This document shows positions 1 through 64,000 of a stretch of DNA of 64,000 nucleotides, in pieces; the stretch's first letter is position 1; the number at the start of each line of letters is the position of its first letter. This DNA is from Thermocatellispora tengchongensis. GTDB taxonomy: Bacteria; Actinomycetota; Actinomycetes; Streptosporangiales; Streptosporangiaceae. The translations under genes and the position numbers were made by a program. Location of the stretch: assembly GCF_014202315.1 (NCBI RefSeq), contig NZ_JACHGN010000036.1, forward strand, positions 1 to 64,000, read 5' to 3'. The notes beneath the pieces were generated by a model. That model did no database searches. It was given only the letters and a program-made list of their open reading frames with translations, and had not been told where the DNA came from.

Positions 1-390
1 GCTGCTGCCCGCACCGCGCCACCACGATCGTGCAGGCCATCCTCGTCCTGCAGCTCATCGAAGAAGGTCGCTACTCAGGATGAAAAGTGCTCACTGCTCA
101 GAGTTGTGATCGCCTGGGTTATCGTCCGCATCATGCCTACCGGCATCAGCGCCCTAGTCGTACAGCCACGGCCACATTGGGTCAGGGGCGCAGGGCTTGA
201 TCAAATTGTCTACCGGTAATCCGAGGACAGAGGGGCAAGATCTTGGAGCGCTGTCTCGTTCGCTAGGGTTCAACGATGGATCTTTGAGGAAGGCGAGACC
301 TCTAGATCCGGAAAATACCCGGAACTGGCCGGCGCCGCATGAACTCCTGGTACGGCTCACTCGCAGGCCAGGGCGCTTTGGGTAGTCGGA
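1..390. other. left edge without a convincing gene
   Basis: No complete gene is recognised here. One frame (bases 3-83, + strand) reads to a TGA stop as a short hydrophobic tail and could be the C-terminus of a gene cut by the window edge, but it is too short to name. The stretch 90-390 is less GC-rich than the rest of the window and its short open frames on both strands match nothing I know. It lies directly beside the tRNA-Tyr fragment and decayed integrase, so it may be foreign or scarred DNA. Confidence 0.4.
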
Positions 391-401
391 ACTGCGATGC
401 C

Positions 402-454
402 CTGTAAAACCGTCGGCTCAGCCTACCCAGGTTCGAACCCTGGACCTGCCACCA
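402..454 (+). other. 3' half of tRNA-Tyr (GUA): attachment-site remnant
   Basis: The anticodon GTA (404-406), a class II variable arm, the T-stem/T-loop (CCAGG TTCGAAC CCTGG, 427-443), the acceptor 3' strand ACCTGCC (444-450), a discriminator A and an encoded CCA (452-454) are all present. The 5' half is missing: there is no D-arm, no GGCAGGT acceptor strand, and the bases before the anticodon loop do not pair with the 3' anticodon stem. Homology therefore begins in the anticodon loop. Tyrosine integrases of actinomycete integrative elements commonly recombine in tRNA 3' ends and leave such half copies as att sites. The decayed integrase alongside supports this reading. Confidence 0.75.
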
Positions 455-469
455 GCAGAACCCCAGCTC

Positions 470-489
470 AGAGGCCCTACGGGGCCTCT
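470..489 (+). terminator. hairpin downstream of the tRNA-Tyr fragment
   Basis: AGAGGCCC-tacg-GGGCCTCT forms a strong GC-rich stem a few bases after the encoded CCA and is followed by TTCTGGTTT. This is the position expected for the terminator of a tRNA gene, so it probably travelled with the tRNA 3' end. Confidence 0.55.
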
Positions 490-633
490 TCTGGTTTCCG
501 GGGCCATGTAGTCAGGGGCAGCCGAGAGCCGCCGTCTGTCACCGGTCTCGAAACATGTCCGGCATGGACCATGAGGTGTTCTCCCGGGGCGGCGCCCATG
601 ATCCGGAGTGAGACGAGCCCCAGAACGACGGAG

Positions 634-659
634 AGCCCCGGAGATCATCCGGGGCTTTT
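634..659 (+). terminator. rho-independent-type hairpin
   Basis: AGCCCCGG, a seven-base loop and CCGGGGCT are followed by a short T-run. The hairpin sits in the scarred region beyond the readable end of the integrase remnant. Which transcript it ended is not clear. Confidence 0.5.
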
Positions 660-675
660 CGCCATCTCTTGGACC

Positions 676-924
676 AGGTTTTGGCGTAGACCCGCAGCAG
701 GACATCCACGTGCCATGCCCCGCCCGCACGGCGACCTCCGGGGCCGGAACGCCGCCGTGGAGCCAGAGGGACACGGCCGCGTGCCTCAGGTCGTACGGCC
801 GGCGGGCCAGGGGAGAGGCGACCTGGGCTGGGGGTAGCGCCAGCGTCCGGGCTTCCTGCCACACCTCGGTGTACGCCGTGGAGGCGACGACCCCGCCGCG
901 TTTGCTCCGGGACAAGGGCTGCAA
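676..924 (-). pseudogene. tyrosine-recombinase integrase, C-terminal remnant with frameshift
   Basis: On the minus strand one frame gives RPYDLRHAAVSLWLHGG followed by VRAGH, the R-H-x-x-H part of the catalytic domain of site-specific tyrosine integrases of the actinomycete integrative-element type. Near 710-717 the similarity jumps to a second frame, which carries HVDVLLRVYAK with the nucleophile tyrosine. A small indel has therefore split the gene. The N-terminal arm-binding and core-binding domains are absent and the usual C-terminal extension is scrambled. The gene cannot make an active integrase. Its 3' end faces the tRNA-Tyr half site, the usual int-next-to-att arrangement. The family call is from recognisable motifs; the element type is inference. 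Confidence 0.8.
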
Positions 925-926
925 CC

Positions 927-1484
927 ATGATCAGGATAGTCGATTACGACCCCGCGTGGCCTGATCGGTTTGAGGCGCTGCGAAAGGATTACGCCCAGGC
1001 ATTGGAGGCCGGGTGTGTGCCGGCGATTTCCATCGAACACGTCGGTAGCACCTCGGTTCCCGGGCTGGCCGCCAAACCCGTCATCGACTGCGACATTGTC
1101 GTAGCCGAGCATGTCGAGGCCGCCACGGACGTCCTGATCGGCCTGGGTTTCTCGCCGTTGGGCGAGCTGGGAATCCCGCAGTGAGGGGCATTCAAGGAGC
1201 CCGCACGACTCGCCGGGACCAACACCTACGTCATCGTTAAGGGGTCGCTGTCGTTGCGAAATCACCTCGCGGTCAGGGATGTTCTGCGAATCGACCCGGA
1301 ACTTCGTGACCAGTACGCTGCAGTGAAGAAACGCGTTGCCGCGACGGCCGCCGACATCGGTGACTACGGCCGAGGGAAGAACGCGATGGTGCAGGCGATC
1401 CTCGCCGCGGCCGGTCTAAGTGATGCTGAACGAGCCTTGATAGATGGCAACCAGGTGCCGTCACACGATGAGGTTCCGAGGTGA
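927..1484 (+). pseudogene. GrpB family protein (UPF0157) interrupted by one in-frame TGA
   Basis: The first part (927-1181) carries the GrpB signature HVGSTSVPGLAAKPVID. The second part continues in the same frame after a TGA at 1182-1184 with a KGSLSLRNHLAVRDVLR-type segment and an ordinary C-terminus to the stop at 1482-1484. Read through, the gene has the usual family length of about 185 residues and no other defect. The TGA stands where relatives have an arginine, so a CGA-to-TGA transition explains it. GrpB proteins belong to the nucleotidyltransferase-like fold and their substrate is poorly defined. Its start lies two bases after the integrase remnant, so it may have been carried by the lost element. 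An expressed N-terminal fragment cannot be excluded. Confidence 0.75.
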
Positions 1485-1560
1485 CGAACACCAGTGAGAT
1501 GACGCACTGCAAGGCACGCTCCGCCGATGTGGCATAGATCAAGAGTGTGATGATCGGTCC

Positions 1561-1920
1561 ATGAGCTATGACCTCGCCGTCCTCGGCATGAGCGGGCCTG
1601 CCGATGTCGAGGCAGCTCGTCGGATGTTCGATCGTTGTGGCTCCGCACACCATGCCGAAGGCGAACTTGATCAGCGAATCGTCGCCTTCTATGAGGAGCT
1701 GCGTGCGCACTTCCCCGACGACCCGCCTTCCGATGATTCGGAGAGTCCCTGGATGTCGATGCCCCTATCTGTTGGCATCGACCATGTGATCATGCACCTG
1801 AGCTACTCGGAGCGGAGCAGGCCCGCACTCGAAAAAATCATGGAGTTGGCGGCGCTGCATGGTCTTGTCGTCTACGATCCGCAATTCGAAGAGGTGTTCG
1901 TCCCTGAGGGGGACACGTAA
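1561..1920 (+). CDS. conserved hypothetical protein, 119 aa
   Basis: This small acidic soluble protein starts MSYDLAVLGM and contains DQRIVAFYEELRAHFPDD, a PWMSMPLSVGIDHVIMHLSY segment and LVVYDPQFEEVFVP near the end. I recognise the general pattern of small actinobacterial proteins of unknown function that are sometimes found among toxin or immunity-like genes, but I cannot assign a role. It has no signal peptide or membrane segment. It lies between the two integrase remnants, in the scarred element, and appears intact. Coding potential is good because acidic and hydrophobic residues alternate plausibly and no stop interrupts the frame. Confidence 0.65.
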   Translation: MSYDLAVLGMSGPADVEAARRMFDRCGSAHHAEGELDQRIVAFYEELRAHFPDDPPSDDSESPWMSMPLSVGIDHVIMHLSYSERSRPALEKIMELAALHGLVVYDPQFEEVFVPEGDT

Positions 1921-1928
1921 CCCGCGTG

Positions 1929-2050
1929 ACGTGCCTTGGGTCGTAGGGCAGGCGGGGGCCGGCGGTGGGGCCGCCTGCTGTGGGGGGAATGCCGGTTTCC
2001 GAGCTTCCTGCCTCACCTCCGTGTACCCCGTCGAGGCGCCCGCTCGGAGG
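1929..2050 (-). pseudogene. second integrase fragment, duplicate of the 800-900 region
   Basis: Read on the minus strand, this gives ASTGYTEVRQEARKPAFPP, which matches ASTAYTEVWQEARTLALPP of the remnant at 676-924. The DNA is also alignable (for example GCTTCCTGCC-CACCTC-GTGTAC-CCGT-GAGGCG in both). The YDLRH motif region is frameshifted and the rest of the catalytic domain is gone. It is a leftover of a second, related integrase gene or a duplicated piece of the first. Confidence 0.65.
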
Positions 2051-2457
2051 AGACGCCCATCCTCTCCGGTGCCGTACTCGGCGGCGGATCAACGGTCAGG
2101 CCGTTCGTTCGGTAGGGCGATTCGCAGCGGGCATGTGGCCTTGGCTGCTTTCATTCGGGAGGACGGCGGGTGGCATGATCAAGTGGTAGGCGTGTGCGTC
2201 CGGACTGGGATGTGGGCAGGCCGGCTGTCGTGACACACGTCGAACCCGCTATGGCGGGGACACTCGACCTCCTCGGAGGCGGGGCAGAAACGCGGCGGGT
2301 GGGGAGGCTCGGCGTGGTCATGCGCTTCATGATGGGTGATCGGGTGGTGACTTGGGCTCGGCGTCGGCGAGTTGAGTTCCTGCGGCGATCATGAGCCACG
2401 GATCTCGCTTCGCTTCCACCGAGGCGTAGGTCGCGTGGTCGCGCTGAACGCCCCACC
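2051..2457. other. intergenic stretch, nothing recognised
   Basis: Several short open frames exist on both strands, but none has recognisable motifs, ribosome binding sites or consistent codon use. I take this as non-coding or decayed DNA between the second integrase fragment and the DUF4267 fragment. Confidence 0.4.
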
Positions 2458-2676
2458 GTTGCGCGCGACGGGACCTACGGCCTCGTGGGGCTGGCGCTGC
2501 CGGCCTTCGCCGGTGCGCGCGCTGAGGCCTGGTTCATGCTGATCGTCGCCCTCCTGCCGCCGGGCGACACGCTGATCGTGCTGCGCAACGGCGACATCAA
2601 GGCGGCCGCGTTCGGTGTCCACTACGCGACCGCCGTGGTCGCCCTGCTCGACGCCGCCCTGCTCTTCGCCCTCTGA
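2458..2676 (+). pseudogene. DUF4267-like membrane protein, N-terminally truncated
   Basis: The frame ending at the TGA of 2674-2676 reads ARDGTYGLVGLALPAF, then a second helix, a GDTLIVLRNGDIKAAAFGVH segment and a final helix. This is the C-terminal half of the small four-helix DUF4267 family, including its G-D-x-LIVLRNG motif. The N-terminal helix or helices are not found upstream in any frame. The GTG at 2485 could start a 63-aa product, but family proteins are about twice that length. I read it as a truncated relic at the edge of the scarred region. Confidence 0.55.
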
Positions 2677-2851
2677 TGGCGAACTCTTGGCTTGCGGTTC
2701 CCTCGCGGGAGTCTGCCGGGGGCGCTCGGAGGGTGTGCGGTGGTCGTGGGGGAGGGGGTGGATCTTGATGGGGCTTCGGGGGCGTGGTTTGGTACGGCTC
2801 GCTTGGGGTTTTTGGTGTGGGTTGTCGGGGGGCTGGGATTATCGGGGAGGG

Positions 2852-3043
2852 TTAGTGGAGCAAGGTGCTTATGGGGGATTTTTCGGTTGACTTCGGCTTT
2901 TTCTTAATCAGGGCGGATATCGCGGCCGCTATCACGGTCATCATGAGCAGGAGCGCTAGCGACAGGACCACGATGAGGGCGGCCAGAATGGCGATGCTCA
3001 CTCCTGCCTCGTACAGCAGGAGCAGGAGGATGTCGGTGTCCAC
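2852..3043 (-). CDS. possible small membrane protein, 63 aa
   Basis: A GTG start at 3043 opens a frame with two consecutive hydrophobic stretches (about residues 4-25 and 24-45) and a lysine-rich tail (KKKPKSTEKS). A protein with one long or two short membrane helices would result. The ribosome binding site is weak. It lies upstream of, and divergent from, the lytic transglycosylase gene. No family is recognised, and the hydrophobicity could be a by-product of the base composition, so this is tentative. Confidence 0.35.
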   Translation of the reverse strand: MDTDILLLLLYEAGVSIAILAALIVVLSLALLLMMTVIAAAISALIKKKPKSTEKSPISTLLH

Positions 3044-3106
3044 GGGATCATCCGGTTTTCTGGTTTGCGGGAAGGCGGGCGGGTGGGCGCGGTAGGTTGG
3101 ATTGAT

Positions 3107-4081
3107 GTGAGAGCGTTGTGGGGGACGGCTGCCGGTGCGGAGCGATCGTATCGGAGTCTGCGCGGGGGGTTGGGGATGTTGCTGGCCGCGCTTGTCGCGG
3201 TCGGGGGATGTGGTGGTTCCGCTGCTTCATCCTCCTCTTCTCCCTCTTCTTCTCCTTCTGCTGAAGTGTCTCCATCTGTGCCTTCCTCTCCTCGTGAGCG
3301 GGATCGTGAGAGGAATGATGTGCCCGGGGCGGATGCGGCGGTGCCGCGTGATGCCGCCAAGCTGGCGCGGGCGCTGGCGGAGAATTCCGCGGCCTTGCGG
3401 AAGGCCATTGACGCTTGGGTGAAGGACGGGGATCCGTCGCGCGGAGAACCGCCGGAAGAGGTCGTGCTGCGGGCCTTGTACGAGCAGCGGATCTATCGGT
3501 TCGCGGCCCGTAATGCGGGAGTCGCCGAGCGGGCTTTCAAGCGGCTGCCGCCGGAATCGGCGCGGGCCGCGAAGGACAATGTGAAGGCCATCCGGGGGCT
3601 GCTGGCGCTGGCCCGGCCGGTCAAACCGTCACAGGTGTTCAAGGTGCAGGACCCGCTGCCGGCCGGGCGGCTGCTGGGCTACTTCAAGAAGGCCGAGCGG
3701 CGGTTCGGCGTGGAGTGGGAGGTCCTGGCCGCGGTGATGTTCGCCGAGACCAAGTTCGGGCGGGTGAAGTCCAACAGTTACGCCGGAGCCCAGGGGCCGA
3801 TGCAGTTCATGCCGGCCACGTGGCGCGCCTATGGAATGGGCGGGGACATCCAGGATCCGCAGGACGCCATAATGGGCGCGGCGAATTATCTGCGGGCCAC
3901 CGGGGCGCCGCAGAACTATCAGCGGGCGTTGCATGCCTACAATCCCTCGCAGGCTTATGTCGACGCCATTCTGTTGCATGCCGGGCAGATAAAACGGGAT
4001 CCCCGGAATTACTATGCCTATTACGCGTGGCAGGTGTTCGTGCTGACCACGGAGGGAGAACGGCGGCTTACGGGGCCGTGA
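3107..4081 (+). CDS. lytic transglycosylase (SLT domain), lipoprotein
   Basis: This is a 324-aa exported enzyme predicted to cleave the glycan strands of peptidoglycan. The N-terminus has a basic, hydrophobic signal with a lipobox ending VGGC (Cys about 35), followed by a Ser/Pro-rich spacer. The C-terminal half carries the SLT fold: the catalytic Glu in VMFAETKFGR (about E214), GAQGPMQFMPATW and the NYQRALHAYNPS helix. The middle (about 80-170) is helical and not assigned. The GTG at 3107 is preferred over the upstream frame opening because it gives a normal-length signal peptide. The stop overlaps the next start as TGATG, so the next gene is probably translationally coupled. Confidence 0.85.
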   Translation: MRALWGTAAGAERSYRSLRGGLGMLLAALVAVGGCGGSAASSSSSPSSSPSAEVSPSVPSSPRERDRERNDVPGADAAVPRDAAKLARALAENSAALRKAIDAWVKDGDPSRGEPPEEVVLRALYEQRIYRFAARNAGVAERAFKRLPPESARAAKDNVKAIRGLLALARPVKPSQVFKVQDPLPAGRLLGYFKKAERRFGVEWEVLAAVMFAETKFGRVKSNSYAGAQGPMQFMPATWRAYGMGGDIQDPQDAIMGAANYLRATGAPQNYQRALHAYNPSQAYVDAILLHAGQIKRDPRNYYAYYAWQVFVLTTEGERRLTGP

Positions 4082-4881
4082 TGGCGGGTGATGTCTGTCC
4101 GGTGGATTCGCCGCTGTCCTATCCCGGGCGGCTGCCCGACGCCTCCGGGGTCGTGGTGGGAGATCGCTTTCTGGCCCTCGACGTGTGGGAGGGCGCGCCT
4201 CTGGGCGAGTGGGGCGTGCCGGAGGCGGGCGTACGGCTGGCGGACTTCCTGGCCTCGGCCGGGGTCGCGCCCGTACGCGAGCGGGTGCCCGTCGTCGCCG
4301 TGGGGTCCAACGCGGCTCCGGCGCAGTTACGGCGGAAGTTCGCCGCGCTGGGAGCCCGGCTCGTACTGCCCATGACCATGGCCACGGTGCGCGGGATCGC
4401 GGCCGGAGTGTCCGGACATGTCAACAGACACGGGTACGTCCCCGCGACGCCGGTCGTGGGCGACTTCCGGTCGCGGCTGTTCGTGGGGTGGTTCGATCGG
4501 GAGCAGCTCGGCGTGCTCGACGTCACCGAGCCCAACTACGTGCGGCGCCTGGTTCCCGAGGGCGCGGTCACCCTTGAGTCCGGGGTGGGGGTGCGGAACT
4601 GCCACTGCTACGCCGGGCGGCACGGGCACCTGGCGGAGCGGGAGTGCGGGACGCCGGTCCTGCTGGGCTCCCAGGCGGCGGTGATCGCGTGGCTGCTGCG
4701 CCGCTCCAGCGCCCTGGCGCGGCTGTGCGGGCGTACTCCGGAGGAGTTCGTGACCCGGCTGCGCGGCGACGGGCACGGGCGCGCGAGCGTACGCGATGCG
4801 GCGTACGTGTTGATGCGGGCGGAAGGTCTGGTTCGGGTGCAGGCCGAGTTCGACACGTGGTCGGCCGGGGGAGCCGGCTGA
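4081..4881 (+). CDS. conserved hypothetical, gamma-glutamylcyclotransferase-like motif
   Basis: This 266-aa soluble protein begins at an ATG overlapping the stop of the lytic transglycosylase gene. It contains VPVVAVGSNAAPAQLRRKF, which resembles the Y/V-G-S-N turn of the gamma-glutamylcyclotransferase/AIG2 fold. A cysteine/histidine cluster NCHCYAGRHGHL (about residues 175-186) follows. That cluster could bind metal but is not a motif I can name. No signal peptide or transmembrane helix is present. Conservation beside a murein hydrolase might suggest a link to gamma-glutamyl bonds in peptidoglycan; that is inference only. Confidence 0.65.
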   Translation: MAGDVCPVDSPLSYPGRLPDASGVVVGDRFLALDVWEGAPLGEWGVPEAGVRLADFLASAGVAPVRERVPVVAVGSNAAPAQLRRKFAALGARLVLPMTMATVRGIAAGVSGHVNRHGYVPATPVVGDFRSRLFVGWFDREQLGVLDVTEPNYVRRLVPEGAVTLESGVGVRNCHCYAGRHGHLAERECGTPVLLGSQAAVIAWLLRRSSALARLCGRTPEEFVTRLRGDGHGRASVRDAAYVLMRAEGLVRVQAEFDTWSAGGAG

Positions 4882-5053
4882 TCTCGGTCGGGGACGCGGG
4901 GACGCCGCTGACTGGCGCGGCTGTCGCGGTTGTGGTGGTTTTGACGCTGCTCGTGCGCTTCGGCGGTGGCGCCTGTGTGTGGTGGTGGCGTCGGGAGGGG
5001 CTGGTCGTGGTGGCAACGCGGGTGACGGTGGGCGGAGGACTGTGGACGCGGAC

Positions 5054-5347
5054 ATGAGCGGGGCGCGGCACGCGCCGCTCCATCAGGATGCGGAGACGCG
5101 GTTCCTGATCACCATGTCGGAATGGGTGAGCCAGGAACTGGTCGCCAAGGGGTCGGTGCGGGTGTGGGTCGACAGGCCGGAGAATCGCCGCCTGTTCCAG
5201 GAGGTGGCGCGCCGCGTGGGGGAGCTGCTCGGACGGCGGGTGGTGAGTTACGCCCGCGGGCGGGAGATCCTCATCATGGAGGAGGAGCTGATCGATTCCT
5301 CGTCAGAGGACGAGGACCCCTGCCCGACCTCGGAGGGGGTGGGGTAG
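5054..5347 (+). CDS. hypothetical protein, 97 aa
   Basis: This small protein has a central region TRFLITMSEWVSQELVAKGSVRVWVDRPENRRLFQEVARRVG that looks like a mixed alpha/beta fold, and an acidic serine tail (EEELIDSSSEDEDP). The ATG at 5054 is chosen; GTG 5042 or codons further upstream are possible in the same frame. No membrane segment or known domain is seen. It precedes secY by about 215 bp. Confidence 0.55.
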   Translation: MSGARHAPLHQDAETRFLITMSEWVSQELVAKGSVRVWVDRPENRRLFQEVARRVGELLGRRVVSYARGREILIMEEELIDSSSEDEDPCPTSEGVG

Positions 5348-5563
5348 CCTCCAGCGGTTTCTCCGGCTTCTTCAGTTATTGTCGGCCCCTCTGGTTTCTC
5401 CGGTCTTTTCGGTTTGTGGGGGTGTTCGGGGGAGAGGGCGGTCGGCCGGTCGGGGGTGGGGCTACGCGGATTCGCGTAGGTGAGGTCACGCGTTCTCGCG
5501 GATGGCAGGTACGGCCGCCGTCGGCAGAATCGCGGCTGTGACCTGGCCTTTTGTGGGGCGCGC

Positions 5564-6871
5564 ATGTTGAGCGTGTTCGCCCGTGCGTTCCGTACGCCCG
5601 ATCTGCGGAAGAAGCTGCTGTTCACGCTGGGCGTGGTGGTGTTGTTTCGGTTCGGGCAGATCCTGCCTGCGCCGGGGGTGCATGTCGCCAACGTCGAGAA
5701 GTGCCTCACCGAGGCACAGGCCGGCGACTCCGCCGGGCTGCTGTCGATGATCCAGTTGTTCAGCGGCGGCGGGATGCTCAAGCTGTCGGTGTTCGCGCTG
5801 GGCGTCATCCCGTACGTCACCGCGAGCATCGTGTTGCAGCTCCTTGCGGTGGTGGTGCCCCGTCTTGAGCAGCTCAGGAAGGAGGGGCAGGCGGGCAGCG
5901 CGAAGATCACGCAGTACACGCGCTACCTGACCGTGGCCCTCGCGGTGCTCAACGCGACCGCGCTGCTGGCGCTGGCACGTGGGCGGCAGATCTTCTCCTG
6001 CCGGCACGTCCTGCTGGTGAACGACGACCTGGTCACCGTGCTGACCGTCGTCGTCACCATCACCGCCGGGACCGCGGTCGTCATGTGGCTCGGCGAGCTG
6101 ATCACGGATCGCGGGATCGGCAACGGCATGTCGATCCTCATCTTCGCGCAGGTCGTCGCGGTGTTCCCGGCGTACCTGGGCAACATCCTGCGGCAGAGCC
6201 CGGTCGCGTTCGCGACCATGCTGGTGCTGGGCGCGTTCCTGGTGGCGGGGGTCGTGTTCGTGGAGCAGGCGCAGCGCCGTGTCCCGGTGCAGTACGCCAA
6301 GCGCATGGTCGGCCGCCGGGTCTATGGCGGGACCAGCACCTACATTCCGCTCAAGGTCAACCAGGCGGGGATCATCCCTGTCATCTTCACCACCTCCCTG
6401 CTGTACGTGCCGCAGCTCGCGGTGATGCTCGCCGGCAACACGTCCAACGCGCTGATCGACTGGATCCAGCGCTACCTGGTCTCCGGGGACCACCCCGTGT
6501 ACGTCGTCACCTACTTCCTGCTCGTCGTGGTGTTCACGTTCTTCTACGTGTCGATCACGTTCAACCCGGTGGAGGTCGCGGACAACATGCGGCGATACGG
6601 CGGTTTCGTCCCCGGCATCCGGCCCGGACGGCCCACCGCCGAGTACCTGCACTACGTGCTCAACCGGCTGACCGCGCCCGGCGCCGTCTACCTCGGCGTG
6701 CTCTCGCTGATCCCGATCATCGCGTTCGTGCTGCTGCGCGACCCGGGCACGCAGCAGAACTTCCCGTTCGGCGGGGCGACGATCCTGATCATGGTGGGGG
6801 TGGGGCTGGAAACGGTCAAGCAGATCGAGAGCCAGTTGCAGCAGCGCAACTACGAGGGGTTCCTGCGGTAG
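5564..6871 (+). CDS. secY: preprotein translocase subunit SecY, stand-alone copy
   Basis: This 435-aa polytopic protein has the ten-helix pattern of the SecYEG channel and forms the export pore of the cytoplasmic membrane. Family marks include the N-terminal FARAFRTPDLRKKLLFTL, the plug-region FSGGGMLKLSVFALG, the large cytoplasmic loop QYAKRMVGRRVYGGTSTYIPLKVNQ with its conserved arginines, and FNPVEVADNMRRYGGFVPGIRPG. It is full length. In actinobacteria secY normally sits after rplO and before adk and map; none of these is here. The gene is therefore either a second SecY or a relocated single copy. The ATG at 5564 matches the usual start. A GC-rich minisatellite follows it. Confidence 0.9.
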   Translation: MLSVFARAFRTPDLRKKLLFTLGVVVLFRFGQILPAPGVHVANVEKCLTEAQAGDSAGLLSMIQLFSGGGMLKLSVFALGVIPYVTASIVLQLLAVVVPRLEQLRKEGQAGSAKITQYTRYLTVALAVLNATALLALARGRQIFSCRHVLLVNDDLVTVLTVVVTITAGTAVVMWLGELITDRGIGNGMSILIFAQVVAVFPAYLGNILRQSPVAFATMLVLGAFLVAGVVFVEQAQRRVPVQYAKRMVGRRVYGGTSTYIPLKVNQAGIIPVIFTTSLLYVPQLAVMLAGNTSNALIDWIQRYLVSGDHPVYVVTYFLLVVVFTFFYVSITFNPVEVADNMRRYGGFVPGIRPGRPTAEYLHYVLNRLTAPGAVYLGVLSLIPIIAFVLLRDPGTQQNFPFGGATILIMVGVGLETVKQIESQLQQRNYEGFLR

Positions 6872-7240
6872 GCAGGCGGGAGGGAGGCGCGTCGCCGTGC
6901 CACTGCGCTCGCCGCTCGGTCTTGGGGAGCGTCGGTTCGGTCCCCAGGTGTGTGCGGGAACGTGGGGCGGCAGGTGGGGGAGGGGGGTTCTGGTGCGGGG
7001 TAGCGGGGTGAGGGCCGAGGGCTCCGGGGGGTGGGGCGGATCGGCCTGCCAGGGGACCGGGGCGGGGATGGGGGTGCGTGGGAGGACGGGGCGGGGGTGG
7101 CGGTGTGCGGGAGGACGGGGCGGGGGGTGACGGTGCTTGGGAGGACGGGCGGGGGCGGCGGTGCGTGGGAGGACGGGGCGGGGGCGGCGGTGCGTGGGAG
7201 GACGGGGCGGGGGTGGCGGTGTGCGGGAGGGGTAGGCGGA
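6872..7240. repeat. 29-bp GC-rich tandem repeat between convergent genes
   Basis: The gap between secY and the convergent response regulator holds five complete tandem units of about 29 bp: 7074-7102, 7103-7132, 7133-7160, 7161-7189 and 7190-7218, with a partial sixth to 7230. The shared core is GGGAGGACGGGGCGGGGG. Units differ by one or two bases or indels. The one-base length changes break any common reading frame, so I take it as non-coding. The rest of the gap (6872-7073) is G-rich and featureless. Confidence 0.85.
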
Positions 7241-7975
7241 TCAGGTGGTGGGGAAGGTCAGGCCGGCGCGTACGGCGAAGACGACCAGTTGGGCTCGGTC
7301 GCGGGCGTGCAGTTTGACCATGGCCCGGCTGATGTGGGTGCGGACGGTGTCGGGGCTGAGGGTCAGTTCTTTGGCGATCTCCTCGTTGGAGCGGCCGGTG
7401 GCGGCCCAGGCGACCATTTCGCGCTCCCTAGGGGTCAGCTCGTCCAGGCCGGCGGGTGGGGGCGTGCCGTCGGCCAGGTGGCGGCCGAACAGGCCGAGGA
7501 CGCGGCGGGTGATCGAGGGGGACAGCAGGGCCTCGCCCGCCGCGACGACCCGGATCGCGCGGACGAGTTCGGCCGGGGCGTTCTCCTTCAGGATGAAGCC
7601 GCTGGCTCCGGCCTGCAGTGAGTCGAAGACGTACTCGTCGATCTCGAACGTGGTGACCACGACGACCTTCGTGGCGCGCAGGGCGGGGTCGGCGGTGATG
7701 GCGCGGAGGGTGGCGACGCCGTCCATGCCGGGCATGCGCATGTCGAGGAGCAGTACGTCGGGGCGGGTGCGGCGGACGAGGTCCAGGGTCTGGGGGCCGT
7801 CGGTGGCCTCGCCGACCAGTTCCATGTCGGGCTCGCGTTCGACGAGCACGCGCAGGCCCATGCGGACGACGGCCTCGTCGTCGGCCAGGGCGACCCTGAT
7901 CGGCGGCCCGGCGGGGGCGTCGGGCACATGGTCGGGCACCTGGTTGGGCACCTGGTTGGGCACATGGTCGGTCAT
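7241..7975 (-). CDS. two-component response regulator, NarL/LuxR type
   Basis: This 244-aa DNA-binding regulator has a receiver domain at about residues 26-140 with the acidic pair ADDE, phosphoacceptor D78 (LLLDMRMPGMDG), a conserved Thr in VVVTTFE and Lys in FILKENAP. A LuxR helix-turn-helix follows at about 178-225 (LTPREREMVAWAATGRSNEEIAKELTLS). It is encoded 37 bp downstream of its likely partner histidine kinase in the same orientation. The N-terminus has an odd repeated extension (VPNQVPNQVPDHVPD) before the receiver; the true start could instead lie closer to the receiver. Target genes cannot be told from the sequence. Confidence 0.9.
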   Translation of the reverse strand: MTDHVPNQVPNQVPDHVPDAPAGPPIRVALADDEAVVRMGLRVLVEREPDMELVGEATDGPQTLDLVRRTRPDVLLLDMRMPGMDGVATLRAITADPALRATKVVVVTTFEIDEYVFDSLQAGASGFILKENAPAELVRAIRVVAAGEALLSPSITRRVLGLFGRHLADGTPPPAGLDELTPREREMVAWAATGRSNEEIAKELTLSPDTVRTHISRAMVKLHARDRAQLVVFAVRAGLTFPTT

Positions 7976-8012
7976 GTGGTCGGCTCGGTCATGTGGTCCG
8001 TCGTGCGGCCGG

Positions 8013-9017
8013 TCATGCCGTCGGGGGGACGGGGAAGCGGGCCAGGACGCGGAAGCCGCCGCCCTCGCGGGGGGACGCGGTGAAGGTGCCGCCCGCGGCC
8101 TCGACCCGGGCGCGCATGCCGGTGAGGCCCCGGCCCTCGGTGTGGGGGGCGGCGGGCGTGGCGCGGCCGCGGTCGGTGACCTCGACGACCAGGTGCGGGG
8201 GCGCGTGCGCGACGCGTACGACGGCGGTGGTCGGGCCCGCGTGCCGGAGCACGTTGGTGAGCGACTCGCGGACGACGCGGTAGACGGCGGCGTCGATGTG
8301 GGCCGGGATCGCCGGGCCTGGCTCGCCGATGTGCAGCTCGACCGGCAGGCCCGCCGCGCGTACGCCCTCGACGAGAGGGCGTAGGTCGCGTACGGAGGGT
8401 GGGGCGGTCTCCAGCGGGTGCATGCGGTCCAGGGCGGCGCGGAGCTCGGCCAGGGCGCGGGTGCTGGTGGCCTGGATGGCCCGCAGCGACTCGCGGGCCT
8501 GCTCGGGCTGCTCGTCGAACAGCAGCAGCGCCACGCCCGCCTGCATGGCGATCGTGGCCAGGCCGTGGCCGGCCGCGTCGTGCACCTCGGCGGCGAGGCG
8601 GCGGCGCTCGTTCAGGACCGCCTGCGGGGCGTGCAGCCGGCCGGTGTGCAGCGGGGCGACGTCGTGGTGCGGGGCCGCCGGCTCGGCGGCGACGGTGCGC
8701 GCCTGCGCCGCGCCGCCCGCGCCCCACGGCACGGCCAGCCAGCCGGACCAGGCCAGGACCAGGATGACCGGCATGTCGCCGATCCTGGCGAGCCTGGGCA
8801 GGTCTTCGGTCAGCGGGGTGGTGCACCACCAGATCAGGGCCGCCGCGGCGGTGACGATGAGCGTGGCGGCCCAGGCGGGGGTGAGATCGACGACGGCGAG
8901 GCCGCAGGCGGCGACGGCGACGCCGATCGCGGTCGTGAGCGCAGCCGGGGGCGGGCCGGGCACCCGGCGGCCACGGCGCCACAGGAGCCGGCGGATCACA
9001 GCCCCGCGCTCGCTCAC
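8013..9017 (-). CDS. sensor histidine kinase, NarL/DesK family
   Basis: This 334-aa membrane kinase has N-terminal hydrophobic segments at about residues 27-44, 49-65 and 82-98. The HisKA_3 dimerisation helix carries the phosphoacceptor H146 in RRLAAEVHDAAGHGLATIAMQ, and a HATPase_c domain has an N-box (VVRESLTNVLRHAG) and a glycine-rich GRGLTGMRARVEAAGG. There is no large extracytoplasmic sensor, so it probably senses the membrane state or a small signal within it. It is co-transcribed with the downstream response regulator. Confidence 0.9.
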   Translation of the reverse strand: MSERGAVIRRLLWRRGRRVPGPPPAALTTAIGVAVAACGLAVVDLTPAWAATLIVTAAAALIWWCTTPLTEDLPRLARIGDMPVILVLAWSGWLAVPWGAGGAAQARTVAAEPAAPHHDVAPLHTGRLHAPQAVLNERRRLAAEVHDAAGHGLATIAMQAGVALLLFDEQPEQARESLRAIQATSTRALAELRAALDRMHPLETAPPSVRDLRPLVEGVRAAGLPVELHIGEPGPAIPAHIDAAVYRVVRESLTNVLRHAGPTTAVVRVAHAPPHLVVEVTDRGRATPAAPHTEGRGLTGMRARVEAAGGTFTASPREGGGFRVLARFPVPPTA

Positions 9018-9067
9018 AATGCTGCGATTCTAGCCGCGATCAACGAACGGCGGCGGGGAGGTGGCGT

Positions 9068-9193
9068 GAGGGCGGGGTGGGCATCGGTGCGGTGACGGCG
9101 CGGCGCCGCGAGGGCGGGGTGGGCATCGGTGCGGTGACGGCGCGGTGGCGTGAGGGCGGGGTGGGCATCGGTGCGGTGACGGCGCGGCGGCGG
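9068..9193. repeat. 42-bp tandem repeat, three copies, in a divergent promoter region
   Basis: Three head-to-tail units start at 9068, 9110 and 9152, each beginning GAGGGCGGGGTGGGCATCGG, with only a few differences at the unit ends. They occupy most of the gap between the divergent histidine kinase and NlpC/P60 genes. The 42-bp period keeps one frame open on the + strand as a 14-residue repeat, but the likely NlpC/P60 start lies downstream at 9233, so I take the array as non-coding. Confidence 0.85.
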
Positions 9194-9232
9194 GCTGCTC
9201 GGGAGGACGGATATTTCGGCACAATCCGCAGT

Positions 9233-9805
9233 GTGGACAGAGCCATCCGGGTGGCGCTCGTCGCGCTCGCCCTTCTGACGTGCGCGGTCGCGGCGGTGCC
9301 CCGTACCAGCTCGGAGCTGGGCATGGTGGCCGCCATCGCGTACGCCGTGCGGGAAGGGCGTGGCCTTCCGGGGTGGCGTGACGGGCCCATCCCGTACTCG
9401 TGGGGCGGCGGGCACGCGCGGGAGCCCGGCCCCTCGCGCGGCACCTGCGTGGGTTATCACGGCTCGATCCGGCCCTGCCCGGCGCGCAAGACGGTGGGGC
9501 TCGACTGTTCCGGCCTGGCGCGCTGGGTCTACCACCTGGCGTTCGGGCGGGACGTGCTCGGCAGCGGCAACACCGATGACCACCTGCGCAAGCTGCGCCC
9601 GGTCCCGCCCGAGGCCGTACGGCCCGGCGACCTGGTCTACTACGGGACGATCACCCCGAAACGCGTCCGTACGCACCATGTCGGCGTGTACGTCGGCAAC
9701 GGCAAGATGGTCAACGCGTTGCGCACCGGGACGACGGTCCGGGTGGACGACGTCACCGCGGTGAAGGACTTCGCCGGATATTTTCGGCTCAACGCGGCTT
9801 TCTAA
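9233..9805 (+). CDS. NlpC/P60 family peptidoglycan endopeptidase
   Basis: This 190-aa exported cysteine peptidase is predicted to cut stem-peptide bonds in the cell wall. The N-terminal hydrophobic helix (residues 6-22) is a signal peptide or anchor. The catalytic domain shows the nucleophile Cys92 in VGLDCSGLARWVYH and the general base His in THHVGVYVGNGKMVNALR, plus PGDLVYYG between them. The GTG at 9233 is chosen because the frame upstream only runs through the minisatellite. An extra cysteine pair (TCVGYHGSIRPC) before the active site may form a disulphide. Confidence 0.85.
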   Translation: MDRAIRVALVALALLTCAVAAVPRTSSELGMVAAIAYAVREGRGLPGWRDGPIPYSWGGGHAREPGPSRGTCVGYHGSIRPCPARKTVGLDCSGLARWVYHLAFGRDVLGSGNTDDHLRKLRPVPPEAVRPGDLVYYGTITPKRVRTHHVGVYVGNGKMVNALRTGTTVRVDDVTAVKDFAGYFRLNAAF

Positions 9806-9871
9806 GCCGTACCAAATGGGGCGGGTGTCATCTAGAGAAACTGTCGGGGCTGGGGCCTACTCTGTCCGGTC

Positions 9872-10120
9872 ATGGACAGGCGGTGGGTCGGGCCCGATGG
9901 GTACGAGGTGCTGCCGGCCGTGCGTGCCGGGCGCGAGGTGTTGCGTGTGCGCAGGTATGGGCGGTTGGTCGCCGACTGCGTCTCCGTCGAGCAGGTGGCG
10001 CGGCTGGTCGATCTCGCCGATCTGTGCGAGGTGATCCCGCTGCGGCCCCGCGTTGAGGGCGTCCCGGGTGCGGGCGCGGCGGGCGATGAGGTCACCGGTA
10101 CGTCTGTGCCGGGCGGGTGA
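9872..10120 (+). CDS. small hypothetical protein, 82 aa
   Basis: An ATG start opens a compact, mostly soluble protein with WVGPDGYEVLPAVRAGREVL and VSVEQVARLVDLADLCEVIPL, which looks like a small beta/alpha fold. No domain is named and the ribosome binding site is poor. Codon use is typical for the window and the frame is uninterrupted, so I lean to a real gene. It precedes the tRNA-Thr gene. Confidence 0.5.
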   Translation: MDRRWVGPDGYEVLPAVRAGREVLRVRRYGRLVADCVSVEQVARLVDLADLCEVIPLRPRVEGVPGAGAAGDEVTGTSVPGG

Positions 10121-10251
10121 GCGGCCGTCTGGCGCGGGAGTGCCCGGCGCCGCGGGGGCGCGGTGATTCCGATTCGCGTCAGCCGAGACTGGCGTGTATG
10201 GTTACACCTGTCCGCAGCGACGAGGCCAGAGGCCAGAGCGCAGCGAGAACC

Positions 10252-10324
10252 GCCCCGTTAGCTCAGTCGGCAGAGCGTCTCCATGGTAAGGAGAAGGTCT
10301 ACGGTTCGATTCCGTAACGGGGCT
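10252..10324 (+). tRNA. tRNA-Thr (GGT)
   Basis: The cloverleaf is complete: acceptor GCCCCGT/ACGGGGC, D-arm AGCTCAGTCGGCAGAGC, anticodon loop with GGT in TCTCCATGGTAAGGAGA, T-arm with TTCGATT, and discriminator T. CCA is not encoded. It heads the tRNA-Thr, tRNA-Met, rpmG order common in actinobacteria. Confidence 0.95.
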
Positions 10325-10464
10325 CGACCATCCACTAGCCCTGACCCGCGGTTGGGGCTTTTGGCTTGGGTGGCCTCGCCTGGCCGCCCCAGAGCCGCCG
10401 TGCGTTCGGTGCCCGAGCAGTCGGGTATCCTGGCCCACGCCGGATGTGCTAACGACGGTCACAA

Positions 10465-10538
10465 GGCGGAGTAGCTCAGTCAGGCAGAGCAAGCGGCTCA
10501 TAATCGCTGTGTCGCCGGTTCAAGTCCGGCCTCCGCTA
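10465..10538 (+). tRNA. tRNA-Met (CAT)
   Basis: The acceptor stem pairs GGCGGAG with CTCCGCT (one G-T wobble). The D-arm is AGCTCAGTCAGGCAGAGC, the anticodon loop carries CAT within GCGGCTCATAATCGC, and the T-arm is CCGGTTCAAGTCCGG. Position before rpmG and the paired first base favour the elongator tRNA. Confidence 0.93.
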
Positions 10539-10617
10539 CTACCCTCCCGGGTCCCCCGCCTAGGGGTGACCTGGCGGGGGTCGTCCATCAGTCCCGAACG
10601 TAGAAAGGCACTCCCAC

Positions 10618-10782
10618 GTGGCTGCCACCGACGTTAGGCCGAAGATCACGCTGGCCTGCCAGGAGTGCAAGCACCGCAACTACATCACGCGGAAGAACCG
10701 GCGTAACGACCCCGACCGGCTTGAGCTGAAGAAGTACTGCCCCAACTGCAAGACGCACCAGCCGCACCGCGAGACCCGCTGA
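10618..10782 (+). CDS. rpmG: 50S ribosomal protein L33
   Basis: This 54-aa ribosomal protein has the two zinc-ribbon CxxC pairs (CQEC and CPNC), so it is the zinc-binding (C+) form of L33. It contains the typical [22 protein letters not shown] core. GTG start at 10618, preceded by GTAGAAAGGCA, a reasonable ribosome binding site. It follows tRNA-Met and precedes hadA, as in mycobacteria. Confidence 0.95.
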
Positions 10783-10949
10783 CGATCGTCCAGATCGTAC
10801 GACTCTGACCCGCCGCACCGGCGCCTTTGGGGGGACCCGGTGGGCGGGTTGTGGTGTTGGCGCCGGGCAGTGCTGTTACCGTCGGCGTTGAGCGTGTGCC
10901 CCTTGGTGACGGGCACGCCGTAGAGACCCGTGAAGGAGTCCCCCGCACG

Positions 10950-11399
10950 ATGGCCCTGAACCGTGATTTCGTCGGCCGTACGTACGTCTCGCCGAGCACA
11001 TACGAGGTCAGCCGCGTGAAGATCAGGGAGTTCGCCGCCGCGATCGGCGACCCGAACCCGATCTACCGCGACCGCGAGGCCGCGAAGGCCGCGGGGCACC
11101 CCGACGTGATCGCGCCCCCGACGTTCCCCATCGTGTTCACCCTGACCGGCGCGGGCGAGGCGCTGTCCGATCCCGACCTGGGGCTCAACTACGCCATGGT
11201 GGTGCACGGCGAGCAGCGCTTCGAGTACGTCCGGCCGATCCGCGCCGGCGACGAGCTGGTGTGCGCGTCCACGATCACCGAGATCCGCAGCGTGGGCCGC
11301 AACGAGATGCTGACCGTGCGCAGCGACGTGACGACCGTCGAGGGCGAGGCGGTCTGCACCACCTACAACACCATCGTCGAGCGCGGAGGGGCGGCGTAG
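10950..11399 (+). CDS. hadA: (3R)-hydroxyacyl-ACP dehydratase subunit HadA
   Basis: This 149-aa MaoC-like hot-dog protein, MALNRDFVGRTYVSPSTYEV, has a FAAAIGDPNPIYRD segment and the APPTFPIVFTL region. In mycobacteria HadA lacks the full hydratase motif and forms a heterodimer with HadB for the dehydration step of type II fatty acid synthesis. The ATG at 10950 lies after GTGAAGGAGTC, a good ribosome binding site. It lies 2 bp before hadB and downstream of rpmG, matching the conserved order; no hadC gene follows. Confidence 0.85.
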   Translation: MALNRDFVGRTYVSPSTYEVSRVKIREFAAAIGDPNPIYRDREAAKAAGHPDVIAPPTFPIVFTLTGAGEALSDPDLGLNYAMVVHGEQRFEYVRPIRAGDELVCASTITEIRSVGRNEMLTVRSDVTTVEGEAVCTTYNTIVERGGAA

Positions 11400-11401
11400 C
11401 G

Positions 11402-11830
11402 ATGACCGCGACGATCAAGTACGACGAGGTCGAGGTCGGCCAGCAGATCGAGCCCGCCGAGTACAACGTGCGCCGGGTGGACCTGGTGATGTACGCGGGC
11501 GCGTCCGGCGACTACAACCCCATCCACTGGAACGAGCGCTTCGCCAAGACGGTCGGCCTGCCCGACGTGATCGCGCACGGCATGTACACGATGGCCCAGG
11601 GCGGGCGCTACGTCACCGACTGGGCCGGCGACCCGGGCGCGGTCGTCGACTACGGCGTGCGGTTCTCCTCCATGGTGGTCGTGCCCGACGACGACCAGGG
11701 CGCCACGATCAGGGTCAGCGGCGTGGTGGAGCAGAAGCTCGACGACAACAAGGTCGTGGTGGTGCTGACCGCCAAGTCGGGCGACTCGCGGGTGCTGTCC
11801 AAGGCCAGGGCGGTCGTCCGGCTCGCCTGA
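11402..11830 (+). CDS. hadB: (3R)-hydroxyacyl-ACP dehydratase subunit HadB
   Basis: This 142-aa hot-dog protein carries the complete R-hydratase motif YAGASGDYNPIHWNERFAK with the catalytic Asp and His, followed by GLPDVIAHGMYTMAQGGR. It should be the catalytic partner of HadA and dehydrate (3R)-hydroxyacyl-ACP intermediates. It starts 2 bp after hadA, so the two are almost certainly co-translated. Confidence 0.87.
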   Translation: MTATIKYDEVEVGQQIEPAEYNVRRVDLVMYAGASGDYNPIHWNERFAKTVGLPDVIAHGMYTMAQGGRYVTDWAGDPGAVVDYGVRFSSMVVVPDDDQGATIRVSGVVEQKLDDNKVVVVLTAKSGDSRVLSKARAVVRLA

Positions 11831-11885
11831 CATCCCGCCGCTCCCCTGGGTAGCGGGCCGTCCCCTGGGTAGCGAGACCGGGGTG

Positions 11886-13076
11886 ATGAGCGAAGCGAGG
11901 CAGGCACCACGTCATGTCATCGGGCTCGCCGAGCAGCGGGCCACGGCCCGGCGCAACCGCGACTTCGCGGCGGCCGACGTGCTGCGCGGCGAGATCGAGG
12001 AGGCCGGCTGGCTGGTACGCGACACCGATGACGGGTTCGAGCTGACCCCCAAGCCGCCCTTCGAGGTCTGGCCCACGGTCGCGTCACTGCCCGTCCCGGC
12101 GGTCGCGGATCGGCCGTCCGGGGATCGGGCGACGGCGGATCGGCCAAGCGCGGATCGGCCGGCCGGGGATCGGGCGGTTGCGGATCGGGCGTCCGCGCGG
12201 GCCGCTGCGGACCGGCCGCCGCCGCAGGAGGCCGAGGGCGGCGCGGGGCACACCCCGGGCACCGAGGAGATGATCGCCTCACAGGTGCTGTGGGACTCCA
12301 CCCTGGCCGTCAACCGGATGGACGAGGCGATCACGGGCGCCGCCGAGACCGTCACCCACCCGGCCGCGGCGTCGTCCACGGTGACGGTGGCGTTGCTGGT
12401 GGACGGCCGGCCGGCGGACGTGCGCAAGTGCGTGGACGCGCTGCTCGCCTACACCGACGCCCGGATTCTCGCGCTGGACCTCGGCGACGTGGACGGCGCG
12501 GGCGTCGTGCTGCACGAGCTGGCCGCCGCCCATCCCGAGCGCATCCGGGAACTGCACGTGGCGGAGCCGCCGCACTGGCGTGGCGGCTCGGCGGGCTGGG
12601 GCGCCGCGCGTACCAAGCTGCTGTTCCTGGACGAGTCGGACGTGCACGTCGTCATGGAGACGGCCACGGTGCTCGACGGCGACGCGATCACCCCGCTGGT
12701 CCGGGCGCTGGACGACGGCGCGGTGGCGGCGGGATGGCGCGGCGCGAACCCCACCCCCGACGGCGAGGAGTGGGCGGAGGCGGGTCCGGGGCCGGTGCGG
12801 GCCCTGTACGGCCACCTGATGGCCGTACGCCGCACGGCCGCGCTGGAAGCGGGCGGGTTCCCGGAGCGCGCGCAGTACCATCGCCACGCCGACCTGGAGT
12901 TCTGCCTGACGCTCCCGGGCGAGAAGGTCGTGGTGGACGAGGGGCTGCCGGTGCACCAGGAGCGGCACCGCGCCCACGACGACGTCGATCCGGGCTACCG
13001 CGAGCGCGAGTCGCGCCGTACGTACGAGCGTGTCCTGAGGCTCCTGCGCGAGACCCGGAAGGCCCCCACGCCGTAG
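11886..13076 (+). CDS. glycosyltransferase-2-like protein with CysS-type N-terminal helix pair
   Basis: This 396-aa protein has three parts. Residues about 10-55 (AEQRATARRNRDFAAADVLRGEIEEAGWLVRDTDDGFEL) closely resemble the C-terminal helical unit of cysteinyl-tRNA synthetases. Residues about 75-110 are a low-complexity ADRPSGDRATADRP-type linker. Residues about 155-390 look like a nucleotide-sugar GT2-family fold: TVTVALLVDG strand, LLFLDESDVHVV where a D-x-D would be expected, and a HRHADLEFCLTLPGEKVVVDE acceptor-type segment. It follows hadB and precedes murB by 37 bp, suggesting a cell-envelope context. Whether it transfers sugar is uncertain because the metal-binding motif is not canonical. 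The ATG at 11886 is chosen over the adjacent GTG 11883. Confidence 0.7.
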   Translation: MSEARQAPRHVIGLAEQRATARRNRDFAAADVLRGEIEEAGWLVRDTDDGFELTPKPPFEVWPTVASLPVPAVADRPSGDRATADRPSADRPAGDRAVADRASARAAADRPPPQEAEGGAGHTPGTEEMIASQVLWDSTLAVNRMDEAITGAAETVTHPAAASSTVTVALLVDGRPADVRKCVDALLAYTDARILALDLGDVDGAGVVLHELAAAHPERIRELHVAEPPHWRGGSAGWGAARTKLLFLDESDVHVVMETATVLDGDAITPLVRALDDGAVAAGWRGANPTPDGEEWAEAGPGPVRALYGHLMAVRRTAALEAGGFPERAQYHRHADLEFCLTLPGEKVVVDEGLPVHQERHRAHDDVDPGYRERESRRTYERVLRLLRETRKAPTP

Positions 13077-13113
13077 GCTGGTCGGGTCCGTCCCGGCGTG
13101 TGGGGGAAAGTGC

Positions 13114-14163
13114 ATGACTGAGCGGTTGGCAGGGGTGCGGCTGGGGCCGTACACGACGTTGGGACTCGGCGGCACCGCCCGCGCGTTCGCCGAGGCGGGT
13201 ACGGCCGGCGAGCTGGCCGCCGTCGTCACCTCGGCCGACCGCGCCGGGGAGCCGGTGCTGGTGCTGGGCGGCGGCAGCAACCTGGTGATCGCCGACTCGG
13301 GCTTCGACGGTCTCGTCGTACGCGTCGCCTCGCGCGGCCTGGAGGTCGTGCCCGACGGAGACCGGGTGCTGGTCACGGCGCAGAGCGGCGAGGACTGGGA
13401 CGCGCTGGTGGCGCGCAGCGTCGCCGAGGGGTGGTCGGGGATCGAGTGCCTGTCGGGCATCCCGGGCCTGGTCGGCTCGACCCCGATCCAGAACGTGGGC
13501 GCGTACGGGCAGGAGGTCGCGCAGACGATCGTACGGGTGCGGGTGCTGGACCGCGTGACCGGTGAGGAGCGCGATTTCGGCGCCGGGGAGTGCGGCTTCG
13601 CCTACCGGCACAGCGCGTTCAAGGCCGAGCTGGGCCGCCACCTGGTGCTGGCGGTGACGTACGCGCTGGCCCGCTCGCCGCTGTCGGGGCCGATCGGCTA
13701 CAAGGAGCTGGCCGTGCGCCTCGGCGTCGAGCTGGGCGACCGCGTGCCGCTCGCCGAGGCCCGCGCCGCCGTGCTGGCCCTGCGCGCGGGCAAGGGCATG
13801 GTGCTCGACCCGGCCGACCCCGACACCCGCAGCGCCGGCTCGTTCTTCACCAACCCGATCCTGACCCCGGCGCAGGCCGCCGACCTGGAGCTGCGCGCGG
13901 CCGGGTTCCCGCGCTGGCCCATGCCCGACGGCTCGGTGAAGGTCCCGGCCGCGTGGCTGATCGAGCAGGCGGGCTTCCCCAAGGGCTACGCCCGGGGTCC
14001 GGTGCGCATCTCCACCAAGCACACGCTCGCGCTGACCAACCCCGACGGCTCGGGCACCGCCGCCGACCTGATCGCGCTGGCCAGGGAGGTCCGCGACGGC
14101 GTGGCCGAGAAGTTCGGCGTCATGCTGGTCAACGAGCCGGTGCTGGTCGGAGTGGATCTGTAG
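13114..14163 (+). CDS. murB: UDP-N-acetylmuramate dehydrogenase
   Basis: This 349-aa FAD enzyme reduces UDP-GlcNAc-enolpyruvate to UDP-MurNAc with NADPH in the cytoplasm, the second committed step of peptidoglycan synthesis. The FAD-binding segment VLVLGGGSNLVIAD, GIPGLVGSTPIQNVGAYGQEV, the catalytic Ser in SAGSFFTNP and the final Glu in VNEPVLVG are all present. It is full length for the type I family. It follows the GT2-like gene and is followed by a riboswitch-controlled gene. Confidence 0.95.
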   Translation: MTERLAGVRLGPYTTLGLGGTARAFAEAGTAGELAAVVTSADRAGEPVLVLGGGSNLVIADSGFDGLVVRVASRGLEVVPDGDRVLVTAQSGEDWDALVARSVAEGWSGIECLSGIPGLVGSTPIQNVGAYGQEVAQTIVRVRVLDRVTGEERDFGAGECGFAYRHSAFKAELGRHLVLAVTYALARSPLSGPIGYKELAVRLGVELGDRVPLAEARAAVLALRAGKGMVLDPADPDTRSAGSFFTNPILTPAQAADLELRAAGFPRWPMPDGSVKVPAAWLIEQAGFPKGYARGPVRISTKHTLALTNPDGSGTAADLIALAREVRDGVAEKFGVMLVNEPVLVGVDL

Positions 14164-14206
14164 CCCCGGGAACAATCCTCCGCGGCCCTGCCGTTACTCT
14201 TATCAA

Positions 14207-14341
14207 CACCGAAGGGGAGTAGTCCCAATCGCGTGATCGACATACTGGCGCCCTCGCGCCCGGTCACGCGGGCCTGATTCCGCGGGCGGACGAGACCTTC
14301 GGCCTGGCAGTCGTACGCAATCGTCGCTGCCGGGCCGAAGC
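14207..14341 (+). promoter_or_regulatory. yybP-ykoY manganese riboswitch with alternative stem
   Basis: The aptamer runs from about 14207 to 14302. It has P1 CCGAAGG (14209-14215) with CCTTCGG (14296-14302), the signature GGGGAGTAGTCCC just inside P1, and the second conserved loop segment CGAGACC on the 3' side. Downstream, GGCCGAAG (about 14334-14341) can pair with CTTCGGCC that contains the P1 3' strand, extended by GGCAG/CTGCC. The two structures exclude each other. A second hairpin, CCGGGCG-gtggctt-CGCCCGG, sits at about 14356-14376 before the start codon. The family senses Mn2+ and fits the downstream exporter-type gene. Confidence 0.82.
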
Positions 14342-14403
14342 GTGCCCGCGTCCCCGGGCGGTGGCTTCGCCCGGCCGCGCGGAAGAGAAGGGCGTCCCCC
14401 CGG

Positions 14404-14973
14404 GTGGAAGCGTTCTGGATCAGTCTCGCCGTCATCTTCGCCGCCGAACTCGGCGACAAGAGCCAGCTCATGGCGATGACGTTCGCCACCAGGTTCCGGC
14501 CGTTGCCGGTGCTGGCCGGCATCACCATCGCGACCACGGTCGTGCACCTGTTCAGCGTGGCGCTGGGCGGGCTGGTCGGCGACCTGCTGCCCACCTCCGC
14601 CATCGCGGTCATCGCCGGTCTGGCCTTCCTCGGCTTCGCCGTGTGGACGCTGCGCGGCGACGAGCTGAGCGAGGAGGAGTCGAGCAAGGCGTCCCGCGTC
14701 ACGCGGTCGGCGCTCATCGCGGTGACCATCGCGTTCTTCCTCAGCGAGCTGGGCGACAAGACCATGCTGGCCACGATCACGCTGGCCACGCAGAACGGCT
14801 GGTTCGGCACCTGGATCGGCTCGACGGTGGGCATGGTCGCGGCCGACGCGCTGGCCATCATGGTCGGGCGGATGCTCGGCAAGCACCTGCCCGAAAAGAT
14901 CATCCGGTACGGCGCCGCGGCCATGTTCACCCTCTTCGGCATCGTCCTGATCGCCGAGGGGCTGATGCAGTAG
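14404..14973 (+). CDS. TMEM165/GDT1 (UPF0016) family cation exporter
   Basis: This 189-aa membrane protein has the two signature E-x-G-D-K-[ST] motifs of the family, AELGDKSQ (about residue 16) and SELGDKTM (about residue 114), in a pseudo-symmetric six-helix layout with a polar DELSEEESSK loop between halves. Bacterial members export Mn2+, and eukaryotic ones move Mn2+/Ca2+. The GTG at 14404 is preceded by GGAAGAGAAGG. The upstream manganese riboswitch makes Mn2+ efflux the best call. It converges with the LAL regulator gene 15 bp away. Confidence 0.88.
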   Translation: MEAFWISLAVIFAAELGDKSQLMAMTFATRFRPLPVLAGITIATTVVHLFSVALGGLVGDLLPTSAIAVIAGLAFLGFAVWTLRGDELSEEESSKASRVTRSALIAVTIAFFLSELGDKTMLATITLATQNGWFGTWIGSTVGMVAADALAIMVGRMLGKHLPEKIIRYGAAAMFTLFGIVLIAEGLMQ

Positions 14974-14988
14974 TGACGCCGGGCCGCG

Positions 14989-17883
14989 TCAGGAGGCCCC
15001 GAGCAGTGACAGCCGGTGCGCGATGGCCGTGGCCTCGCCCCGGCTGCTCACGTTCAGCTTGGCCAGGATGTTCGACACGTGCACGCTCACGGTCTTGGCG
15101 CTGATGAACAGCTCCGCCGCGATGTCGCGGTTGGAGCGGCCCTCGGCCACCAGGCGCAGCACCTCCAGCTCGCGCGGCGTCAGCAGCTCGGCGGCCGAGG
15201 ACCCGGCGCCGACGCCGGCCTCGTCCTCGGTGAGCGCGAGCCCGACGCGGCGGGCCAGCAGCCCGATCTCCTCGGTCAGCGGCGCGGCCCGCAGCTCGGC
15301 GGCCAGCGGGTAGGCCACCCGCAGCCGCTCGGCGGCGCCGTCGCGGTCGCCCTGGCGGGCGGCGTCGGTAGCCGCGTGGAACAGCGCCTTGGCCCGGTGG
15401 TAGAGCCGGCCGAGCGGCACCCACCACTTCGCGGCCTCGTCCCAGCGCCGCTCGCACATCAGCCGGTAGCCCTCGGCGACGGGCCCGTCGGTCTGCATCT
15501 GGGCCAGCAGTTCATCGGCCCGCTTCCGTACGGCCGCCGCCCACTCGGGCCGCACCACCGCGGCGCCGTCGCACGCGGCGTACACCTGGGGCATCAGCCG
15601 CCAGCCCAGCAGCGCCTTGCTGAGCGGCGGGCCGTCGGCCAGCGCGCTCTCGGCGACCCGCAGGGCCTCCTCGGGCTCGCCGCGGAGCTGGTGCAGGTGG
15701 ATCAGGAGCCGGTGGTTGACGATCAGCTCCTGGAGGGTCTCCTCCTTGCGCCCGCTGAAGACCTCCAGTTCGGAGAGGATGTCCTCCAGGAGGGCGGTCT
15801 CGCCGCGGGAGGCGGCGATGTCGGCGCGCACGCGCAGCAGGTGGTGGCGGGTGCGCACCACCGGGTCGCGGGCCAGCCCGGCCTCGATGACCTCGATGGC
15901 CTCGTCCCAGCGGCCCAGCGCCTCCAGGGCCTCGGCCCGGTTGTTGGCGATGAACACCCCCGAGACCCGGTAGCGGCCGTACTGCCGGGCCAGGGCCTCG
16001 CCCTCCACGGCCAGCGCGACGGCCTCCTCGGAACGGCCGAGGTTGTTCAGCGCGTCGATGTTGTTGCCGATGGCCCGCAGCGCCAGCTTGCCCGAGCCCA
16101 GCCGCAGCCCGATCGCCTTGGCCCGGTCGTTGGTGGAGATGGTGTCGAAGTGGTGCCCGGTGATGGAGTGGCCGAGCGCCAGGTTGAGCAGCAGCTCGGC
16201 CTCCTCGCACTCGTCGCCCAGGTCGCGGGCGATGCGCAGGGCCTCCTCGGTGAGCGCGGTGCCCTCGTCGGTCTCGCCGATGAACATCAGGTGCGCGCCC
16301 AGCCGCGACAGCACGTGCGCGCGGGCCGGGCCCGGATCGGGCACGAGGCGGGCGGCGTACCTGAGGTTCTCCAGCGCGCCCGGCTTGCGCTTCTCCTTCT
16401 GGAAGGACGCCAGCCGCACCACCAGCTCCGCCACCCGCTCGGGCTCGGTCTCCTCGTCCAGCTCGTCCAGCGCGGCCTTGACGAACTTGATGCCCCGGTC
16501 CACCTCGCCGCTGGCCTGGGCGGCGGCCGAGGCGAGCTCCAGGATCGTGGTGTGGTCGGCGCCGATGCGCTCGGCGGCGTCGGGCACGTGGTCCCACAGC
16601 CCGAGCACCCGCTCAAGGAGCTGCATCTGCTCGGTGTACGCGAACGCCGTGGCCGCCTTGCCCGCCGCCTCCCAGGCCGAGATGAGCGCCCACAGGTCGT
16701 TGCGCGCGGAGTACCAGTGATGCGCGATCTCCACCGCCGCGCGGCCGGGGGGCACCAGCCTGCGGTCGCGCTCGATCTCCTCGGCGAAGCGGGCGTGCAG
16801 ACGGACGTGCTCGCCGGGCAGCAGCTCGTCGTGCACGGCCTCGCGGATCAGCGCGTGCCTGAAGACGTACGCGCGGCCGTCGGCGACCTGGATCACGTTG
16901 GCGGCGATGGCCGGGCGCAGCGCGTTCTCCAGGTCGATGTCGGACAGGCCGCTCACCGCCGACAGCAGCCCGTGGCCCACCCGGATGCCCCCGGCCGCCG
17001 CAACGCGCAGCACGCGCTGGGTCTCCTCGGGCAGCTTCTCCACCGAGCCGATGATGAGGTCGTGCAGCGACTCGGGGAAGACGCAGTCCTCCCCGGCCTC
17101 GACCAGGGCCTCCACGAACAGCGGGATGCCCTCGCTGCGCTCGTAGACCGTGCTGACCAGGCGGTATTCGGGGGTCTTGCCGAGGATGCCGGCCACCTGG
17201 GCGGCGACCTCGTCGCGGGTGAGGCGGGGCAGTTCGAGGCGGGTCACGCCGTCCACGCGGCTCAGCTCGGCCAGCACCGGGCGCAGCGGATGCTGGCGGT
17301 GCAGCTCGTCGGAGCGGTAGGTGAGCAGCATCAGGATCGGCGCGGTGCGCAGGTTGCGGCTCAGGAAGGCGATCAGGTCGCGGCTGGACCGGTCGGCCCA
17401 GTGGATGTCCTCGATGACCAGGATGACCGCGCGGCGCTCGGCGAGGCGTTCGAGCAGCGTGAGGATCTGCTCGAACAGGCGGGCCCGCGCGGTCTCGGTC
17501 TCGCGGTCGCTGTCGGGCTCGCCGAACTCGGGCAGCAGCCGGGCCAGGTCGCGCCCGGCTCCGTCGGGCAGCAGCGCCTCGACGGCGCCGGTGCCCATCT
17601 CGCGGACGAGCTGGCGCAGCGCGGCGGTGAAGGGGGCGTACGCCAGGCCCTCGACGGACAGCTCCACGCACCCGCCCACGAGCACGTGGGCGTCCTCGCG
17701 CGCCGCGCGCTCGGTGAACGCGCCGACGAGCCGGGTCTTCCCCACGCCCGCCTCGCCGCCGAGGAGCACGGCCGAGGCCGCCCGCTTGCGTGACTGTTCG
17801 AACGCCTCCGTGAGGATATCGAGTTCCGTCTCGCGCCCCACGAAGACGGGGCTCACCGCCCGACCCACCATGTCGTCCAGCAT
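14989..17883 (-). CDS. LAL-type LuxR regulator (AAA ATPase, TPR-like middle, HTH)
   Basis: This 964-aa large ATP-binding transcription regulator has an N-terminal [16 protein letters not shown] segment, Walker [12 protein letters not shown] (about residue 40), Walker [13 protein letters not shown], a long helical TPR-like middle (about 350-840) and a C-terminal LuxR helix-turn-helix ([28 protein letters not shown]). Such regulators often activate metabolic or secondary-metabolite genes; no target is evident here. The ATG at 17883 follows an AAGGGG site and is preferred to the ATG 30 bp upstream. Confidence 0.9.
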
Positions 17884-18015
17884 GGCATGCCCCTTAGCGG
17901 GCTTTCGCCCCATTTTTCTCCCGGCGTACGCCGCCGCCCGTGACCGCCCCCGCAGGTCAAGGAGGCTGTGAGGCCCGGCCGAGAGGGAGGTTTCGGCCGG
18001 GCTCTCTGTGGACGG

Positions 18016-18171
18016 TCATGACGCGCGCAGCTTGCCGAAGGCGGCGCGGTGACGCCGCTCCCCGGACTTCCTGCCCTTCTCGGCCTCCCGCACCTGCCGG
18101 TGGGTCGCCGCCTCCTCGTGCAACTCCGCCACCCGGTTGATGATCATTTGATAGTGCAGTTCCGGTCCCAT
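18016..18171 (-). CDS. small conserved hypothetical protein, 51 aa
   Basis: An ATG at 18171 follows a strong AAGGAGA site at good spacing. The product (start MGPELHYQMIINRVAELHEEA) is helical, highly charged and ends in a basic tail (AEKGRKSGERRHRAAFGKLR). Short proteins of this helical, Arg-rich type are common in actinobacteria without known function. It lies upstream of the LAL gene in the same direction. Confidence 0.65.
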   Translation of the reverse strand: MGPELHYQMIINRVAELHEEAATHRQVREAEKGRKSGERRHRAAFGKLRAS

Positions 18172-18544
18172 GGGGGGATCTCCTTGTTGTGCCGCTATTT
18201 CCTGACACTTCAAGGTTCGTCCTAAGGCCCCACCCGGCACATCGGGCGGATGCCCTATCTCCCTCCCTACGACCGCACGCCACCGGACGTAGGACTACCT
18301 ACGCCGCGCACCCCATACCTAGACAATGCCGTGACACCCGTCCACCTGGCCGGGAAGACCGCGCGCCACGCCGGTCGTATCAGCGTCGCGCCGCTCGCCA
18401 TCGGCGCCGCGCCCGCGGGCTGCCGGACGGCTGGCGGACGGGCACGCGGGCTCCTACTGACGCGGCGTATCCGCGCCACCCGGCCGGGGTAACGTGCTGG
18501 ACTTTTATTTGGAATCACCGAGGCCGGTCGGCGATGCTGGGGGG
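18172..18544. other. divergent intergenic region, nothing certain
   Basis: This is the gap between the small minus-strand gene and deoC. It should hold both promoters, but I see no clear -35/-10 pair. An 80-codon open frame on the + strand (18250-18492) has no motif or ribosome binding site and is not called. Confidence 0.4.
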
Positions 18545-19492
18545 GTGTCGATACTGACTACCTCGCTCGCGGAGGTGGCGTCGTCCGATGCCACGCTGCG
18601 AGCCTTTCTGCACGGCCTGCCCGGGGTCGACCGGGTGGGCGCCGACCAGCGAGCCGCGGTGCTCGGCACCCGATCGATCAAGACGACCGCGAAGGCACAG
18701 GCCATCGATCTGGCCATCTCCATGGTCGATCTGACCACCCTGGAGGGCGCCGACACCCCGGGCAAGGTCCGGGCGATGTGCGCGAAGGCCGTCCACCCCG
18801 ATCCGTCCGACCCCTCGGCGCCGCGGGTGGCCGCGGTGTGCGTCTACCCCGACCTGGTGGCGGAGGCGGCCGCGGCCGTCGCCGGGACCGGGGTGAAGGT
18901 GGCGAGCGTGGCGACCGCGTTCCCCAGCGGGCGTACGTCGCTTGAGGTGAAGGTGGCCGACACCGCGCTCGCCGTCGCGGCGGGCGCCGACGAGATCGAC
19001 ATGGTCATCGACCGGGGGGCCTTCCTGTCCGGGCGCTACCTGAAGGTGTACGAGGAGATCGCCGCGGTGAAGGCCGCCGCCGGCGAGGCGCACCTGAAGG
19101 TGATCCTGGAGACGGGCGAGCTGGCCACCTACGACAACGTGCGGCGGGCCTCGTGGCTGGCCATGCTGGCCGGCGCCGACTTCATCAAGACCTCGACCGG
19201 CAAGGTGTCGCCCGCCGCGACCCTCCCGGTCACCCTGATCATGCTGGAGGCCGTACGCGACTTCCGCGCGCGCACCGGCCGCATGGTCGGCGTCAAGCCG
19301 GCCGGGGGCATCCGCACCGCCAAGGACGCCATCAAGTACCTCGTGCTGGTCAACGAGACGGCCGGCGAGGACTGGCTCGACCCGGCCTGGTTCAGGCTGG
19401 GCGCGTCCTCGCTGCTGAACGACCTGCTGATGCAGCGGCAGAAGCTGGCCACCGGCCGCTACGCGGGCCCCGACTACTTCACCCTGGACTGA
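18545..19492 (+). CDS. deoC: deoxyribose-phosphate aldolase
   Basis: This 315-aa class I aldolase cleaves 2-deoxyribose-5-phosphate to glyceraldehyde-3-phosphate and acetaldehyde. The Schiff-base lysine lies in ADFIKTSTGK, and the second lysine in MVGVKPAGGIRTAKDA. The CVYPDLV and TAFPSGRTSLEVKVA segments are typical. It is the long actinobacterial form. The GTG at 18545 gives the usual N-terminus. The following aldehyde dehydrogenase starts 5 bp after the stop, suggesting that the acetaldehyde or a related aldehyde is oxidised by the partner. Confidence 0.93.
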   Translation: MSILTTSLAEVASSDATLRAFLHGLPGVDRVGADQRAAVLGTRSIKTTAKAQAIDLAISMVDLTTLEGADTPGKVRAMCAKAVHPDPSDPSAPRVAAVCVYPDLVAEAAAAVAGTGVKVASVATAFPSGRTSLEVKVADTALAVAAGADEIDMVIDRGAFLSGRYLKVYEEIAAVKAAAGEAHLKVILETGELATYDNVRRASWLAMLAGADFIKTSTGKVSPAATLPVTLIMLEAVRDFRARTGRMVGVKPAGGIRTAKDAIKYLVLVNETAGEDWLDPAWFRLGASSLLNDLLMQRQKLATGRYAGPDYFTLD

Positions 19493-19497
19493 CGCCG

Positions 19498-20925
19498 ATG
19501 AGACTTGAGTACGCACCGGCGCCCGAGTCCCGTGACGTCGTGGAAATCAAGCCGTCGTACGGGCTGTTCATCAACGGCGAGTTCGTCGAGGGCGGCGGCA
19601 CCCCGTTCAAGACCGTCAACCCGGCCGACGAGCAGGCCTTGGCCGAGGTCGCCTGCGCCGACGAGGCCGACGTGGATCGCGCCGTGCAGGCGGCGCGCAA
19701 GGCGTTCGGCGTGTGGAGCGCGCTGCCCGGCGCCGAGCGCGCCAAGTACCTGTTCCGGATCGCCCGGATCATCCAGGAACGCGCCCGCGAGCTGGCCGTG
19801 CTGGAGACCCTGGACAACGGCAAGCCGATCCGCGAGTCGCGCGACGTGGACCTGCCGCTCGTGGCCGCGCACTTCTTCTACTACGCCGGCTGGGCCGACA
19901 AGCTGGAGTACGCCGGGTTCGGCCCCGCGCCGCGCCCGCTCGGCGTCGCCGGGCAGGTCATCCCCTGGAACTTCCCGCTGCTGATGCTGGCCTGGAAGAT
20001 CGCCCCCGCGCTGGCCTGCGGCAACACCGTGGTGCTCAAGCCGGCCGAGACCACGCCGCTGACAGCGCTCGCCTTCGCCGACATCTGCGTGCAGGCCGGG
20101 CTGCCGGCCGGCGTGGTCAACATCGTCACCGGCGCGGGCGAAACCGGCGCGGCCGTGGTGAACCACGCCGATGTGAACAAGGTGGCCTTCACCGGCTCCA
20201 CCGAGGTCGGCAGGCTCATCGCCCGCTCCCTCGCCGGCACCGGCAAGAAGCTCACCCTGGAGCTGGGTGGCAAGGCGGCCAACATCGTCTTCGAGGACGC
20301 CCCGCTCGACCAGGCCGTCGAGGGCATCGTCAACGGCATCTTCTTCAACCAGGGCCACGTCTGCTGCGCGGGCTCCCGGCTGCTGGTGCAGGAGTCGATC
20401 CGCGACGAGCTGCTCGACGCGCTCAAGCGCAGGCTGGGCACGCTGCGCCTGGGCGACCCGCTGGACAAGAACACCGACATCGGCGCGATCAACTCCGCGG
20501 CCCAGCTCGCCAAGATCCGCGAGCTGGCCGACGCGGGGGAGCGCGAGGGCGCCGAGCGCTGGTCGCCCGCCTGCGCGATCCCCGAGCGCGGCTACTGGTT
20601 CCCGCCGACCGTCTTCACCGGCGTGGCCCAGTCGCACCGGATCGCCCGCGAGGAGATCTTCGGCCCGGTCCTGTCGGTGCTCACCTTCCGCACCCCGGCC
20701 GAGGCGGTCGAGAAGGCCAACAACACCCCGTACGGCCTGTCCGCGGGCGTGTGGACCGAGAAGGGCTCACGCATCCTGTGGCTGGCCGACCGGCTCCGCG
20801 CCGGCGTCGTGTGGGCCAACACCTTCAACCGCTTCGACCCGGCCTCGCCGTTCGGCGGCTACAAGGAGTCCGGATACGGGCGCGAAGGCGGGCGGCACGG
20901 GCTGGAGGCGTACCTCGATGTGTGA
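19498..20925 (+). CDS. aldehyde dehydrogenase family protein
   Basis: This 475-aa NAD(P)-dependent enzyme oxidises an aldehyde to the acid. It has all catalytic elements: IPWNFPLLM, Lys in VVLKPAETTPL, GSTEVGRLIA of the cofactor fold, Glu in LTLELGGK and the catalytic Cys in FNQGHVCCAGSRL. The C-terminal PFGGYKESGYGREGG motif is intact. It sits in an operon with deoC and a shorter relative, consistent with deoxynucleoside breakdown. Confidence 0.92.
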   Translation: MRLEYAPAPESRDVVEIKPSYGLFINGEFVEGGGTPFKTVNPADEQALAEVACADEADVDRAVQAARKAFGVWSALPGAERAKYLFRIARIIQERARELAVLETLDNGKPIRESRDVDLPLVAAHFFYYAGWADKLEYAGFGPAPRPLGVAGQVIPWNFPLLMLAWKIAPALACGNTVVLKPAETTPLTALAFADICVQAGLPAGVVNIVTGAGETGAAVVNHADVNKVAFTGSTEVGRLIARSLAGTGKKLTLELGGKAANIVFEDAPLDQAVEGIVNGIFFNQGHVCCAGSRLLVQESIRDELLDALKRRLGTLRLGDPLDKNTDIGAINSAAQLAKIRELADAGEREGAERWSPACAIPERGYWFPPTVFTGVAQSHRIAREEIFGPVLSVLTFRTPAEAVEKANNTPYGLSAGVWTEKGSRILWLADRLRAGVVWANTFNRFDPASPFGGYKESGYGREGGRHGLEAYLDV

Positions 20926-21250
20926 GCACCGCACCTCCCGGCGGCGCGACCGCCGGGCGCAGATGACCAAGGGCCACGCCTTCGCCCGCGCCGGCCGCCC
21001 CGCCCACCGCCGCGGCTGGTTCGCCCACAGAGCCGGCGTCACCTGCTGCACCCAGGCCCCGGAACGCCTCCACCACCACGACGAGCCCATGCGAGGGCGC
21101 GGCCATGATCTGGACTGAGGAGCGGCGGGAGCGTAGCGACCAGAGCGACGAGGGAAGATCGTGGCCTGAGGGGCGCCCGAGCCGCGCCCGCGGAGCGGGC
21201 GCAATGGGTGCTGTCGCGGCCATGATCTGGACTGAGGAGCGGCGGGATCG
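20926..21250. repeat. intergenic region with a 33-bp direct repeat and dispersed element copy 1
   Basis: Two identical 33-bp units (CGCGGCCATGATCTGGACTG and following bases) lie at 21098-21130 and 21216-21248; the second abuts the next gene start. From 21111 to about 21203 the sequence matches 37239-37331, including GAGCGTAGCGACC-GAG-GACGAGGGAAG and GGGGCGCCCGAGCC. The copy ends in a hairpin GCGCCCGC-GGA-GCGGGCGC (21185-21203) whose stem differs from, yet still pairs like, the hairpin of the other copy. The rest (20926-21097) holds no convincing gene; an overlapping 66-codon frame is rich in Arg/His and not called. Confidence 0.8.
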
Positions 21251-22123
21251 ATGAGTGAGAACAACGGGCGGCTGGCCGTGCGGAAGACGTACAAGTTGTT
21301 CGTCGGTGGGGCGTTTCCGCGTTCGGAGAGCGGCCGGTCGTACGCCGTGCGCTCGGCGAAGGGGGTCTTCCTGGCCAACGCGGCGCTGGCCTCGCGCAAG
21401 GACGCGCGTGATGCCGTGGTGGCGGCGCGCAAGGCGTTCCCCGGGTGGTCGGGGGCCACGGCGTACAACCGGGGGCAGATCCTCTACCGGGTGGCCGAGA
21501 TGCTGGAGGGGCGGCGGGCGCAGTTCGCCGCCGAGCTGGTGGACGCCGACGGGGTGTCCGCGCGCAAGGCGGGCGAGCTGGTGGACGCCGCGGTGGACCG
21601 GCTGGTGTGGTACGCGGGCTGGTCGGACAAGATCGCGGCGGTGCACGGGTCGGCCAACCCGGTCGCCGGGCCGTACTTCAACCTGTCCACGCCCGAGCCG
21701 AGCGGGGTCGTCGCGGTGGTGGCGCCTCCGATGGGGCCGCTGCTGGGGCTGGTCTCGGTGATCGCCCCGGTGATCGTGTCGGGCAACACGTGCGTGGTGG
21801 TGGCCAGTGAGCGGGCGCCGCTGCCCGCGATCACGCTGGCCGAGGTGCTGGCCACCTCCGACCTGCCGGGCGGGGTGGTGAACATCCTGACCGGGCGGGC
21901 CGCGGAGCTGGCGCCGTGGCTGGCCGGGCACATGGACGTCAACGGCATCGACCTGACCGGGTGCCCGGAGGAGCTGGCGGTGGCGTGCGAGCGCGACGCC
22001 GCCGAGAACCTCAAGCGGGTGTTCCGGCCCGATCCCGGGGAGGACTGGCTCGCGACCCCGGGCACGGCCCGGCTGCGGGCGTTCCTGGAGACCAAGACCG
22101 TCTGGCATCCGGTCGGGATATAG
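21251..22123 (+). CDS. short aldehyde-dehydrogenase-like protein without catalytic half
   Basis: This 290-aa protein resembles the N-terminal cofactor-binding portion of aldehyde dehydrogenases (KTYKLFVGGAFPRSESGRS, AARKAFPGWSG, PAITLAEVLATSDLPGGVVNILTG). The C-terminal catalytic domain, including the active-site cysteine, is absent, and the PWN motif is replaced by APPMGPLLG. The end is neat (ENLKRVFRPDPGEDW, final WHPVGI), so it looks like a stable short form rather than a fresh truncation. It follows the full enzyme and may act as its structural or regulatory partner; that is inference. Confidence 0.8.
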   Translation: MSENNGRLAVRKTYKLFVGGAFPRSESGRSYAVRSAKGVFLANAALASRKDARDAVVAARKAFPGWSGATAYNRGQILYRVAEMLEGRRAQFAAELVDADGVSARKAGELVDAAVDRLVWYAGWSDKIAAVHGSANPVAGPYFNLSTPEPSGVVAVVAPPMGPLLGLVSVIAPVIVSGNTCVVVASERAPLPAITLAEVLATSDLPGGVVNILTGRAAELAPWLAGHMDVNGIDLTGCPEELAVACERDAAENLKRVFRPDPGEDWLATPGTARLRAFLETKTVWHPVGI

Positions 22124-22129
22124 CGGTCC

Positions 22130-23587
22130 TCAGGCCGTGCGGGCGGGCTCGCGCCGGGGCGCGTGCCTGGGCCAGGGGTGGGCGGCTTCGAGCTGCGCGG
22201 CCAGGGCCAGCAGGTGCGGCTCGCCGCCGGGCGGGGCGATGAGCTGCACGCCGATGGGCAGGCCGGTGGCGTGGGTGCCGAAGGGCACCGACATCGCCGG
22301 CCAGCCCGCCAGGTTCCACACGCCGGTCATCGGGGCGTAGCCGACGTTGACCGCCACCGTACGCGCCAGCCCGCGCGCCCCCCACCGGGCCGCGGGCGGC
22401 GGCGGGGCGGCCAGCGTGGGCGTGATCAGCACGTCGGCGTCGCCGAACCACTGGTCGGCGCCGTGGGCCCGCCATCGCTCGAACTCCTCGCGCCCGTGCA
22501 GGCCCACCGCGCCGAGCGCCCGCCCGGCCCGCGCCAGCGCCCGCGTACGGCGTTCGAGCCGGCGCCGGTCGAGCCCGCGCGCGTCGTGGGCCGCGCACCG
22601 CAGCCAGGTGAGCACGGTGGCGAAGCCGAGCCGGGCCGGCAGCTTGGGCTCCTGCTCGACCACCGTGTGCCCGGCCACCCGCAGGGTCTCGCCCGCCTCG
22701 GCCACGGCGCGGACGAACTCCGGGTCCACCTTCACGCCCAGCGCGGGCGGCAGCGGGCGCGGGGCGATGGCGATGCGCAGTTCGAAGGGTTCGCTGCGCC
22801 ACGCGCGCGGCGACGGCACCGGGACGGCCCCGGAGACGCCGCTCTGGGGCTCCCAGGCCACGCGGGCGCGCTCGCCCGTCTTGTACGCCGTCGCCAGTGC
22901 CATGTCGTCGGACATGATCGCGAGCGCGAGCGCGAGGTCGGCCGCGGTCGTGGCCAGGGGGCCGTTCTCGGTCAGGCCGAACCAGTCCTCTCCGGGCGGG
23001 GGCACCAGGCCGGGGCCCGGTTTGATGGCGAGGACCCCGCAGCACGCGGCGGGGATGCGCAGCGAGCCGAGGCCGTCGCTGCCGGTGGCCAGCGGCACCA
23101 GCCCGGCGGCCACCGCCGCCGCGCTCCCGCTGGAGGAGCCGCCGGGGGTGCGGTCGCGCCGCCACGGGTTGCGGGCGGTGCCGTACACGCTGTCGCCGAA
23201 CGCGACCAGGCACAGCTCGGGCACGTTCGTGATCCCGACCACCACCGCCCCGGCGGCGCGCAGCCGGGCGACGACGGGATGGTCGGCGGCGGCGGGCTCG
23301 GAGGAGGTGGCCGCCGATCCGTTGCGGGTCGCCTCGCCGGCGACCGGGATGTTGTCCTTAACTGCCACCGGCACGCCGGCAAGCGGGAGCCGGGTCAGGT
23401 CCTCCCGCTCCTGTACGGCCTGTGCCTCGGCCACCGCCTGTTCGGTGCGGATGATCCGGAATGCGCCGATCTCCGGATTCCGCGCGGCGATGGCGTCCAG
23501 GTGCTCGCGCACGACCGCGACCGCGGTCGTGTCCCCCCGTCGTACGGCCCGCGCTATCTCGACGGCGCTGCGTCCAACCCACGACAT
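22130..23587 (-). CDS. amidase (amidase signature family)
   Basis: This 485-aa hydrolase has the Ser-cisSer-Lys triad elements: Lys in VPVAVKDNIPV, a GGSSSGSAAAVAAG segment and the serine of DGLGSLRIPAACCG. Family members split amides to acids and ammonia; the substrate is unknown. In most relatives the third segment reads GSIR, so GSLR is a mild variant. It converges with the short aldehyde-dehydrogenase gene, with a 6-bp gap. Confidence 0.9.
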   Translation of the reverse strand: MSWVGRSAVEIARAVRRGDTTAVAVVREHLDAIAARNPEIGAFRIIRTEQAVAEAQAVQEREDLTRLPLAGVPVAVKDNIPVAGEATRNGSAATSSEPAAADHPVVARLRAAGAVVVGITNVPELCLVAFGDSVYGTARNPWRRDRTPGGSSSGSAAAVAAGLVPLATGSDGLGSLRIPAACCGVLAIKPGPGLVPPPGEDWFGLTENGPLATTAADLALALAIMSDDMALATAYKTGERARVAWEPQSGVSGAVPVPSPRAWRSEPFELRIAIAPRPLPPALGVKVDPEFVRAVAEAGETLRVAGHTVVEQEPKLPARLGFATVLTWLRCAAHDARGLDRRRLERRTRALARAGRALGAVGLHGREEFERWRAHGADQWFGDADVLITPTLAAPPPPAARWGARGLARTVAVNVGYAPMTGVWNLAGWPAMSVPFGTHATGLPIGVQLIAPPGGEPHLLALAAQLEAAHPWPRHAPRREPARTA

Positions 23588-23675
23588 GTCCGAAGTGTTC
23601 TCCGGTGCCGCCGCAGGGGGAAGGGGCCCTTACCGGATTGTGGGCAACCCGTGATCGCACCTCGGCGCGGGGTGG

Positions 23676-24302
23676 TCAGCCGGTCAGGGGGAGGTCGCCG
23701 GTCAGGTACCGCTGGAGGGTCGGCGCCACGCAGGCGATGAGCTGCTCCCGCGGCAGGGCGGACAGCGGTTCGATCTTGAGCGCGTAGCGGACCATGCCCA
23801 GGCCGACGAGCTGGGAGGCGGCCAGCAGGGCGCGGGTCTCGGCGTGGTCGCATCGCAGGTACCGGGTCATCGGGATCAGCATCTCGGCGACCATGAAGTT
23901 CCTGATCAGGTCGGCGGCGGGCGGGGCCGAGGCCGCGGAGTGCAGCAGGGCGTACATCCGCCAGCCGGTGGCCGGGTCCTCCCACAGCCCCAGGTAGCGC
24001 CGAACCAGCCGCTCGCCGAGACCGGCCGGGTCGCCGTCGATGGCCCCGTGCATCTCGCGCACCGGCAGCCCGGTCCTGATGGCCTCCACGAACAGGCCGT
24101 CCTTGCTGCCGAAGAAGTGCATGACCAGGGCCGGATCGACCCCGGCGGCGCGGGCGACGGCGCGGATCGTGGTGCCCGGGTAGCCCTTGTCGGCGAAGGA
24201 GCGCATGGCCGCGTCGAGGATCGCCGCGCGGGTCTGCGGGGAGCCCGTGCGCCGTCCGGACGTCCGTGCGGCCCGGGGCCGCTGCTCTGCGATCTCGGTC
24301 AC
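23676..24302 (-). CDS. TetR family transcriptional regulator
   Basis: This 208-aa repressor-type protein has an N-terminal helix-turn-helix (RAAILDAAMRSFADKGYPGTTIRAVARAAGVDPALVMHFFGSKDGLF) and a C-terminal ligand domain of the TetR_C type. The GTG at 24302 is chosen; an upstream ATG (24329) would place the start almost on the palindrome. It is divergent from a membrane protein gene, with a 30-bp palindromic site between them, so it very likely controls both itself and that gene. Confidence 0.9.
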   Translation of the reverse strand: MTEIAEQRPRAARTSGRRTGSPQTRAAILDAAMRSFADKGYPGTTIRAVARAAGVDPALVMHFFGSKDGLFVEAIRTGLPVREMHGAIDGDPAGLGERLVRRYLGLWEDPATGWRMYALLHSAASAPPAADLIRNFMVAEMLIPMTRYLRCDHAETRALLAASQLVGLGMVRYALKIEPLSALPREQLIACVAPTLQRYLTGDLPLTG

Positions 24303-24324
24303 AGCCCTATTCAACCACCCAGAA

Positions 24325-24354
24325 TTCATCTATGTTGAATTCAACAGCGATGAA
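24325..24354. promoter_or_regulatory. palindromic operator between tetR and membrane protein gene
   Basis: TGTTGAATTCAACA (24333-24346) is a perfect 14-bp palindrome, flanked by TTCATC and GATGAA to make a 30-bp inverted repeat broken only at one dinucleotide pair. It lies 20 bp upstream of the ATG at 24374 and just upstream of the tetR start, the expected place for an autoregulatory TetR operator. Confidence 0.75.
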
Positions 24355-24373
24355 GTCATCAGGTGGTGAAATC

Positions 24374-25339
24374 ATGCGCAAGATCATCGGTGCCATCGTG
24401 GGCACGACCCTCATCGGCATGGTGTTCGCGCTGTCGTTCATCGGCTCGTTCCACCAGCCGGAGCCGCACGGCGTGCCGATCGCCGTCGTCGGCCCGCAGG
24501 AGGTGGCCGGGCAGCTCGGCGGAGCGCTCGCACGCAGGGCCCCGGACGCGTTCGAGCTGCGGCGATACGAGGACGAGGCCGCGGCGCGGGCCGCCCTGCT
24601 GGACCGTGAGGTCCAGGCGGTGCTGGTGCCCCAGGCGGGCAGGCTCGTGGTGGCCGGAGCCGGCGGGCGTACGGGGGCGGCGGCGATCACCGGAGCGTTC
24701 CAGGCGGCGGCCCAGGCCCAGGGACGGCCCCTGGCCGTGGAGGACGCGGCCCCGCTGCCGCCCGGCGACAGCGGCGGCATCTCCGGCATGTTCTACGTGA
24801 TCAGCCTGGTCATCCCGGGCCTCGCGCTCGGCGTGGCCCTGCCGGCGCTGGTCCCGGGCGCGGCGGGCCGGATCGGATGGCTCCTCGCCGGGGCCGCGGT
24901 GATCGCGGCGGGTGACGCCTGGCTGGTCGACCAGGTGTTCGGCGCGCTGCCCGGGGCGTACCCCGGGCTGTGGGCGGTCTCGGCCGCGCTCGTGCTGACG
25001 GTCGCGGCGGTGGCGGCCGGCCTGACCCGCTTCCTCGGCACCGCGGGAGCGGGATTGACCGGGCTGCTGTTCGTCGTGGTCGGCGTGCCCGCGAGCGGCG
25101 GGCCGATCGGCGCGTACTTCATCCCCGAGTGGTACGCCGCCGTGGGGCGGGCCCTGCCGGTCGGGCACGGGGCCGAGGCGATCCGCAACGTGGTGTTCTT
25201 CGACGGGGCGGCGCTCACGACTCCGCTGCTGGTGCTGGGCGCCTGGGCCCTGGTCGGGATCGCGCTGCTGGCCCTCCCCGGACGCCGCCCCACCCCCGAG
25301 CCCCCCGCCGAGCGCATCGACCCGGTCCCGGTCGGCTGA
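24374..25339 (+). CDS. YhgE/ABC-2-like membrane protein
   Basis: This 321-aa membrane protein starts with a helix (IIGAIVGTTLIGMVFALSFIGSF), followed by an extracytoplasmic domain (about residues 33-140) and five to six helices to the C-terminus. The layout, with VPIAVVGP early in the soluble part, matches ABC-2-like permeases of the YhgE/Pip or DUF3533 type without an ATPase partner. Paired with a divergent TetR repressor, it is probably an inducible efflux or stress-response component. The ATG at 24374 is chosen; upstream codons in frame would overlap the operator. A strong hairpin follows the gene. Confidence 0.75.
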   Translation: MRKIIGAIVGTTLIGMVFALSFIGSFHQPEPHGVPIAVVGPQEVAGQLGGALARRAPDAFELRRYEDEAAARAALLDREVQAVLVPQAGRLVVAGAGGRTGAAAITGAFQAAAQAQGRPLAVEDAAPLPPGDSGGISGMFYVISLVIPGLALGVALPALVPGAAGRIGWLLAGAAVIAAGDAWLVDQVFGALPGAYPGLWAVSAALVLTVAAVAAGLTRFLGTAGAGLTGLLFVVVGVPASGGPIGAYFIPEWYAAVGRALPVGHGAEAIRNVVFFDGAALTTPLLVLGAWALVGIALLALPGRRPTPEPPAERIDPVPVG

Positions 25340-25434
25340 CTCCGCACTTCCGGAAATCAGCGGCCGGTCAGATTGCGCGATCCGGCAATCGCCCGGCCCT
25401 GATCACTCAGGTGACCATCTGCTTCGCGAGACGT

Positions 25435-25467
25435 GCGGGCGGCCCGATGACACGGGGGGCCGCCCGC
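25435..25467 (+). terminator. strong hairpin after the membrane protein gene
   Basis: GCGGGCGGCCC and GGGGCCGCCCGC pair across a loop of about ten bases. It lies about 95 bp after the stop codon. There is no T-run, which is usual for actinobacterial hairpin terminators. Confidence 0.55.
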
Positions 25468-25474
25468 GCCCACG

Positions 25475-25581
25475 ACGGGCGGCGTACCCCGCCCGGGCTG
25501 GAAGCGGGCGGTGTACAACCCGCCCGGACTAACAGCGGGCGCGTACCCGCCCGTCCCTACGACGGGCGGCGTACCCGCCCG
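25475..25581. repeat. array of four palindromic repeats (CGGGCGG-GTAC-CCGCCCG)
   Basis: Four imperfect palindromes of about 20-24 bp occur at roughly 25475-25496, 25504-25527, 25535-25554 and 25562-25581, each with GCGGGCG or ACGGGCGG, a GTAC-containing centre and a CCGCCCG arm. They are spaced about 28-30 bp apart. The last ends 14 bp before the DedA start codon. They may form a series of hairpins in the leader or be protein-binding sites. Confidence 0.75.
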
Positions 25582-25595
25582 ATGAGGAGGCGACG

Positions 25596-26312
25596 GTGCA
25601 CGGCATCGACCTGCCGTCGGCCGCGGCCCTGGCCTACCTGGCCATATGTGCCCTGACCGCGTTCGACGTCTTCTTCCCGGTGCTGCCGGGCGAGGGCACC
25701 CTGATGGCCGCGGGGGCGCTCACGGTCACCGGCGACCTGGAGATCCCGCTGGTGATCCTGGCGGGGGCGCTCGGCGCACTGGCCGGAGACCTCGCCTCGT
25801 ACCAGGTGGGCCGCCGCCTGCGCCGCCGCGCGGACCGCCCACGCCCCCGCGCGGGCGGCTCCCGCCTGGGCCGCTTCCGCCCGGATCGCTTCCGCCCGGA
25901 TCGCTTCCGCCCGGGCCGCCCCCGCCCCCGGCCGGGCGCCGCCCTGCTGGCCCGGTTGGGCGGCGCCGTGCCCGGCCTGACCACGGGGTGGCCGGAGCGC
26001 TTCCAGCGGCACGGCGGTCTGGTCCTGTTCGCGGCCCGTCTCGTCCCCGGCGGCCGGACCGCGGCCACCCTCGCCGCGGGCCGCCTGGCGTACTCCCGGC
26101 GCAGGTTCGCGGCCACGGAACTGGCCATCGACGCCGGCTGGGCCGCCGCCGCGACCCTCCTCGGCTACCTCGGCGCCACCGTCCTCCCGGCCGGCCTCAC
26201 CCCGGAACGCCTCCTCCTCATCGCCGAGGTCGTCCTGTTCATCGCCTGCCTGACCCTCGGCGCCCGCCTCTGGCGCGTGCTCAACCTAGGGCCGGGATCA
26301 CGCCGAAGCTGA
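25596..26312 (+). CDS. DedA family membrane protein with Arg/Pro-rich insert
   Basis: This 238-aa polytopic protein has the DedA/SNARE-associated layout: an early helix with DVFFPVLPGEGTLMAAGAL, a GALAGDLASYQVGRR segment, FAARLVPGGRTAATLAAG and C-terminal helices. DedA proteins support membrane lipid-carrier traffic, and some flip undecaprenyl phosphate. Between the halves (about residues 77-112) lies a repeated RFRPDRFRPDRFRPGRPRPRP-like insert encoded by tandem 15-bp DNA units, absent from typical members. GTG start. It converges with uppP, whose stop lies inside its 3' end (32-bp overlap). Confidence 0.82.
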   Translation: MHGIDLPSAAALAYLAICALTAFDVFFPVLPGEGTLMAAGALTVTGDLEIPLVILAGALGALAGDLASYQVGRRLRRRADRPRPRAGGSRLGRFRPDRFRPDRFRPGRPRPRPGAALLARLGGAVPGLTTGWPERFQRHGGLVLFAARLVPGGRTAATLAAGRLAYSRRRFAATELAIDAGWAAAATLLGYLGATVLPAGLTPERLLLIAEVVLFIACLTLGARLWRVLNLGPGSRRS

Positions 26313-27114
26313 CCAGGGCGATCACGAGGATGCCCAGGGCCACGCGGTAGATGACGAAGCCGGTGAAGCGGTGGGTGCTGATGTAGCGCAGGAACCAGGC
26401 GATGGCGGCGTAGCCGACGGCGAAGGAGACGATGGTGGCCAGGATGGTGGGGCCCCAGTCGGGGGTGCCGTTCTCGCCGCCGATCTCGAACAGCTCCAGG
26501 ACGCCGGACATCAGGACGGCGGGGATCGCCAGGAGGAAGGAGTACTCGGCGGCCTCCTCGCGGCGGTAGCCGAGGAGCAGGCCGGCGCCGGTGGTGCCGC
26601 CGGAGCGGGAGACGCCGGGGATGAGGGCCAGGGCCTGGGCGAAGCCGTACGTGAGCGCGTGCGGGGCGTTGAGGTGCTTGTCCAGGGTCAGCTCGTTGCG
26701 GGCCAGGTGGTCGGCCAGGGCCAGCAGCAGGCCGAAGGTGATCAGGCACGTGCCCACCAGGCGCAGGTCGCGCAGGGTGGTCTCGATCTGGTCCTTGAAG
26801 GTGATGCCGAGCAGGCCGATCGGGATGCTGCCCAGGATGACGAACCAGCCCATGCGGGCGGCCTGGTGCTGGCGCAGGTGCGGCGTCCACAGCGAGCGGG
26901 TCCAGGTCGAGATGATGTCCCAGATGCGCTTGCGGAAGTAGATCAGCACCGCGGTCTCGGTGCCGAGCTGGATGACGGCGGTGAACGCGGCGCCGGGGTC
27001 CTCCCAGCCGAACAGGGCGGAGACGACGCGAATGTGCGCGCTGGAGGAGATCGGCAGGAACTCGGTGAGCCCCTGCAACACACCCAGCACTAATGCCTCA
27101 AACCAGCCGATCAA
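26281..27114 (-). CDS. uppP: undecaprenyl-diphosphatase
   Basis: This 277-aa integral membrane phosphatase recycles undecaprenyl pyrophosphate to the monophosphate carrier for cell-wall synthesis. Both active-site motifs are present: GLTEFLPISSSAH and LIPGVSRSGGTTGAG. The TTG at 27114 with GGAAGG upstream gives the usual N-terminus (LIGWFEALVLGVLQG); the longer frame to 27180 or 27216 would add a non-conserved lead. It converges with dedA, functionally related if that DedA moves the same lipid. Confidence 0.92.
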   Translation of the reverse strand: MIGWFEALVLGVLQGLTEFLPISSSAHIRVVSALFGWEDPGAAFTAVIQLGTETAVLIYFRKRIWDIISTWTRSLWTPHLRQHQAARMGWFVILGSIPIGLLGITFKDQIETTLRDLRLVGTCLITFGLLLALADHLARNELTLDKHLNAPHALTYGFAQALALIPGVSRSGGTTGAGLLLGYRREEAAEYSFLLAIPAVLMSGVLELFEIGGENGTPDWGPTILATIVSFAVGYAAIAWFLRYISTHRFTGFVIYRVALGILVIALVSFGVIPALG

Positions 27115-27370
27115 CGAAAGAGCACCTTCCAAAGCGGAGGCCGCGGCGAGTGGCGCCGGGCGGCCCCGAGAAATCTGCATGACGACGTGTGCGGTGGCCG
27201 CCACGGGTAACCGCACTAGGCGAGGCTAGCGGAGACCGGGACCGCGCGTGGTCGGTCGTGCGGACGGTGCCCGATCGTCCTTTCGGTCGTGCCGTTCAGT
27301 TCCCGTGGTGGTGTATGTCTCGTCCGGAACCGCTGGACACCGGGGGGCGGGGTCCGTGACGATACCGGCC

Positions 27371-27889
27371 ATGATCGAGCGCCCGTTGTTGCTTGTGGAC
27401 GTGGACGGGGTGCTCAACCCCCTGGGGGCGTCGCTGCCCGGCTTCACCCCGCACGAGTGCGTGGTGGACGGGCAGGTGTACCGCGTGCAGCTCAACACCG
27501 CCCACGGCCCGGCGCTGCTGAGGCTGGCCGAGGAGACCGGGGCCGAACTGGTGTGGGCGACCACCTGGGAGCACGCGGCGAACGAGTGGATCGGTCCCAG
27601 GATCGGGCTGCCCGAGCTGCCGGTGATCGAGATGCCGCTGCCCGGCCTGCCCGGCGGGCCGCCGCCGAGCGGGTACGGCGAGATGTTCAAGACCCCGCAC
27701 GTGGCCGCGTACGTCGGGGGGCGGCCGTTCGTCTGGTTCGACGACCACACCTGGGAGCCGGACGAGGCGTACCTGCGTGACCGGCCGGGGATCGGGGAGT
27801 TCCTGCTGGTCCGCGTGGACGCCCGCGCGGGGCTGACGGAGGCCGACCTGGCCGGCGCGCGGGAGTGGCTGAGCGCGCGTCAGGGTTGA
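27371..27889 (+). CDS. HAD-like hydrolase domain protein
   Basis: This 172-aa soluble protein starts MIERPLLLVDVDGVLNPLG, the D-x-D nucleophile motif of the HAD superfamily, and contains ELVWATTWEHAANEW, which fits motif II, and FVWFDDHTWEPDE, which fits the acidic motif IV. Similar small actinobacterial proteins are annotated as HAD-like secreted-type phosphatases without a known substrate. The ATG at 27371 is preferred because the upstream frame extension lacks any conserved sequence. Confidence 0.8.
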   Translation: MIERPLLLVDVDGVLNPLGASLPGFTPHECVVDGQVYRVQLNTAHGPALLRLAEETGAELVWATTWEHAANEWIGPRIGLPELPVIEMPLPGLPGGPPPSGYGEMFKTPHVAAYVGGRPFVWFDDHTWEPDEAYLRDRPGIGEFLLVRVDARAGLTEADLAGAREWLSARQG

Positions 27890-27981
27890 CCCCGTCAGGG
27901 TTTTGTCAGGGTTCCGAGTCGGAACGCCGGGTAGACGCCTCCTCGTTGAATCTGGTGAAAGCCATTCATCGGGAGGGAAAC

Positions 27982-28188
27982 GTGTACAGATCGACCAGGC
28001 ACAAGATGATCGCCGGCGTGTGCGGCGGGATCGCCGAGCGATACGGCTGGTCGCCCACCGTCGTACGGCTGCTGTTCCTGCTGTCCTGCATCCTGCCGGG
28101 GCCGCAGTTCGTGATCTACCTGATCATGTGGATCGCGCTGCCCAAGGCGCCCAGCTCGCACCACACCGGCGCGTACGCACGCCACTGA
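27982..28188 (+). CDS. PspC domain protein
   Basis: This 68-aa membrane protein consists of almost only a PspC domain: HKMIAGVCGGIAERYGWSPTVVRLLFLL followed by a helix ending VIYLIMWIALPK. PspC proteins act in membrane-stress responses. A GTG start follows GGGAGGGAAAC. Its stop codon is directly followed by the GTG that may start lipB. Confidence 0.87.
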   Translation: MYRSTRHKMIAGVCGGIAERYGWSPTVVRLLFLLSCILPGPQFVIYLIMWIALPKAPSSHHTGAYARH

Positions 28189-28848
28189 GTGCTTAAGCTG
28201 TTCTCCATGAGGGAACGTCCGCTGTCCATGATCCAGGACGACCTGGTGGAGTACGAGAAGGCCATGGAGCGCATGGCCGAGCTGGTCGGCCAGAGGCAGC
28301 GCGACGAGCGCCCCGACACCCTCTGGCTGCTCAGCCACCCCTCGGTCTACACGATCGGCCGCCGCACCCCCGCCGAGCACCTGCCCGACCCCTCCCACGG
28401 CATCGCCGTGGTGCAGACGGGCAGGGGCGGGCAGCTCACCTACCACGGTCCCGGGCAGCTCGTCGGCTACCTGATCGTCAAGCTGCGCGAGGACGAGGGG
28501 ATCGTCGACTACGTGCGCGAGGTGGAGCTGCGCCTGGTCAAGGCGCTGGACGCGCTGGGCCTCGCGGCCGAGCGGCGCGACACCCCGCCCGGCTCCGAGC
28601 TGCTGACCGGCGTGTGGACCACCGCCACGGGGCGCAAGATCGCCTCGATCGGCATGCGGCAGAGCCGGGGGGTGACCAGCCACGGGTTCGCCCTCAACGT
28701 CGACGGCGACCTGATGCCGTGGAACTGGGCGGTCGCGTGCGGCATGCCCGACGTCGACATGACCTCCACCTCGCGCGAGGGCCTGGCGGCGACCATGGAC
28801 GACGTGCGCGCCGCGGTCGCCGCCGCCTTCGAGGCGAGCCCCGCCTGA
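28189..28848 (+). CDS. lipB: lipoyl(octanoyl) transferase
   Basis: This 219-aa enzyme transfers octanoyl from ACP to lipoyl domains, the first step of lipoate cofactor synthesis. It has HPSVYTIGRR, GGQLTYHGPGQLVGYLI, the catalytic Lys in RKIASIGMR, GVTSHGFALNV and the catalytic Cys in VACGMPD. The GTG at 28189 abuts the pspC stop; the ATG at 28207 is an alternative. No lipA lies within the window. Confidence 0.9.
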   Translation: MLKLFSMRERPLSMIQDDLVEYEKAMERMAELVGQRQRDERPDTLWLLSHPSVYTIGRRTPAEHLPDPSHGIAVVQTGRGGQLTYHGPGQLVGYLIVKLREDEGIVDYVREVELRLVKALDALGLAAERRDTPPGSELLTGVWTTATGRKIASIGMRQSRGVTSHGFALNVDGDLMPWNWAVACGMPDVDMTSTSREGLAATMDDVRAAVAAAFEASPA

Positions 28849-28851
28849 GGG

Positions 28852-30408
28852 TCAGCCGATCGGCTCCTTGGGCGAGGGCTCCTCGTCCACGTTGCGCCGG
28901 GGGCCGGCGAACCAGTGGCGGGCCGACAGCAGCCACCACAGCGCGATGCCGATGAGCACCGTGCCCACGGCGATGGGCGCGTAGTTCACCGCCGTCCAGG
29001 TGAAGTCCGCGTTCCACGGCACGCCCGCGGGCGAGAACGGCAGCACGAAGTACACCGAGATGATCGCGATCTCCACCACCGCGATCCAGCCCATCACCTT
29101 GTACTTGCGGCCGAGCGTCCACGGGCCGGGCTGGAACGCGTCGCCCATGCGCAGCCGCAGCCAGATCGGGATCAGGAAGGCCAGGTAGAGCCCGATGACC
29201 GCGATCGAGACGACGGCGTAGAACGCGACCGGGGTGCTGGTCCCGGCGGGGGCGTACAGCGCGGGCAGGGTGAGCAGGGCGGCCACGACGCAGCCGGCGA
29301 TGATGGCGTTGACCGGGGTCCTGTTGCGGTCCACCCGCGACCACAGCCGCCAGCCGGGCACCGCGCCGTCGCGGGAGAACGCGTACGTCATGCGCGACAT
29401 CGAGGTCACGCAGCTCATCCCGCAGAAGAACTGGCCGATGGTGGAGATGGCGAACACGGCGGTGGCGAGCGGCGAGGACAGCGCGGAGGTGAAGATCGCG
29501 CCGACGAAGCCCGCCTCCTCGTTGATCGCGTCCACGTCCGTGGCGGCGAACAGGAACGACAGCAGCAGGATCCAGCCGCCGATCGCCGAGTAGAAGATCG
29601 ACTGCCACAGGCCCTTGGCCGCGGCGCGGGCGGCGCCCTGGGTCTCCTCCGACACGTGCGCGCACGCGTCGAACCCGGTGATCGTGTACTGGGTGAGCAG
29701 GAAGCCCAGCGGCAGCACGTACAGCCAGAAGGTCAGGCCGCTCTCGCCGTCGCCGAAGCCGGAGTTGTTGATGGTCTCGGTGAAGACGAAGCCGAGCGTC
29801 TGGTGGTCACTGGGCGCGAAGATCAGGATGGCCACCACGATCGCCGCTCCCGCGACGTGCCACCACACCGAGACGTTCTGCAGCAGTGAGATGAGCCGGT
29901 GGCTGTAGATGTTGATCAGCGCGTGCAGCGCCAGGATGATCACGAACAGCAGGAACGCCTGCGGGAGGGTTCCCTCCCAGGCGCCGCCGGACAGCCGGCT
30001 GATCGTGATGTTCAGGAAGGTCGCGCAGCCGTAGTCCACCGAGGCGGTGACCGCGACCAGGCCGATGAGGTTGAGCCAGCCGGTGAACCAGCCGTGCACC
30101 GGTTTGCCCAGTTTGGCGGCCCACCAGTAGATGCCGCCCGCGGTCGGGTAGGCGGAGACCAGCTCCGACATGCACAAGCCGATGATCAGGATGAAGATGG
30201 AGATCAGCGGCCAGCCCCAGGAGATGGCGACGGGGCCGCCGTTGTTCCACGCCTGCCCGAAGGTGGTGAAGCAGCCGGCCAGGATCGAGATGATGGAGAA
30301 GGAGATCGCGAAGTTGGAGAACCCGCTCCAGGTGCGCGCGAGTTCCTGCTTGTAACCGAGCTCGGCCAGACGGCGGGCGTCCTCATCGAGGGTCTCCGGC
30401 TTGGTCAT
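28852..30408 (-). CDS. APC superfamily amino acid/amine permease
   Basis: This 518-aa membrane transporter has twelve predicted helices. The first contains FSNFAISFSIISILAGCFTTFG, typical of the amino acid/choline (ACT) branch, and later segments include SELVSAYPTAGGIYWWAAKLG and YTITGFDACAHVSEETQGAARAAAKG. The ATG at 30408 follows AAGGAGG, located inside the 3' end of the upstream phosphotransferase gene. Substrate is likely an amino acid, choline or ethanolamine-like amine; the linked kinase supports an amino alcohol. Confidence 0.88.
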   Translation of the reverse strand: MTKPETLDEDARRLAELGYKQELARTWSGFSNFAISFSIISILAGCFTTFGQAWNNGGPVAISWGWPLISIFILIIGLCMSELVSAYPTAGGIYWWAAKLGKPVHGWFTGWLNLIGLVAVTASVDYGCATFLNITISRLSGGAWEGTLPQAFLLFVIILALHALINIYSHRLISLLQNVSVWWHVAGAAIVVAILIFAPSDHQTLGFVFTETINNSGFGDGESGLTFWLYVLPLGFLLTQYTITGFDACAHVSEETQGAARAAAKGLWQSIFYSAIGGWILLLSFLFAATDVDAINEEAGFVGAIFTSALSSPLATAVFAISTIGQFFCGMSCVTSMSRMTYAFSRDGAVPGWRLWSRVDRNRTPVNAIIAGCVVAALLTLPALYAPAGTSTPVAFYAVVSIAVIGLYLAFLIPIWLRLRMGDAFQPGPWTLGRKYKVMGWIAVVEIAIISVYFVLPFSPAGVPWNADFTWTAVNYAPIAVGTVLIGIALWWLLSARHWFAGPRRNVDEEPSPKEPIG

Positions 30409-31387
30409 CAAGCCTCCTTGGCGTTGCGGGGGGTGAAGCCGGGGGCAGGCCCCGGACGTCGTCGATCAGCCGGCCGAAGCCGGGATCGTCCAGGTCCCGT
30501 GCGGCCCGCCGGAACTTCGCGGCGGCCTCGGCGGCGTAGTCGAAGTCGGCCGCCGCCGCCTGCTCCTTGAGCAGCCCGTGGTGCACGGAGAACCACAGGG
30601 TCCAGGTGATGTTGGACATGATCAGGTAGAGCCGCACCCGGGCCGTCAGCCGCGGGTCGGGCCCGCCGAAGTACGCCCGCGCCAGCCGCTCGCACAGGTC
30701 GGGGTCGTACTCGGCCTCGGCGGCGATGTCGCCCAGCTCGAAGGCCGGGTCGTTGTTGCCGGAGAGCTGGTAGTCCACGATGCGCACCGCGCCGTCGCGG
30801 GCCGCGATCAGGTTCTCGGGCAGCAGGTCGTTGTGGCAGGGCGCGGGCGGCAGCGGGCGGGCCGCGAGGGCGCGCTCGATCTCGGCCACCGCGGGCAGCC
30901 GGTCCTCGTAGCCGGAGGGCACCGACAGCCCGTGCGCGCGGCACAGCCCCAGCAGCTCGTCCAGCTTCCGGAAGATCGAGAAGTCGTTGCCGAAGGCCGG
31001 GCCCACGTGCAGCCTCCGGCAGGCGGCGGCGATCCGCGGGATCATCGCGGGATCGCGGACCGCCGCCGCGTCCAGCGTGCGGCCGTGGATGTACTCCAGC
31101 AGCAGCGCCGGCGGCTCCGCGAACTCGTGTACGACCCGCGCGCCGACGCCGGTACGGGCCGCCAGTTCGGTGTTGGCGATCTCCTGGGCGAGGGGGATGC
31201 CGAGCCCGGCCTCGGAGACCCGCGGATCGAGAACCCGCAGCAGCCAGGTCTCACCGTCTCCGGAGTCGATGCGGGCGATCCTGTGGCTCAGCCCGCCCTT
31301 GATCTCGGTGGCCGTGACCGCCCGGCCTGCCCAGGCCGTGACGAGATCGACGGGGTCGAGTGGCGCACCGGGGATCGCATCCAGCAT
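30383..31387 (-). CDS. choline/ethanolamine-kinase-like phosphotransferase
   Basis: This 334-aa kinase has the aminoglycoside/choline phosphotransferase fold. Residues about 40-70 form the N-lobe, then LLLEYIHGRTLD is the hinge, CHNDLLPENLIAARDG the catalytic loop and RIVDYQLSGNNDPAFELGDIAAE the metal-binding region. The D-Y-x-x-x-x-N-x-P pattern is closest to choline/ethanolamine kinases. It overlaps the permease gene by 26 bp and lies upstream, so the two are translated together. Import followed by phosphorylation of an amino alcohol is the simple reading; that is inference. Confidence 0.85.
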   Translation of the reverse strand: MLDAIPGAPLDPVDLVTAWAGRAVTATEIKGGLSHRIARIDSGDGETWLLRVLDPRVSEAGLGIPLAQEIANTELAARTGVGARVVHEFAEPPALLLEYIHGRTLDAAAVRDPAMIPRIAAACRRLHVGPAFGNDFSIFRKLDELLGLCRAHGLSVPSGYEDRLPAVAEIERALAARPLPPAPCHNDLLPENLIAARDGAVRIVDYQLSGNNDPAFELGDIAAEAEYDPDLCERLARAYFGGPDPRLTARVRLYLIMSNITWTLWFSVHHGLLKEQAAAADFDYAAEAAAKFRRAARDLDDPGFGRLIDDVRGLPPASPPATPRRLDDQAGDPR

Positions 31388-31601
31388 CCAGGAGCTCCTT
31401 TTGGCCTGGCTTTAGACCATTGATCCCATCCTGGGCGCCAGGTGTTACGAGTCCATTCCGATCCAGGGTCTTTCCGGATCACGAGCCGATTACACCGCTC
31501 ATCCCCACCGCTCGTCTACACCGATCGTCAACACGGCGTGTCCAAACCGCTCGTCCGCACCGCTCGGCTGCACCGCTCGCTGATTGACTCATCCGCCGGT
31601 C

Positions 31602-32147
31602 TCATCCGCCGATCGCGTCCACGGCGGCCTGGCAGAACGCCTTCAGGTCGTCCGGCTTGCGGCTGCTGACCAGCGTGTTCGGGCCTTCGGTGCAGGTCAC
31701 GACCTCCTGGTCCACCCAGTTGGCGCCGGCGTTGCGCAGGTCGGTCTGCAGGCTGGGCCAGGACGTGATCGTCCGGCCGCGTACGACGTCGGCCTCGATC
31801 AGCGTCCAGGGGCCGTGGCAGATCACGGCCACCGGCTTGCCCGCGGAGAAGAAGTCCCCGGCGAAGCGGACCGCGGCCGGGACCGTACGCAGGAAGTCGG
31901 GATTGGCGACGCCGCCGGGCAGCACGAGCCCGTCGAAGTCGCTGACCGAGACCTGGTCCACGGTGGCGTCCACCTCGAAGGTGTCGCCCTTGTCGAGGTG
32001 GTGGAACGCCTGGACCCGGCCCGGCTTGGTGGAGATCAGGCGCGGCGCGCCACCCGCCTGCTCCACCGCCGTCCAGGGCTCGGTGAGCTCGACTTGCTCG
32101 ACGCCTTCCGGGGCCACCAGGAACGCGACCGTCTTACCCTGCAGCAT
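31602..32147 (-). CDS. DJ-1/PfpI family protein
   Basis: This 181-aa protein has the PfpI fold: VAFLVAPEGVEQVELTEPW with the conserved Glu, DGLVLPGGVANPDFLR, and the nucleophile elbow VAVICHGPWTLIEADVVRGRTITSWPSL with the Cys-His pair. Members act as glyoxalase/deglycase-type or chaperone-like stress proteins. It ends 214 bp from the phosphotransferase start and appears to be a single-gene unit. Confidence 0.9.
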   Translation of the reverse strand: MLQGKTVAFLVAPEGVEQVELTEPWTAVEQAGGAPRLISTKPGRVQAFHHLDKGDTFEVDATVDQVSVSDFDGLVLPGGVANPDFLRTVPAAVRFAGDFFSAGKPVAVICHGPWTLIEADVVRGRTITSWPSLQTDLRNAGANWVDQEVVTCTEGPNTLVSSRKPDDLKAFCQAAVDAIGG

Positions 32148-32285
32148 GATCGTTCCCCCATATGAGCTGCGGTTTCTCCGTATGGGGGAACCCTTCCCGG
32201 CTCACGCCCTCCTATTCGGCGGCGCGCGGCGGGCGCGGGGCGCGGCGATCCGGCGCTTCCGCCGCCCCACGACGGAAGCGCGTGC

Positions 32286-32480
32286 TCAGCCCTGCCGCCC
32301 CTCCAGGGGCGACCGCCTGCGCCTGATCTCGTCGAGAAGCGCGGGCACGTCGGCCAGCTCGCGAAGTTCCGCTTGGCAGTCCACGCACTCGACCAGGTGG
32401 CTTTCGAAGGCTTCGTGATCTTCGGGATCGAGCAACCCGAGTGCATAGGCGGCCACCTCGTGGTGAGGTGGCGGCGACAT
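32286..32480 (-). CDS. short zinc-finger anti-sigma factor
   Basis: This 64-aa protein consists only of the ZAS anti-sigma domain: HHEVAAYALGLLDPEDHEAFESHLVECVDCQAELREL, with the H-x3-C-x2-C zinc site. Most relatives continue through a membrane helix into an extracytoplasmic domain; here a TGA ends the gene soon after the domain. Its ATG overlaps the sigma-factor stop (TGATG), so the two are co-translated. It should bind and silence the ECF sigma factor in the cytoplasm, possibly as a redox or zinc switch. Confidence 0.82.
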   Translation of the reverse strand: MSPPPHHEVAAYALGLLDPEDHEAFESHLVECVDCQAELRELADVPALLDEIRRRRSPLEGRQG

Positions 32481-33064
32481 CAGGTCACCCCTTTCTCCTT
32501 CAGATCCTTACGCAGGGCTCGGATGGCGTAGTAGAGCCGTGACTTCACAGTACCCGGTGGTATGCGTAAGACCTCGGCTGCCTCGTTAATCGTACGGTCC
32601 TTGAGATACGTTTCCTCGATCACCTCCCGGTGCTCGGCCGACAGGCGCTCCAGCGCGTCGGCGACGACCATCGCGGCGATGGTCTGCTCGGATTCGTCCG
32701 GCACCGATACAGTTTCGAGACCCGTGTCCTCGACCTCCTCCGGCCGGGCCCGGCGGCGACGCCGGCCATCGATGATGATTCGGCGGGCGACGGTCAGCAA
32801 CCACGCCCACAGCATGCCGGGCTCCTTGTTGAGCTTCCCGGCGTGGCGCCAGGCTCGGACCAGAGTCTCCTGGACTACGTCCTCTGCCCAGTGATGGTCG
32901 TTGCCGGTGGCCCGGCGGACATGATGGAGGAGACGGGACCCGAACGCCTCGTAGAGGGCGTGGATCATCCGCTCGTCCCGCTCGTTGATGCCATCGGGGT
33001 CCAAAGCTGCGGACTCCGGGCTGGGCTTCCGCGACACGGGCACATACTTGCAGCGATTGAGCAA
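32480..33064 (-). CDS. ECF RNA polymerase sigma factor
   Basis: This 194-aa sigma factor has a region 2 with FGSRLLHHVRRATGNDHHWAEDVVQETLVRAWRHAGKL and WLLTVARRIIIDGRRRRR, and a region 4 with LSAEHREVIEETYLKDRTINEAAEVLRIPPGTVKSRLYYAIRALR. It is of normal length, lacking regions 1 and 3. It heads a two-gene unit with its anti-sigma gene and is divergent from a set of exported proteins that may be its targets. Confidence 0.92.
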   Translation of the reverse strand: MLNRCKYVPVSRKPSPESAALDPDGINERDERMIHALYEAFGSRLLHHVRRATGNDHHWAEDVVQETLVRAWRHAGKLNKEPGMLWAWLLTVARRIIIDGRRRRRARPEEVEDTGLETVSVPDESEQTIAAMVVADALERLSAEHREVIEETYLKDRTINEAAEVLRIPPGTVKSRLYYAIRALRKDLKEKGVT

Positions 33065-33190
33065 CTAGTGGGTAACTTTTGTAACTTCCGTCATTTCCGG
33101 CTATCTCGTCACTTCTGATGAACCCTTCCACACCGGCCGCCGTACCTGTCTCCGAGATGGGCCCCTGGAGCCGACCGGAAGGACGATGGC
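33065..33190. promoter_or_regulatory. divergent promoter region with repeated TAAC and CGTCA motifs
   Basis: Between the sigma gene and the exported-protein genes, the + strand shows GGTAACTTTTGTAACTT (two TAAC units, about 33071-33087) and CGTCA at 33089 and 33107. GTAAC and CGTC resemble the -35 and -10 halves of ECF promoters, but the spacings (12 and 21 bp) do not fit a standard promoter exactly, so I only mark the region. Confidence 0.35.
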
Positions 33191-33718
33191 ATGACCAGCC
33201 GACGACGTCGCGCCGCCGCGCTCTTGCTGGGTATGGCCGCGCTGACCTGCGGCTGCGGAGCGGCTGAGGCCGAGACGCCGCGAGCCGCGGCCGGCGCGCA
33301 CCTCGGCGAGCACGCCGGAGACGGTCACCACCATGCGGTCCCTCATCTCCTCAACGCGACGGACAGCCCGACTGTGGGCGCGATCGTCACGGACGTCAAG
33401 GGATTCACGCTGTATCGCTACGACAAGGACACGGCCATACCCCCCGCCACCCGCTGCACCGACCGGTGCACCGACAAGTGGCAGCCGCTGCTCGCGGACC
33501 GCCACATGCACGGGCACGGCGTGCACCCGGAGCTGGTCGGCAAGGTACGGCGCCCCGACGGCTCCTGGCAGGCCACGCTGGCCGGCCACCCCCTCTACCG
33601 GTACCGCGGGGACACCAATCCGGGTGACATCAACGGCCACGGCCTGGGCGGCGAGTGGTACGCCGTGACGCCCAGCGGCCTGAAGGCCCCGAGCGCGCCC
33701 GGCGACACCACGAACTGA
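33191..33718 (+). CDS. secreted Lipoprotein_15-type repeat protein
   Basis: This 175-aa exported protein has a basic signal region and hydrophobic core ending ALTCGCG, a degenerate lipobox, followed by a His-rich stretch (HAGDGHHHAVPH). Two copies of the secreted repeat of unknown function follow: DVKGFTLYRYDKDT with CTDRCTDKWQPLL, and AGHPLYRYRGDTNPGDINGHGLGGEWYAV. These domains often accompany redox or electron-transfer gene sets in actinobacteria. It is the first gene of a likely four-gene run. Confidence 0.85.
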   Translation: MTSRRRRAAALLLGMAALTCGCGAAEAETPRAAAGAHLGEHAGDGHHHAVPHLLNATDSPTVGAIVTDVKGFTLYRYDKDTAIPPATRCTDRCTDKWQPLLADRHMHGHGVHPELVGKVRRPDGSWQATLAGHPLYRYRGDTNPGDINGHGLGGEWYAVTPSGLKAPSAPGDTTN

Positions 33719-33735
33719 TCATCCGGAGACGGCAG

Positions 33736-34377
33736 ATGCGCGGCATCCTCAAGTGGCCGTTCGGGCGCGGTGAGCTGCTCGTCCTGGTCCTCTTCCTGCT
33801 GGCGGGATCGATCGCGATCCTCATGACGGTGCCCAACAGCACCCCGGCATCCGGCGCCCAAACCGCCAATTTCGTATCGACCGCAACCTCGACGAAGCTC
33901 GGCCCGATCACCAAGGCCGACATCGATCTGCTGGTGAAGGTCCGCCAGGCCGGGCTGTGGGAGATCCCGACCGGCCAGCAGGCCGGGCAGCGCGGCAGCA
34001 GCGCGCGGGTCAAGGAGGTCGGCCGGCACCTGGTCGAGGACCACACCCAACTCGACAAGGAGGTGCGAGAGCTGGCGGCGCAGCTCGGCGTACTGCTGCC
34101 GAGCCAGCCGAGTGCCGACCAGCAGCGCTGGATGGCGGAGCTGTCCGGCAAGTTCGGCCAGGAGTACGACCTGGCGTTCGCCCAACTGCTGCGCGCGGCC
34201 CACGGCAAGGTCTTCACGGTCGTCGCCACTGTGCGCGCCGGCACCAGAAACGACCACATCCGCAACTTCGCCCAGAGGGCGGTCAACGTGGTCATGAAGC
34301 ACATGACCCTGCTGGAGAGCACGGGGCTGGTGGACTACACCGCCCTTCCGCAGCCTCCCGACCCGCCCACCACATAA
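33736..34377 (+). CDS. DUF4142 domain membrane-anchored protein
   Basis: This 213-aa protein has an N-terminal helix (ELLVLVLFLLAGSIAILMTVP) that anchors or exports it, then a ferritin-like helical DUF4142 domain: TKADIDLLVKVRQAGLWE, VKEVGRHLVEDHTQLDKEVRELAAQLG and FAQRAVNVVMKHMTLLEST. Function unknown. It starts 17 bp after the preceding gene and ends 10 bp before the next, so it is in the same operon. Confidence 0.87.
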   Translation: MRGILKWPFGRGELLVLVLFLLAGSIAILMTVPNSTPASGAQTANFVSTATSTKLGPITKADIDLLVKVRQAGLWEIPTGQQAGQRGSSARVKEVGRHLVEDHTQLDKEVRELAAQLGVLLPSQPSADQQRWMAELSGKFGQEYDLAFAQLLRAAHGKVFTVVATVRAGTRNDHIRNFAQRAVNVVMKHMTLLESTGLVDYTALPQPPDPPTT

Positions 34378-34387
34378 GGAGTCCACT

Positions 34388-35890
34388 TTGCAGCGAAGAC
34401 CATTCACCGTGGTACTGGCGGGCCTCGCGGTCGCCGTCAGCTCGGTGTCACTCAGCGTCGTCGGTGACTTCAGAGCCTCCGCCGACCACTGCACCGCCGA
34501 GGAGAAGGCCGCCAATCCCGAGGCGTGCGCCGGTGAGCAGGGGCCCTTCTCGGAGGACTTCATCGACATCCGCCAGGTGCAGCCGGTCTCCCCACCGCCC
34601 CGCTTCCAGCGCGGCGGATCGCGCGGGTCGTTCATCTCCCGCTGCGGCAGGAACGAGAACGGCCACTTCAACTCCGACAACTTCATCGTCGCGCCCGGCG
34701 TGACCAACGGCGCCCACCACCTGCACGACTACGTGGGCAACCTGTCCACCGACGCGTTCTCCACGGACGAGAGCCTGGCCGCGGCCGGTACGACCTGCCG
34801 CCTCGGCGACAAGTCCACCTACTTCTGGCCGGTCCTCCGCGCGATCACCCCGGTCGGGCAGGAGGAGGAGCGCAACGCGAGCGCGACCCCGACCGCCGAG
34901 GCCCAGGACCAGCAGGACCAGCAGGGTCAGCAGGGCCGGCAACAGGACCAGCAGGACCAGCAGGGCCAGCAACAGGACCAGCAGCAGGACCAGCAGGGTC
35001 AGCAGCAGGACGCGCAGAATACCCCGGCTCCTGAGGACACCGGCGCGGCGGCCCAGGACCCCGCCGCGGACCCGGCGGCAACGGACACCGCCGCGGCCCA
35101 GGACCCGGCCACGGCGGTGCCCGACGCGCAGCAACAGGACCCACAGAACCAGCAGGACCCACAGAACCAGCAGGACCAGCAGGACCAGCAAGGCCAGCAG
35201 GACCAGCAGGACGTCGCGGCCCTGTCCGCGCGGAACAACAACAACGACGATAACCGCAGACGCAGAGGCAGGGGCGACAACAACCAGAACACCCCCACGC
35301 CCACCCCCACCCAGGCCAACCCGACGCCGACGGCCACCAGCAGCGGCGAGCCGGGCGGCTCCGCGGACGGCAACGTGGGCACGGTGCTGCGCCCGACCTC
35401 GGTGACGATCCAGTTCCGCGGCAACCCGGTCTCCCGGGTCGTGGCGATGCCGAGGTTCATCCGGATCATCACCGGTGACGCCCGCGCCGCCACCAACGGC
35501 GGGGCCAACGCCAGGGCCCAGTGGACCTGCACCGGCTTCACCAACCGGATCACCACGCAGTACCCGCTGTGCCCGCGCGGCAGCCAGGTCGTCCGGATCT
35601 CGGACTTCCCGAGCTGCTGGGACGGCCAGAACACCGACAGCGCCAACCACCGCACCCACGTGGTGTTCCCGGACCCGGCGACCGGCGCCTGCCCCTCGGG
35701 CACCCGGGCCATCCCCCAGCTCCGGATCACCCTGACCTACCGCGTGCCGCCGGGGCCGGCGTTCGCGCTGGACAGTTTCCCGGAGCAGCTTCACAACCCG
35801 ATCACCGATCACAACGACTTCGTGAACGTGATGCCGAACAACCTCATGAACTTCGTGGTCAACTGCATCAACCGCGGACGTCGCTGCTGA
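34388..35890 (+). CDS. DUF1996 domain secreted protein with Gln/Asp-rich insertion
   Basis: This 500-aa exported protein has a signal peptide at residues 1-32. The DUF1996 domain is in two parts: residues about 80-155 with NGAHHLHDYVGN and YFWPVLR, and residues about 330-495 with FRGNPVSRV, FPSCWDGQNTDSANHRTHVV and NPITDHNDFVNV. The conserved histidine/aspartate motifs suggest a hydrolase-like or binding fold. Between the halves, about 175 residues are low complexity: QQDQQGQQ-type repeats, then Ala/Pro, Asn/Arg and Thr-Pro tracts. The TTG start follows AAGGAG at good spacing. Conserved cysteines suggest disulphides outside the cell. Confidence 0.87.
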   Translation: MQRRPFTVVLAGLAVAVSSVSLSVVGDFRASADHCTAEEKAANPEACAGEQGPFSEDFIDIRQVQPVSPPPRFQRGGSRGSFISRCGRNENGHFNSDNFIVAPGVTNGAHHLHDYVGNLSTDAFSTDESLAAAGTTCRLGDKSTYFWPVLRAITPVGQEEERNASATPTAEAQDQQDQQGQQGRQQDQQDQQGQQQDQQQDQQGQQQDAQNTPAPEDTGAAAQDPAADPAATDTAAAQDPATAVPDAQQQDPQNQQDPQNQQDQQDQQGQQDQQDVAALSARNNNNDDNRRRRGRGDNNQNTPTPTPTQANPTPTATSSGEPGGSADGNVGTVLRPTSVTIQFRGNPVSRVVAMPRFIRIITGDARAATNGGANARAQWTCTGFTNRITTQYPLCPRGSQVVRISDFPSCWDGQNTDSANHRTHVVFPDPATGACPSGTRAIPQLRITLTYRVPPGPAFALDSFPEQLHNPITDHNDFVNVMPNNLMNFVVNCINRGRRC

Positions 35891-35966
35891 TCCCCCTTGA
35901 TCCGGCCCACCGGCACTCCGGAGCGCGGTCCGGGCGCCGGTGGGCTGCCCCCAACCAGGAGAGTCC

Positions 35967-36740
35967 ATGAAAAGCAGGCGCGCCCCCAGCTACAAGCGCC
36001 GCCCCAATACGAACCTGTGGCTCATCGCCATGGGGGTGATCCTCACCGGGGCGCTGACGTTCGCCATCGTGTCCCTGCTCACGGGCTGGGGCGCCCAGGC
36101 CGTCGCCTCGGCGCGGGCCTTCCTAGAGTTCTACGTCGGCGTCTTCGCCCTGGTCAGCTTCACCCTCACGTGCGTGCTCGGCGTCGCGGCGACCGAGCGC
36201 ATGATCCTCAAGATCGAGCATCGGATTCTCGCCCAGCGGGTGCACCGGGCCGTCGCGACCCTGGGCATCGGCTTCCTCCTGACCCACATCCTGCTCAAGG
36301 TGGACGGCGGGCGCATCGGCGCCGCCGGCGCCGTCATCCCGTTCGCGGGCGGCGTCGGCCTCTGGGCGAGCGTCGGCGCGATAGCCGGAGACCTCATGCT
36401 GCTGGTCTTCGTCACCGGCATCATCCGCGGCAGGTTCGCCCGCTCCACCAAGCCCTGGGTGTGGCGGGCCCTTCACGACGTGGCCTACCTGGCCTGGCCC
36501 GTCTCCATCCTGCACGGCCTGCTCGCCGGACGGCCCCCCGCCAACTGGGTGGTGTGGTGCTACGCGCTCTCCCTCGTCGCCGTCGGCATCGCCCTGGCCA
36601 TCCGCCTGATCAGCACGGCCGGCACCCGCGAGACCGCGGAGACACCGCGGATCGAGGTCGCCAAGAGACCCGCCGAGCCGGTGGCCCGCGTGTTCACCCT
36701 CCGCTCGGTGGACGACCTCCAACGCCGCAAGACCGGCTGA
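35967..36740 (+). CDS. ferric-reductase-like transmembrane protein
   Basis: This 257-aa membrane protein has about six helices, with histidines positioned in pairs inside helices: HRAVATLGIGFLLTHILLKV and HDVAYLAWPVSILHGLL. This matches heme-b binding in the ferric reductase/cytochrome b domain. No soluble FAD/NAD domain is attached. A downstream NuoF-ferredoxin fusion gene could supply electrons. The ATG at 35967 follows AGGAGAG. It is the last of the run starting with the Lipoprotein_15-type gene. Confidence 0.8.
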   Translation: MKSRRAPSYKRRPNTNLWLIAMGVILTGALTFAIVSLLTGWGAQAVASARAFLEFYVGVFALVSFTLTCVLGVAATERMILKIEHRILAQRVHRAVATLGIGFLLTHILLKVDGGRIGAAGAVIPFAGGVGLWASVGAIAGDLMLLVFVTGIIRGRFARSTKPWVWRALHDVAYLAWPVSILHGLLAGRPPANWVVWCYALSLVAVGIALAIRLISTAGTRETAETPRIEVAKRPAEPVARVFTLRSVDDLQRRKTG

Positions 36741-37238
36741 CCCGACCCGAGTGGGAACCCCAGGTGTGTCGCCCTCCCACCTCCTCCCGAACCCGGGCAC
36801 CCCTTCGGGGGACGGGAAGTGTCCGGGCACCGGGTGGATCTTCCGCAAGGCGCCACCTCCGAGTGTGTCACCGTTCGGGAGGAGGCGGCCGGAGGGTGTC
36901 GCGTTTCCGCAAGTTCCGGAATCCACCCTCATCCCGTCGGGCGCAAGATCCACCGTTGCCCGGACACTCCCCCACCTCTTCCCGGACGGGGACACACCCT
37001 CGGGACGGCGGACGGGGCCCGGCAGGGAGAGGCGACGCGCCGGTGAAGCGGTGCAGACGGCGTGCAGGCACAGCGTGGGTGCGATGAGCGGAGGGCCCCG
37101 CATGGCGAGGGCGGGCGATGACGGCGACGCGGGCGGGTGCGATCTCAACGTGTGTGAGTGGGAGACCGTGAGTGGCCAGGTGGGTGCGATGACTTCATTG
37201 CGACGACGGGTTGTGGCGGCTCGGGCGCGGGTCGTGCC
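36741..37238. repeat. non-coding region with long inverted and direct repeats
   Basis: No gene is seen. GTGTCCGGGCACCGGGTGGA (from about 36822) is matched in inverted orientation by TCCACCGTTGCCCGGACAC (about 36950-36968), giving arms of about 30 bp with a few mismatches and a spacer of about 110 bp. Direct copies of a CCCACCTC-TCCCG-ACGGG-type block lie at about 36776 and 36970, and GTGTGTC recurs twice. The patchwork suggests a decayed repeat family or folded RNA. Confidence 0.65.
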
Positions 37239-37331
37239 TGGACTGAGGAGCGCAGGGAGCGTAGCGACCGGAGTGACGAGGGAAGGCATGACCCTGTGGG
37301 GCGCCCGAGCCTGCCCGTGCGGAGCACGGGC
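37239..37331 (+). repeat. dispersed intergenic repeat, copy 2
   Basis: TGGACTGAGGAGCG-AGGGAGCGTAGCGACC and the following GACGAGGGAAG and GGGGCGCCCGAGCC blocks align with 21111-21203. The copy ends with the hairpin GCCCGTGC-GGA-GCACGGGC (37313-37331). The loop GGA is the same in both copies while the stem bases differ on both sides and still pair. It ends 18 bp before the NuoF-like start codon. Confidence 0.8.
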
Positions 37332-37349
37332 CATGAGCACGGAGCGCGC

Positions 37350-38810
37350 ATGATTCTGCACAAAGTGCCTGATGTTCGGCATGTGGGAGAGGCTCGGTTG
37401 ACCGCGGGGCTGGATCGGCATCGGCGGCTCGACTACGAGACGCATCGGGAGTTCCACCCTGAGCCGCCGCGTCACACGGTCGAGGAGATCGTGGCCATGG
37501 CGGAGGCCGTGGATCTGCGGGGGCGGGGTGGGGCGGCCTTTCCGTTCGCGCGGAAGTTCTCCGCGGTGGTGGCGGCGGCTCGGCGGAAGAACGCCGAGGT
37601 CGTCGTGGTGGTGAACGGTACGGAGGGGGAGCCGGCCAGTACGAAGGACAAGATGCTGCTGCTGCGCAAGCCGCACCTGATCATCGACGGGGCGCTGATC
37701 GCGGCCGACGCGCTGAACGCGGTGGAGGTCGTGATCGGGGTGGCCGAGGGGCACATGGCGCAGAACTCGATCATCGCGGCGGTGGAGGAGCGCAAGCTCG
37801 ACGGGTACGTGCGGGTGGTCGGGTTGCCCGAGCGGTTCGTGACCGGTGAGGGCGGCTCCGTCGTGAACGGGATCATGGGGCGGGAGGCCGTGCCGCGCGG
37901 GCGCGGCGGGCGTACCAGCGACAGCGGTGTGCGCAGCCTGCCGACCCTGTTGTCCAATGCCGAGACCTACTCCCAGCTCGCCATCCTGTCGCAGTACGGG
38001 CCGGACGGCTACGCCGAGGCCGGGGCGCCGGACGAGCCCGGGACCGTGCTGCTGACCATCGGCGGGTCGGCGATGCGGCCGGCCGTGGTGGAGACGCCGA
38101 CCGGCGTGCCGCTGGCCACCGTGCTGGACATCTGCGGCGCGGTGGTGGGGGACGGGGTGCTGGTCGGCGGCTACCACGGGCGGTGGCTGACCCCGGTGGA
38201 CGCGGCCTCGGTGCCGGTCTCGCGCAAGAGCCTGGCCGACGTCGGCGGCGTGCTCGGCGCCGGCATCATCGTGCCCCTGGGCGGGGAGACCTGCCCCCTG
38301 GGCGAGACGGTGCGGGTGACCTCCTATCTGGCGGCGCAGTCGGCGGGTCAGTGCGGCCCGTGCCGGCTCGGGCTGCCCGACGTGGCGTACCTGCTGAAGG
38401 ACCTGTCCGACGGGAACGGGTCGATCGAGGCGGTGCGGTGGGCCGCCGTCGGGACGCGCGGCCGGGGCGCGTGCTCGCACCCCGACGGGACCTCGCGCTT
38501 CGTGCTGTCCGCCCTGGACACCTTCAAGGACGACATCTCCCAGCATCTGATGAACGGCACCTGCGGCCGTCCGGTGTACGGCCTGCTGCCGATCCCCGCG
38601 GACGACGACTCCAAGCTGCGCCTGGTGGTGGACTGGACCCGCTGCCAGGGGCACGGCCTGTGCGCGAAGCTGTTCCCCGACCGGGTGAACCTGGACGCGC
38701 ACGGCTACCCGGTGATCTCCGACTCTCCCGTGTCCAACTCGCTCCTGCCACAGGCGCGTAAGGCGATCGAGATGTGCCCGGCCCTGGCGCTGCGCATAGA
38801 GGAGGGATAG
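37350..38810 (+). CDS. NuoF-like flavoprotein fused to a ferredoxin domain
   Basis: This 486-aa protein has an FMN/NADH-type fold (AVDLRGRGGAAFPFARKFSAV, VVNGTEGEPASTKDKMLL) as in NuoF. The SLBB-like part follows, then the 4Fe-4S site (SAGQCGPCRLG and a later RGRGACSHPDGT). The C-terminal about 65 residues are a small ferredoxin: DWTRCQGHGLCAKLFPDRV and AIEMCPALALRIEE, whose C-x5-C spacing suggests a 3Fe-4S or altered cluster. It lacks partners NuoE/NuoG. It probably passes electrons from NAD(P)H to a membrane acceptor such as the ferric-reductase-like protein upstream. The ATG at 37350 follows GGAGCG. Confidence 0.85.
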   Translation: MILHKVPDVRHVGEARLTAGLDRHRRLDYETHREFHPEPPRHTVEEIVAMAEAVDLRGRGGAAFPFARKFSAVVAAARRKNAEVVVVVNGTEGEPASTKDKMLLLRKPHLIIDGALIAADALNAVEVVIGVAEGHMAQNSIIAAVEERKLDGYVRVVGLPERFVTGEGGSVVNGIMGREAVPRGRGGRTSDSGVRSLPTLLSNAETYSQLAILSQYGPDGYAEAGAPDEPGTVLLTIGGSAMRPAVVETPTGVPLATVLDICGAVVGDGVLVGGYHGRWLTPVDAASVPVSRKSLADVGGVLGAGIIVPLGGETCPLGETVRVTSYLAAQSAGQCGPCRLGLPDVAYLLKDLSDGNGSIEAVRWAAVGTRGRGACSHPDGTSRFVLSALDTFKDDISQHLMNGTCGRPVYGLLPIPADDDSKLRLVVDWTRCQGHGLCAKLFPDRVNLDAHGYPVISDSPVSNSLLPQARKAIEMCPALALRIEEG

Positions 38811-39044
38811 CCCCCGCACAGTTCCCCCAGACCGCCCCCCGGCGCCTTCCTCACCCGCCCACGGAGCCGGGGGGCTCCCCCTTTTCCCGCTTGTGCTCGA
38901 TCGGCCGAACCAACGGGCCCGGCCTGGCGTCGAATCGGTTGCGCGCACGTGCGCGTACGGTGCCGGCATGTACAAAGATTGAGTAAATAGGCAGACTTGA
39001 CCGACCGGGGTCCAGGCCGCAGTCGAAGCAGTGGCGGGGGAGTG

Positions 39045-40262
39045 GTGAGCACGAGCGGGCCGCCGATGAGCGCGGAAGGCGTCGAGCATGCCCTCCGGCA
39101 GCGGCGGGCGGAGTTCGAGCGCCTGTCGGGCGACCTGCTGGACCTGGAGTCCCACTCCGGCTACCTGCTGCTCAAGGGCGCGGAGCTGACCGGCGAGACC
39201 AAGCGCCGCTGGGAGCGGGCCGAGGCCGGCATCGCCACGCTGTGGTGGCTGTTCGACGCGTTCCGGCGCACGCTGGAGAAGGCGGAGGAGGTCAGGGCGC
39301 GCCGCCCGCGGCCGGGCGCCGCCGAGCTGGCCGAGCTGACCGCGCTGCTCACCGGGCCCTCGGTGGAGATGAAGGTCGAGGACGTGCCGGTGGAGCGCCG
39401 CTCCCTGGTGCGCGCCGCCGCCGAGTGGCTGACCCTGGACCAGGTGCTGCGCCGCATGGACGACGCCTACCGCGAGAGCGCCCAGACCATCGCGGCGGTC
39501 GATTCCGCCTGGACGGTGCTGGCGCCGCGGGTCAACGCGGCCGAGGCGGTGTGGGACTCCGCGCGCAGGCTGGCCGAGGAGCTGGGCGAGCCCGACCCCG
39601 AGTTGGTGCGCCTCGGCGAGGCGCTGGTGGCGCTGCGCGACGCGGCCAGGTCCGACCCGCTCACCTACGCCACCGGCGACCCGCGCGAGCTGGCCGAGAT
39701 GGACCGGTTCGCGGCCGAGCTGGCCGACCGGCGGGGCCTGCTGGAGCAGGCGGTGCGGATCAAGGCGGGCTACGCGGAGCGGGTGGCGGCGCTGGCGGCG
39801 CGGCTCGACGAGGTCGAGCGGGCCGAACTGGCCGTGGTCGAGGCCCGCGACCTGGTGCTGATCAAGATCGCGAACCCGGTGCTGCCCGCCATGCCCGACC
39901 AGGCGCGTACGCTGCGCGACCGGCTCGACGCGCTCGACGGGCTGCGCGGCGCCGGCGACTGGACCGACCTCGCCCGCCGGATGACCGAGCTGGAACGCGC
40001 GGCCGACGAGGCGCTCGCCCAGGCGCGGGCCACGGCCGAGGCGGTGACCGGCCTGATCGCCCGGCGCGACGAGCTGCGCGGCCGGCTGGAGGCGTTCAAG
40101 GCCAAGGCGGTGCGCCTGGGCCGGGCGGAGGACGCCGAGCTCGGCTACCTGTACCGGCGAGCCCATGATCTGCTCTGGACGGCCCCGTGCGACCTGCGCC
40201 AGTCCACGGTCGCGGTGGCGGGCTACCAGCGGGCGATCTCACAGACTGGAGCGGGCGGATGA
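39045..40262 (+). CDS. coiled-coil protein of the pknG operon
   Basis: This 405-aa soluble protein is almost wholly helical with heptad-like runs (QRRAEFERLSGDLLDLESH, LAELTALL, AARLDEVERAELAVVEARDLV, RRMTELERAADEALAQARATAEAV). No catalytic motif is seen. It is the first gene of the seven-gene operon; its TGA overlaps the pknG ATG (ATGA), so it is made together with the kinase. The GTG at 39045 follows GGGGGAG. A scaffold role or a role as kinase substrate is plausible but inferred. Confidence 0.75.
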   Translation: MSTSGPPMSAEGVEHALRQRRAEFERLSGDLLDLESHSGYLLLKGAELTGETKRRWERAEAGIATLWWLFDAFRRTLEKAEEVRARRPRPGAAELAELTALLTGPSVEMKVEDVPVERRSLVRAAAEWLTLDQVLRRMDDAYRESAQTIAAVDSAWTVLAPRVNAAEAVWDSARRLAEELGEPDPELVRLGEALVALRDAARSDPLTYATGDPRELAEMDRFAAELADRRGLLEQAVRIKAGYAERVAALAARLDEVERAELAVVEARDLVLIKIANPVLPAMPDQARTLRDRLDALDGLRGAGDWTDLARRMTELERAADEALAQARATAEAVTGLIARRDELRGRLEAFKAKAVRLGRAEDAELGYLYRRAHDLLWTAPCDLRQSTVAVAGYQRAISQTGAGG

Positions 40263-42967
40263 GTCAGTGCACCCATCCCGGCTGCACGGGCACCGTGCAG
40301 GACGGCTACTGCGACACCTGCGGCCTGGCCCCGGCGGCGGCTCCGGCCGCGCCCGCGGCGGCGGCCCCGCCGGCGTACCCGCCCGCCGCCGGCTACCCGG
40401 GGCAGGGCGGCTACGGGTCCCAGCCGGCCGGATACCCGTCCCAGCCGGCCGGGTACGGCTCGCAGCCGGGCGCTCCGGCGTATCCCTCGCAGCCCGGCGC
40501 GTCCGCGCCCGCCTTCCCGGGCCGGCCGGCGCCGCCGCATCCGTCGGCGCCGCAGCCCGGTGCCCAATACCCGTCGGCGCCGCATCCGTCGGCGCCGCAC
40601 CCCTCGGCGCCGCACCCGTCCGCGCCGCAGCCGGGGGCGTCGCAGCCGTCCGCGTGGCGGGCGACCCCGTCGGCGCCGGTGTCCGGGTGGCGGGCGCAGC
40701 CGGTCGCGGCCGATCCCGGCACGGCGCCGAGCACCGGGCCGGTGAGCGGACGCACGTCGTCCAGCGGCCGTTCGCGCCGGTCGCTGCTGGGCGCGGGCCT
40801 GGTGTCGGTGCCGCCGGTGCCGTACCGCGACCCGGCCGAGGTGGTGCTGCGCAACCCCGAGGTGCCCGAGGACAAGCGCTTTTGCAGCAACGCCTCCTGC
40901 GGCAAGCCGGTGGGCCGGGCCAAGGGCGGGCGTCCCGGCCGTTCGGAGGGGTTCTGCCCGCACTGCGGCACCCGCTTCTCCTTCACCCCCAAACTGCAGC
41001 CGGGCGACCTGGTCGCCGGGCAGTACGAGGTCAAGGGCTGCCTGGCCCACGGCGGCCTGGGCTGGATCTACCTCGCCGCGGACCTCAACCTGGACGGCCG
41101 CTGGGTGGTGCTCAAGGGCCTGCTCGACACCGGCGACGCCGAGGCGCTGATGGCGGCCGAGGCCGAGCGCCGCTTCCTGACCGGCGTAGACCACGCCAAC
41201 ATCGTCAAGATCTTCAACTTCGTGCAGCACCCCGACCCCACCACCATGACGATGGTCGGCTACATCGTCATGGAGTACGTCGGCGGCCAGCCGCTGCAGG
41301 AGATGCTGCGGGCCAGGCTGCGCGCCAGCAACAACCGCGAGGCCCTGCCGATCGGTCAGGCCATCGCGTACGTGCTGGAGGTGCTGCGCGCCTTCGAGTA
41401 CCTGCACGACCGCAACCTGCTCTACTGCGACCTCAAGCCGGCGAACGTGATCCAGGTCGAGGACCAGCTCAAGCTGATCGACCTGGGCGCGGTGCGGCAC
41501 GCCGACGACCACGACAGCTCCATCTACGGCACCATCGGCTACCAGGCGCCCGAGATCGCCACCGAGGGCCCGTCGGTGGCCTCCGACCTGTACACGGTCG
41601 GGCGGATGCTGGCCGTGCTCAGCTTCCCGTTCAGCCCGGTCACCAACGGACAGCCGACGCCGCTGCCCTCGCCCAGCGCGGTGCCGCTGCTGGCGAGGTA
41701 CGAGTCGTTCCTGCGGTTCCTGCACCGGGCGACCGACCCCAACCCGGCGCGCAGGTTCCCCAGCGCGGCCGACATGGCCGAGCAGCTCACCGGCGTGCTG
41801 CGCGAGATCCGCGCGGCCGAGGACGGCATCCCGTACCCCGCGCCGTCGGGCCTGTTCGGGCCGGAGCGGGTCGCGGCCGGCACGGCGCTCGCGCCCAGCG
41901 CCACGCTTCCGGCGAGTTCCGTGCCCGCCGACCTCGCCGCCGCGCTCCCGGCACTCCCGGCGGGCGGCGCGAACGGAACAAACGGCACAAACGGCGTCAA
42001 TAGCGTCAACGGCGCGAACGGGGCCGCGGCGTCGCCGAACGGCTCGGGGCGGGAGGCGGTGCTGGTCCCGCTCGACCCGGTGGCGGCGGTCGGGGCGCTG
42101 CCCACGCCGCTGGTCGATCCGGCCGACCCGGCGGCGGGCTTCCTGGCCGGCATCACCGCGCGCACCCTGGACGACCTGGTCCGCATGATCGAGGACGCCC
42201 CGGTGTCCTCCGTGGAGACCCGGCTCGCGCTGATCCGGGCGCTGATCGAGCAGCGCAACCCGCGCGTCGGCGAGGAGCTGGAGCAGGCGGCCAGGGAGAC
42301 GCCGTGGGACTGGCGGGTGCTGTGGTACCACGGCCTGCGCGACCTGGCCTGGGGCAACATCGCCGACGCCGCGCGGATCTTCGACGAGCTGTACTTCCGG
42401 ATGCCGGGCGAGATCGCGCCCCGGCTGGCCCTGGCGTTCAGCAAGGAGTGCGCGGGCGACCCGCGCGAGGCGGGACGCCTGTACGCCACCATCTGGCGTA
42501 CCGACCGGTCCTACGTCAGCGCCGCGTTCGGCCTGGCCAGGGTGCGCCTGGCGGAGGAGGACCGGGTGGGGGCCACCCGGGTGCTGGACGAGGTGCCCAC
42601 GACCGCCAGCCACTACGTCGCCGCGCAGATGGCCGCGGTGGCCATCGCGGTGCGCGGGCGCGACCCGCGCTCGCTGACCCCGCCGGAGCTGGCCGGGGCC
42701 GGGCAGCGGCTCAACGACATCGGCCTCGACGCCGTACGCCGCAACCGGCTGGCCGCCGAGGTGCTGGAGGCGGCGCTGCGGTGGATGGAGGCCGGCGGCC
42801 GGCCGCCGGGACCGGCGACGCTGCTCGGCCAGCCGCTCACCGAGCGCGGCGTGCGCCGCGAGCTGGAGCGCGTCTACCGGGCCCTGGCCCGCGCGTCGCA
42901 GGTGCGGGCCGACCGGCACGCGTTCGTGGACAAGGCCAACGAGGTGCGACCGAGGACGTGGGCCTGA
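40259..42967 (+). CDS. pknG: serine/threonine protein kinase PknG
   Basis: This 902-aa kinase carries an N-terminal zinc ribbon (C4, C9, C18, C21), a long Pro/Ala/Tyr-rich disordered region with PSAPH repeats, and a rubredoxin-like Cys unit (CSNASC and CPHC, about 208-236). The kinase domain covers about 250-530, with glycine loop LAHGGLGWIYLA, catalytic YCDLKPANVI and IDLGAV replacing DFG. A TPR-type tail lies at about 640-900. This is the PknG layout. In mycobacteria and corynebacteria PknG phosphorylates the FHA protein GarA/OdhI to set flux through 2-oxoglutarate dehydrogenase and glutamate metabolism. Here it sits with its sensor proteins and a phosphatase. Confidence 0.93.
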   Translation: MSQCTHPGCTGTVQDGYCDTCGLAPAAAPAAPAAAAPPAYPPAAGYPGQGGYGSQPAGYPSQPAGYGSQPGAPAYPSQPGASAPAFPGRPAPPHPSAPQPGAQYPSAPHPSAPHPSAPHPSAPQPGASQPSAWRATPSAPVSGWRAQPVAADPGTAPSTGPVSGRTSSSGRSRRSLLGAGLVSVPPVPYRDPAEVVLRNPEVPEDKRFCSNASCGKPVGRAKGGRPGRSEGFCPHCGTRFSFTPKLQPGDLVAGQYEVKGCLAHGGLGWIYLAADLNLDGRWVVLKGLLDTGDAEALMAAEAERRFLTGVDHANIVKIFNFVQHPDPTTMTMVGYIVMEYVGGQPLQEMLRARLRASNNREALPIGQAIAYVLEVLRAFEYLHDRNLLYCDLKPANVIQVEDQLKLIDLGAVRHADDHDSSIYGTIGYQAPEIATEGPSVASDLYTVGRMLAVLSFPFSPVTNGQPTPLPSPSAVPLLARYESFLRFLHRATDPNPARRFPSAADMAEQLTGVLREIRAAEDGIPYPAPSGLFGPERVAAGTALAPSATLPASSVPADLAAALPALPAGGANGTNGTNGVNSVNGANGAAASPNGSGREAVLVPLDPVAAVGALPTPLVDPADPAAGFLAGITARTLDDLVRMIEDAPVSSVETRLALIRALIEQRNPRVGEELEQAARETPWDWRVLWYHGLRDLAWGNIADAARIFDELYFRMPGEIAPRLALAFSKECAGDPREAGRLYATIWRTDRSYVSAAFGLARVRLAEEDRVGATRVLDEVPTTASHYVAAQMAAVAIAVRGRDPRSLTPPELAGAGQRLNDIGLDAVRRNRLAAEVLEAALRWMEAGGRPPGPATLLGQPLTERGVRRELERVYRALARASQVRADRHAFVDKANEVRPRTWA

Positions 42968-42968
42968 G

Positions 42969-43868
42969 ATGACGGCGGAGATGACGGCCACCTGCCCCCA
43001 CTGCGCCTATCCGGTGCTCCAGGACGAGACCTTCTGCGAGGAGTGCGGGCGCGCGATCCACGCGGGCACCCCCGGCGCGTGTGCGAGCTGCGGCGCGGGG
43101 GCGTCCGAGGTCGGGGCCGACGGCTACTGCGGCCGGTGCGGGGTGCGCCAGCCCGCGCCGCGGGACCACCTGGAGGTCGAGACGGGCTCGGCCGCGGGCG
43201 TCAGCGACCGCGGGCTGCGGCACAGCCGCAACGAGGACTCCATGGCGTTGATGGAGGTGGACGAGTACGTCACGGTGGGCGTGGTGTGCGACGGGGTGTC
43301 GTCCTCGCCCCGGCCCGACAACGGGTCGCAGGCGGCGGCCGAGACCGGCGCGGCCACGCTGGTCAAGGAGCTGCGCGCGGGCGCGGGCCACGTCGAGGCC
43401 ACCCGGGCGGCCGTGGCGCGCGCCGCCGAGGCCATCGCGGCCCTGGGCACCTACGAGGACGCCCCCGCGTGCACGTACGTCTCGGCGATCGTGGCGCCCG
43501 GCCGGGTGACGATCGGCTGGGTCGGCGACAGCCGCGCGTACTGGCTGGGGCCCCGCCCGGTACGGCTGACCAGCGACGACGCCACCGAGACCGGCATGCT
43601 GACCGCCTGGCTCGGGGCCGACGCGGGCGAGGTGATCCCGCAGGTCAGCACCTTCGAGCCCGACACCCCGGGCGTCGTGCTGGTGTGCAGCGACGGCCTG
43701 TGGAACTACCTGCCGACCGCCGAGGAGATGGCCGCCGCGGCCCCCGGCGCCGCCACCGCGCCCCTGGCCACCGCCCAGGCGCTGGTACGGCACGCGCTGG
43801 AGTCGGGAGGACGCGACAACATCACCGTGCTGGTGATCCCATACGGGAGAGGGAGCGCTATCCAGTGA
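42969..43868 (+). CDS. PP2C-type serine/threonine phosphatase with double zinc ribbon
   Basis: This 299-aa protein has an N-terminal pair of zinc ribbons (CPHC, CEEC, CASC, CGRC, residues 9-58) and a PP2C domain. The metal-binding aspartates are in HSRNEDSM, VVCDGVSSS, GWVGDSRAYW, CSDGLWNY and RDNITVLVI. It should remove phosphate from substrates of the adjacent PknG. Its start is 1 bp after the pknG stop and its TGA overlaps the next GTG, so stoichiometric production is likely. Confidence 0.9.
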   Translation: MTAEMTATCPHCAYPVLQDETFCEECGRAIHAGTPGACASCGAGASEVGADGYCGRCGVRQPAPRDHLEVETGSAAGVSDRGLRHSRNEDSMALMEVDEYVTVGVVCDGVSSSPRPDNGSQAAAETGAATLVKELRAGAGHVEATRAAVARAAEAIAALGTYEDAPACTYVSAIVAPGRVTIGWVGDSRAYWLGPRPVRLTSDDATETGMLTAWLGADAGEVIPQVSTFEPDTPGVVLVCSDGLWNYLPTAEEMAAAAPGAATAPLATAQALVRHALESGGRDNITVLVIPYGRGSAIQ

Positions 43869-45151
43869 CCGAGCAGCCCCAGTTCACGATCAGCGTGGAC
43901 CAGAACAAGTACCTCGCCGTCGGCCACACCGAGGTGCACGCGATCCTCACGGTCGAGGCCAAGGGGCCCGCGGTGGCCGCGCCCACCACGCAGGCCGCCG
44001 AGGTGATCATCGTGGACACCTCGGGCTCGATGTCGTACGGCAAGATCGCCGAGGCGCGCAAGGCGGCCCAGGCCGCGGTGGACACGCTGCGCGACGGCGT
44101 GCACTTCGCGATCGTGGCGGGCACCGCCAACGCGCACATGGTCTACCCGCCCGACCGTCGGCTGCTGCCCTCCAACCCGCAGACCCGCCAGGCCGCCAAG
44201 GAGGCGATCGGCCGGCTCCAGGCCGACGGCGGCACCGCCATGGGCCGGTGGCTGCGCCTCGCGGCCGACCTGTTCGAGACCGTGCCCGGGGCGATCAAGC
44301 ACGCGATCCTGCTCACCGACGGCAAGAACGAGCACCAGAGCGCCGAGGAGTTCGACGCCGACCTGGCCTACTGCACCGGCAAGTTCGTCTGCGACTGCCG
44401 CGGCGTCGGCGACGCCTGGGTGGTGGCCGAACTGCGCAAGGTCGGCTCGACCCTGCTGGGCAGCGTGATGGACATCGCCGACCCCAAGGACCTGGAGGCC
44501 GACTTCCGGGCCATGACCCAGGCGGCCATGGGCAAGGCGGTGGCCGACGTGGCGCTGCGGATCTGGACCCCGCAGAACGCCACCATGACCTACATCAAGC
44601 AGGTCTCGCCCGCGCTGGAGGACCTGACCGCGCGCGGCACCCCGTCCGGGCCGCAGGCGCGCGACTACCCGACCGGCTCGTGGGGCAGCGAGACCCGCGA
44701 GTACCACATCTGCGTCCAGGTGCCGCCGGGGGTGGTCGGCCAGGAGATGCGCGCCGCCTGGGTGAAGCTGGTCGTGCCGGAGACCGGCGAGCAGCTCGCG
44801 GCGGGCAACGTGCTGGCGCAGTGGAGCGACGACTACGCCCAGTCCACCCGGATCAACCCCAAGGTCGCCCACTACACCGGGCAGGCCGAGCTGGCGGCGC
44901 TGATCCAGGACGGCCTCCAGGCCCGCAAGGAGGGCGATCTCGAGCTGGCCACCGCCCGCCTGGGGCGGGCCCGCGGCCTGGCGGAGCAGGCCGGCAACGG
45001 CGAGACCGCGAGGCTGCTGGACAAGGTGATCGACTTCGACCCCGAGACCGGCACCGCCCGGCTCAAGCCCAACGTGGAGAAGGCCGCCGAGATCGCGCTG
45101 GACACCCGCTCGGTGCGTACGGTGCGCATGCGCAAGGAATCAGAGGCGTAG
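43865..45151 (+). CDS. VWA domain protein
   Basis: This 428-aa protein has a von Willebrand A domain with an intact MIDAS motif (IIVDTSGSMSYGK, a later Thr in DGGTAMGRW, and AILLTDGKNEHQ). The C-terminal part (about 290-428) is a beta-rich then helical extension. No signal or helix suggests a membrane, so it probably binds protein partners in the cytoplasm. It begins at a GTG that overlaps the phosphatase stop. VWA proteins often pair with FHA/kinase systems as scaffolds. Confidence 0.87.
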   Translation: MTEQPQFTISVDQNKYLAVGHTEVHAILTVEAKGPAVAAPTTQAAEVIIVDTSGSMSYGKIAEARKAAQAAVDTLRDGVHFAIVAGTANAHMVYPPDRRLLPSNPQTRQAAKEAIGRLQADGGTAMGRWLRLAADLFETVPGAIKHAILLTDGKNEHQSAEEFDADLAYCTGKFVCDCRGVGDAWVVAELRKVGSTLLGSVMDIADPKDLEADFRAMTQAAMGKAVADVALRIWTPQNATMTYIKQVSPALEDLTARGTPSGPQARDYPTGSWGSETREYHICVQVPPGVVGQEMRAAWVKLVVPETGEQLAAGNVLAQWSDDYAQSTRINPKVAHYTGQAELAALIQDGLQARKEGDLELATARLGRARGLAEQAGNGETARLLDKVIDFDPETGTARLKPNVEKAAEIALDTRSVRTVRMRKESEA

Positions 45152-45200
45152 CCGGGCCGCACGACACCGGCACCAGGGAAAGGCGAGGAGGAACGCTGCG

Positions 45201-46091
45201 ATGGCCACCTGCCCCGATGGGCACGAGTCGGGCGCGACCGACTACTGCGACGTCTGCGGGACCATGATGTCCGGCTCGGCGGCGCCGGCCGCCGCGTCCG
45301 CCTCCGCCTCGGCGCCCTCCTCCGGCCCGGGAACCGGCGGTGAGGGGCGTACGAGCTGCCCCGACTGCCAGGCGCCGCGCACCGGCCGCTTCTGCGAGGA
45401 GTGCGGCTACGACTTCGCGATCGAGGTCTCCGGCGCGGTGCGCATGGCCGCGCAGCAGTCGGCGTCGGCCCAGGTGCAGCGGCCCGCCGCGTGGTCGCGG
45501 CCGATCCCGGGTACCAGCGGCGCCTCCTCGATGTCGGCGCGCCAGGTGCCGGGCGGCACGCTCCCGCCGACCGCGACGTACCCGTCGGCCGCCCAGTACC
45601 CCTCCTCGCCCCAGTACGCGCCGCAGCCGCCGTACCAGCAGCCGACCGGGCCGATGCCGACCGGGCCGGTGCCGTCGCCCGCGCCGGGCACGTGGGAGGC
45701 GATCGTGACCGCCGACCGCGCCTACTACGACTCCGTGATCGCGCAGGGCGGGCCCGACGCGGCCAGCGTCGCCTTCCCGCCGTACTGCCCGGAGCGCCGG
45801 TTCCCGGTGCAGGGCCAGCAGGTGCGCATCGGGCGGGCCAGCCGCTCCCGCGGCCTGACCCCGGAGATCGACCTCAGCGGGCCGCCTCAGGACCCGGGCG
45901 TGTCGCATCTGCACGCGGTGCTGCTCGCCCAGCCCGACGGGTCGTGGCTGCTCGTCGATCCGGGCTCGGCCAACGGCACGACCGTGAACGGCGCGTCCGA
46001 ACCGCTCGAACCGAACGTGCCGGTGCCGGTCGGCGACGGCGACCGGATCCAGCTCGGCGCGTGGACCGTCATCACGCTGCGGAAAGGGTGA
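45201..46091 (+). CDS. zinc-ribbon FHA domain protein
   Basis: This 296-aa protein has two N-terminal zinc ribbons (CPDG...CDVC and CPDC...CEEC), a Pro/Tyr/Gln-rich linker and a C-terminal FHA domain (QQVRIGRASRSRGLTPEIDL, GVSHLHAVL, LVDPGSANGTTVNG, DRIQLGAWTVI). The FHA domain binds phosphothreonine. Its place beside PknG makes it a candidate counterpart of GarA/OdhI, but it has no obvious GarA-type TT phosphosite near its N-terminus. It could instead dock phosphorylated PknG or other partners. Confidence 0.88.
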   Translation: MATCPDGHESGATDYCDVCGTMMSGSAAPAAASASASAPSSGPGTGGEGRTSCPDCQAPRTGRFCEECGYDFAIEVSGAVRMAAQQSASAQVQRPAAWSRPIPGTSGASSMSARQVPGGTLPPTATYPSAAQYPSSPQYAPQPPYQQPTGPMPTGPVPSPAPGTWEAIVTADRAYYDSVIAQGGPDAASVAFPPYCPERRFPVQGQQVRIGRASRSRGLTPEIDLSGPPQDPGVSHLHAVLLAQPDGSWLLVDPGSANGTTVNGASEPLEPNVPVPVGDGDRIQLGAWTVITLRKG

Positions 46092-46097
46092 CCCGCC

Positions 46098-47582
46098 GTG
46101 ACCACCCCCATGACCATCTCCCAGCAGGCGCCGGCCCCGCCCGCCGCTCCCGCGGGGCAGCCGCCGGGCCCGCCCCCGGCGCCCACGCCGCCCGCGCCGG
46201 CCACCGGGCGCGGACGCCGCCGCACGGTGCCCGCCCGGATCTGGACCCTCACCGGCGCGAGCCTGGTGGCCGCGGCGCTGCTGTTCGGCGCGACCGCACT
46301 GTCGATCGGCAACGCCAGGGAGGGCCTTCAGGTCATCGGCCATGACGCCGGCCCGCAGGTGGTGGCCACCGCCGACCTGTACTTCGCGCTGAGCGACATG
46401 GACGCCCAGGTCGCCAACGTGCTGCTGATCGGCAGGGAGACCAGCCTCGGCAAGGGCAGGCAGCAGGCCCTGGACCGCTACGACCAGCGCCGGGCCGAGG
46501 CCAGCCGGGCGGTGCTCCAGGCGGCCGAGCTGGCGCTCGGCGACCCGACCGAGCAGCAGACCGTACGCCAGGTGCTCGACGGCCTGGGCCGGTACGAGCG
46601 GCTGGCCGCGCAGGCGATCCTGCTCGACCAGCAGTCGCAGCACGCCGCCGGGCCGCCGCCCGACCGGGTGATCGAGCTGTACCGGCAGGCGACCGACCTG
46701 ATGCGGCTGGACCTGCTGCCCAAGGCGTACAACCTGACCCTGGACAGTGGCACGATCGTGCGCGAAACGTACGAGGACGAGAGCGCGGCCGTGCTCACCG
46801 GCCGGTTCCTGGTCGGCGCGGCCGGGCTGCTCACGCTGGCGCTGCTGATCGGGCTGCAGATCTTCCTCGCGCGCAGGTTCCGCCGGGTGCTGAACCCGGC
46901 GCTGCTGCTGGCCACGTTGATCATCGCGGTGTTCACGCTGTCGGGGATGCTGCTGCTCGGCCGCGAGGCCGAGAACCTGCGGATGGCCAAGGACGACGGG
47001 TTCAACTCGGTGCTGGCGCTGTCGCGGGCCCGCGCGATCGGCAACACCATGCACGGCGACCAGAGCCGCTACCTGCTCGACCCGCAGCGCGCCGACACCT
47101 ACGAGCAGGTCTACCTCGACAAGTCGCAGTCGGTGCTCTACACGCCCGGCGGCAGCCTGGACAAGTACTACGCCGGGGTGGACAAGGTCGTCGGCGAGTG
47201 GCCGGAGAAGGTGGACTTCCTCGGCTTCCACGGCGCGGAGGCCAGGAACCTCACGCTGCGCGACCAGCGGCCGGCGGTGGGCGCGGTGCTCACGGCGTAC
47301 GAGAAGTTCCAGCAGCAGGACCGGCAGATGCGCAGGCTGGCCGTGGCCGGGCAGGCCCGGCAGGCCATCGCGCTGCGGATGGGGACCCTGGCGCAGAGCT
47401 TCGAGAGCTACGACAAGGCGCTGGTGGACCTGATCGCGTTGCACCGCGGCGCGTTCGACGGCGCCATCAGGTCCGGCGATGACGACCTCGGCGGCTGGAA
47501 CGTCATCGTGCCCGGCGCGGCGGTGCTGGCCGCGCTGCTCATCTTCGCCGGCATCGTCCCGCGGCTGTCCGAGTATCGGTAG
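46098..47582 (+). CDS. GlnX-like membrane sensor
   Basis: This 494-aa protein has a Pro/Ala-rich cytoplasmic N-terminus and four helices (about 47-67, 235-255, 265-287 and 473-490). Two extracytoplasmic helical regions of about 165 and 185 residues lie between helices 1-2 and 3-4. This matches the layout of GlnX, the mycobacterial protein that links periplasmic glutamate/aspartate binding by GlnH to PknG. Gene order (next to glnH-like and downstream of pknG) supports the call. The N-terminal cytoplasmic region is a likely contact for PknG or the FHA protein. Confidence 0.8.
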   Translation: MTTPMTISQQAPAPPAAPAGQPPGPPPAPTPPAPATGRGRRRTVPARIWTLTGASLVAAALLFGATALSIGNAREGLQVIGHDAGPQVVATADLYFALSDMDAQVANVLLIGRETSLGKGRQQALDRYDQRRAEASRAVLQAAELALGDPTEQQTVRQVLDGLGRYERLAAQAILLDQQSQHAAGPPPDRVIELYRQATDLMRLDLLPKAYNLTLDSGTIVRETYEDESAAVLTGRFLVGAAGLLTLALLIGLQIFLARRFRRVLNPALLLATLIIAVFTLSGMLLLGREAENLRMAKDDGFNSVLALSRARAIGNTMHGDQSRYLLDPQRADTYEQVYLDKSQSVLYTPGGSLDKYYAGVDKVVGEWPEKVDFLGFHGAEARNLTLRDQRPAVGAVLTAYEKFQQQDRQMRRLAVAGQARQAIALRMGTLAQSFESYDKALVDLIALHRGAFDGAIRSGDDDLGGWNVIVPGAAVLAALLIFAGIVPRLSEYR

Positions 47583-47590
47583 GGGTGCCA

Positions 47591-48415
47591 ATGAGAACAA
47601 GGCGCGTGAGGGCCGCCGTGGCGGGGGCGGCGCTGATCCTGGCCGCGGCGGGCTGCGGGCTCGGCGGCGGCGACCAGCAGTCGATCCTGGACAAGGAGGT
47701 CCTGGTCGTCGGGGTCAAACCGGACCAGCCGGGCCTCGGCCTGAGGAAGGGCGGCGAGTACGAGGGCTTCGACGTGGACGTCGCCAAGTACGTCACCCGC
47801 AAGCTCGGCTTCGAGAACGTCACCTTCATCCCGGCCCCGTCGGCGCAGCGGGAGAAGATGCTCCAGGAGGGCCAGGTCGATCTGATCTTCGCCACGTACT
47901 CGATCACCCCGGAGCGCAAGACCAAGGTGGACTTCTCCGGCCCGTACTACGTGGCCCACCAGGACACCCTGGTCCGGGCGTCCGACGCGGCGGTCATCGA
48001 CAACGTGCGCGACCTCAAGGGCCGCAACCTGTGCCAGGTGACCGGCTCCAACTCCTGGCGCCGGGTGAAGGAGGAGCGCAAGGTCGCGGTCAACCTGGTC
48101 GAGGCGCCGTCGTACAGCGACTGCATCGCCAAGCTGAAGTCGGGCGAGGTGGACGCGGTCTCCACCGACGACCTCATCCTGGCCGGGTTCGCGGGCGCGG
48201 AGACCCGCTCGGTGAAGATCATCAACGCGCCGTTCACGGACGAGCGCTACGGGGTGGGCATCAAGAAGGGCGACATCGACGGCTGCGAGGCGGTCAACAA
48301 GGCCATCACCGAGATGTACCAGGACGGCACCGCCGAGAAGCTGCTGCACAAGTGGTTCGGCCCCACCGGGCTGAACCTGACCACCACCGTGCCCCAGTTC
48401 GAGGGCTGCGGCTAG
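47591..48415 (+). CDS. glnH: GlnH-like amino-acid-binding lipoprotein
   Basis: This 274-aa lipoprotein has a signal peptide ending LILAAAGC (Cys22). The mature part is a type 3 solute-binding fold: LVVGVKPDQPGLG, GEYEGFDVDVAKYVTRKLG, LIFATYSITPERKTKVDFSGPYY, SYSDCIAKLKSGEVDAVSTDD. The family includes glutamate/aspartate/glutamine binders. No ABC permease or ATPase follows, so it serves sensing rather than uptake, in line with GlnH of the PknG pathway. ATG start 8 bp after the GlnX-like gene. Confidence 0.9.
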   Translation: MRTRRVRAAVAGAALILAAAGCGLGGGDQQSILDKEVLVVGVKPDQPGLGLRKGGEYEGFDVDVAKYVTRKLGFENVTFIPAPSAQREKMLQEGQVDLIFATYSITPERKTKVDFSGPYYVAHQDTLVRASDAAVIDNVRDLKGRNLCQVTGSNSWRRVKEERKVAVNLVEAPSYSDCIAKLKSGEVDAVSTDDLILAGFAGAETRSVKIINAPFTDERYGVGIKKGDIDGCEAVNKAITEMYQDGTAEKLLHKWFGPTGLNLTTTVPQFEGCG

Positions 48416-48472
48416 CGGGGACCCGGGCCGGCTGACCGGGCCCTGGCAGGGGCCCTGCTGACCGGGCCCGTG

Positions 48473-49234
48473 TCAGCCGGTGGGCTGGTCGCGGCGGTGC
48501 GCGACGTCCATCAGGCGGTAGCCCTCGCGCACCGAGCGCAGGTGGTCGCGCATGCGGTCGGCGGCGCCCTCGGTGTCGCGGGCTTCGACCGCCGCCGCGA
48601 TGGCGCGGTGCTCCTGCACCACGGCCTCCCAGAAGTCGGGGGCCATGCGGGACCGCTGGAAGCCCCGCTCCAGGACGCCCGACAGGGGGGCGCAGAGCAG
48701 GGGCAGCAGCCGGTTGCCCGACGCCTCGAACAGGACGTTGTGGAACTCGCGGTCGATCTGGTGGAGGGCGTCGGGGTCCATCTCGCCCGGCCGTTCGGGC
48801 AGCAGCTTGCGCAGCCGGTCGAGCTGATCCTCGTCGCGGTTGGCCGCGGCCAGCGAGGCGACCGGGATCTCCAGGATCTCGCGGGTCGCGATGACGTCCT
48901 CGGGGGTCAGCTCGTCGGACCACACCAGCAGGGACAGGTTCGAGTCGAGCAGGTGGGAGATCCGGTCGGGGACCGGGCGCGCCACCGAGGTGCCGCCGCC
49001 GGCGCCCGCTCTGGTGACGACGAGGTTGTCGGCGGCCAGCAGCCGCAGCGCCTCACGGATCGTGCTGCGGCTGGTGCCGAACTGCTCGGCCAGCTCGGCC
49101 TCGACGGGAAGCTGCTCGCCGGCGGTGAGCGCGCCAGTGAGGATCCACTGCCGCATCTGGTCGGCGACCTGCTCGTACGCGCGACGCACTGGCCGCGGCT
49201 GGACGGCGGGCCGGCCCGGATGGCGTGGGGACAT
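48473..49234 (-). CDS. FadR-subfamily GntR regulator
   Basis: This 253-aa protein has a winged helix-turn-helix (AYEQVADQMRQWILTGALTAGEQLPVEAELAEQFGTSRSTIREALRLLAADNLV) and an all-helical FCD ligand domain (about 105-235) with the acid-binding DREFHNVLF and histidines in EHRAI and RDHLR. FCD domains commonly sense organic acids or acyl-CoA through a metal. It is divergent from a BASS transporter gene. A copy of the AGTCTGA-type operator lies 40 bp upstream of its own start. Confidence 0.9.
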   Translation of the reverse strand: MSPRHPGRPAVQPRPVRRAYEQVADQMRQWILTGALTAGEQLPVEAELAEQFGTSRSTIREALRLLAADNLVVTRAGAGGGTSVARPVPDRISHLLDSNLSLLVWSDELTPEDVIATREILEIPVASLAAANRDEDQLDRLRKLLPERPGEMDPDALHQIDREFHNVLFEASGNRLLPLLCAPLSGVLERGFQRSRMAPDFWEAVVQEHRAIAAAVEARDTEGAADRMRDHLRSVREGYRLMDVAHRRDQPTG

Positions 49235-49273
49235 GATTGCAGGCTAGGACGGCCGCACACCCCTGTCAAATGA

Positions 49274-49290
49274 AGTCTGATCCTCGGACA
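49274..49290. promoter_or_regulatory. AGTCTGA-nnn-TCGGACA operator-like site
   Basis: AGTCTGATCCTCGGACA is an imperfect inverted repeat (5 of 7 arm positions match) just upstream of the GntR gene. It matches the near-perfect site at 57667-57683. A weaker AAATCTGAGTTTTAG occurs near 49371, closer to the transporter gene. Confidence 0.6.
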
Positions 49291-49454
49291 TCCGTCCTCA
49301 AGGCCACGGTGAAGCGGACGTCATCGCACCATTCTGGAAACCTGGACGTCTCCGAGCGTTGACACCGTAGAAATCTGAGTTTTAGCGTTTTGCGCATGCC
49401 GTCGATCGCAGCGCGCGTTCGGATCCCCCGGCATTCCGAAGAGGAGACCCTACG

Positions 49455-50339
49455 GTGGACGACTCTCCCTTGCTGCACGCGGTGCTGCTGTCGTCGCTGG
49501 CCCTGATCATGTTCGGGCTCGGCCTCAGCCTGACCACCGCCGACTTCACCCGTATCACCCGTCAGCCCCGGGTGGCCCTGGTCGCCCTGGGCTGCCAGAT
49601 CCTCGTCCTGCCGGCGCTGTGCTTCGCGCTGGTCACCGTGCTCGACCTGGCGGCGCCGCTGGCGGTCGGCATGATGCTGCTGGCCGCCTCGCCCGGCGGG
49701 ACGGTGGCCAACCTGTACAGCCATCTGGCCGGCGGCGACGTCGCGCTGAACATCACGCTGACGGCGGTCAACTCGGTGCTGGCCCCGTTCACCATGCCGA
49801 TCGTGGTCAACCTCGCGATGGCGCACTTCATCGGGTCGGGTGAGGACATCGGCCTCGGCTTCGGGGAGCTGGCCCAGGTCTTCGCCGTCGTCCTGGTCCC
49901 GGTCGCGCTCGGCATGCTGGTCCGCCGCCGGTACCGGGAGTTCGCCGACCGCATGGACCGGCCGGGCCGGATCGTGTCCGGGGTGTTCCTGCTGCTGGTG
50001 GTGCTCGGCGCCATCTTCCAGGAGCGGGAGCACCTGCTGGACTACGTGGCCTCGGTCGGCCTGGCCACCGCGCTGTTCGGTCTGCTCAGCTTCACCGTCG
50101 GCTACGGCGCGCCCCGGCTGGCCAGGGCCGGACGGCGCCAGGCCATCGCCTCGGCCATGGAGATCAGCGTGCACAACACCGCCCTCGCCATCACCATCGC
50201 GATCAGCCCGGACCTGCTCGGGAACACCGAGATGGCGAGCCCGGCGGCGATATACACGGTCGTGGCGTTCACCGGTGCGATGATCTTCACTCGCCTCATG
50301 CGGCGCGCCGGCCGGAGCGCGACGCCGGTGGGCGGCTGA
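49455..50339 (+). CDS. BASS family transporter (bile acid:sodium symporter type)
   Basis: This 294-aa integral membrane protein has about nine to ten helices, including SSLALIMFGLGLSLTTADFTR, AASPGGTVANLYSHLAGGDVALN and SVLAPFTMPIVVNLAM, the crossing-helix motifs of the SBF family. Members import organic acids such as pyruvate or other carboxylates with Na+. GTG start at 49455 after GAAGAGGAGACC. It is divergent from the GntR regulator and may import the substrate of the catabolic operon. Confidence 0.88.
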   Translation: MDDSPLLHAVLLSSLALIMFGLGLSLTTADFTRITRQPRVALVALGCQILVLPALCFALVTVLDLAAPLAVGMMLLAASPGGTVANLYSHLAGGDVALNITLTAVNSVLAPFTMPIVVNLAMAHFIGSGEDIGLGFGELAQVFAVVLVPVALGMLVRRRYREFADRMDRPGRIVSGVFLLLVVLGAIFQEREHLLDYVASVGLATALFGLLSFTVGYGAPRLARAGRRQAIASAMEISVHNTALAITIAISPDLLGNTEMASPAAIYTVVAFTGAMIFTRLMRRAGRSATPVGG

Positions 50340-50431
50340 CCGCTCTTGCCTACATCACGTGACAAGCCGTGACATGCCGGCGGCCCGGCCCGTACCACGG
50401 GCCGGGCCGCCGGTCGTGCCGGGCCCCGGGC

Positions 50432-51196
50432 TCAGACCGTGAAGTTGAGGGCCAGCCGCCCGCCGTCGGCGTAGACGGTCTGGGCGGTGATGTAGCGGGC
50501 GTCCTCGCCGGCCAGGAAGAGGACCACGCCGGCGATGTCGTCCGGGTCGGCCAGCCGCCGCAGGGGCGTGCGGGACAGCACGTAGTCCCGCACCTGCTGG
50601 TGCTCCAGCAGCCCTCCGGTCATCCCGGTGACCGTCGTGCCGGGGCCGACGGCGTTCACCCGGATGCCGTGGGGCGCCAGGCTCAGCGCCATGGAACGGG
50701 TGAGCGCGTTGACGCCCGCCTTGGACGCGCTGTAGGCGGCGTTCTCGCCCGCCGACAGCAGGGCGCCGATCGAGGAGGTGGTCACGATCGCCCCGCCGCG
50801 CCCCTGCCGGATCATGATGCGGGCGGCGGCCTGCCCGCACAGGAACACCGAGGTGAGGTTGGCGGCGAGGGTCGCGTCCCACTCCTCGCGGGTGGTCTCG
50901 GGGAACGGGCTGAGCCGCTGGATGCCGGCGTTGGCGTGCAGGACGTCCAGGCCGCCGAGGTCGGCGGCCACGCGGGCGAAGGTCTCGGTCACGCTGGCGC
51001 CGTCGGTCACGTCGCAGGCGTAGAACCGGGCCTCGTGGCCCTCGCCGGCGAGCCGCGCGGCCTCGGCGTCGCCGCCGGTGCCGTCGAGGTCCAGGATGGC
51101 GACGCGGGCGCCCTCGGCGGCGAATCGGCGCGCCGCCGCCAGTCCGATGCCGCTCGCCCCGCCGGTCACCACGGCCGTCTTGCCGTCGAATCTCAT
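50432..51196 (-). CDS. short-chain dehydrogenase/reductase
   Basis: This 254-aa Rossmann enzyme has TGGASGIG for cofactor, DLDG after the second strand (NAD-type preference), NAG in HANAGIQ, catalytic Ser in TTSSIGALLS and YSASK. The C-terminus has the common YADGG motif. The ATG at 51196 follows GAAGGAGCG; a longer frame from 51307 is rejected. It is downstream of the FMN oxidoreductase gene on the same strand, with a palindrome between. Confidence 0.9.
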   Translation of the reverse strand: MRFDGKTAVVTGGASGIGLAAARRFAAEGARVAILDLDGTGGDAEAARLAGEGHEARFYACDVTDGASVTETFARVAADLGGLDVLHANAGIQRLSPFPETTREEWDATLAANLTSVFLCGQAAARIMIRQGRGGAIVTTSSIGALLSAGENAAYSASKAGVNALTRSMALSLAPHGIRVNAVGPGTTVTGMTGGLLEHQQVRDYVLSRTPLRRLADPDDIAGVVLFLAGEDARYITAQTVYADGGRLALNFTV

Positions 51197-51283
51197 GCTC
51201 GCTCCTTCTCCGGGCCCCGGAACGGCGGAGCCGCGGCACCCTGAGCAGGGTGTCGCGGCTCGCGGGGGAAACATCTCTAGAAT

Positions 51284-51299
51284 ACGAGCGAACGCTCGT
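51284..51299. promoter_or_regulatory. palindrome ACGAGCG-AA-CGCTCGT
   Basis: Perfect seven-base arms sit just after the stop of the FMN oxidoreductase gene and about 90 bp before the SDR start, all on the minus strand. It could be a terminator of the upstream operon or a TetR-type operator for the SDR gene. No T-run follows, which makes an operator somewhat more likely. Confidence 0.5.
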
Positions 51300-51303
51300 G
51301 TTT

Positions 51304-53286
51304 TCAAGCGGGCAACGGCAGCTCCGTGATCGCCAGGCCGGCGTCGTACCCCTCCCGGCCCGAGGCGACGTAGCTGCGCGGCGCGGACGCGTCGCCGATC
51401 ACCAGGGTCTGCCGCCCGCCCGTGTCCAGCAGCGGCGGCGCCTCCAGCGGGCCACCGCGCACCACCGTGGCCACCGGGCCCAGCTCGCGCAGCCGGCGGG
51501 ACAGCACGTGCGCGATCCGCAGCGAGCCGTCCACCACCCCGACCGGGACCACGCCGGTGTGCACGGTCACGCCCGCCTCGTCCAGCCGGCGCAGCACGCC
51601 GATCCGGCTCACGAAGGCGACGCGGCGCGCGATCATCTCGCCCGAGGTGAGCAGGTGCACCTCATGCCCGTCGGCGGCCAGGGCCGTGGTCAGCGCGTAC
51701 AGCGGCTCCTCCTGCGCGTCGTCCACCACCACGATGGGGCCCGACAGGGTCGCCCGCAGCCGCCACGCGTCCGCCATGGACAGGGTCGCCGCCACGCCGG
51801 GGACCTGCTGGACCACCGGCCTGGCGCCGGTCGCCAGGACCACCACGTCGTGCGGGTGCCAGCCCGCGACGACCTCCTCGGTCACCTCGGTGCCGAGGTG
51901 GATCTCCACCCCCGCCTTGGTCACCTCGTCGGTCAGCCAGCCGGGCGCCAGCGCCATCTCCTCCCGGCCGGTGACCGTGGCCTCCCAGCCGATCCGGCCG
52001 CCGAGCCGCTCGTCCCGCTCGTACAGGTGCACGGTGTGACCACCGGCCGCGGCCGAGCGCGCGGCCTCCAGCCCGGCCAGCCCGCCGCCGACCACCCGCA
52101 CCGTCCGCGGCACGGCGGCCCGCACCGGCTCGCGGTGCGCGGCCTCCCGGCCGGTACCGGGCGCGTAGATGCACACGATCTCCCGCGCGGTGTGGATGAA
52201 CTCCCAGCACACGTTGCAGTACGTGCAGGGGCGCGGGGTCTGCCCGGCCCGGCGCTTGGCGACCAGGTCAGGCTCGGCCAGCCACGCGCGGGACATGCCG
52301 ATCAGGTCGGCGACGCCCTCGTCCACCAGCCGCTGCCCGGTCTCCAGGTCCGGCACCTTCGCCAGGGCCATCACCGGGATGCCGTCGGCGACCTCGCGGA
52401 CGCCCGCCGCCAGATGCGCGAACGGCGCCGGGCCGAACGCGAGGTCGGGCACGTGGTACTCCAGGCTCGGGCTGGCGTTGGCCTGGCTGACCGCCAGAAA
52501 GTCGGGCCGGGCCTCGCGGGCCAGCAGCGCGACGATGCGCTGCGACTCCGCCAGGTCCAGGCCGCCGTCCACGTACTCGTGCGCGGAGATCTTCAGGCCC
52601 ACCACGAAGTCCTCGCCGCAGCGGTCCCGGATCGCCCGCAGCACCTCCATCACGAACCGGCTGCGGTTCTCGGTGCTGCCGCCCCACCGGTCGTCGCGGA
52701 AGTTGCTGGAGGGCGAGAGGAACTGGGTGATGACGTAGCCGTGCGCGCCGTGGATCTCCACGCCGTCGAAACCGGCCTCGGCCAGGTGGGCCGCGGAGCG
52801 CGCGAACCCGTCGATCAGCTCGTGGATCTCCTCCTCGTCCATGGCGTGCGGGGTCATCCCGCTGTACGGGTCGCGGGTCCCCGACGCCGACCAGGGCTTG
52901 AGCAGCGGGGTGTGCAACGCCTGGCGGCCGATGTGCCAGAGCTGGCCCAGGATCGGCGTGCCGTGCCGGTGCACCGCCTCGGCGAGCCGGCGGAACCGCG
53001 GGATGTTGTCCGGCTCGTAGGCCAGCGGGACCGAGTAGCCGGGGATCGAGGTCGGATGCACCGACAGGCCCTCGGTGATGATCAGACCGGCCCCGCCGCG
53101 CGCACGCGCCTCGTAGAAGGCGATCTGCTCCGGCGTGATGTCGCGGTTGCGGCCGAGATTGTTGATGGTCGCGGTGAACGCGACGCGGTTGGGCAGGGAC
53201 AGGCGGCCCGCCGAGTACGGGCTCAGCAGGCCGGCCGGGGCGGTCACGCCGCCCCGCTCGGCGGGGTCGATGGAGTCGTTCGGCAC
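51304..53286 (-). CDS. FMN/FAD/4Fe-4S oxidoreductase, 2,4-dienoyl-CoA reductase type
   Basis: This 660-aa enzyme has an N-terminal old-yellow-enzyme barrel (about 15-365: LSLPNRVAFTATINN, LGQLWHIGRQ, GFDGVEIHGAHGYVITQFLSP, NRWGGS-type SSNFRDDRWGGSTENRSRF). An iron-sulphur segment follows (CTYCNVCWEF...VCIYAP), then a C-terminal FAD/NAD(P) domain (VRVVGGGLAGLEAARSAAAGGHTVHLYE). This is the layout of dienoyl-CoA reductase and trimethylamine dehydrogenase relatives. It probably reduces or oxidises an unsaturated intermediate of the cluster. The GTG at 53286 follows AGGAGGGGG and lies inside the CitE-like gene (43-bp overlap). Confidence 0.88.
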   Translation of the reverse strand: MPNDSIDPAERGGVTAPAGLLSPYSAGRLSLPNRVAFTATINNLGRNRDITPEQIAFYEARARGGAGLIITEGLSVHPTSIPGYSVPLAYEPDNIPRFRRLAEAVHRHGTPILGQLWHIGRQALHTPLLKPWSASGTRDPYSGMTPHAMDEEEIHELIDGFARSAAHLAEAGFDGVEIHGAHGYVITQFLSPSSNFRDDRWGGSTENRSRFVMEVLRAIRDRCGEDFVVGLKISAHEYVDGGLDLAESQRIVALLAREARPDFLAVSQANASPSLEYHVPDLAFGPAPFAHLAAGVREVADGIPVMALAKVPDLETGQRLVDEGVADLIGMSRAWLAEPDLVAKRRAGQTPRPCTYCNVCWEFIHTAREIVCIYAPGTGREAAHREPVRAAVPRTVRVVGGGLAGLEAARSAAAGGHTVHLYERDERLGGRIGWEATVTGREEMALAPGWLTDEVTKAGVEIHLGTEVTEEVVAGWHPHDVVVLATGARPVVQQVPGVAATLSMADAWRLRATLSGPIVVVDDAQEEPLYALTTALAADGHEVHLLTSGEMIARRVAFVSRIGVLRRLDEAGVTVHTGVVPVGVVDGSLRIAHVLSRRLRELGPVATVVRGGPLEAPPLLDTGGRQTLVIGDASAPRSYVASGREGYDAGLAITELPLPA

Positions 53287-54212
53287 GAGTCCCCCTCCTG
53301 GTCGGGGCCGATGAGCTCGGCCTTGGCGAGTATGCCCTGCACCACGCGCAGGGTGGCGGCGTCGAGCATCCGGCCGTCCACGCCGGTGGCGCCCTGCCGC
53401 CGCCGCAGCGCCTCCTCGTGCACGCCGGCCAGATGCCGGGCCCACGCCACGTCCTCGGCGGACGGCGCGAACACCCGGTTGATCGGCGTGAGCTGGCCCG
53501 GGTGGATCGCCCACTTGCCGGAGTAGCCCTGGTCGGCGGCCTCGGCCGCCTCCCGCAGCAGCCCGGCCTCGTCCCGGTAGTCGGGGAACGGGCCGTCGAT
53601 CGCCTCGATCCCGGCGGCCCGCGCCGCCACCACGATCCGGGACCGCGCGTACGCCCACACCCGCGGGTCGAGCGCGGCCGACGGGGGCACGCCCTGGGAG
53701 GCGGCCATGTCGCCGGGCCCGAAGATCAGGGCCTCCAGGCGCGGGCTGCACCGGGCGACCTCCTCGGCCCGGGTCAGGCCCGCCACGTCCTCGATCAGCG
53801 CCTCGATCCCGATCGGCGGGGCCTGGCCGGCCGGGTCCTCCAGGGCGTCGAGCAGCGTCTCGACGAACCACACGTCGCGGGGATGCCGGACCTTCGGCAC
53901 GACGATCAGGTCCGGCCGGGCCGGCAGGACCGCCAGGATGTCGGCGTGGGCGGCGGCGGTGTCCACGGCGTTGATCCGGACGGCGGTGGTCTTGCCGCTC
54001 CAGTCCAGCGTGGCCAGGGCCTCCGCCACGGCCCGCCGCGCGTCGTCCTTGCGGTCGGGCGCGACGCCGTCCTCCAGGTCCAGCAACGCGACGTCCGCCG
54101 CGCTCGCCGCCGCCTTGGCCAGCATGGCCGGGTTCGAGCCCGGCGTCGCGAGCACGCTGCGGCGCAGCCGCACCGCGCGGACGGAGGTGGGGAAGGGGTC
54201 GGGGGCGCTCAC
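53244..54212 (-). CDS. CitE-like HpcH/HpaI-family acyl-CoA lyase
   Basis: This 322-aa barrel enzyme has the CitE/malyl-CoA lyase elements: RRSVLATPGSNPAMLAKA, LDLEDGVAP, RINAVDT (CoA/Arg site), IEALIEDVAGL with the metal Glu, IFGPGDMAASQG with the metal Asp, and SGKWAIHPGQL. Such enzymes cleave beta-hydroxyacyl-CoA esters such as citramalyl-CoA or methylmalyl-CoA. Its GTG start overlaps the CoA-transferase stop by 4 bp. In this operon it would be the final carbon-carbon cleavage step. Confidence 0.88.
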   Translation of the reverse strand: MSAPDPFPTSVRAVRLRRSVLATPGSNPAMLAKAAASAADVALLDLEDGVAPDRKDDARRAVAEALATLDWSGKTTAVRINAVDTAAAHADILAVLPARPDLIVVPKVRHPRDVWFVETLLDALEDPAGQAPPIGIEALIEDVAGLTRAEEVARCSPRLEALIFGPGDMAASQGVPPSAALDPRVWAYARSRIVVAARAAGIEAIDGPFPDYRDEAGLLREAAEAADQGYSGKWAIHPGQLTPINRVFAPSAEDVAWARHLAGVHEEALRRRQGATGVDGRMLDAATLRVVQGILAKAELIGPDQEGDSCRTTPSTPPSGAA

Positions 54213-55471
54213 CCGACGGCCCCGCTCGCGCGGTATTCGGCCAGCTCCGCCGCCGTGACGCCGAACTCGGCGAGCACCTGCTCGGTGTGCTCGCCCAGCT
54301 CCGGCGGGCCCAGCTCGTTGACGTTGTCGAAGGCGGAGAACCGGGGCGGGTAGTCGAACACCTTCACCGGCCCGACCGCGCTGGAGACCTCCTTCACCAG
54401 CCCGCGCGACCGCATCCGCGAGTGGGCCAGCCCCTCGTCGAACTCGTTGAACGCCCCGGCCGGGATGCCCGCCTCGTGGAACCTGGCCAGCCAGTACTCC
54501 AGCGGGCGGGCGCCGATCGCGTCGCTGACGATCTTCTCAAGCTCCTCCCGGTTCGCCAGTCGCAGGCCATTGCCGGCGTACCGGGGGTCGTCCACCAGCT
54601 CGGGCCGGTCGATGGCGTCGCAGAACCGCTTCCAGTGCACCCGGCTCCCCGCGCCCGCCGCCAGGATCACGCCCCGGCCCTCGGCGGTGCGGTACACGCC
54701 GTACGGGAACATCGTGTGGTGGTGCAGGCCCACCCGCCCCGGCCGGCGCCCGGCGTACCACCACAGGTAGGGGAAGTACCCGGTCCAGGTCATCACCGAG
54801 TCGAACAGGGCGACGTCGATGTCGCCGCCCTCGCCGGTGCGCTCGCGGTGGTAGAGCGCCTGGAGCACGGCGGTGGTCGCGTACATCGCGCCCGAGATGT
54901 CGGCGACCGACAGCGAGATCTTGGCCGGGGACTCGGGGGTGCCGTTGGTGTTGATCAGCCCGGTCTCGCCCTGGATGATCAGGTCCAGTGCCATCCGGTC
55001 GCGGTCCGGACCCTCCTGGCCGAATCCGGAGATCCGGCACAGCACCAGGTCGGGGCGTGCGGCGCGCAGCCGCTCCGGCGTCAGCCCCCAGCGCTCCAGC
55101 GTGCCGGGGACGAAGTTCTCCACCAGCACGTCCGCGCGGGCGACCAGCTTGAGCAGGATCTCGGCGCCGGCGGGCGTCGAGAGGTCCACGGCCACGCTCT
55201 GCTTGCCGGGGTTGACCCAGGCGTGCCCGGAGGACATCCCGTGCACGATGTCGTCCCAGCCCCGGATCAGGTCGCCGACGCCCGGCCGTTCGATCTTGAT
55301 GACCCGCGCGCCCATCTGCGCCAGGTTCTTGGTGCACACCGGCCCGGCCACGCCCTGGCTCAGGTCGATGACCGTGACGCCGCCCAGCGCGGTCCTGTGC
55401 CCGGTCGAGTGCCCGGTTCCGTGCCCGGTGCCGTGCCCGGTTCCGTGCTCGGTTCCATGCGGGGTCGTCAT
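54209..55471 (-). CDS. class III (CaiB/BaiF) acyl-CoA transferase
   Basis: This 420-aa enzyme moves CoA between carboxylates. Elements include VTVIDLSQGVAGPVCTKNLAQMGARVIKIE, NPGKQSVAVDL, the catalytic Asp (about D191) in SVADISGAMYA and FVPGTLERWGL. It would activate the imported acid. The first about 28 residues are an odd HGTGHGTGHGTGH-type repeat encoded by tandem 12-bp units (about 55396-55460), not part of the fold. ATG overlaps the MaoC stop (ATGA). Confidence 0.9.
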   Translation of the reverse strand: MTTPHGTEHGTGHGTGHGTGHSTGHRTALGGVTVIDLSQGVAGPVCTKNLAQMGARVIKIERPGVGDLIRGWDDIVHGMSSGHAWVNPGKQSVAVDLSTPAGAEILLKLVARADVLVENFVPGTLERWGLTPERLRAARPDLVLCRISGFGQEGPDRDRMALDLIIQGETGLINTNGTPESPAKISLSVADISGAMYATTAVLQALYHRERTGEGGDIDVALFDSVMTWTGYFPYLWWYAGRRPGRVGLHHHTMFPYGVYRTAEGRGVILAAGAGSRVHWKRFCDAIDRPELVDDPRYAGNGLRLANREELEKIVSDAIGARPLEYWLARFHEAGIPAGAFNEFDEGLAHSRMRSRGLVKEVSSAVGPVKVFDYPPRFSAFDNVNELGPPELGEHTEQVLAEFGVTAAELAEYRASGAVG

Positions 55472-55983
55472 GCCGTCTCCTCCGGCTCCGCCACGTGGCC
55501 GTCGCGCTCGGCCCAGTGCGAGAACCGCTTGAGCAGCACCCGCCGGGTGCCCTCGACGACCACCGTGCCGTCGCCCTTCCGGCCGGTGAAGCGGTAGGTC
55601 ATGACCCCGGCGTCCGGCCGGTCGCCGGCGTCGCTCAGCTCCACGACCTCGCTGTGGGCGTAGAGGGTGTCGCCCCGGTACACCGGGGCGGGCAGCCGCA
55701 CCCCGGTGAGCCCCAGGTCGGCGAGCGCGTTCTCGCTCATGTCCTCGGCGGTCAGGCCGATGACGATGGCCAGGGTCGCGCCGCCCATCACCAGCCGCTC
55801 GGTGAACAGGCCGCCGGAGGCCCGGTGGATGTAGTCCAGGTTGAAGTGGCCCTGCGCGGTGTTGAGCGTGGTGAGGGTCAGCCAGAGGTTGTCCACGTTG
55901 GAGACCGTGCGCCCGCGTACGTGCTCGTACCGGTCGCCGGCGGTGAAGTGCTCGAAGTAGTTGTCCGGGCTCGTGTACGGCAT
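55468..55983 (-). CDS. MaoC-like hydratase, mesaconyl-CoA-hydratase type
   Basis: This 171-aa hot-dog protein has YFEHFTAGDRYEHVRGRTVSN, then LTTLNTAQGHFNLDY in place of the standard D-x-N-P-x-H hydratase motif, and GDTLYAHSEVVELSD. The pattern matches hydratases acting on branched C5 acyl-CoA (mesaconyl- or itaconyl-CoA). With the other MaoC gene of this operon it may make a two-subunit enzyme. It lies between the acyl-CoA dehydrogenase and CoA-transferase genes. Confidence 0.8.
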   Translation of the reverse strand: MPYTSPDNYFEHFTAGDRYEHVRGRTVSNVDNLWLTLTTLNTAQGHFNLDYIHRASGGLFTERLVMGGATLAIVIGLTAEDMSENALADLGLTGVRLPAPVYRGDTLYAHSEVVELSDAGDRPDAGVMTYRFTGRKGDGTVVVEGTRRVLLKRFSHWAERDGHVAEPEETA

Positions 55984-55992
55984 GTCGTCCCC

Positions 55993-57162
55993 CTACGCGT
56001 CGGCCAGGATGCGGCGGGCGATGATCTCGCGCTGGATGTCGCTGGTGCCCTCGCCGATGGGCAGCAGTCCCGAGTCGCGCCAGTAGCGGTTGACCGGCGA
56101 GTCCACCGCGTACCCGTTGCCGCCGTGCAGGTACAGCGCCTCCCAGGCGACCTTGCGCGCCATCTCCGAGGCGAACAGCTTGGCCTCGCCCGCCTCCAGG
56201 TCGGCGCGTACGCCCTGCGACGCCTTGACCGCCGCGTTGTACGCCAGCGCGCGGGCGGCGTCGATCTGGGTCCGCATGTCGGCCAGCCGGAACCGCACCG
56301 CCTGGAACTCCGCGATCGGCCGGTCGAACTGCCGCCGCTGCCGTACGTAGTCCAGCGCCGCCTCGTACGCGCCGCGCGCCAGCCCGATGCACCGGAACGC
56401 GAATCCGATCCGGGCGATCTCGTAGCCGCCCATGAGCTGCCGGAACCCCTGGCCCTCCTCGCCGCCGACCAGGTTGGCGGCGGGCACCTCCAGCTCGTCG
56501 AAGTGCAGGGTGTAGGAGTACATGCCGTGGTACCCGGCCGTGGGAATGCGGGTCCCGGTCAGGCGGGGCGGGTCGAAGCCGCCGGCCGGCTTCTCCACGA
56601 TCAGCGAGCTGATGCCGCCGTGCTTGTCCTCGCCGGTGCGGCACAGCGTGAAGATCAGGTCGGCCCGGTCGGCGAACGTGCACCACTGCTTGGTCCCGGT
56701 CACCCGGTAGACCTCGCCGCCGTCGATCCCCCTGGCCCGCACCGCCATGGTCTTGATGTTGGCGGCGTCGGACCCGGCGTCGGGCTCGGTCCCCGCCGAG
56801 GCGGTGAGCAGGCGGCCGGTCGCGATGCCCTCCAGATACCGCGCCTTCTGCTCCTCGGTGCCGAAGCGGTTGAGGATGTGCCCGCAGCCGATGTTGCGCT
56901 GGATCAGGCTGCCCACGGACAGGCTGACCCGGGTGAGCTCCTCGGTCACCACGCCGAGGGCGACGATGTCGGACCCGAGGCCGCCGTACTCGGCGGGCAG
57001 CGTGACGCCGAACAGGCCGAGATCGGCCATCTTGGCCAGCAGGTCCTCGGGGATGGTCTCGTCCTGCAGATCCAGCCGGGCGGCGATGGGCGCGACCTCG
57101 TTCTCGGCGAACTCGCGGGTGGCCTTCCGCAGGGCGAGATGGTCGGGGCTGAGCACGGTCAT
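55993..57162 (-). CDS. acyl-CoA dehydrogenase
   Basis: This 389-aa flavoenzyme introduces an alpha-beta double bond into an acyl-CoA. It has LASAGTEPDAGSD-type FAD/substrate loop (LLTASAGTEPDAGSD), VTGTKQWCTFADRAD, QRRQFDRPIAEFQAVRFRLADM, GGNGYAVDSPVNRYWRDSGLLPIGEGTSDIQREI with the catalytic Glu in IGEGT. Full length. ATG at 57162 overlaps the first MaoC stop. Substrate is expected to be the CoA ester formed by the transferase; methylsuccinyl-CoA-like compounds are possible. Confidence 0.92.
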   Translation of the reverse strand: MTVLSPDHLALRKATREFAENEVAPIAARLDLQDETIPEDLLAKMADLGLFGVTLPAEYGGLGSDIVALGVVTEELTRVSLSVGSLIQRNIGCGHILNRFGTEEQKARYLEGIATGRLLTASAGTEPDAGSDAANIKTMAVRARGIDGGEVYRVTGTKQWCTFADRADLIFTLCRTGEDKHGGISSLIVEKPAGGFDPPRLTGTRIPTAGYHGMYSYTLHFDELEVPAANLVGGEEGQGFRQLMGGYEIARIGFAFRCIGLARGAYEAALDYVRQRRQFDRPIAEFQAVRFRLADMRTQIDAARALAYNAAVKASQGVRADLEAGEAKLFASEMARKVAWEALYLHGGNGYAVDSPVNRYWRDSGLLPIGEGTSDIQREIIARRILADA

Positions 57163-57638
57163 CGTGACTCCTCGTGGTGGCGCAGGCGGGACAGGTTGCG
57201 GCGGCGGTACTCGCAGACCACCCGGCCGCGCTGGTCGTAACCGGTGGTGCGCCACTCGACGACGCCCCACCCCGGACGGGACTTCGACGTGCGCCGGTCC
57301 AGCACGACCGACCGGGCGCGGATGGTGTCGCCCGGGTGCGCCTCGGCGGGGAAGCACAGGTCGTCCAGGCCAAGGAAGGGCCCGCCGGCCTCGGACAGGT
57401 CCTCGACGGACAGCCCGAGCACGACGGCGTACACCAGCAGCGGGTTGATGACCACGTCCTCATGGCCGAGGCGGCGGGCGTACTCGGCGTCGAAGTACAG
57501 GGGGTTGAAGTTCATGGTGACGGTGCTGAACGCGATCCCGTCCTGGGCCGTGAGCGTACGGCCCCAATGGTGGTCGAAGCGACGGCCGACCTCGAAGTCC
57601 TCGAAGTACAGCCCGCGCTCCCGGCGAACCGTGGCCAC
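57159..57638 (-). CDS. MaoC-like hydratase, first gene of catabolic operon
   Basis: This 159-aa hot-dog protein has GLYFEDFEVGRRFDHHWGRTLTAQDG, FSTVTMNFNPLYFDAEYARRLGHEDVVINPLLVY and GPFLGLDDLCFPAEAHPGDTI. These resemble itaconyl-/mesaconyl-CoA hydratase-type proteins and Rv2499c of the mycobacterial itaconate/leucine locus. The N-P-L-Y-F-D replaces the usual N-P-x-H-x-D. It heads the operon, with a strong operator-like palindrome 29 bp upstream. Confidence 0.82.
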   Translation of the reverse strand: MATVRRERGLYFEDFEVGRRFDHHWGRTLTAQDGIAFSTVTMNFNPLYFDAEYARRLGHEDVVINPLLVYAVVLGLSVEDLSEAGGPFLGLDDLCFPAEAHPGDTIRARSVVLDRRTSKSRPGWGVVEWRTTGYDQRGRVVCEYRRRNLSRLRHHEESR

Positions 57639-57666
57639 ATCGTCTCCTCGTCCGATGTCGGCGAAA

Positions 57667-57683
57667 AGTCTGACATTCAGACT
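57667..57683. promoter_or_regulatory. perfect AGTCTGA-cat-TCAGACT operator
   Basis: AGTCTGACATTCAGACT has perfect seven-base arms with a three-base centre. It lies just upstream of the first catabolic gene. The imperfect copy upstream of the GntR gene implicates that regulator. Size and symmetry are right for a FadR-type dimer. Confidence 0.72.
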
Positions 57684-57742
57684 TCATCATGGCACTCGCC
57701 GTTCGCTCGCTGTCAACAGCCGTTCGGCCTTGACCGCGTGGA

Positions 57743-57761
57743 AGTCTGATATTTAGTCTGA
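57743..57761. promoter_or_regulatory. second AGTCTGA site, direct-repeat form
   Basis: AGTCTGATATTTAGTCTGA carries two direct AGTCTGA units and a weaker inverted form (AGTCTGA-tat-TTAGTCT). It lies 42 bp upstream of the divergent F420 oxidoreductase gene, so the same regulator probably controls both directions. Confidence 0.62.
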
Positions 57762-57802
57762 GCGCCCGGCCGACCCTGGCCGCCGCACACCTGGGAGATC
57801 AC

Positions 57803-58663
57803 GTGAAGCTCGGTAAGGTCGGCATCTGGAGCCACTACCTGCGGGTCACCGGGCCGGGGGACCGCGGCGAGATCGAGGACGCCGTCGCGGAACTCGACGA
57901 ACTCGGCTACTCCGCCCTCTGGCTGCCCGGCCACGCCGCCGCCGACGACTTCGTCAACGCCGGGGCGGCGCTGTCGGCGAGCACCCGGCTGACGGTGGCC
58001 ACCGGAATCCTCAACATCTGGCTGCACGAGCCCGCGGCCACCGCCGCGGGGTTCGCCGACCTGGAGGCCCGCCATCCGGGCCGCTTCCTGCTGGGACTGG
58101 GGGTCAGCCACGCCGAGCACGTCGCCGACCGGGGCTACCTGCGCCCGTACAGCGCCATGCGTCGATACCTGGAGGAACTGGACCCGGCGGTGCCGCGGGA
58201 GCGCCGGGTGCTGGCCGCGCTGGGGCCGCGCATGCTCCGGCTCGCCGCCGAGCGCGCGGCCGGCTGCCATCCGTTCCTGGTCAGCGTCGAGCACACCCGG
58301 CGCGCCCGGGAGGTCCTGGGCGAGGGGCCGCTGCTGGCCCCCGAGGTCAAGGTGGTCCTCGACCCCGATCGGGACGCCGCCCGCGCGGTCGCCCGCCGCC
58401 ACCTGAGCCGGTTCCTCGACCGGCCGAACTACGTCAACAACCTGCTGCGCCTGGGGTTCACCGAGGACGATCTGCGTGACGGCGGCAGCGACCGGCTGAT
58501 CGAGGCCACCTTCGCCTGCGGCGACGTCCAGGCCGCGGTGGCACGGGCACGGGAGCACCTGGCCGTCGGCGCCGACCACGTGGCCCTGCACGTCGCGGCC
58601 GGCGACCTGCGCGGCCCGATGCCCCGCGAGCAGTGGCGCCTGCTGGCCAAGGCGCTGCTGTGA
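57803..58663 (+). CDS. LLM-class F420-dependent oxidoreductase
   Basis: This 286-aa luciferase-like barrel protein, MKLGKVGIWSHYLRVTGPG, has an ELDELGYSALWLPGH segment, RLTVATGILNIWLHEPAATAAGFADLEARHPGRFLLGLGVSH and AADHVALHV near the end. It is of the short F420-linked subfamily (TIGR03620-like). Hydride transfer with F420 on an unknown substrate is expected. It is divergent from the catabolic operon across two operator-like sites, so it is a likely member of that regulon. Confidence 0.85.
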   Translation: MKLGKVGIWSHYLRVTGPGDRGEIEDAVAELDELGYSALWLPGHAAADDFVNAGAALSASTRLTVATGILNIWLHEPAATAAGFADLEARHPGRFLLGLGVSHAEHVADRGYLRPYSAMRRYLEELDPAVPRERRVLAALGPRMLRLAAERAAGCHPFLVSVEHTRRAREVLGEGPLLAPEVKVVLDPDRDAARAVARRHLSRFLDRPNYVNNLLRLGFTEDDLRDGGSDRLIEATFACGDVQAAVARAREHLAVGADHVALHVAAGDLRGPMPREQWRLLAKALL

Positions 58664-58703
58664 ACGCCACTGTGAAAGCGCCGCGCTGAACCCGGACTGA
58701 TCG

Positions 58704-59387
58704 TCACATCCCGCCGGGGTGCTCGATCGACTGCAGGAGGGCGTCGGGCACCACCAGGTCGGCCCGGGGTTTGGTGGCGGCGATGAGCGCGGCGTTGCGC
58801 TGGTCCACCTCCTCCACCCAGCTCACCGCGAGCTCCTGCGGCTTGCCGAACCGGACGTGCCGTCTGATCAGGCGCTGGAGGCGCTCGGCCGGGTCCAGCT
58901 CGCAGTACCAGACCTCGTCCAGCCAGGGCCGCACCCGGGCCCAGTCGCCCTCGTCGAGCAGGATGTAGTTGCCCTCGGTGATGATCAGGCGCGCGGCCCG
59001 GGGCACCGGGATGCTGCCCGCGATCGGCTGCTCCAGGTCGCGCTCGAACCCCGGCGCGTAGACCATCTCCTCCTCGTCCTCGCGCAGGCGGCGCAGCAGG
59101 GCGGCGTAGCCGGCGGCGTCGAAGGTGTCGGGGGCGCCCTTGCGGTCGCGCCGGCCGAGCCGGTCCAGCTCGACGTCCGCCAGATGGAAGCCGTCCATCG
59201 GGACGTACGCCACCCACTCGGCCGTGCGTCCGGGCGGCGGCGCCTGGCGGAGCAGCCGGGTGAGCGTCACCGCGAGCGTGCTCTTGCCCGATCCGGGGCT
59301 GCCGGTGATGCCCAGCAGGGCCCGGCGCCCGCCCTCGGCGAGAGCGCGGGCGCGGGCCAGCAGGTCGTCCAGGCTCTCGACGGTCAT
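58704..59387 (-). CDS. P-loop nucleoside/pantothenate-kinase-like protein
   Basis: This 227-aa kinase has Walker A GITGSPGSGKSTL, a YVPMDGFHLAD motif as in uridine kinase/PanK/PRK-type enzymes, ITEGNYILLDE and a lid region RLIRRHVRFGKP. Substrate could be a nucleoside, a sugar or a similar phosphorylatable alcohol. Single gene, convergent with the F420 oxidoreductase gene. Confidence 0.87.
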   Translation of the reverse strand: MTVESLDDLLARARALAEGGRRALLGITGSPGSGKSTLAVTLTRLLRQAPPPGRTAEWVAYVPMDGFHLADVELDRLGRRDRKGAPDTFDAAGYAALLRRLREDEEEMVYAPGFERDLEQPIAGSIPVPRAARLIITEGNYILLDEGDWARVRPWLDEVWYCELDPAERLQRLIRRHVRFGKPQELAVSWVEEVDQRNAALIAATKPRADLVVPDALLQSIEHPGGM

Positions 59388-59465
59388 CGGCCGCTGCGAA
59401 GGTGGGACTGATATCGCTCGATGCTCACATCCTAGGACGGGTACGGCGGCTCACCGACCGCGCGG

Positions 59466-60617
59466 TCAGCAGTTGGTCAGGGTGGGGAGGTTGCGCATCC
59501 GGTTGTCCAGCCACTGGACGGCGAGGGGAGCGCCCGCCACCGCGCCGAGCACGTGGCTGGGGGCGGGAAGGGACGTCCACAGCACCTTCGCGCCCCGGGC
59601 GCACCAGTCGGCGCGCAGCGTGCGTCCGACCGAGAGCGGGATGATCTCGTCGCCGTCGGCGTGGTAGAGGAACACCGGCACCTTGGGCGCGACGGCGCCG
59701 GCGCGGGTCTCGGCGAGCCGGGCCTGCCAGGCGGGCAGGGCGAGCACGTCGGCGGTGGTCAGGTCGGCCAGCCTGCGCCCCGCCAGCGCCCGCTTGATGT
59801 CCTCCAGGCAGTCGTCCTTGGCGGCGTCCAGCAGGGTCCGGCCCTCGGGGGTCAGGTAGCCGGCCAGGTTCAGCTCGGGGTAGGCCGCGTCCAGGCCCAC
59901 GCCGGCCGCCGCGGCGAGGCCGAAGTCGGCGGTGCCGTCCAGGTTCTCGGCCACCCGGCGCAGGTCGGCGGGCACACCGCCCGCCGCGACGCCGCGTATC
60001 CGCAGCTCGGGGGCGTACGTGGGGGCGAGCTGCGCCGCCCACGCGGCCGACGCGCCGCCCTGCGAGTAGCCGACGATCCCGACCGGGGCCGACGCCGACA
60101 GGCCCGCGCCCGGCACCCGTGCCGCGGCCCGGATCGAGTCCAGCACGGCGTGCCCCTGCGAGATCCCGGCCATGTAGGTGTGCGTGCCGGGTGTGCCCAG
60201 CCCCTCGTAGTCGGTCACCGCGACCGCCCAGCCGCGCGCGAGCAGCAAGCTGATCAGGGCCAGCTCGGCGTCCGTGCCCCGCTGCATCTGGTGGGACGGA
60301 GCGCACTGGTCGCCCAGGCCGTGCGTGCCGATCGCGTACGCGATGATCGGACGGGTGCCGTGATGGCTCCCCTTCGGCACCAGGAGCAGGCCGGAGACCT
60401 GGTTCGCGGCGCCGGTGGCCGAGGTGGATCGGTAGAGGATCTTCCAGGCGTCGACCGGGACCTCAAGCAGCCGTCCCGGCGCCAGGTAGACGCTGACCGG
60501 TTGTGCCGTCAGCACGTCCCCCGAGGTCGCCGCGCCGGCCGGCTGCGCGCCCGCGCCGAACACGGACAGGATCACGATCGCAAAGGTGGCAACGCTCACG
60601 CGCACCCGTAAGCCCAT
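59466..60617 (-). CDS. secreted lipase/esterase (LIP family alpha/beta hydrolase)
   Basis: This 383-aa exported hydrolase has an N-terminal signal ending about AGA-AT (residue 30). The catalytic Ser is in GIVGYSQGGASAAWA, the Asp in FLYHADGDEIIPL, and the His in PAPSHVLGAVAG. Family members split triglycerides or other esters outside the cell. Two cysteine pairs (QCAPSH and DDCLED) suggest a disulphide. Upstream is a TTACTCGCGGGTAA palindrome at 60675. Confidence 0.87.
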   Translation of the reverse strand: MGLRVRVSVATFAIVILSVFGAGAQPAGAATSGDVLTAQPVSVYLAPGRLLEVPVDAWKILYRSTSATGAANQVSGLLLVPKGSHHGTRPIIAYAIGTHGLGDQCAPSHQMQRGTDAELALISLLLARGWAVAVTDYEGLGTPGTHTYMAGISQGHAVLDSIRAAARVPGAGLSASAPVGIVGYSQGGASAAWAAQLAPTYAPELRIRGVAAGGVPADLRRVAENLDGTADFGLAAAAGVGLDAAYPELNLAGYLTPEGRTLLDAAKDDCLEDIKRALAGRRLADLTTADVLALPAWQARLAETRAGAVAPKVPVFLYHADGDEIIPLSVGRTLRADWCARGAKVLWTSLPAPSHVLGAVAGAPLAVQWLDNRMRNLPTLTNC

Positions 60618-60674
60618 GTGGCCGCCCTCCGGTGAAGTGTCGGGAGAGATGAGGACGGCGCCGTGAGCCGATGT

Positions 60675-60688
60675 TTACTCGCGGGTAA
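60675..60688. promoter_or_regulatory. TTAC-TCGCGG-GTAA palindrome upstream of the lipase gene
   Basis: The site is between the lipase start and the adjacent tetR stop, 58 bp upstream of the lipase ATG. TTACT(n)GGTAA-type palindromes are typical of TetR regulators of lipid genes in actinobacteria. The neighbouring TetR is a candidate binder; inference only. Confidence 0.45.
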
Positions 60689-60719
60689 CCGCGTGTCAAG
60701 CGCCCAAGTGGTAAGAGCG

Positions 60720-61346
60720 TTACCGCTCCTCGGCGCCCTGCAGCGGGTCGAAGCGGCGGATGATGCCGATGGCGGCGTCCATGACCTCCCGCGCCTCCTC
60801 CTCGGTCTCGCACGTGGCGACCTCGCGGCCCGCCTCGCCGATCACCGTGGTCAGCACGGCGACGGTCAGCCGGTCCAGCGGCTGGTCCCCCATGCCGAGC
60901 AGGACCGCGTTCTGCCGCACCCACTCGCGCCCGCGGGTGCGCCGCATCAGCTCGAAGCCGGGCGGGCCGTCGCCGTCCATGAACAGCCGGACCAGGTCGC
61001 GCCGCTCCCACGACCCCTCCAGGAACGCGCGGGCGCCGGCGATGAACAGCTCGACCGGCGAGGTCACGCCCTCCTGCTTGGCCTTGGCCACCGAGGACGC
61101 CGCCGCCTGCTCCTGCGCCACCTGGTGCTCCTCCCACAGGGTGAGGAACAGCTCGGTCTTGCCGCCGAAGTGGTGGTACAGGCTGCCGACGCTCGACCCG
61201 GCCCGCTCGACCACGTCGGCCACGCTCGCCTCGGCGAACCCGTGCTCGACGAACACCTCGCGGGCGGCCCGGAGCATGCCGGTGCGCGTCTGGGCGGTGC
61301 GGCTCCACTCCCAGGAGCCGCTTCTGCCGCCGGGATTGCGTGCCAT
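60720..61346 (-). CDS. TetR/AcrR family transcriptional regulator
   Basis: This 208-aa protein has the N-terminal helix-turn-helix (RTGMLRAAREVFVEHGFAEASVADVVERAGSSVGSLYHHFGGKTELFLTLWEEH) and a variable ligand domain. The ATG at 61346 is preferred to the upstream ATG at 61415. It sits between a lipase gene and a VOC protein gene, all on the minus strand; palindromes lie in front of both neighbours. Confidence 0.9.
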   Translation of the reverse strand: MARNPGGRSGSWEWSRTAQTRTGMLRAAREVFVEHGFAEASVADVVERAGSSVGSLYHHFGGKTELFLTLWEEHQVAQEQAAASSVAKAKQEGVTSPVELFIAGARAFLEGSWERRDLVRLFMDGDGPPGFELMRRTRGREWVRQNAVLLGMGDQPLDRLTVAVLTTVIGEAGREVATCETEEEAREVMDAAIGIIRRFDPLQGAEER

Positions 61347-61433
61347 GGGCGTCCTTCCGGGTGCTCTCGGCAGGGTGTCTGTCGCTTTCTCGGCCGGATG
61401 TTTCCTCGGCGGCATCAGCGTACGCGGTTCGCG

Positions 61434-61946
61434 CTACGGGCTCGGTACGCCGTTGCCGCGCCGCCCGTGCCCCGCCAGCAGGTCCTCCAGCGACGGCGCC
61501 GGATCGGGATGCGGGTAGCCCCGCTGCGCGAGCTGGATCAGCACCCCGTGCGCCTCCTTGGGGTGCAGGAACACCTCCCGCCAGCGCGGATCGCCCAGGT
61601 TCAGCCCGTGCAGCCGATACCCGCGCGCCCGCAGCGCCGCCACGGCGGCGTCGATGTCGGGCACGTGGAAGTTCAGATGGTGCACCCCGCCCCGCCCCCG
61701 CGTGAGCTCGAAGAACGAGTCGAAGAAGGTCGATCCGGCCAGGGGCTCCATCAGCTCGACCTTGTTACCCCCGGGATACTCCAGCTGCAACGTGCGGTAG
61801 CCGCTGCGCGTGTTGTCGCCCCCGCCCAGGTACGTCCCGCCGAGCAGGTCCCGGTAGATCGGCAGCAGATCCCTGATCCGCGGCGCCGCCACGGCCGTAT
61901 GGTCGAAGACCGCGCCGATCGCCTCCAGCTCCGAAGCTGATTCCAC
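61434..61946 (-). CDS. VOC family protein, methylmalonyl-CoA-epimerase-like
   Basis: This 170-aa metal-dependent fold has two glyoxalase-like halves: AVFDHTAVAAPRIRDLLPIYRDLLGG and GVHHLNFHVPDIDAAVAALRARGYRL, with possible metal ligands His16, His90 and a C-terminal Glu. Methylmalonyl-CoA epimerase and dioxygenase-like proteins share it. GTG start. A palindrome, CTAGAATACCGTTCTAG, lies 36 bp upstream. Confidence 0.8.
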   Translation of the reverse strand: MESASELEAIGAVFDHTAVAAPRIRDLLPIYRDLLGGTYLGGGDNTRSGYRTLQLEYPGGNKVELMEPLAGSTFFDSFFELTRGRGGVHHLNFHVPDIDAAVAALRARGYRLHGLNLGDPRWREVFLHPKEAHGVLIQLAQRGYPHPDPAPSLEDLLAGHGRRGNGVPSP

Positions 61947-61981
61947 GTGCGGGGCTCCTCTCGCTCGGATCGCAGCAAATC

Positions 61982-61998
61982 CTAGAATACCGTTCTAG
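61982..61998. promoter_or_regulatory. palindrome CTAGAA-TACCG-TTCTAG
   Basis: Six-base perfect arms with a five-base centre, between the divergent VOC gene and the decayed nucleotidyltransferase gene. It fits a TetR-type operator and the nearby TetR gene is a candidate. It could overlap the VOC promoter. Confidence 0.55.
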
Positions 61999-62034
61999 TC
62001 GCCCCGATCCCACCCGGCCCCCCACGATCGGGCC

Positions 62035-62429
62035 ATGCCCGTGCACGAGACCGTGGCCCCACTGCTGGACCGCTTCCTCCGCGAGGCCCGCGAAGCCGTA
62101 CCCCTGACCGCCATGTGGGTGCACGGATCGCTCGCCCTCGGCGACTACCGGCCCGGCCGCAGCGACCTCGACCTGATCGCCGTCCCCGAGACCGAACCGG
62201 ACGAGCCGGCCTGCTCACCCTCGCCCGCGCCGCCGTCACCCTGCGCGGCGGCGGCCTGATCGCCAAGCGCGAGGCGTTCGCCGTACTGGCCGAGCTGGGC
62301 GCCCCCGAGTATGATCTCGGCCGTTGCGCGGCCGGGAGAGACCCCGCGGGGCCACGATCCCCCCGACCTGCCGCGCCTGGACTCGGCGCGCGGCGATCAG
62401 CGCAGCAGAGCGCGGACCTCCGCCAGTAG
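62035..62429 (+). pseudogene. nucleotidyltransferase (aminoglycoside-type) remnant
   Basis: Residues 28-50 of the first frame give MWVHGSLALGDYRPGRSDLDLIAV, the G-S-x(n)-D-x-D motif of the nucleotidyltransferase fold (ANT/AadA type). Soon after, similarity moves to another frame (LARAAVTLRGGGLIAKREAFAVLAELG, about 62212-62295), which resembles the C-terminal helices. The stretch between is far too short for the family (about 250 residues), so a large deletion and frameshift are likely. The 3' end overlaps the convergent F420 oxidoreductase gene. Confidence 0.65.
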
Positions 62430-63275
62430 GTCGCACTGCTCGCGCCAGTCGCCTCCCGCGAATCCGAGCACCACGCATCGGGCCCCCGCCTCCCGATACG
62501 CCGCCAGCCGTTCGGCCGCCTCCTGGGGGGTGCCGGTGATCGGGAGGGTCAGGGCCCGCTCGTGCGCCATGCCGTATGAGCCGCCGATCGCCGCCGCGAT
62601 CTCCTCACGGCCCGGGGCGGCCTTGCCCAGAGCGCCCGTGGCGCCGATGGTGATGGCGGGTGCCGGGCGGCCGTAGCCGTCGGCCAGTTCGGCGAGCGTG
62701 GCCGCGCCCGACGCCAGCTCGCCGGGCGGGATCAGCGAGGGGAACCAGCCGTCGCCGAAGCGGGCCGCGCGCCGGATCGCGGGCGGGGAGGCGTTGCCCA
62801 CCCAGATCGGCGGCACCGGCACGGCCGGGGCCAGGGTCACCACGGGGCGGCCCGGCTCGTCGGCCAGCCGCACCGCCTCGCCCGCCAGCAGCCGGGGCAG
62901 CAGCTCCAGCGCGGTGTCCGTACGCCGTCCGCGCTGCTTGTACGGCACGCCCGCCGCCGCCCACTGCTCCTCGCCGCCCCCGGACCCGACGCCGAGCACC
63001 AGCCGCCCGCCCGAGACGTACTGCAGGCTCGCCACCTGTTTGGCCGCCCACGCCACCGGGCGGATCGCGGGGACGAACACGCTCGCCCCGATCGTCACCC
63101 GCTCGGTGACCGCCGCCGCGGTGGCGAGGCCCACCGTGATGTCGAGCGTCGGCGCGCCCGTGGCCAGGTGGTCGCCCAGCCACACGCCGTCCAGCCCGGC
63201 CTGCTCCGCGTGCCTCGCCGCGACCCGCACGTCCAGGCCGGACGCGACGCCCGGCAGGATCACCCCGATCTCCAC
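62397..63275 (-). CDS. LLM-class F420-dependent oxidoreductase
   Basis: This 292-aa luciferase-like protein, IGVILPGVASGLDVRVAARHAEQAGLDGVWLGDHLATGAP, has an ASVFVPAIRPVAWAAKQVASLQYVSGGRLVLGVGSGGGEEQW segment and IWVGNASPPAIRRAARFGDGWFPSLI. This is the classic F420-binding layout. The GTG at 63275 follows AGGAGGGG. Substrate unknown. It is not near F420 biosynthesis genes. Confidence 0.9.
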   Translation of the reverse strand: MEIGVILPGVASGLDVRVAARHAEQAGLDGVWLGDHLATGAPTLDITVGLATAAAVTERVTIGASVFVPAIRPVAWAAKQVASLQYVSGGRLVLGVGSGGGEEQWAAAGVPYKQRGRRTDTALELLPRLLAGEAVRLADEPGRPVVTLAPAVPVPPIWVGNASPPAIRRAARFGDGWFPSLIPPGELASGAATLAELADGYGRPAPAITIGATGALGKAAPGREEIAAAIGGSYGMAHERALTLPITGTPQEAAERLAAYREAGARCVVLGFAGGDWREQCDLLAEVRALLR

Positions 63276-63378
63276 GACCCCTCCTCTTCTCCGAGGATGC
63301 AACCTCAAGTGGGCTAGAGGTCAAGTGACGGGAGTGAAAGGCGTTGAACCGGCGGCACCGCCGCGCCGTACCTTGTAA

Positions 63379-63849
63379 GTGTTGACATATACGCGCGAGT
63401 CCAGAGTCGCCAGCCGCGTCCAGGCGACCGCCGTCCTTGGTCTCACCATGGTTTTCGCGGTCGCGTGTAGTGCGGGGAACACGGGGGGCGAGCAGCCCGC
63501 CCAGCCCGCGGCCGGCAACGTCGCCGCCGCCGAGACGGGGCCGCCGCCCACCGTCGAAGAGCTCGCCGCCAAGCTCGACTGCAAGCCCGAGATCCAGGTG
63601 GACTCGGCGGAAATGCGCACCGGATACTGCGACAACTCCATCGGCAAGTTCTTCCTGTCCACCTTCGCCACCCAGAAGGGCAAGGACGACTGGATGGACA
63701 CCGCCCCCGAGTACAGCCCGCACCTGGTCGGGAACCTGTGGACGGCCCTCGCCACCCGCGAGGTGCTCGACAGGCTCAAAACCAAGATCGGCGGAGAGCT
63801 CCATCTCTCCGACCACCGCGTGTCGATGACGCCGGCCCCGCCCGGCTGA
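63379..63849 (+). CDS. hypothetical lipoprotein, 156 aa
   Basis: A TTG start opens a product with a signal peptide and lipobox (VFAVAC, Cys30), a Gly/Gln/Ala/Pro-rich spacer and a small alpha/beta domain (TVEELAAKLDCKPEIQVDSAEMRTGYCDN, FFLSTFATQKGKDDWMD). Two cysteines (about 68 and 84) may form a disulphide. The folded part resembles small actinobacterial lipoproteins with no assigned role. No start better than TTG 63379 is seen. Confidence 0.75.
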   Translation: MLTYTRESRVASRVQATAVLGLTMVFAVACSAGNTGGEQPAQPAAGNVAAAETGPPPTVEELAAKLDCKPEIQVDSAEMRTGYCDNSIGKFFLSTFATQKGKDDWMDTAPEYSPHLVGNLWTALATREVLDRLKTKIGGELHLSDHRVSMTPAPPG

Positions 63850-63897
63850 GCGAGGTGATGCCCTTTCCTCGAATCCCCCTGCCGAATCGGCGGAAGA

Positions 63898-64000
63898 TCA
63901 CAACAGGAAACGGACGCGGACTTCCACCACTTCCGTCGTCTCCATGATCATGCGGTGGCCTCCGGTGCGCGCGGCGCCGGGGGCCACCGCGCCGTCAGGC
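63898..64000 (-). CDS. possible C-terminus of a gene running off the window
   Basis: On the minus strand an open frame enters from the window end and stops at TGA (63898-63900), ending HRMIMETTEVVEVRVRFLL. The alternating charged/hydrophobic tail looks like a real beta-strand end, but at about 33 residues the call is weak. A GCGGTGGCC/GGCCACCGC hairpin (63952-63960 with 63982-63990) lies within it and could instead be the terminator of the lipoprotein gene. Confidence 0.35.
   Translation of the reverse strand, partial: PDGAVAPGAARTGGHRMIMETTEVVEVRVRFLL

Follow-up and report, generated by a model that had tools for sequence, protein, structure and literature searches.

A conserved PknG-containing seven-gene block of a soil actinobacterium is a probable nutrient-sensing signal chain

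Organisation of the locus

The window, a 64,000-nt stretch of the Thermocatellispora tengchongensis genome, carries at positions 39045-48415 seven genes in the order C-K-P-V-F-X-H, all on the + strand, which encode a helical protein, PknG, a zinc-ribbon PP2C, a VWA protein, a zinc-ribbon FHA protein, GlnX and GlnH. Domain scans placed the PknG rubredoxin, kinase and TPR, PP2C_2, VWA_3, VWA_3_C, FHA and SBP_bac_3 above their cut-offs, bearing out the block recognised in the initial annotation. The start and stop codons, described there as overlapping, do so only at C-K (ATGA) and P-V (GTGA); the other junctions are gaps of 1 nt (K-P), 6 nt (F-X), 2-8 nt (X-H) and 49 nt (V-F). A promoter and terminator scan of the locus found none, the GC content making such a scan uninformative.

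C (39045..40262, 405 amino acids, with an alternative in-frame TTG start at 38997) is all-helical. It had no Pfam or NCBIfam family match and no PADLOC match at E 1e-5, and its AF2 model (mean pLDDT 92.1) had no Foldseek match at E 0.001. The best VIA match was EzrA, but its values (Z 10.4, rmsd 11.4) lie in the range quoted for helical models that lack a convincing counterpart, and no fold is assigned.

K (40259..42967, 902 amino acids) is a PknG kinase consisting of an N-terminal zinc ribbon (CTHPGCTGTVQDGYCDTCG, 40268..40324), a Pro/Ser-rich linker, a rubredoxin, the kinase domain and a TPR region. All PknG domains scored above cut-off (PF16919 98.3, PF00069 96.4 and PF16918 295 bits), alignment placed the C-x4-C ... 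C-x2-C metal site of the rubredoxin at 40883..40969, and a PDB search matched 2pzi (E 7e-163). The catalytic residues K286, D391, K393, N396 and D408 are kept in 215 of 215 relatives. P (42969..43868) is a PP2C-type phosphatase (PF13672, 49.7 bits) with N-terminal zinc ribbons, for which the double zinc ribbon profile PF12773 gave 25.5 bits, slightly below its cut-off of 27.3; D108, D187, D242 and D283 are each kept in 161 of 163 relatives.

V (43865..45151) combines a VWA domain, a beta-sandwich and a C-terminal helix bundle (PF13768, PF18571), and ends in a Ser/Thr tail, T414-x-S416-x-x-T419 (45104..45121), whose residues are candidate phosphosites. F (45201..46091) has two zinc ribbons, recognised by reading the sequence, a Pro-rich linker and an FHA domain (PF00498, 48.2 bits). 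Judged by a rough pattern, ribbons are present in 153/164 P and 160/165 F proteins.

X (46098..47582) is a GlnX-family membrane transducer and the sole copy found in the genome; it scored 312 bits against the NF058618 cut-off of 250, and 44.6 bits against the cut-off of 780 for the GlnX equivalog NF041460 (kinase G-activating). H (47591..48415, alternative GTG start at 47585) is a GlnH-type solute-binding lipoprotein (SBP_bac_3, 114.8 bits; lipobox AAGC). The Asp/Glu-specific side-chain contacts of GlnH are Arg147, Thr162 and Trp232 (PMC6069109). When the pocket of H was mapped by hand on an alignment to M. tuberculosis GlnH, the Arg and Thr were kept and the Trp was replaced by Tyr. The Arg is found in 192 of 193 relatives; almost all modules have Tyr or Gln at the Trp232 position, versus Trp in 23 of the 24 loci that lack C, P, V and F.

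Conservation of the gene block

Related loci were mapped by seeded phmmer searches with overlap removal; counts from iterated-HMM gene calling, which also took in shadow frames of the GC-rich DNA, were discarded. All 106 untruncated loci from the same family, that of the window among them, follow the order C-K-P-V-F-X-H on the kinase strand once losses are allowed for; two have an extra match on the opposite strand. Such agreement is far beyond chance. GlnX adjoins PknG in every one of the 106. Conservation of the order in Streptosporangiales, which the initial annotation had proposed to check, is thus upheld as collinearity within the family, but some lineages drop single genes: C is absent from 20 loci, P from 18, V from 10 (with a remnant in 2 more), F from 10 and H from 8. 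Neither V nor F is therefore obligatory. All seven proteins were matched in 65 loci, of which 62 are complete once L043 and L049, where V is a remnant, and L055, where P is one, are set aside; the V remnant of L043 retains the end of the bundle and the tail. Proteins matched over about half their length were counted as present (C in L139 and L141, P in L094), and F and K were scored without a length test. For 15 of 19 P-less loci (L055 added) and 7 of 10 F-less loci, another fetched locus of the same genome holds the missing gene.

Of 150 genomes of the order, 98 carry PknG and 95 carry GlnX above cut-off, and 84 match the VWA protein at E 1e-20; as read from the tables, every GlnX-positive and VWA-positive genome was also PknG-positive. 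The genes form one conserved unit, mostly present or absent together, in keeping with the suggestion that they are inherited as a module. The unit reaches beyond Streptosporangiales to Streptomyces, where the order is X-H-C-K-P-V-F, Phytohabitans and Actinopolymorpha; Pseudonocardiaceae have X-H-K only, and Mycobacteriaceae probably likewise. Further PknG families recovered in a search of the class (f81, f10, f77, f87, f97 and f101) lie outside the mapped loci, and their gene orders may differ.

The N-terminal ribbon of K follows the additional genes: where at least one of C, P, V and F adjoins, 183 of 186 PknGs carry it, against 5 of 30 elsewhere. The VWA protein was considered as its ligand and ruled out. 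A stricter pattern had implied that the ribbon is lost in V-less Nocardiopsis loci; when the N termini were read, and again with a laxer pattern, eight such loci proved to keep it. They also keep F, so serving V cannot be the only use of the ribbons. L248, also V-less, is the sole V-less locus showing no K ribbon in the frame read. An F-type ribbon is carried by GlnX in L149, L150 and L152 (a Nocardiopsis paralogue), and only these ribbon-GlnX frames stand, the F-GlnX fusions called in L068 and L105 by the iterated HMMs being artefacts.

A separate GarA-like protein

F was rejected as GarA/OdhI or its replacement: it scored 17.7 bits against the NF041660 cut-off of 200, and a separate GarA-like gene exists elsewhere in the genome (C8:124224-124613). 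The product of the latter scored 186.8 bits, under the curated cut-off of 200, with the runner-up FHA match to the profile at 67.9 bits, and has a DTTS stretch and a zinc ribbon. The search for a separate garA/odhI gene that had been suggested for this DNA thus returned one, and the description of the pathway as self-contained has to be given up. The term 'phospho-relay' is likewise a misnomer, Ser/Thr phosphorylation and dephosphorylation being what is expected. A GarA relative was found in 148 of the 150 genomes of the order (E 1e-35; only 3 above cut-off), and it persists with or without PknG.

V and F resemble the archaeal ArnB and ArnA

In Sulfolobus, ArnA and ArnB form a phosphorylation- and nutrient-dependent switch, in which ArnA consists of a zinc finger (ZnF), which contacts the beta-sandwich and C-terminal bundle of ArnB, and an FHA domain, which binds the phosphorylated ArnB bundle (PMC12852372, PMC6509490); their genes are Saci_1210/1211 (PMC12852372). 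V has the same three-part architecture as ArnB, VWA, beta-sandwich and C-terminal helix bundle, an arrangement that is itself widespread (PMC12852372), and its model superimposes on ArnB 8s05_A with Z 30.3 and rmsd 3.6 over 362 aligned residues, on ArnE 5a8j with Z 26.4 over 345 and on ITIH1 with Z 25 over 332. F, like ArnA, combines zinc finger and FHA domain with pThr-binding residues, and its gene adjoins the VWA gene. At the sequence level, phmmer searches of the PDB matched V to 4fx5 and ITIH4 only, with no ArnB, at E 0.01, and gave no ArnA match for F at E 0.1. The Catenulispora acidiphila VWA protein (PDB 4FX5, Caci_2163) is a member of the V family, with 51% identity to V and a structural match of Z 52.9 spanning 411 residues. 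Its ArnB-like fold has been remarked on in ArnB papers, which do not name PknG (PMC12852372, PMC6509490).

The sites of V and F are well conserved. The MIDAS of V is intact in 161 of 167 relatives, and the pThr-site residues R212, S235 and N258 of F in 164 of 164. Among 168 V proteins, T419 is kept in 97%, S416 in 95% and T414 in 91%; six F-bearing loci have A, V or I in place of T414 with S416 and T419 unchanged. Ser/Thr occupies all three positions in 145 of 154 F-bearing loci and in 7 of 13 without it, so the association between tail and F is not strict; three of these seven are cut by contig ends, and the other four (L068, L091, L105 and L204) have F elsewhere in the genome. Conservation within V, taken over 10 residues, peaks at 334-343, at the start of the helix bundle. 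V of L084 and L100 has lost the inserted VWA domain and kept the start, sandwich and bundle, as have the more eroded L108 and L111; in L084, V and F share one frame and the tail is gone. L146 and L153, which lack F, have a ribbon at the C terminus of V; the two pair as sisters in the K tree and so count as one event.

The likeness to ArnA-ArnB (with ArnC/ArnD and PP2A in Sulfolobus acidocaldarius) extends to the presence of a kinase and a phosphatase and, presumably, to a nutrient input. The present locus differs in its PP2C, where the archaeal phosphatase is PP2A, in the linked solute-binding protein and membrane transducer, in the two ribbons of F and in candidate phosphosites that lie in a short tail.

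Proposed mechanism and alternatives

In mycobacteria and corynebacteria, extracellular GlnH binds an acidic amino acid, GlnX signals across the membrane, PknG is activated via its TPR region and GarA is phosphorylated. Homology suggests the same chain here, up to phosphorylation of the distantly encoded GarA by PknG, and a V/F switch would operate beside it. In unphosphorylated V, a zinc ribbon of F would sit loosely on the face formed by sandwich and bundle. PknG would phosphorylate V at its conserved tail, to which the FHA domain of F would then bind, and the tight complex would free the ribbons and alter the cargo of the complex. The local PP2C, P, would reset the switch, and C may be a helical scaffold that is co-produced with PknG. 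We tentatively favour this reading of the locus as a full PknG nutrient-sensing system with an ArnB/ArnA-like pair phosphorylated by PknG and reset by P, and put it a little short of an even chance.

The additional proteins may instead merely tune PknG-GarA: F would compete with GarA for phosphothreonines of the N-terminal PknG linker, P would dephosphorylate PknG as well as GarA, and the complex would be kept at the membrane by V and C, with no separate V/F output. The near-universal GarA relative of the order, the intact pThr site of F, the ribbons common to K, P, F and the genome's GarA, and the docking of the GarA FHA domain by the N terminus of PknG that passages of PMC8546545 describe for M. 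tuberculosis all fit this proposal, which we nevertheless regard as doubtful: GarA is also kept in PknG-less genomes, and the conserved tail of V and the V-F fusion are left unexplained. That C, P, V and F act in other pathways and only share an amino-acid-linked promoter with pknG would account for the independent single-gene losses, but is improbable in view of the strict collinearity, the gene fusions and the distribution of the K ribbon. A stress or defence triad of VWA protein, PP2C and kinase joined to GlnX-GlnH, with an output in conflict or stress responses and not in metabolism, is very improbable. Such combinations are known, passages of PMC11090510 describing VWA, PP2C and zinc-ribbon kinase coupled in TerY-P, and passages of PMC7159879 a kinase, often with a zinc ribbon, linked with PP2C and VWA in actinobacterial GAP1-N2 systems; an amino-acid sensor is not mentioned in these passages. 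The TerY-P kinase, as described there, has a C-terminal ribbon or OB fold, whereas K has an N-terminal ribbon and C-terminal TPR and lacks this hallmark. K is moreover a PknG with a rubredoxin, invariably next to GlnX, and PADLOC matched the kinase alone, through its kinase domain, with none for the other six proteins at E 1e-5, so a defence system was rejected.

Relation to the classical PknG pathway

The locus shares with the PknG-GlnX-GlnH/GarA (OdhI) pathway of Mycobacterium and Corynebacterium a PknG with kinase, TPR and rubredoxin (the last missing from corynebacteria), as well as GlnX, GlnH and a separate GarA; it differs in having the cytoplasmic genes C-K-P-V-F linked instead of K alone, a zinc ribbon on PknG and a linked PP2C. 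Pseudonocardiaceae and Mycobacteriaceae probably have, in their X-H-K operon, a reduced form of the full module, since two Pseudonocardiaceae PknGs retain the ribbon, and the well-known version of the tuberculosis family may thus be a cut-down form of the seven-gene block. In a quick PknG tree X-H-K is nested by forks supported at 82-83, and the root is one outgroup genome (G318) on a long branch, the sole PknG carrier of 24 in its class, whose PknG may reflect transfer or misbinning; with this support and a single long-branch outgroup, we regard the reduction as likely. A broader scenario, to which we give limited credence, is that PknG arose as the kinase of a seven-protein, membrane-linked switch with a bacterial ArnA/ArnB core, in which the ribbons of K, P and F (and of GlnX in the Nocardiopsis paralogue) dock on a common V/C platform, and that mycobacterial and corynebacterial PknG-GlnX-GlnH is what remained after loss of the switch.

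Passages of the PknG literature centre on the three-gene form, and the points at issue there are activation by GlnX, whether PknG has a matching phosphatase, and further substrates. Literature listings and passages assigned V, C and F no function in the PknG pathway, in line with the initial annotation. The full module in Streptomyces and relatives supplies specific candidates in its PP2C, its VWA protein, a possible substrate with a conserved tail, and its FHA protein, a possible reader. What is chiefly new is the pairing of V and F, in which V appears, from its model, to share the ArnB fold and F is a zinc-ribbon FHA protein like ArnA. If correct, this would place a nutrient-dependent switch of the ArnAB type, which archaea possess, in antibiotic-producing actinobacteria.

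Organization and conservation of the operon

The operon (39045-48415) comprises seven genes, all on the plus strand, in a genome of 11.65 Mb: C (a helical protein), K (the kinase PknG), P (a PP2C phosphatase with zinc ribbons), V (a VWA protein), F (two zinc ribbons and an FHA domain), X (the membrane transducer GlnX) and H (the solute-binding lipoprotein GlnH). The flanking NuoF/ferredoxin-like gene (37158-38810, plus strand, upstream) and GntR/FCD regulator gene (48473-49234, minus strand, downstream) show no sign of belonging to it. In the PknG tree, the nearest named relative of the window's K is that of Spongiactinospora rosea (Streptosporangiaceae).

Among 150 genomes of the same order, PknG_TPR was found above cut-off in 98, GlnX above cut-off in 95 and V (E 1e-20) in 84; by our reading of the match tables, every GlnX- or V-bearing genome also carries PknG. 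We fetched 115 loci from 96 of the 98 PknG-bearing genomes, which gave 116 mapped loci with the window, 106 of them uncut (the kinase match flanked by at least 1.5 kb upstream and 7 kb downstream). The initial annotation asked whether the order is conserved in Streptosporangiales: all 106 uncut same-family loci are collinear with C-K-P-V-F-X-H on the strand of K, losses allowed, and in 104 every match lies on a single strand. Matches to all seven genes occur in 65; V is only a remnant in L043 and L049, and P in L055, which leaves 62 complete loci. By plain count, 63 of 97 genomes have the complete order (61 once remnants are removed), as do 14 of 21 genera, and the genes absent from the uncut loci are C (20), P (18), V (10), F (10), H (8) and X (0). 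Another fetched locus of the same genome holds P for 15 of the 19 P-less loci (the 18 plus L055) and F for 7 of 10 F-less loci, but V for only 1 of 10 V-less loci. The operon is a real, conserved and widespread unit.

Gene order in named loci and other families

The 80 named loci comprise 44 with X-H-C-K-P-V-F, from Streptomycetaceae genera by title except L222 ('Actinobacteria bacterium OV320'); a Phytohabitans locus with the same order (F counted twice); 16 with the three-gene form X-H-K, every one from Pseudonocardiaceae genera; six with C-K-P-V-F-X-H; seven cut or partial loci (four X-H-C-K-P-V, two X-H-C-K, one K); and six with other losses. All nine f5 loci share X-H-C-K-P-V-F as well (C or K was called twice in two of them). 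The single f44 locus combines C-K-P-V-F with reversed H and X. The ten loci of f6, which we infer to be Mycobacteriaceae, are X-H-K (7), X-K (1) or K alone (2). These orders therefore define two blocks of fixed internal order, C-K-P-V-F and X-H, that trade places between families.

Some loci stand apart. Of 24 genomes in its class, only G318 carries a PknG module (L173), in which H and X run on the opposite strand. L208, from a metagenome-assembled genome titled Amycolatopsis sp. RYN_118, has a full-type C-K-P-V-F-X locus where other loci of that genus here are X-H-K, reflecting either misbinning or a retained ancestral form. Further families of the class (f81, f10, f77, f87, f97 and f101) also have PknG_TPR matches, lower-scoring except in f101, where scores are high; f81 often has two per genome.

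Of the loci with any of C, P, V or F, 183 of 186 encode a K with the N-terminal zinc ribbon (two of the three exceptions are cut at the contig start), against 5 of 30 loci with none of these genes. Three of the five belong to the window's family (L112, L148 and L151, the last cut by the contig end); the others are the Pseudonocardiaceae X-H-K loci of Kibdelosporangium (L175) and Actinophytocola (L214), where the ribbon looks like a vestige. In a quick PknG tree with f44 as the root, the X-H-K sequences branch from within the module sequences, at forks with support of 82-83. The X-H-K form is likely a reduction of the full module, and only likely because the root rests on one genome.

PknG also varies in its metal-binding elements. 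Two or three tandem N-terminal ribbons are present in L070, L083, L085, L086 and other Actinomadura loci, and two in some Streptomyces PknGs. In alignment, the window's rubredoxin (40883-40969) has C-x4-C in place of C-x2-C, and a metal Cys is replaced in several genera (CPHDG, CPYDG and CSVDG; L039, L104 and L110); PknGs with a replaced Cys may have lost the metal site.

Functional residues and a separate GarA

Catalytic and binding residues are intact in nearly all relatives: the catalytic residues of K in 215 of 215, the active site of P in 161 of 163, the MIDAS of V in 161 of 167 (six frames lack it) and the pThr-binding R/S/N of F in 164 of 164. By our mapping, the window's GlnH retains the equivalents of M. 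tuberculosis GlnH Arg147, Thr162, Ser164, Arg169 and Asp250, whose roles are described in PMC6069109; that of Arg147 is retained in 192 of 193 relatives. At the Trp232 equivalent, the window and 98/98 module loci of its family have Tyr, 9/9 f5 loci and 49/51 named loci of Streptomyces gene order have Gln, f44 has Phe, and 23/24 loci without C, P, V and F have Trp. The GlnH ligand is likely acidic.

The initial annotation described a self-contained sensing operon and proposed a search for a separate garA/odhI gene. The idea of a conserved unit is right in outline, but self-containment is not, as a relative of GarA/OdhI, the known FHA-domain PknG substrate, lies elsewhere, at C8:124224-124613. 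It combines an FHA core and a DTTS stretch with an N-terminal zinc ribbon of its own. In this gene (L033 1357-1908; window's genome G000, C8 near 124224) the opening ribbon reads CTQCGHANPEDARFCSRCG; mycobacterial GarA is not known to have such a ribbon. Of the 150 genomes of the order, 148 have an NF041660 match at E 1e-35, though only 3 pass the curated 200-bit cut-off, and GarA is therefore not dependent on the module. F itself scores 17.7 bits against NF041660, which rules it out as GarA.

ArnB- and ArnA-like architecture of V and F

The predicted model of V (pLDDT 90.0) aligns with 4fx5, a Catenulispora VWA protein (Z 52.9 over 411 residues), and with Sulfolobus ArnB (8s05; Z 30.3, rmsd 3.6, 362 residues); ITIH1 gives Z 25 over 332 residues, and chains sharing the VWA domain alone align over about 170-190. 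The C-terminal bundle region of V matches PF18571, which we take to be the same entry as IPR040929 (ArnB_C). The ArnB bundle is assigned to ArnB_C, IPR040929, in PMC12852372. The fold likeness of 4fx5 and ArnB is already published (PMC6509490, PMC12852372), and PMC12852372 (2026) describes such proteins as 'mostly not being involved' in multi-phosphorylation dependent processes; a term count for PknG in both papers is 0. According to both, ArnC phosphorylates the C-terminal bundle of ArnB, the ArnA zinc finger makes loose contact with the ArnB sandwich and bundle, and the ArnA FHA domain binds ArnB tightly once it is phosphorylated, in a nutrient-dependent manner. Across 168 V proteins the Ser/Thr tail is conserved at T419 (97%), S416 (95%) and T414 (91%).

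Natural variants bear on a V-F pairing from both sides. In L084 and L100 the inserted VWA domain is gone from V while the start, sandwich and bundle are kept; L108 and L111 resemble this state, more eroded; and V is a remnant in L043 and L049, that of L043 retaining the bundle end and Ser/Thr tail. The shortened V of L084 has lost the tail and is continuous, in one frame, with the second ribbon and the FHA domain of F. V bears a C-terminal ribbon in L153 and its sister L146; a search of the L153 genome for F gave no match at E 1e-8. At a second Nocardiopsis PknG locus (L149, L150, L152) an F-type ribbon is fused to the GlnX N terminus, with no F (FHA) gene match beside it. Against the pairing, eight V-less Nocardiopsis loci retain F and the K ribbon, and Ser/Thr at all three tail positions is found in 7 of 13 loci without F, as well as 145 of 154 with it. 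Three of those seven stop at contig ends; the other four (L068, L091, L105 and L204, taken as Actinomadura) have F at another locus of the same genome.

No description of the seven-gene unit was found in the available portions of the open-licence literature on PknG, GlnX/GlnH, VWA, FHA, PP2C, ArnA/ArnB, gene neighbourhood and TerY; related kinase/PP2C/VWA triads are already published (PMC7159879, PMC11090510). By analogy, the operon contains every kind of part an ArnA/ArnB-type switch would need: V is a VWA protein with a conserved Ser/Thr tail, F joins zinc ribbons to an FHA domain, and K and P are the kinase and the phosphatase. The new and testable point is a putative ArnAB-like pair within a PknG operon.
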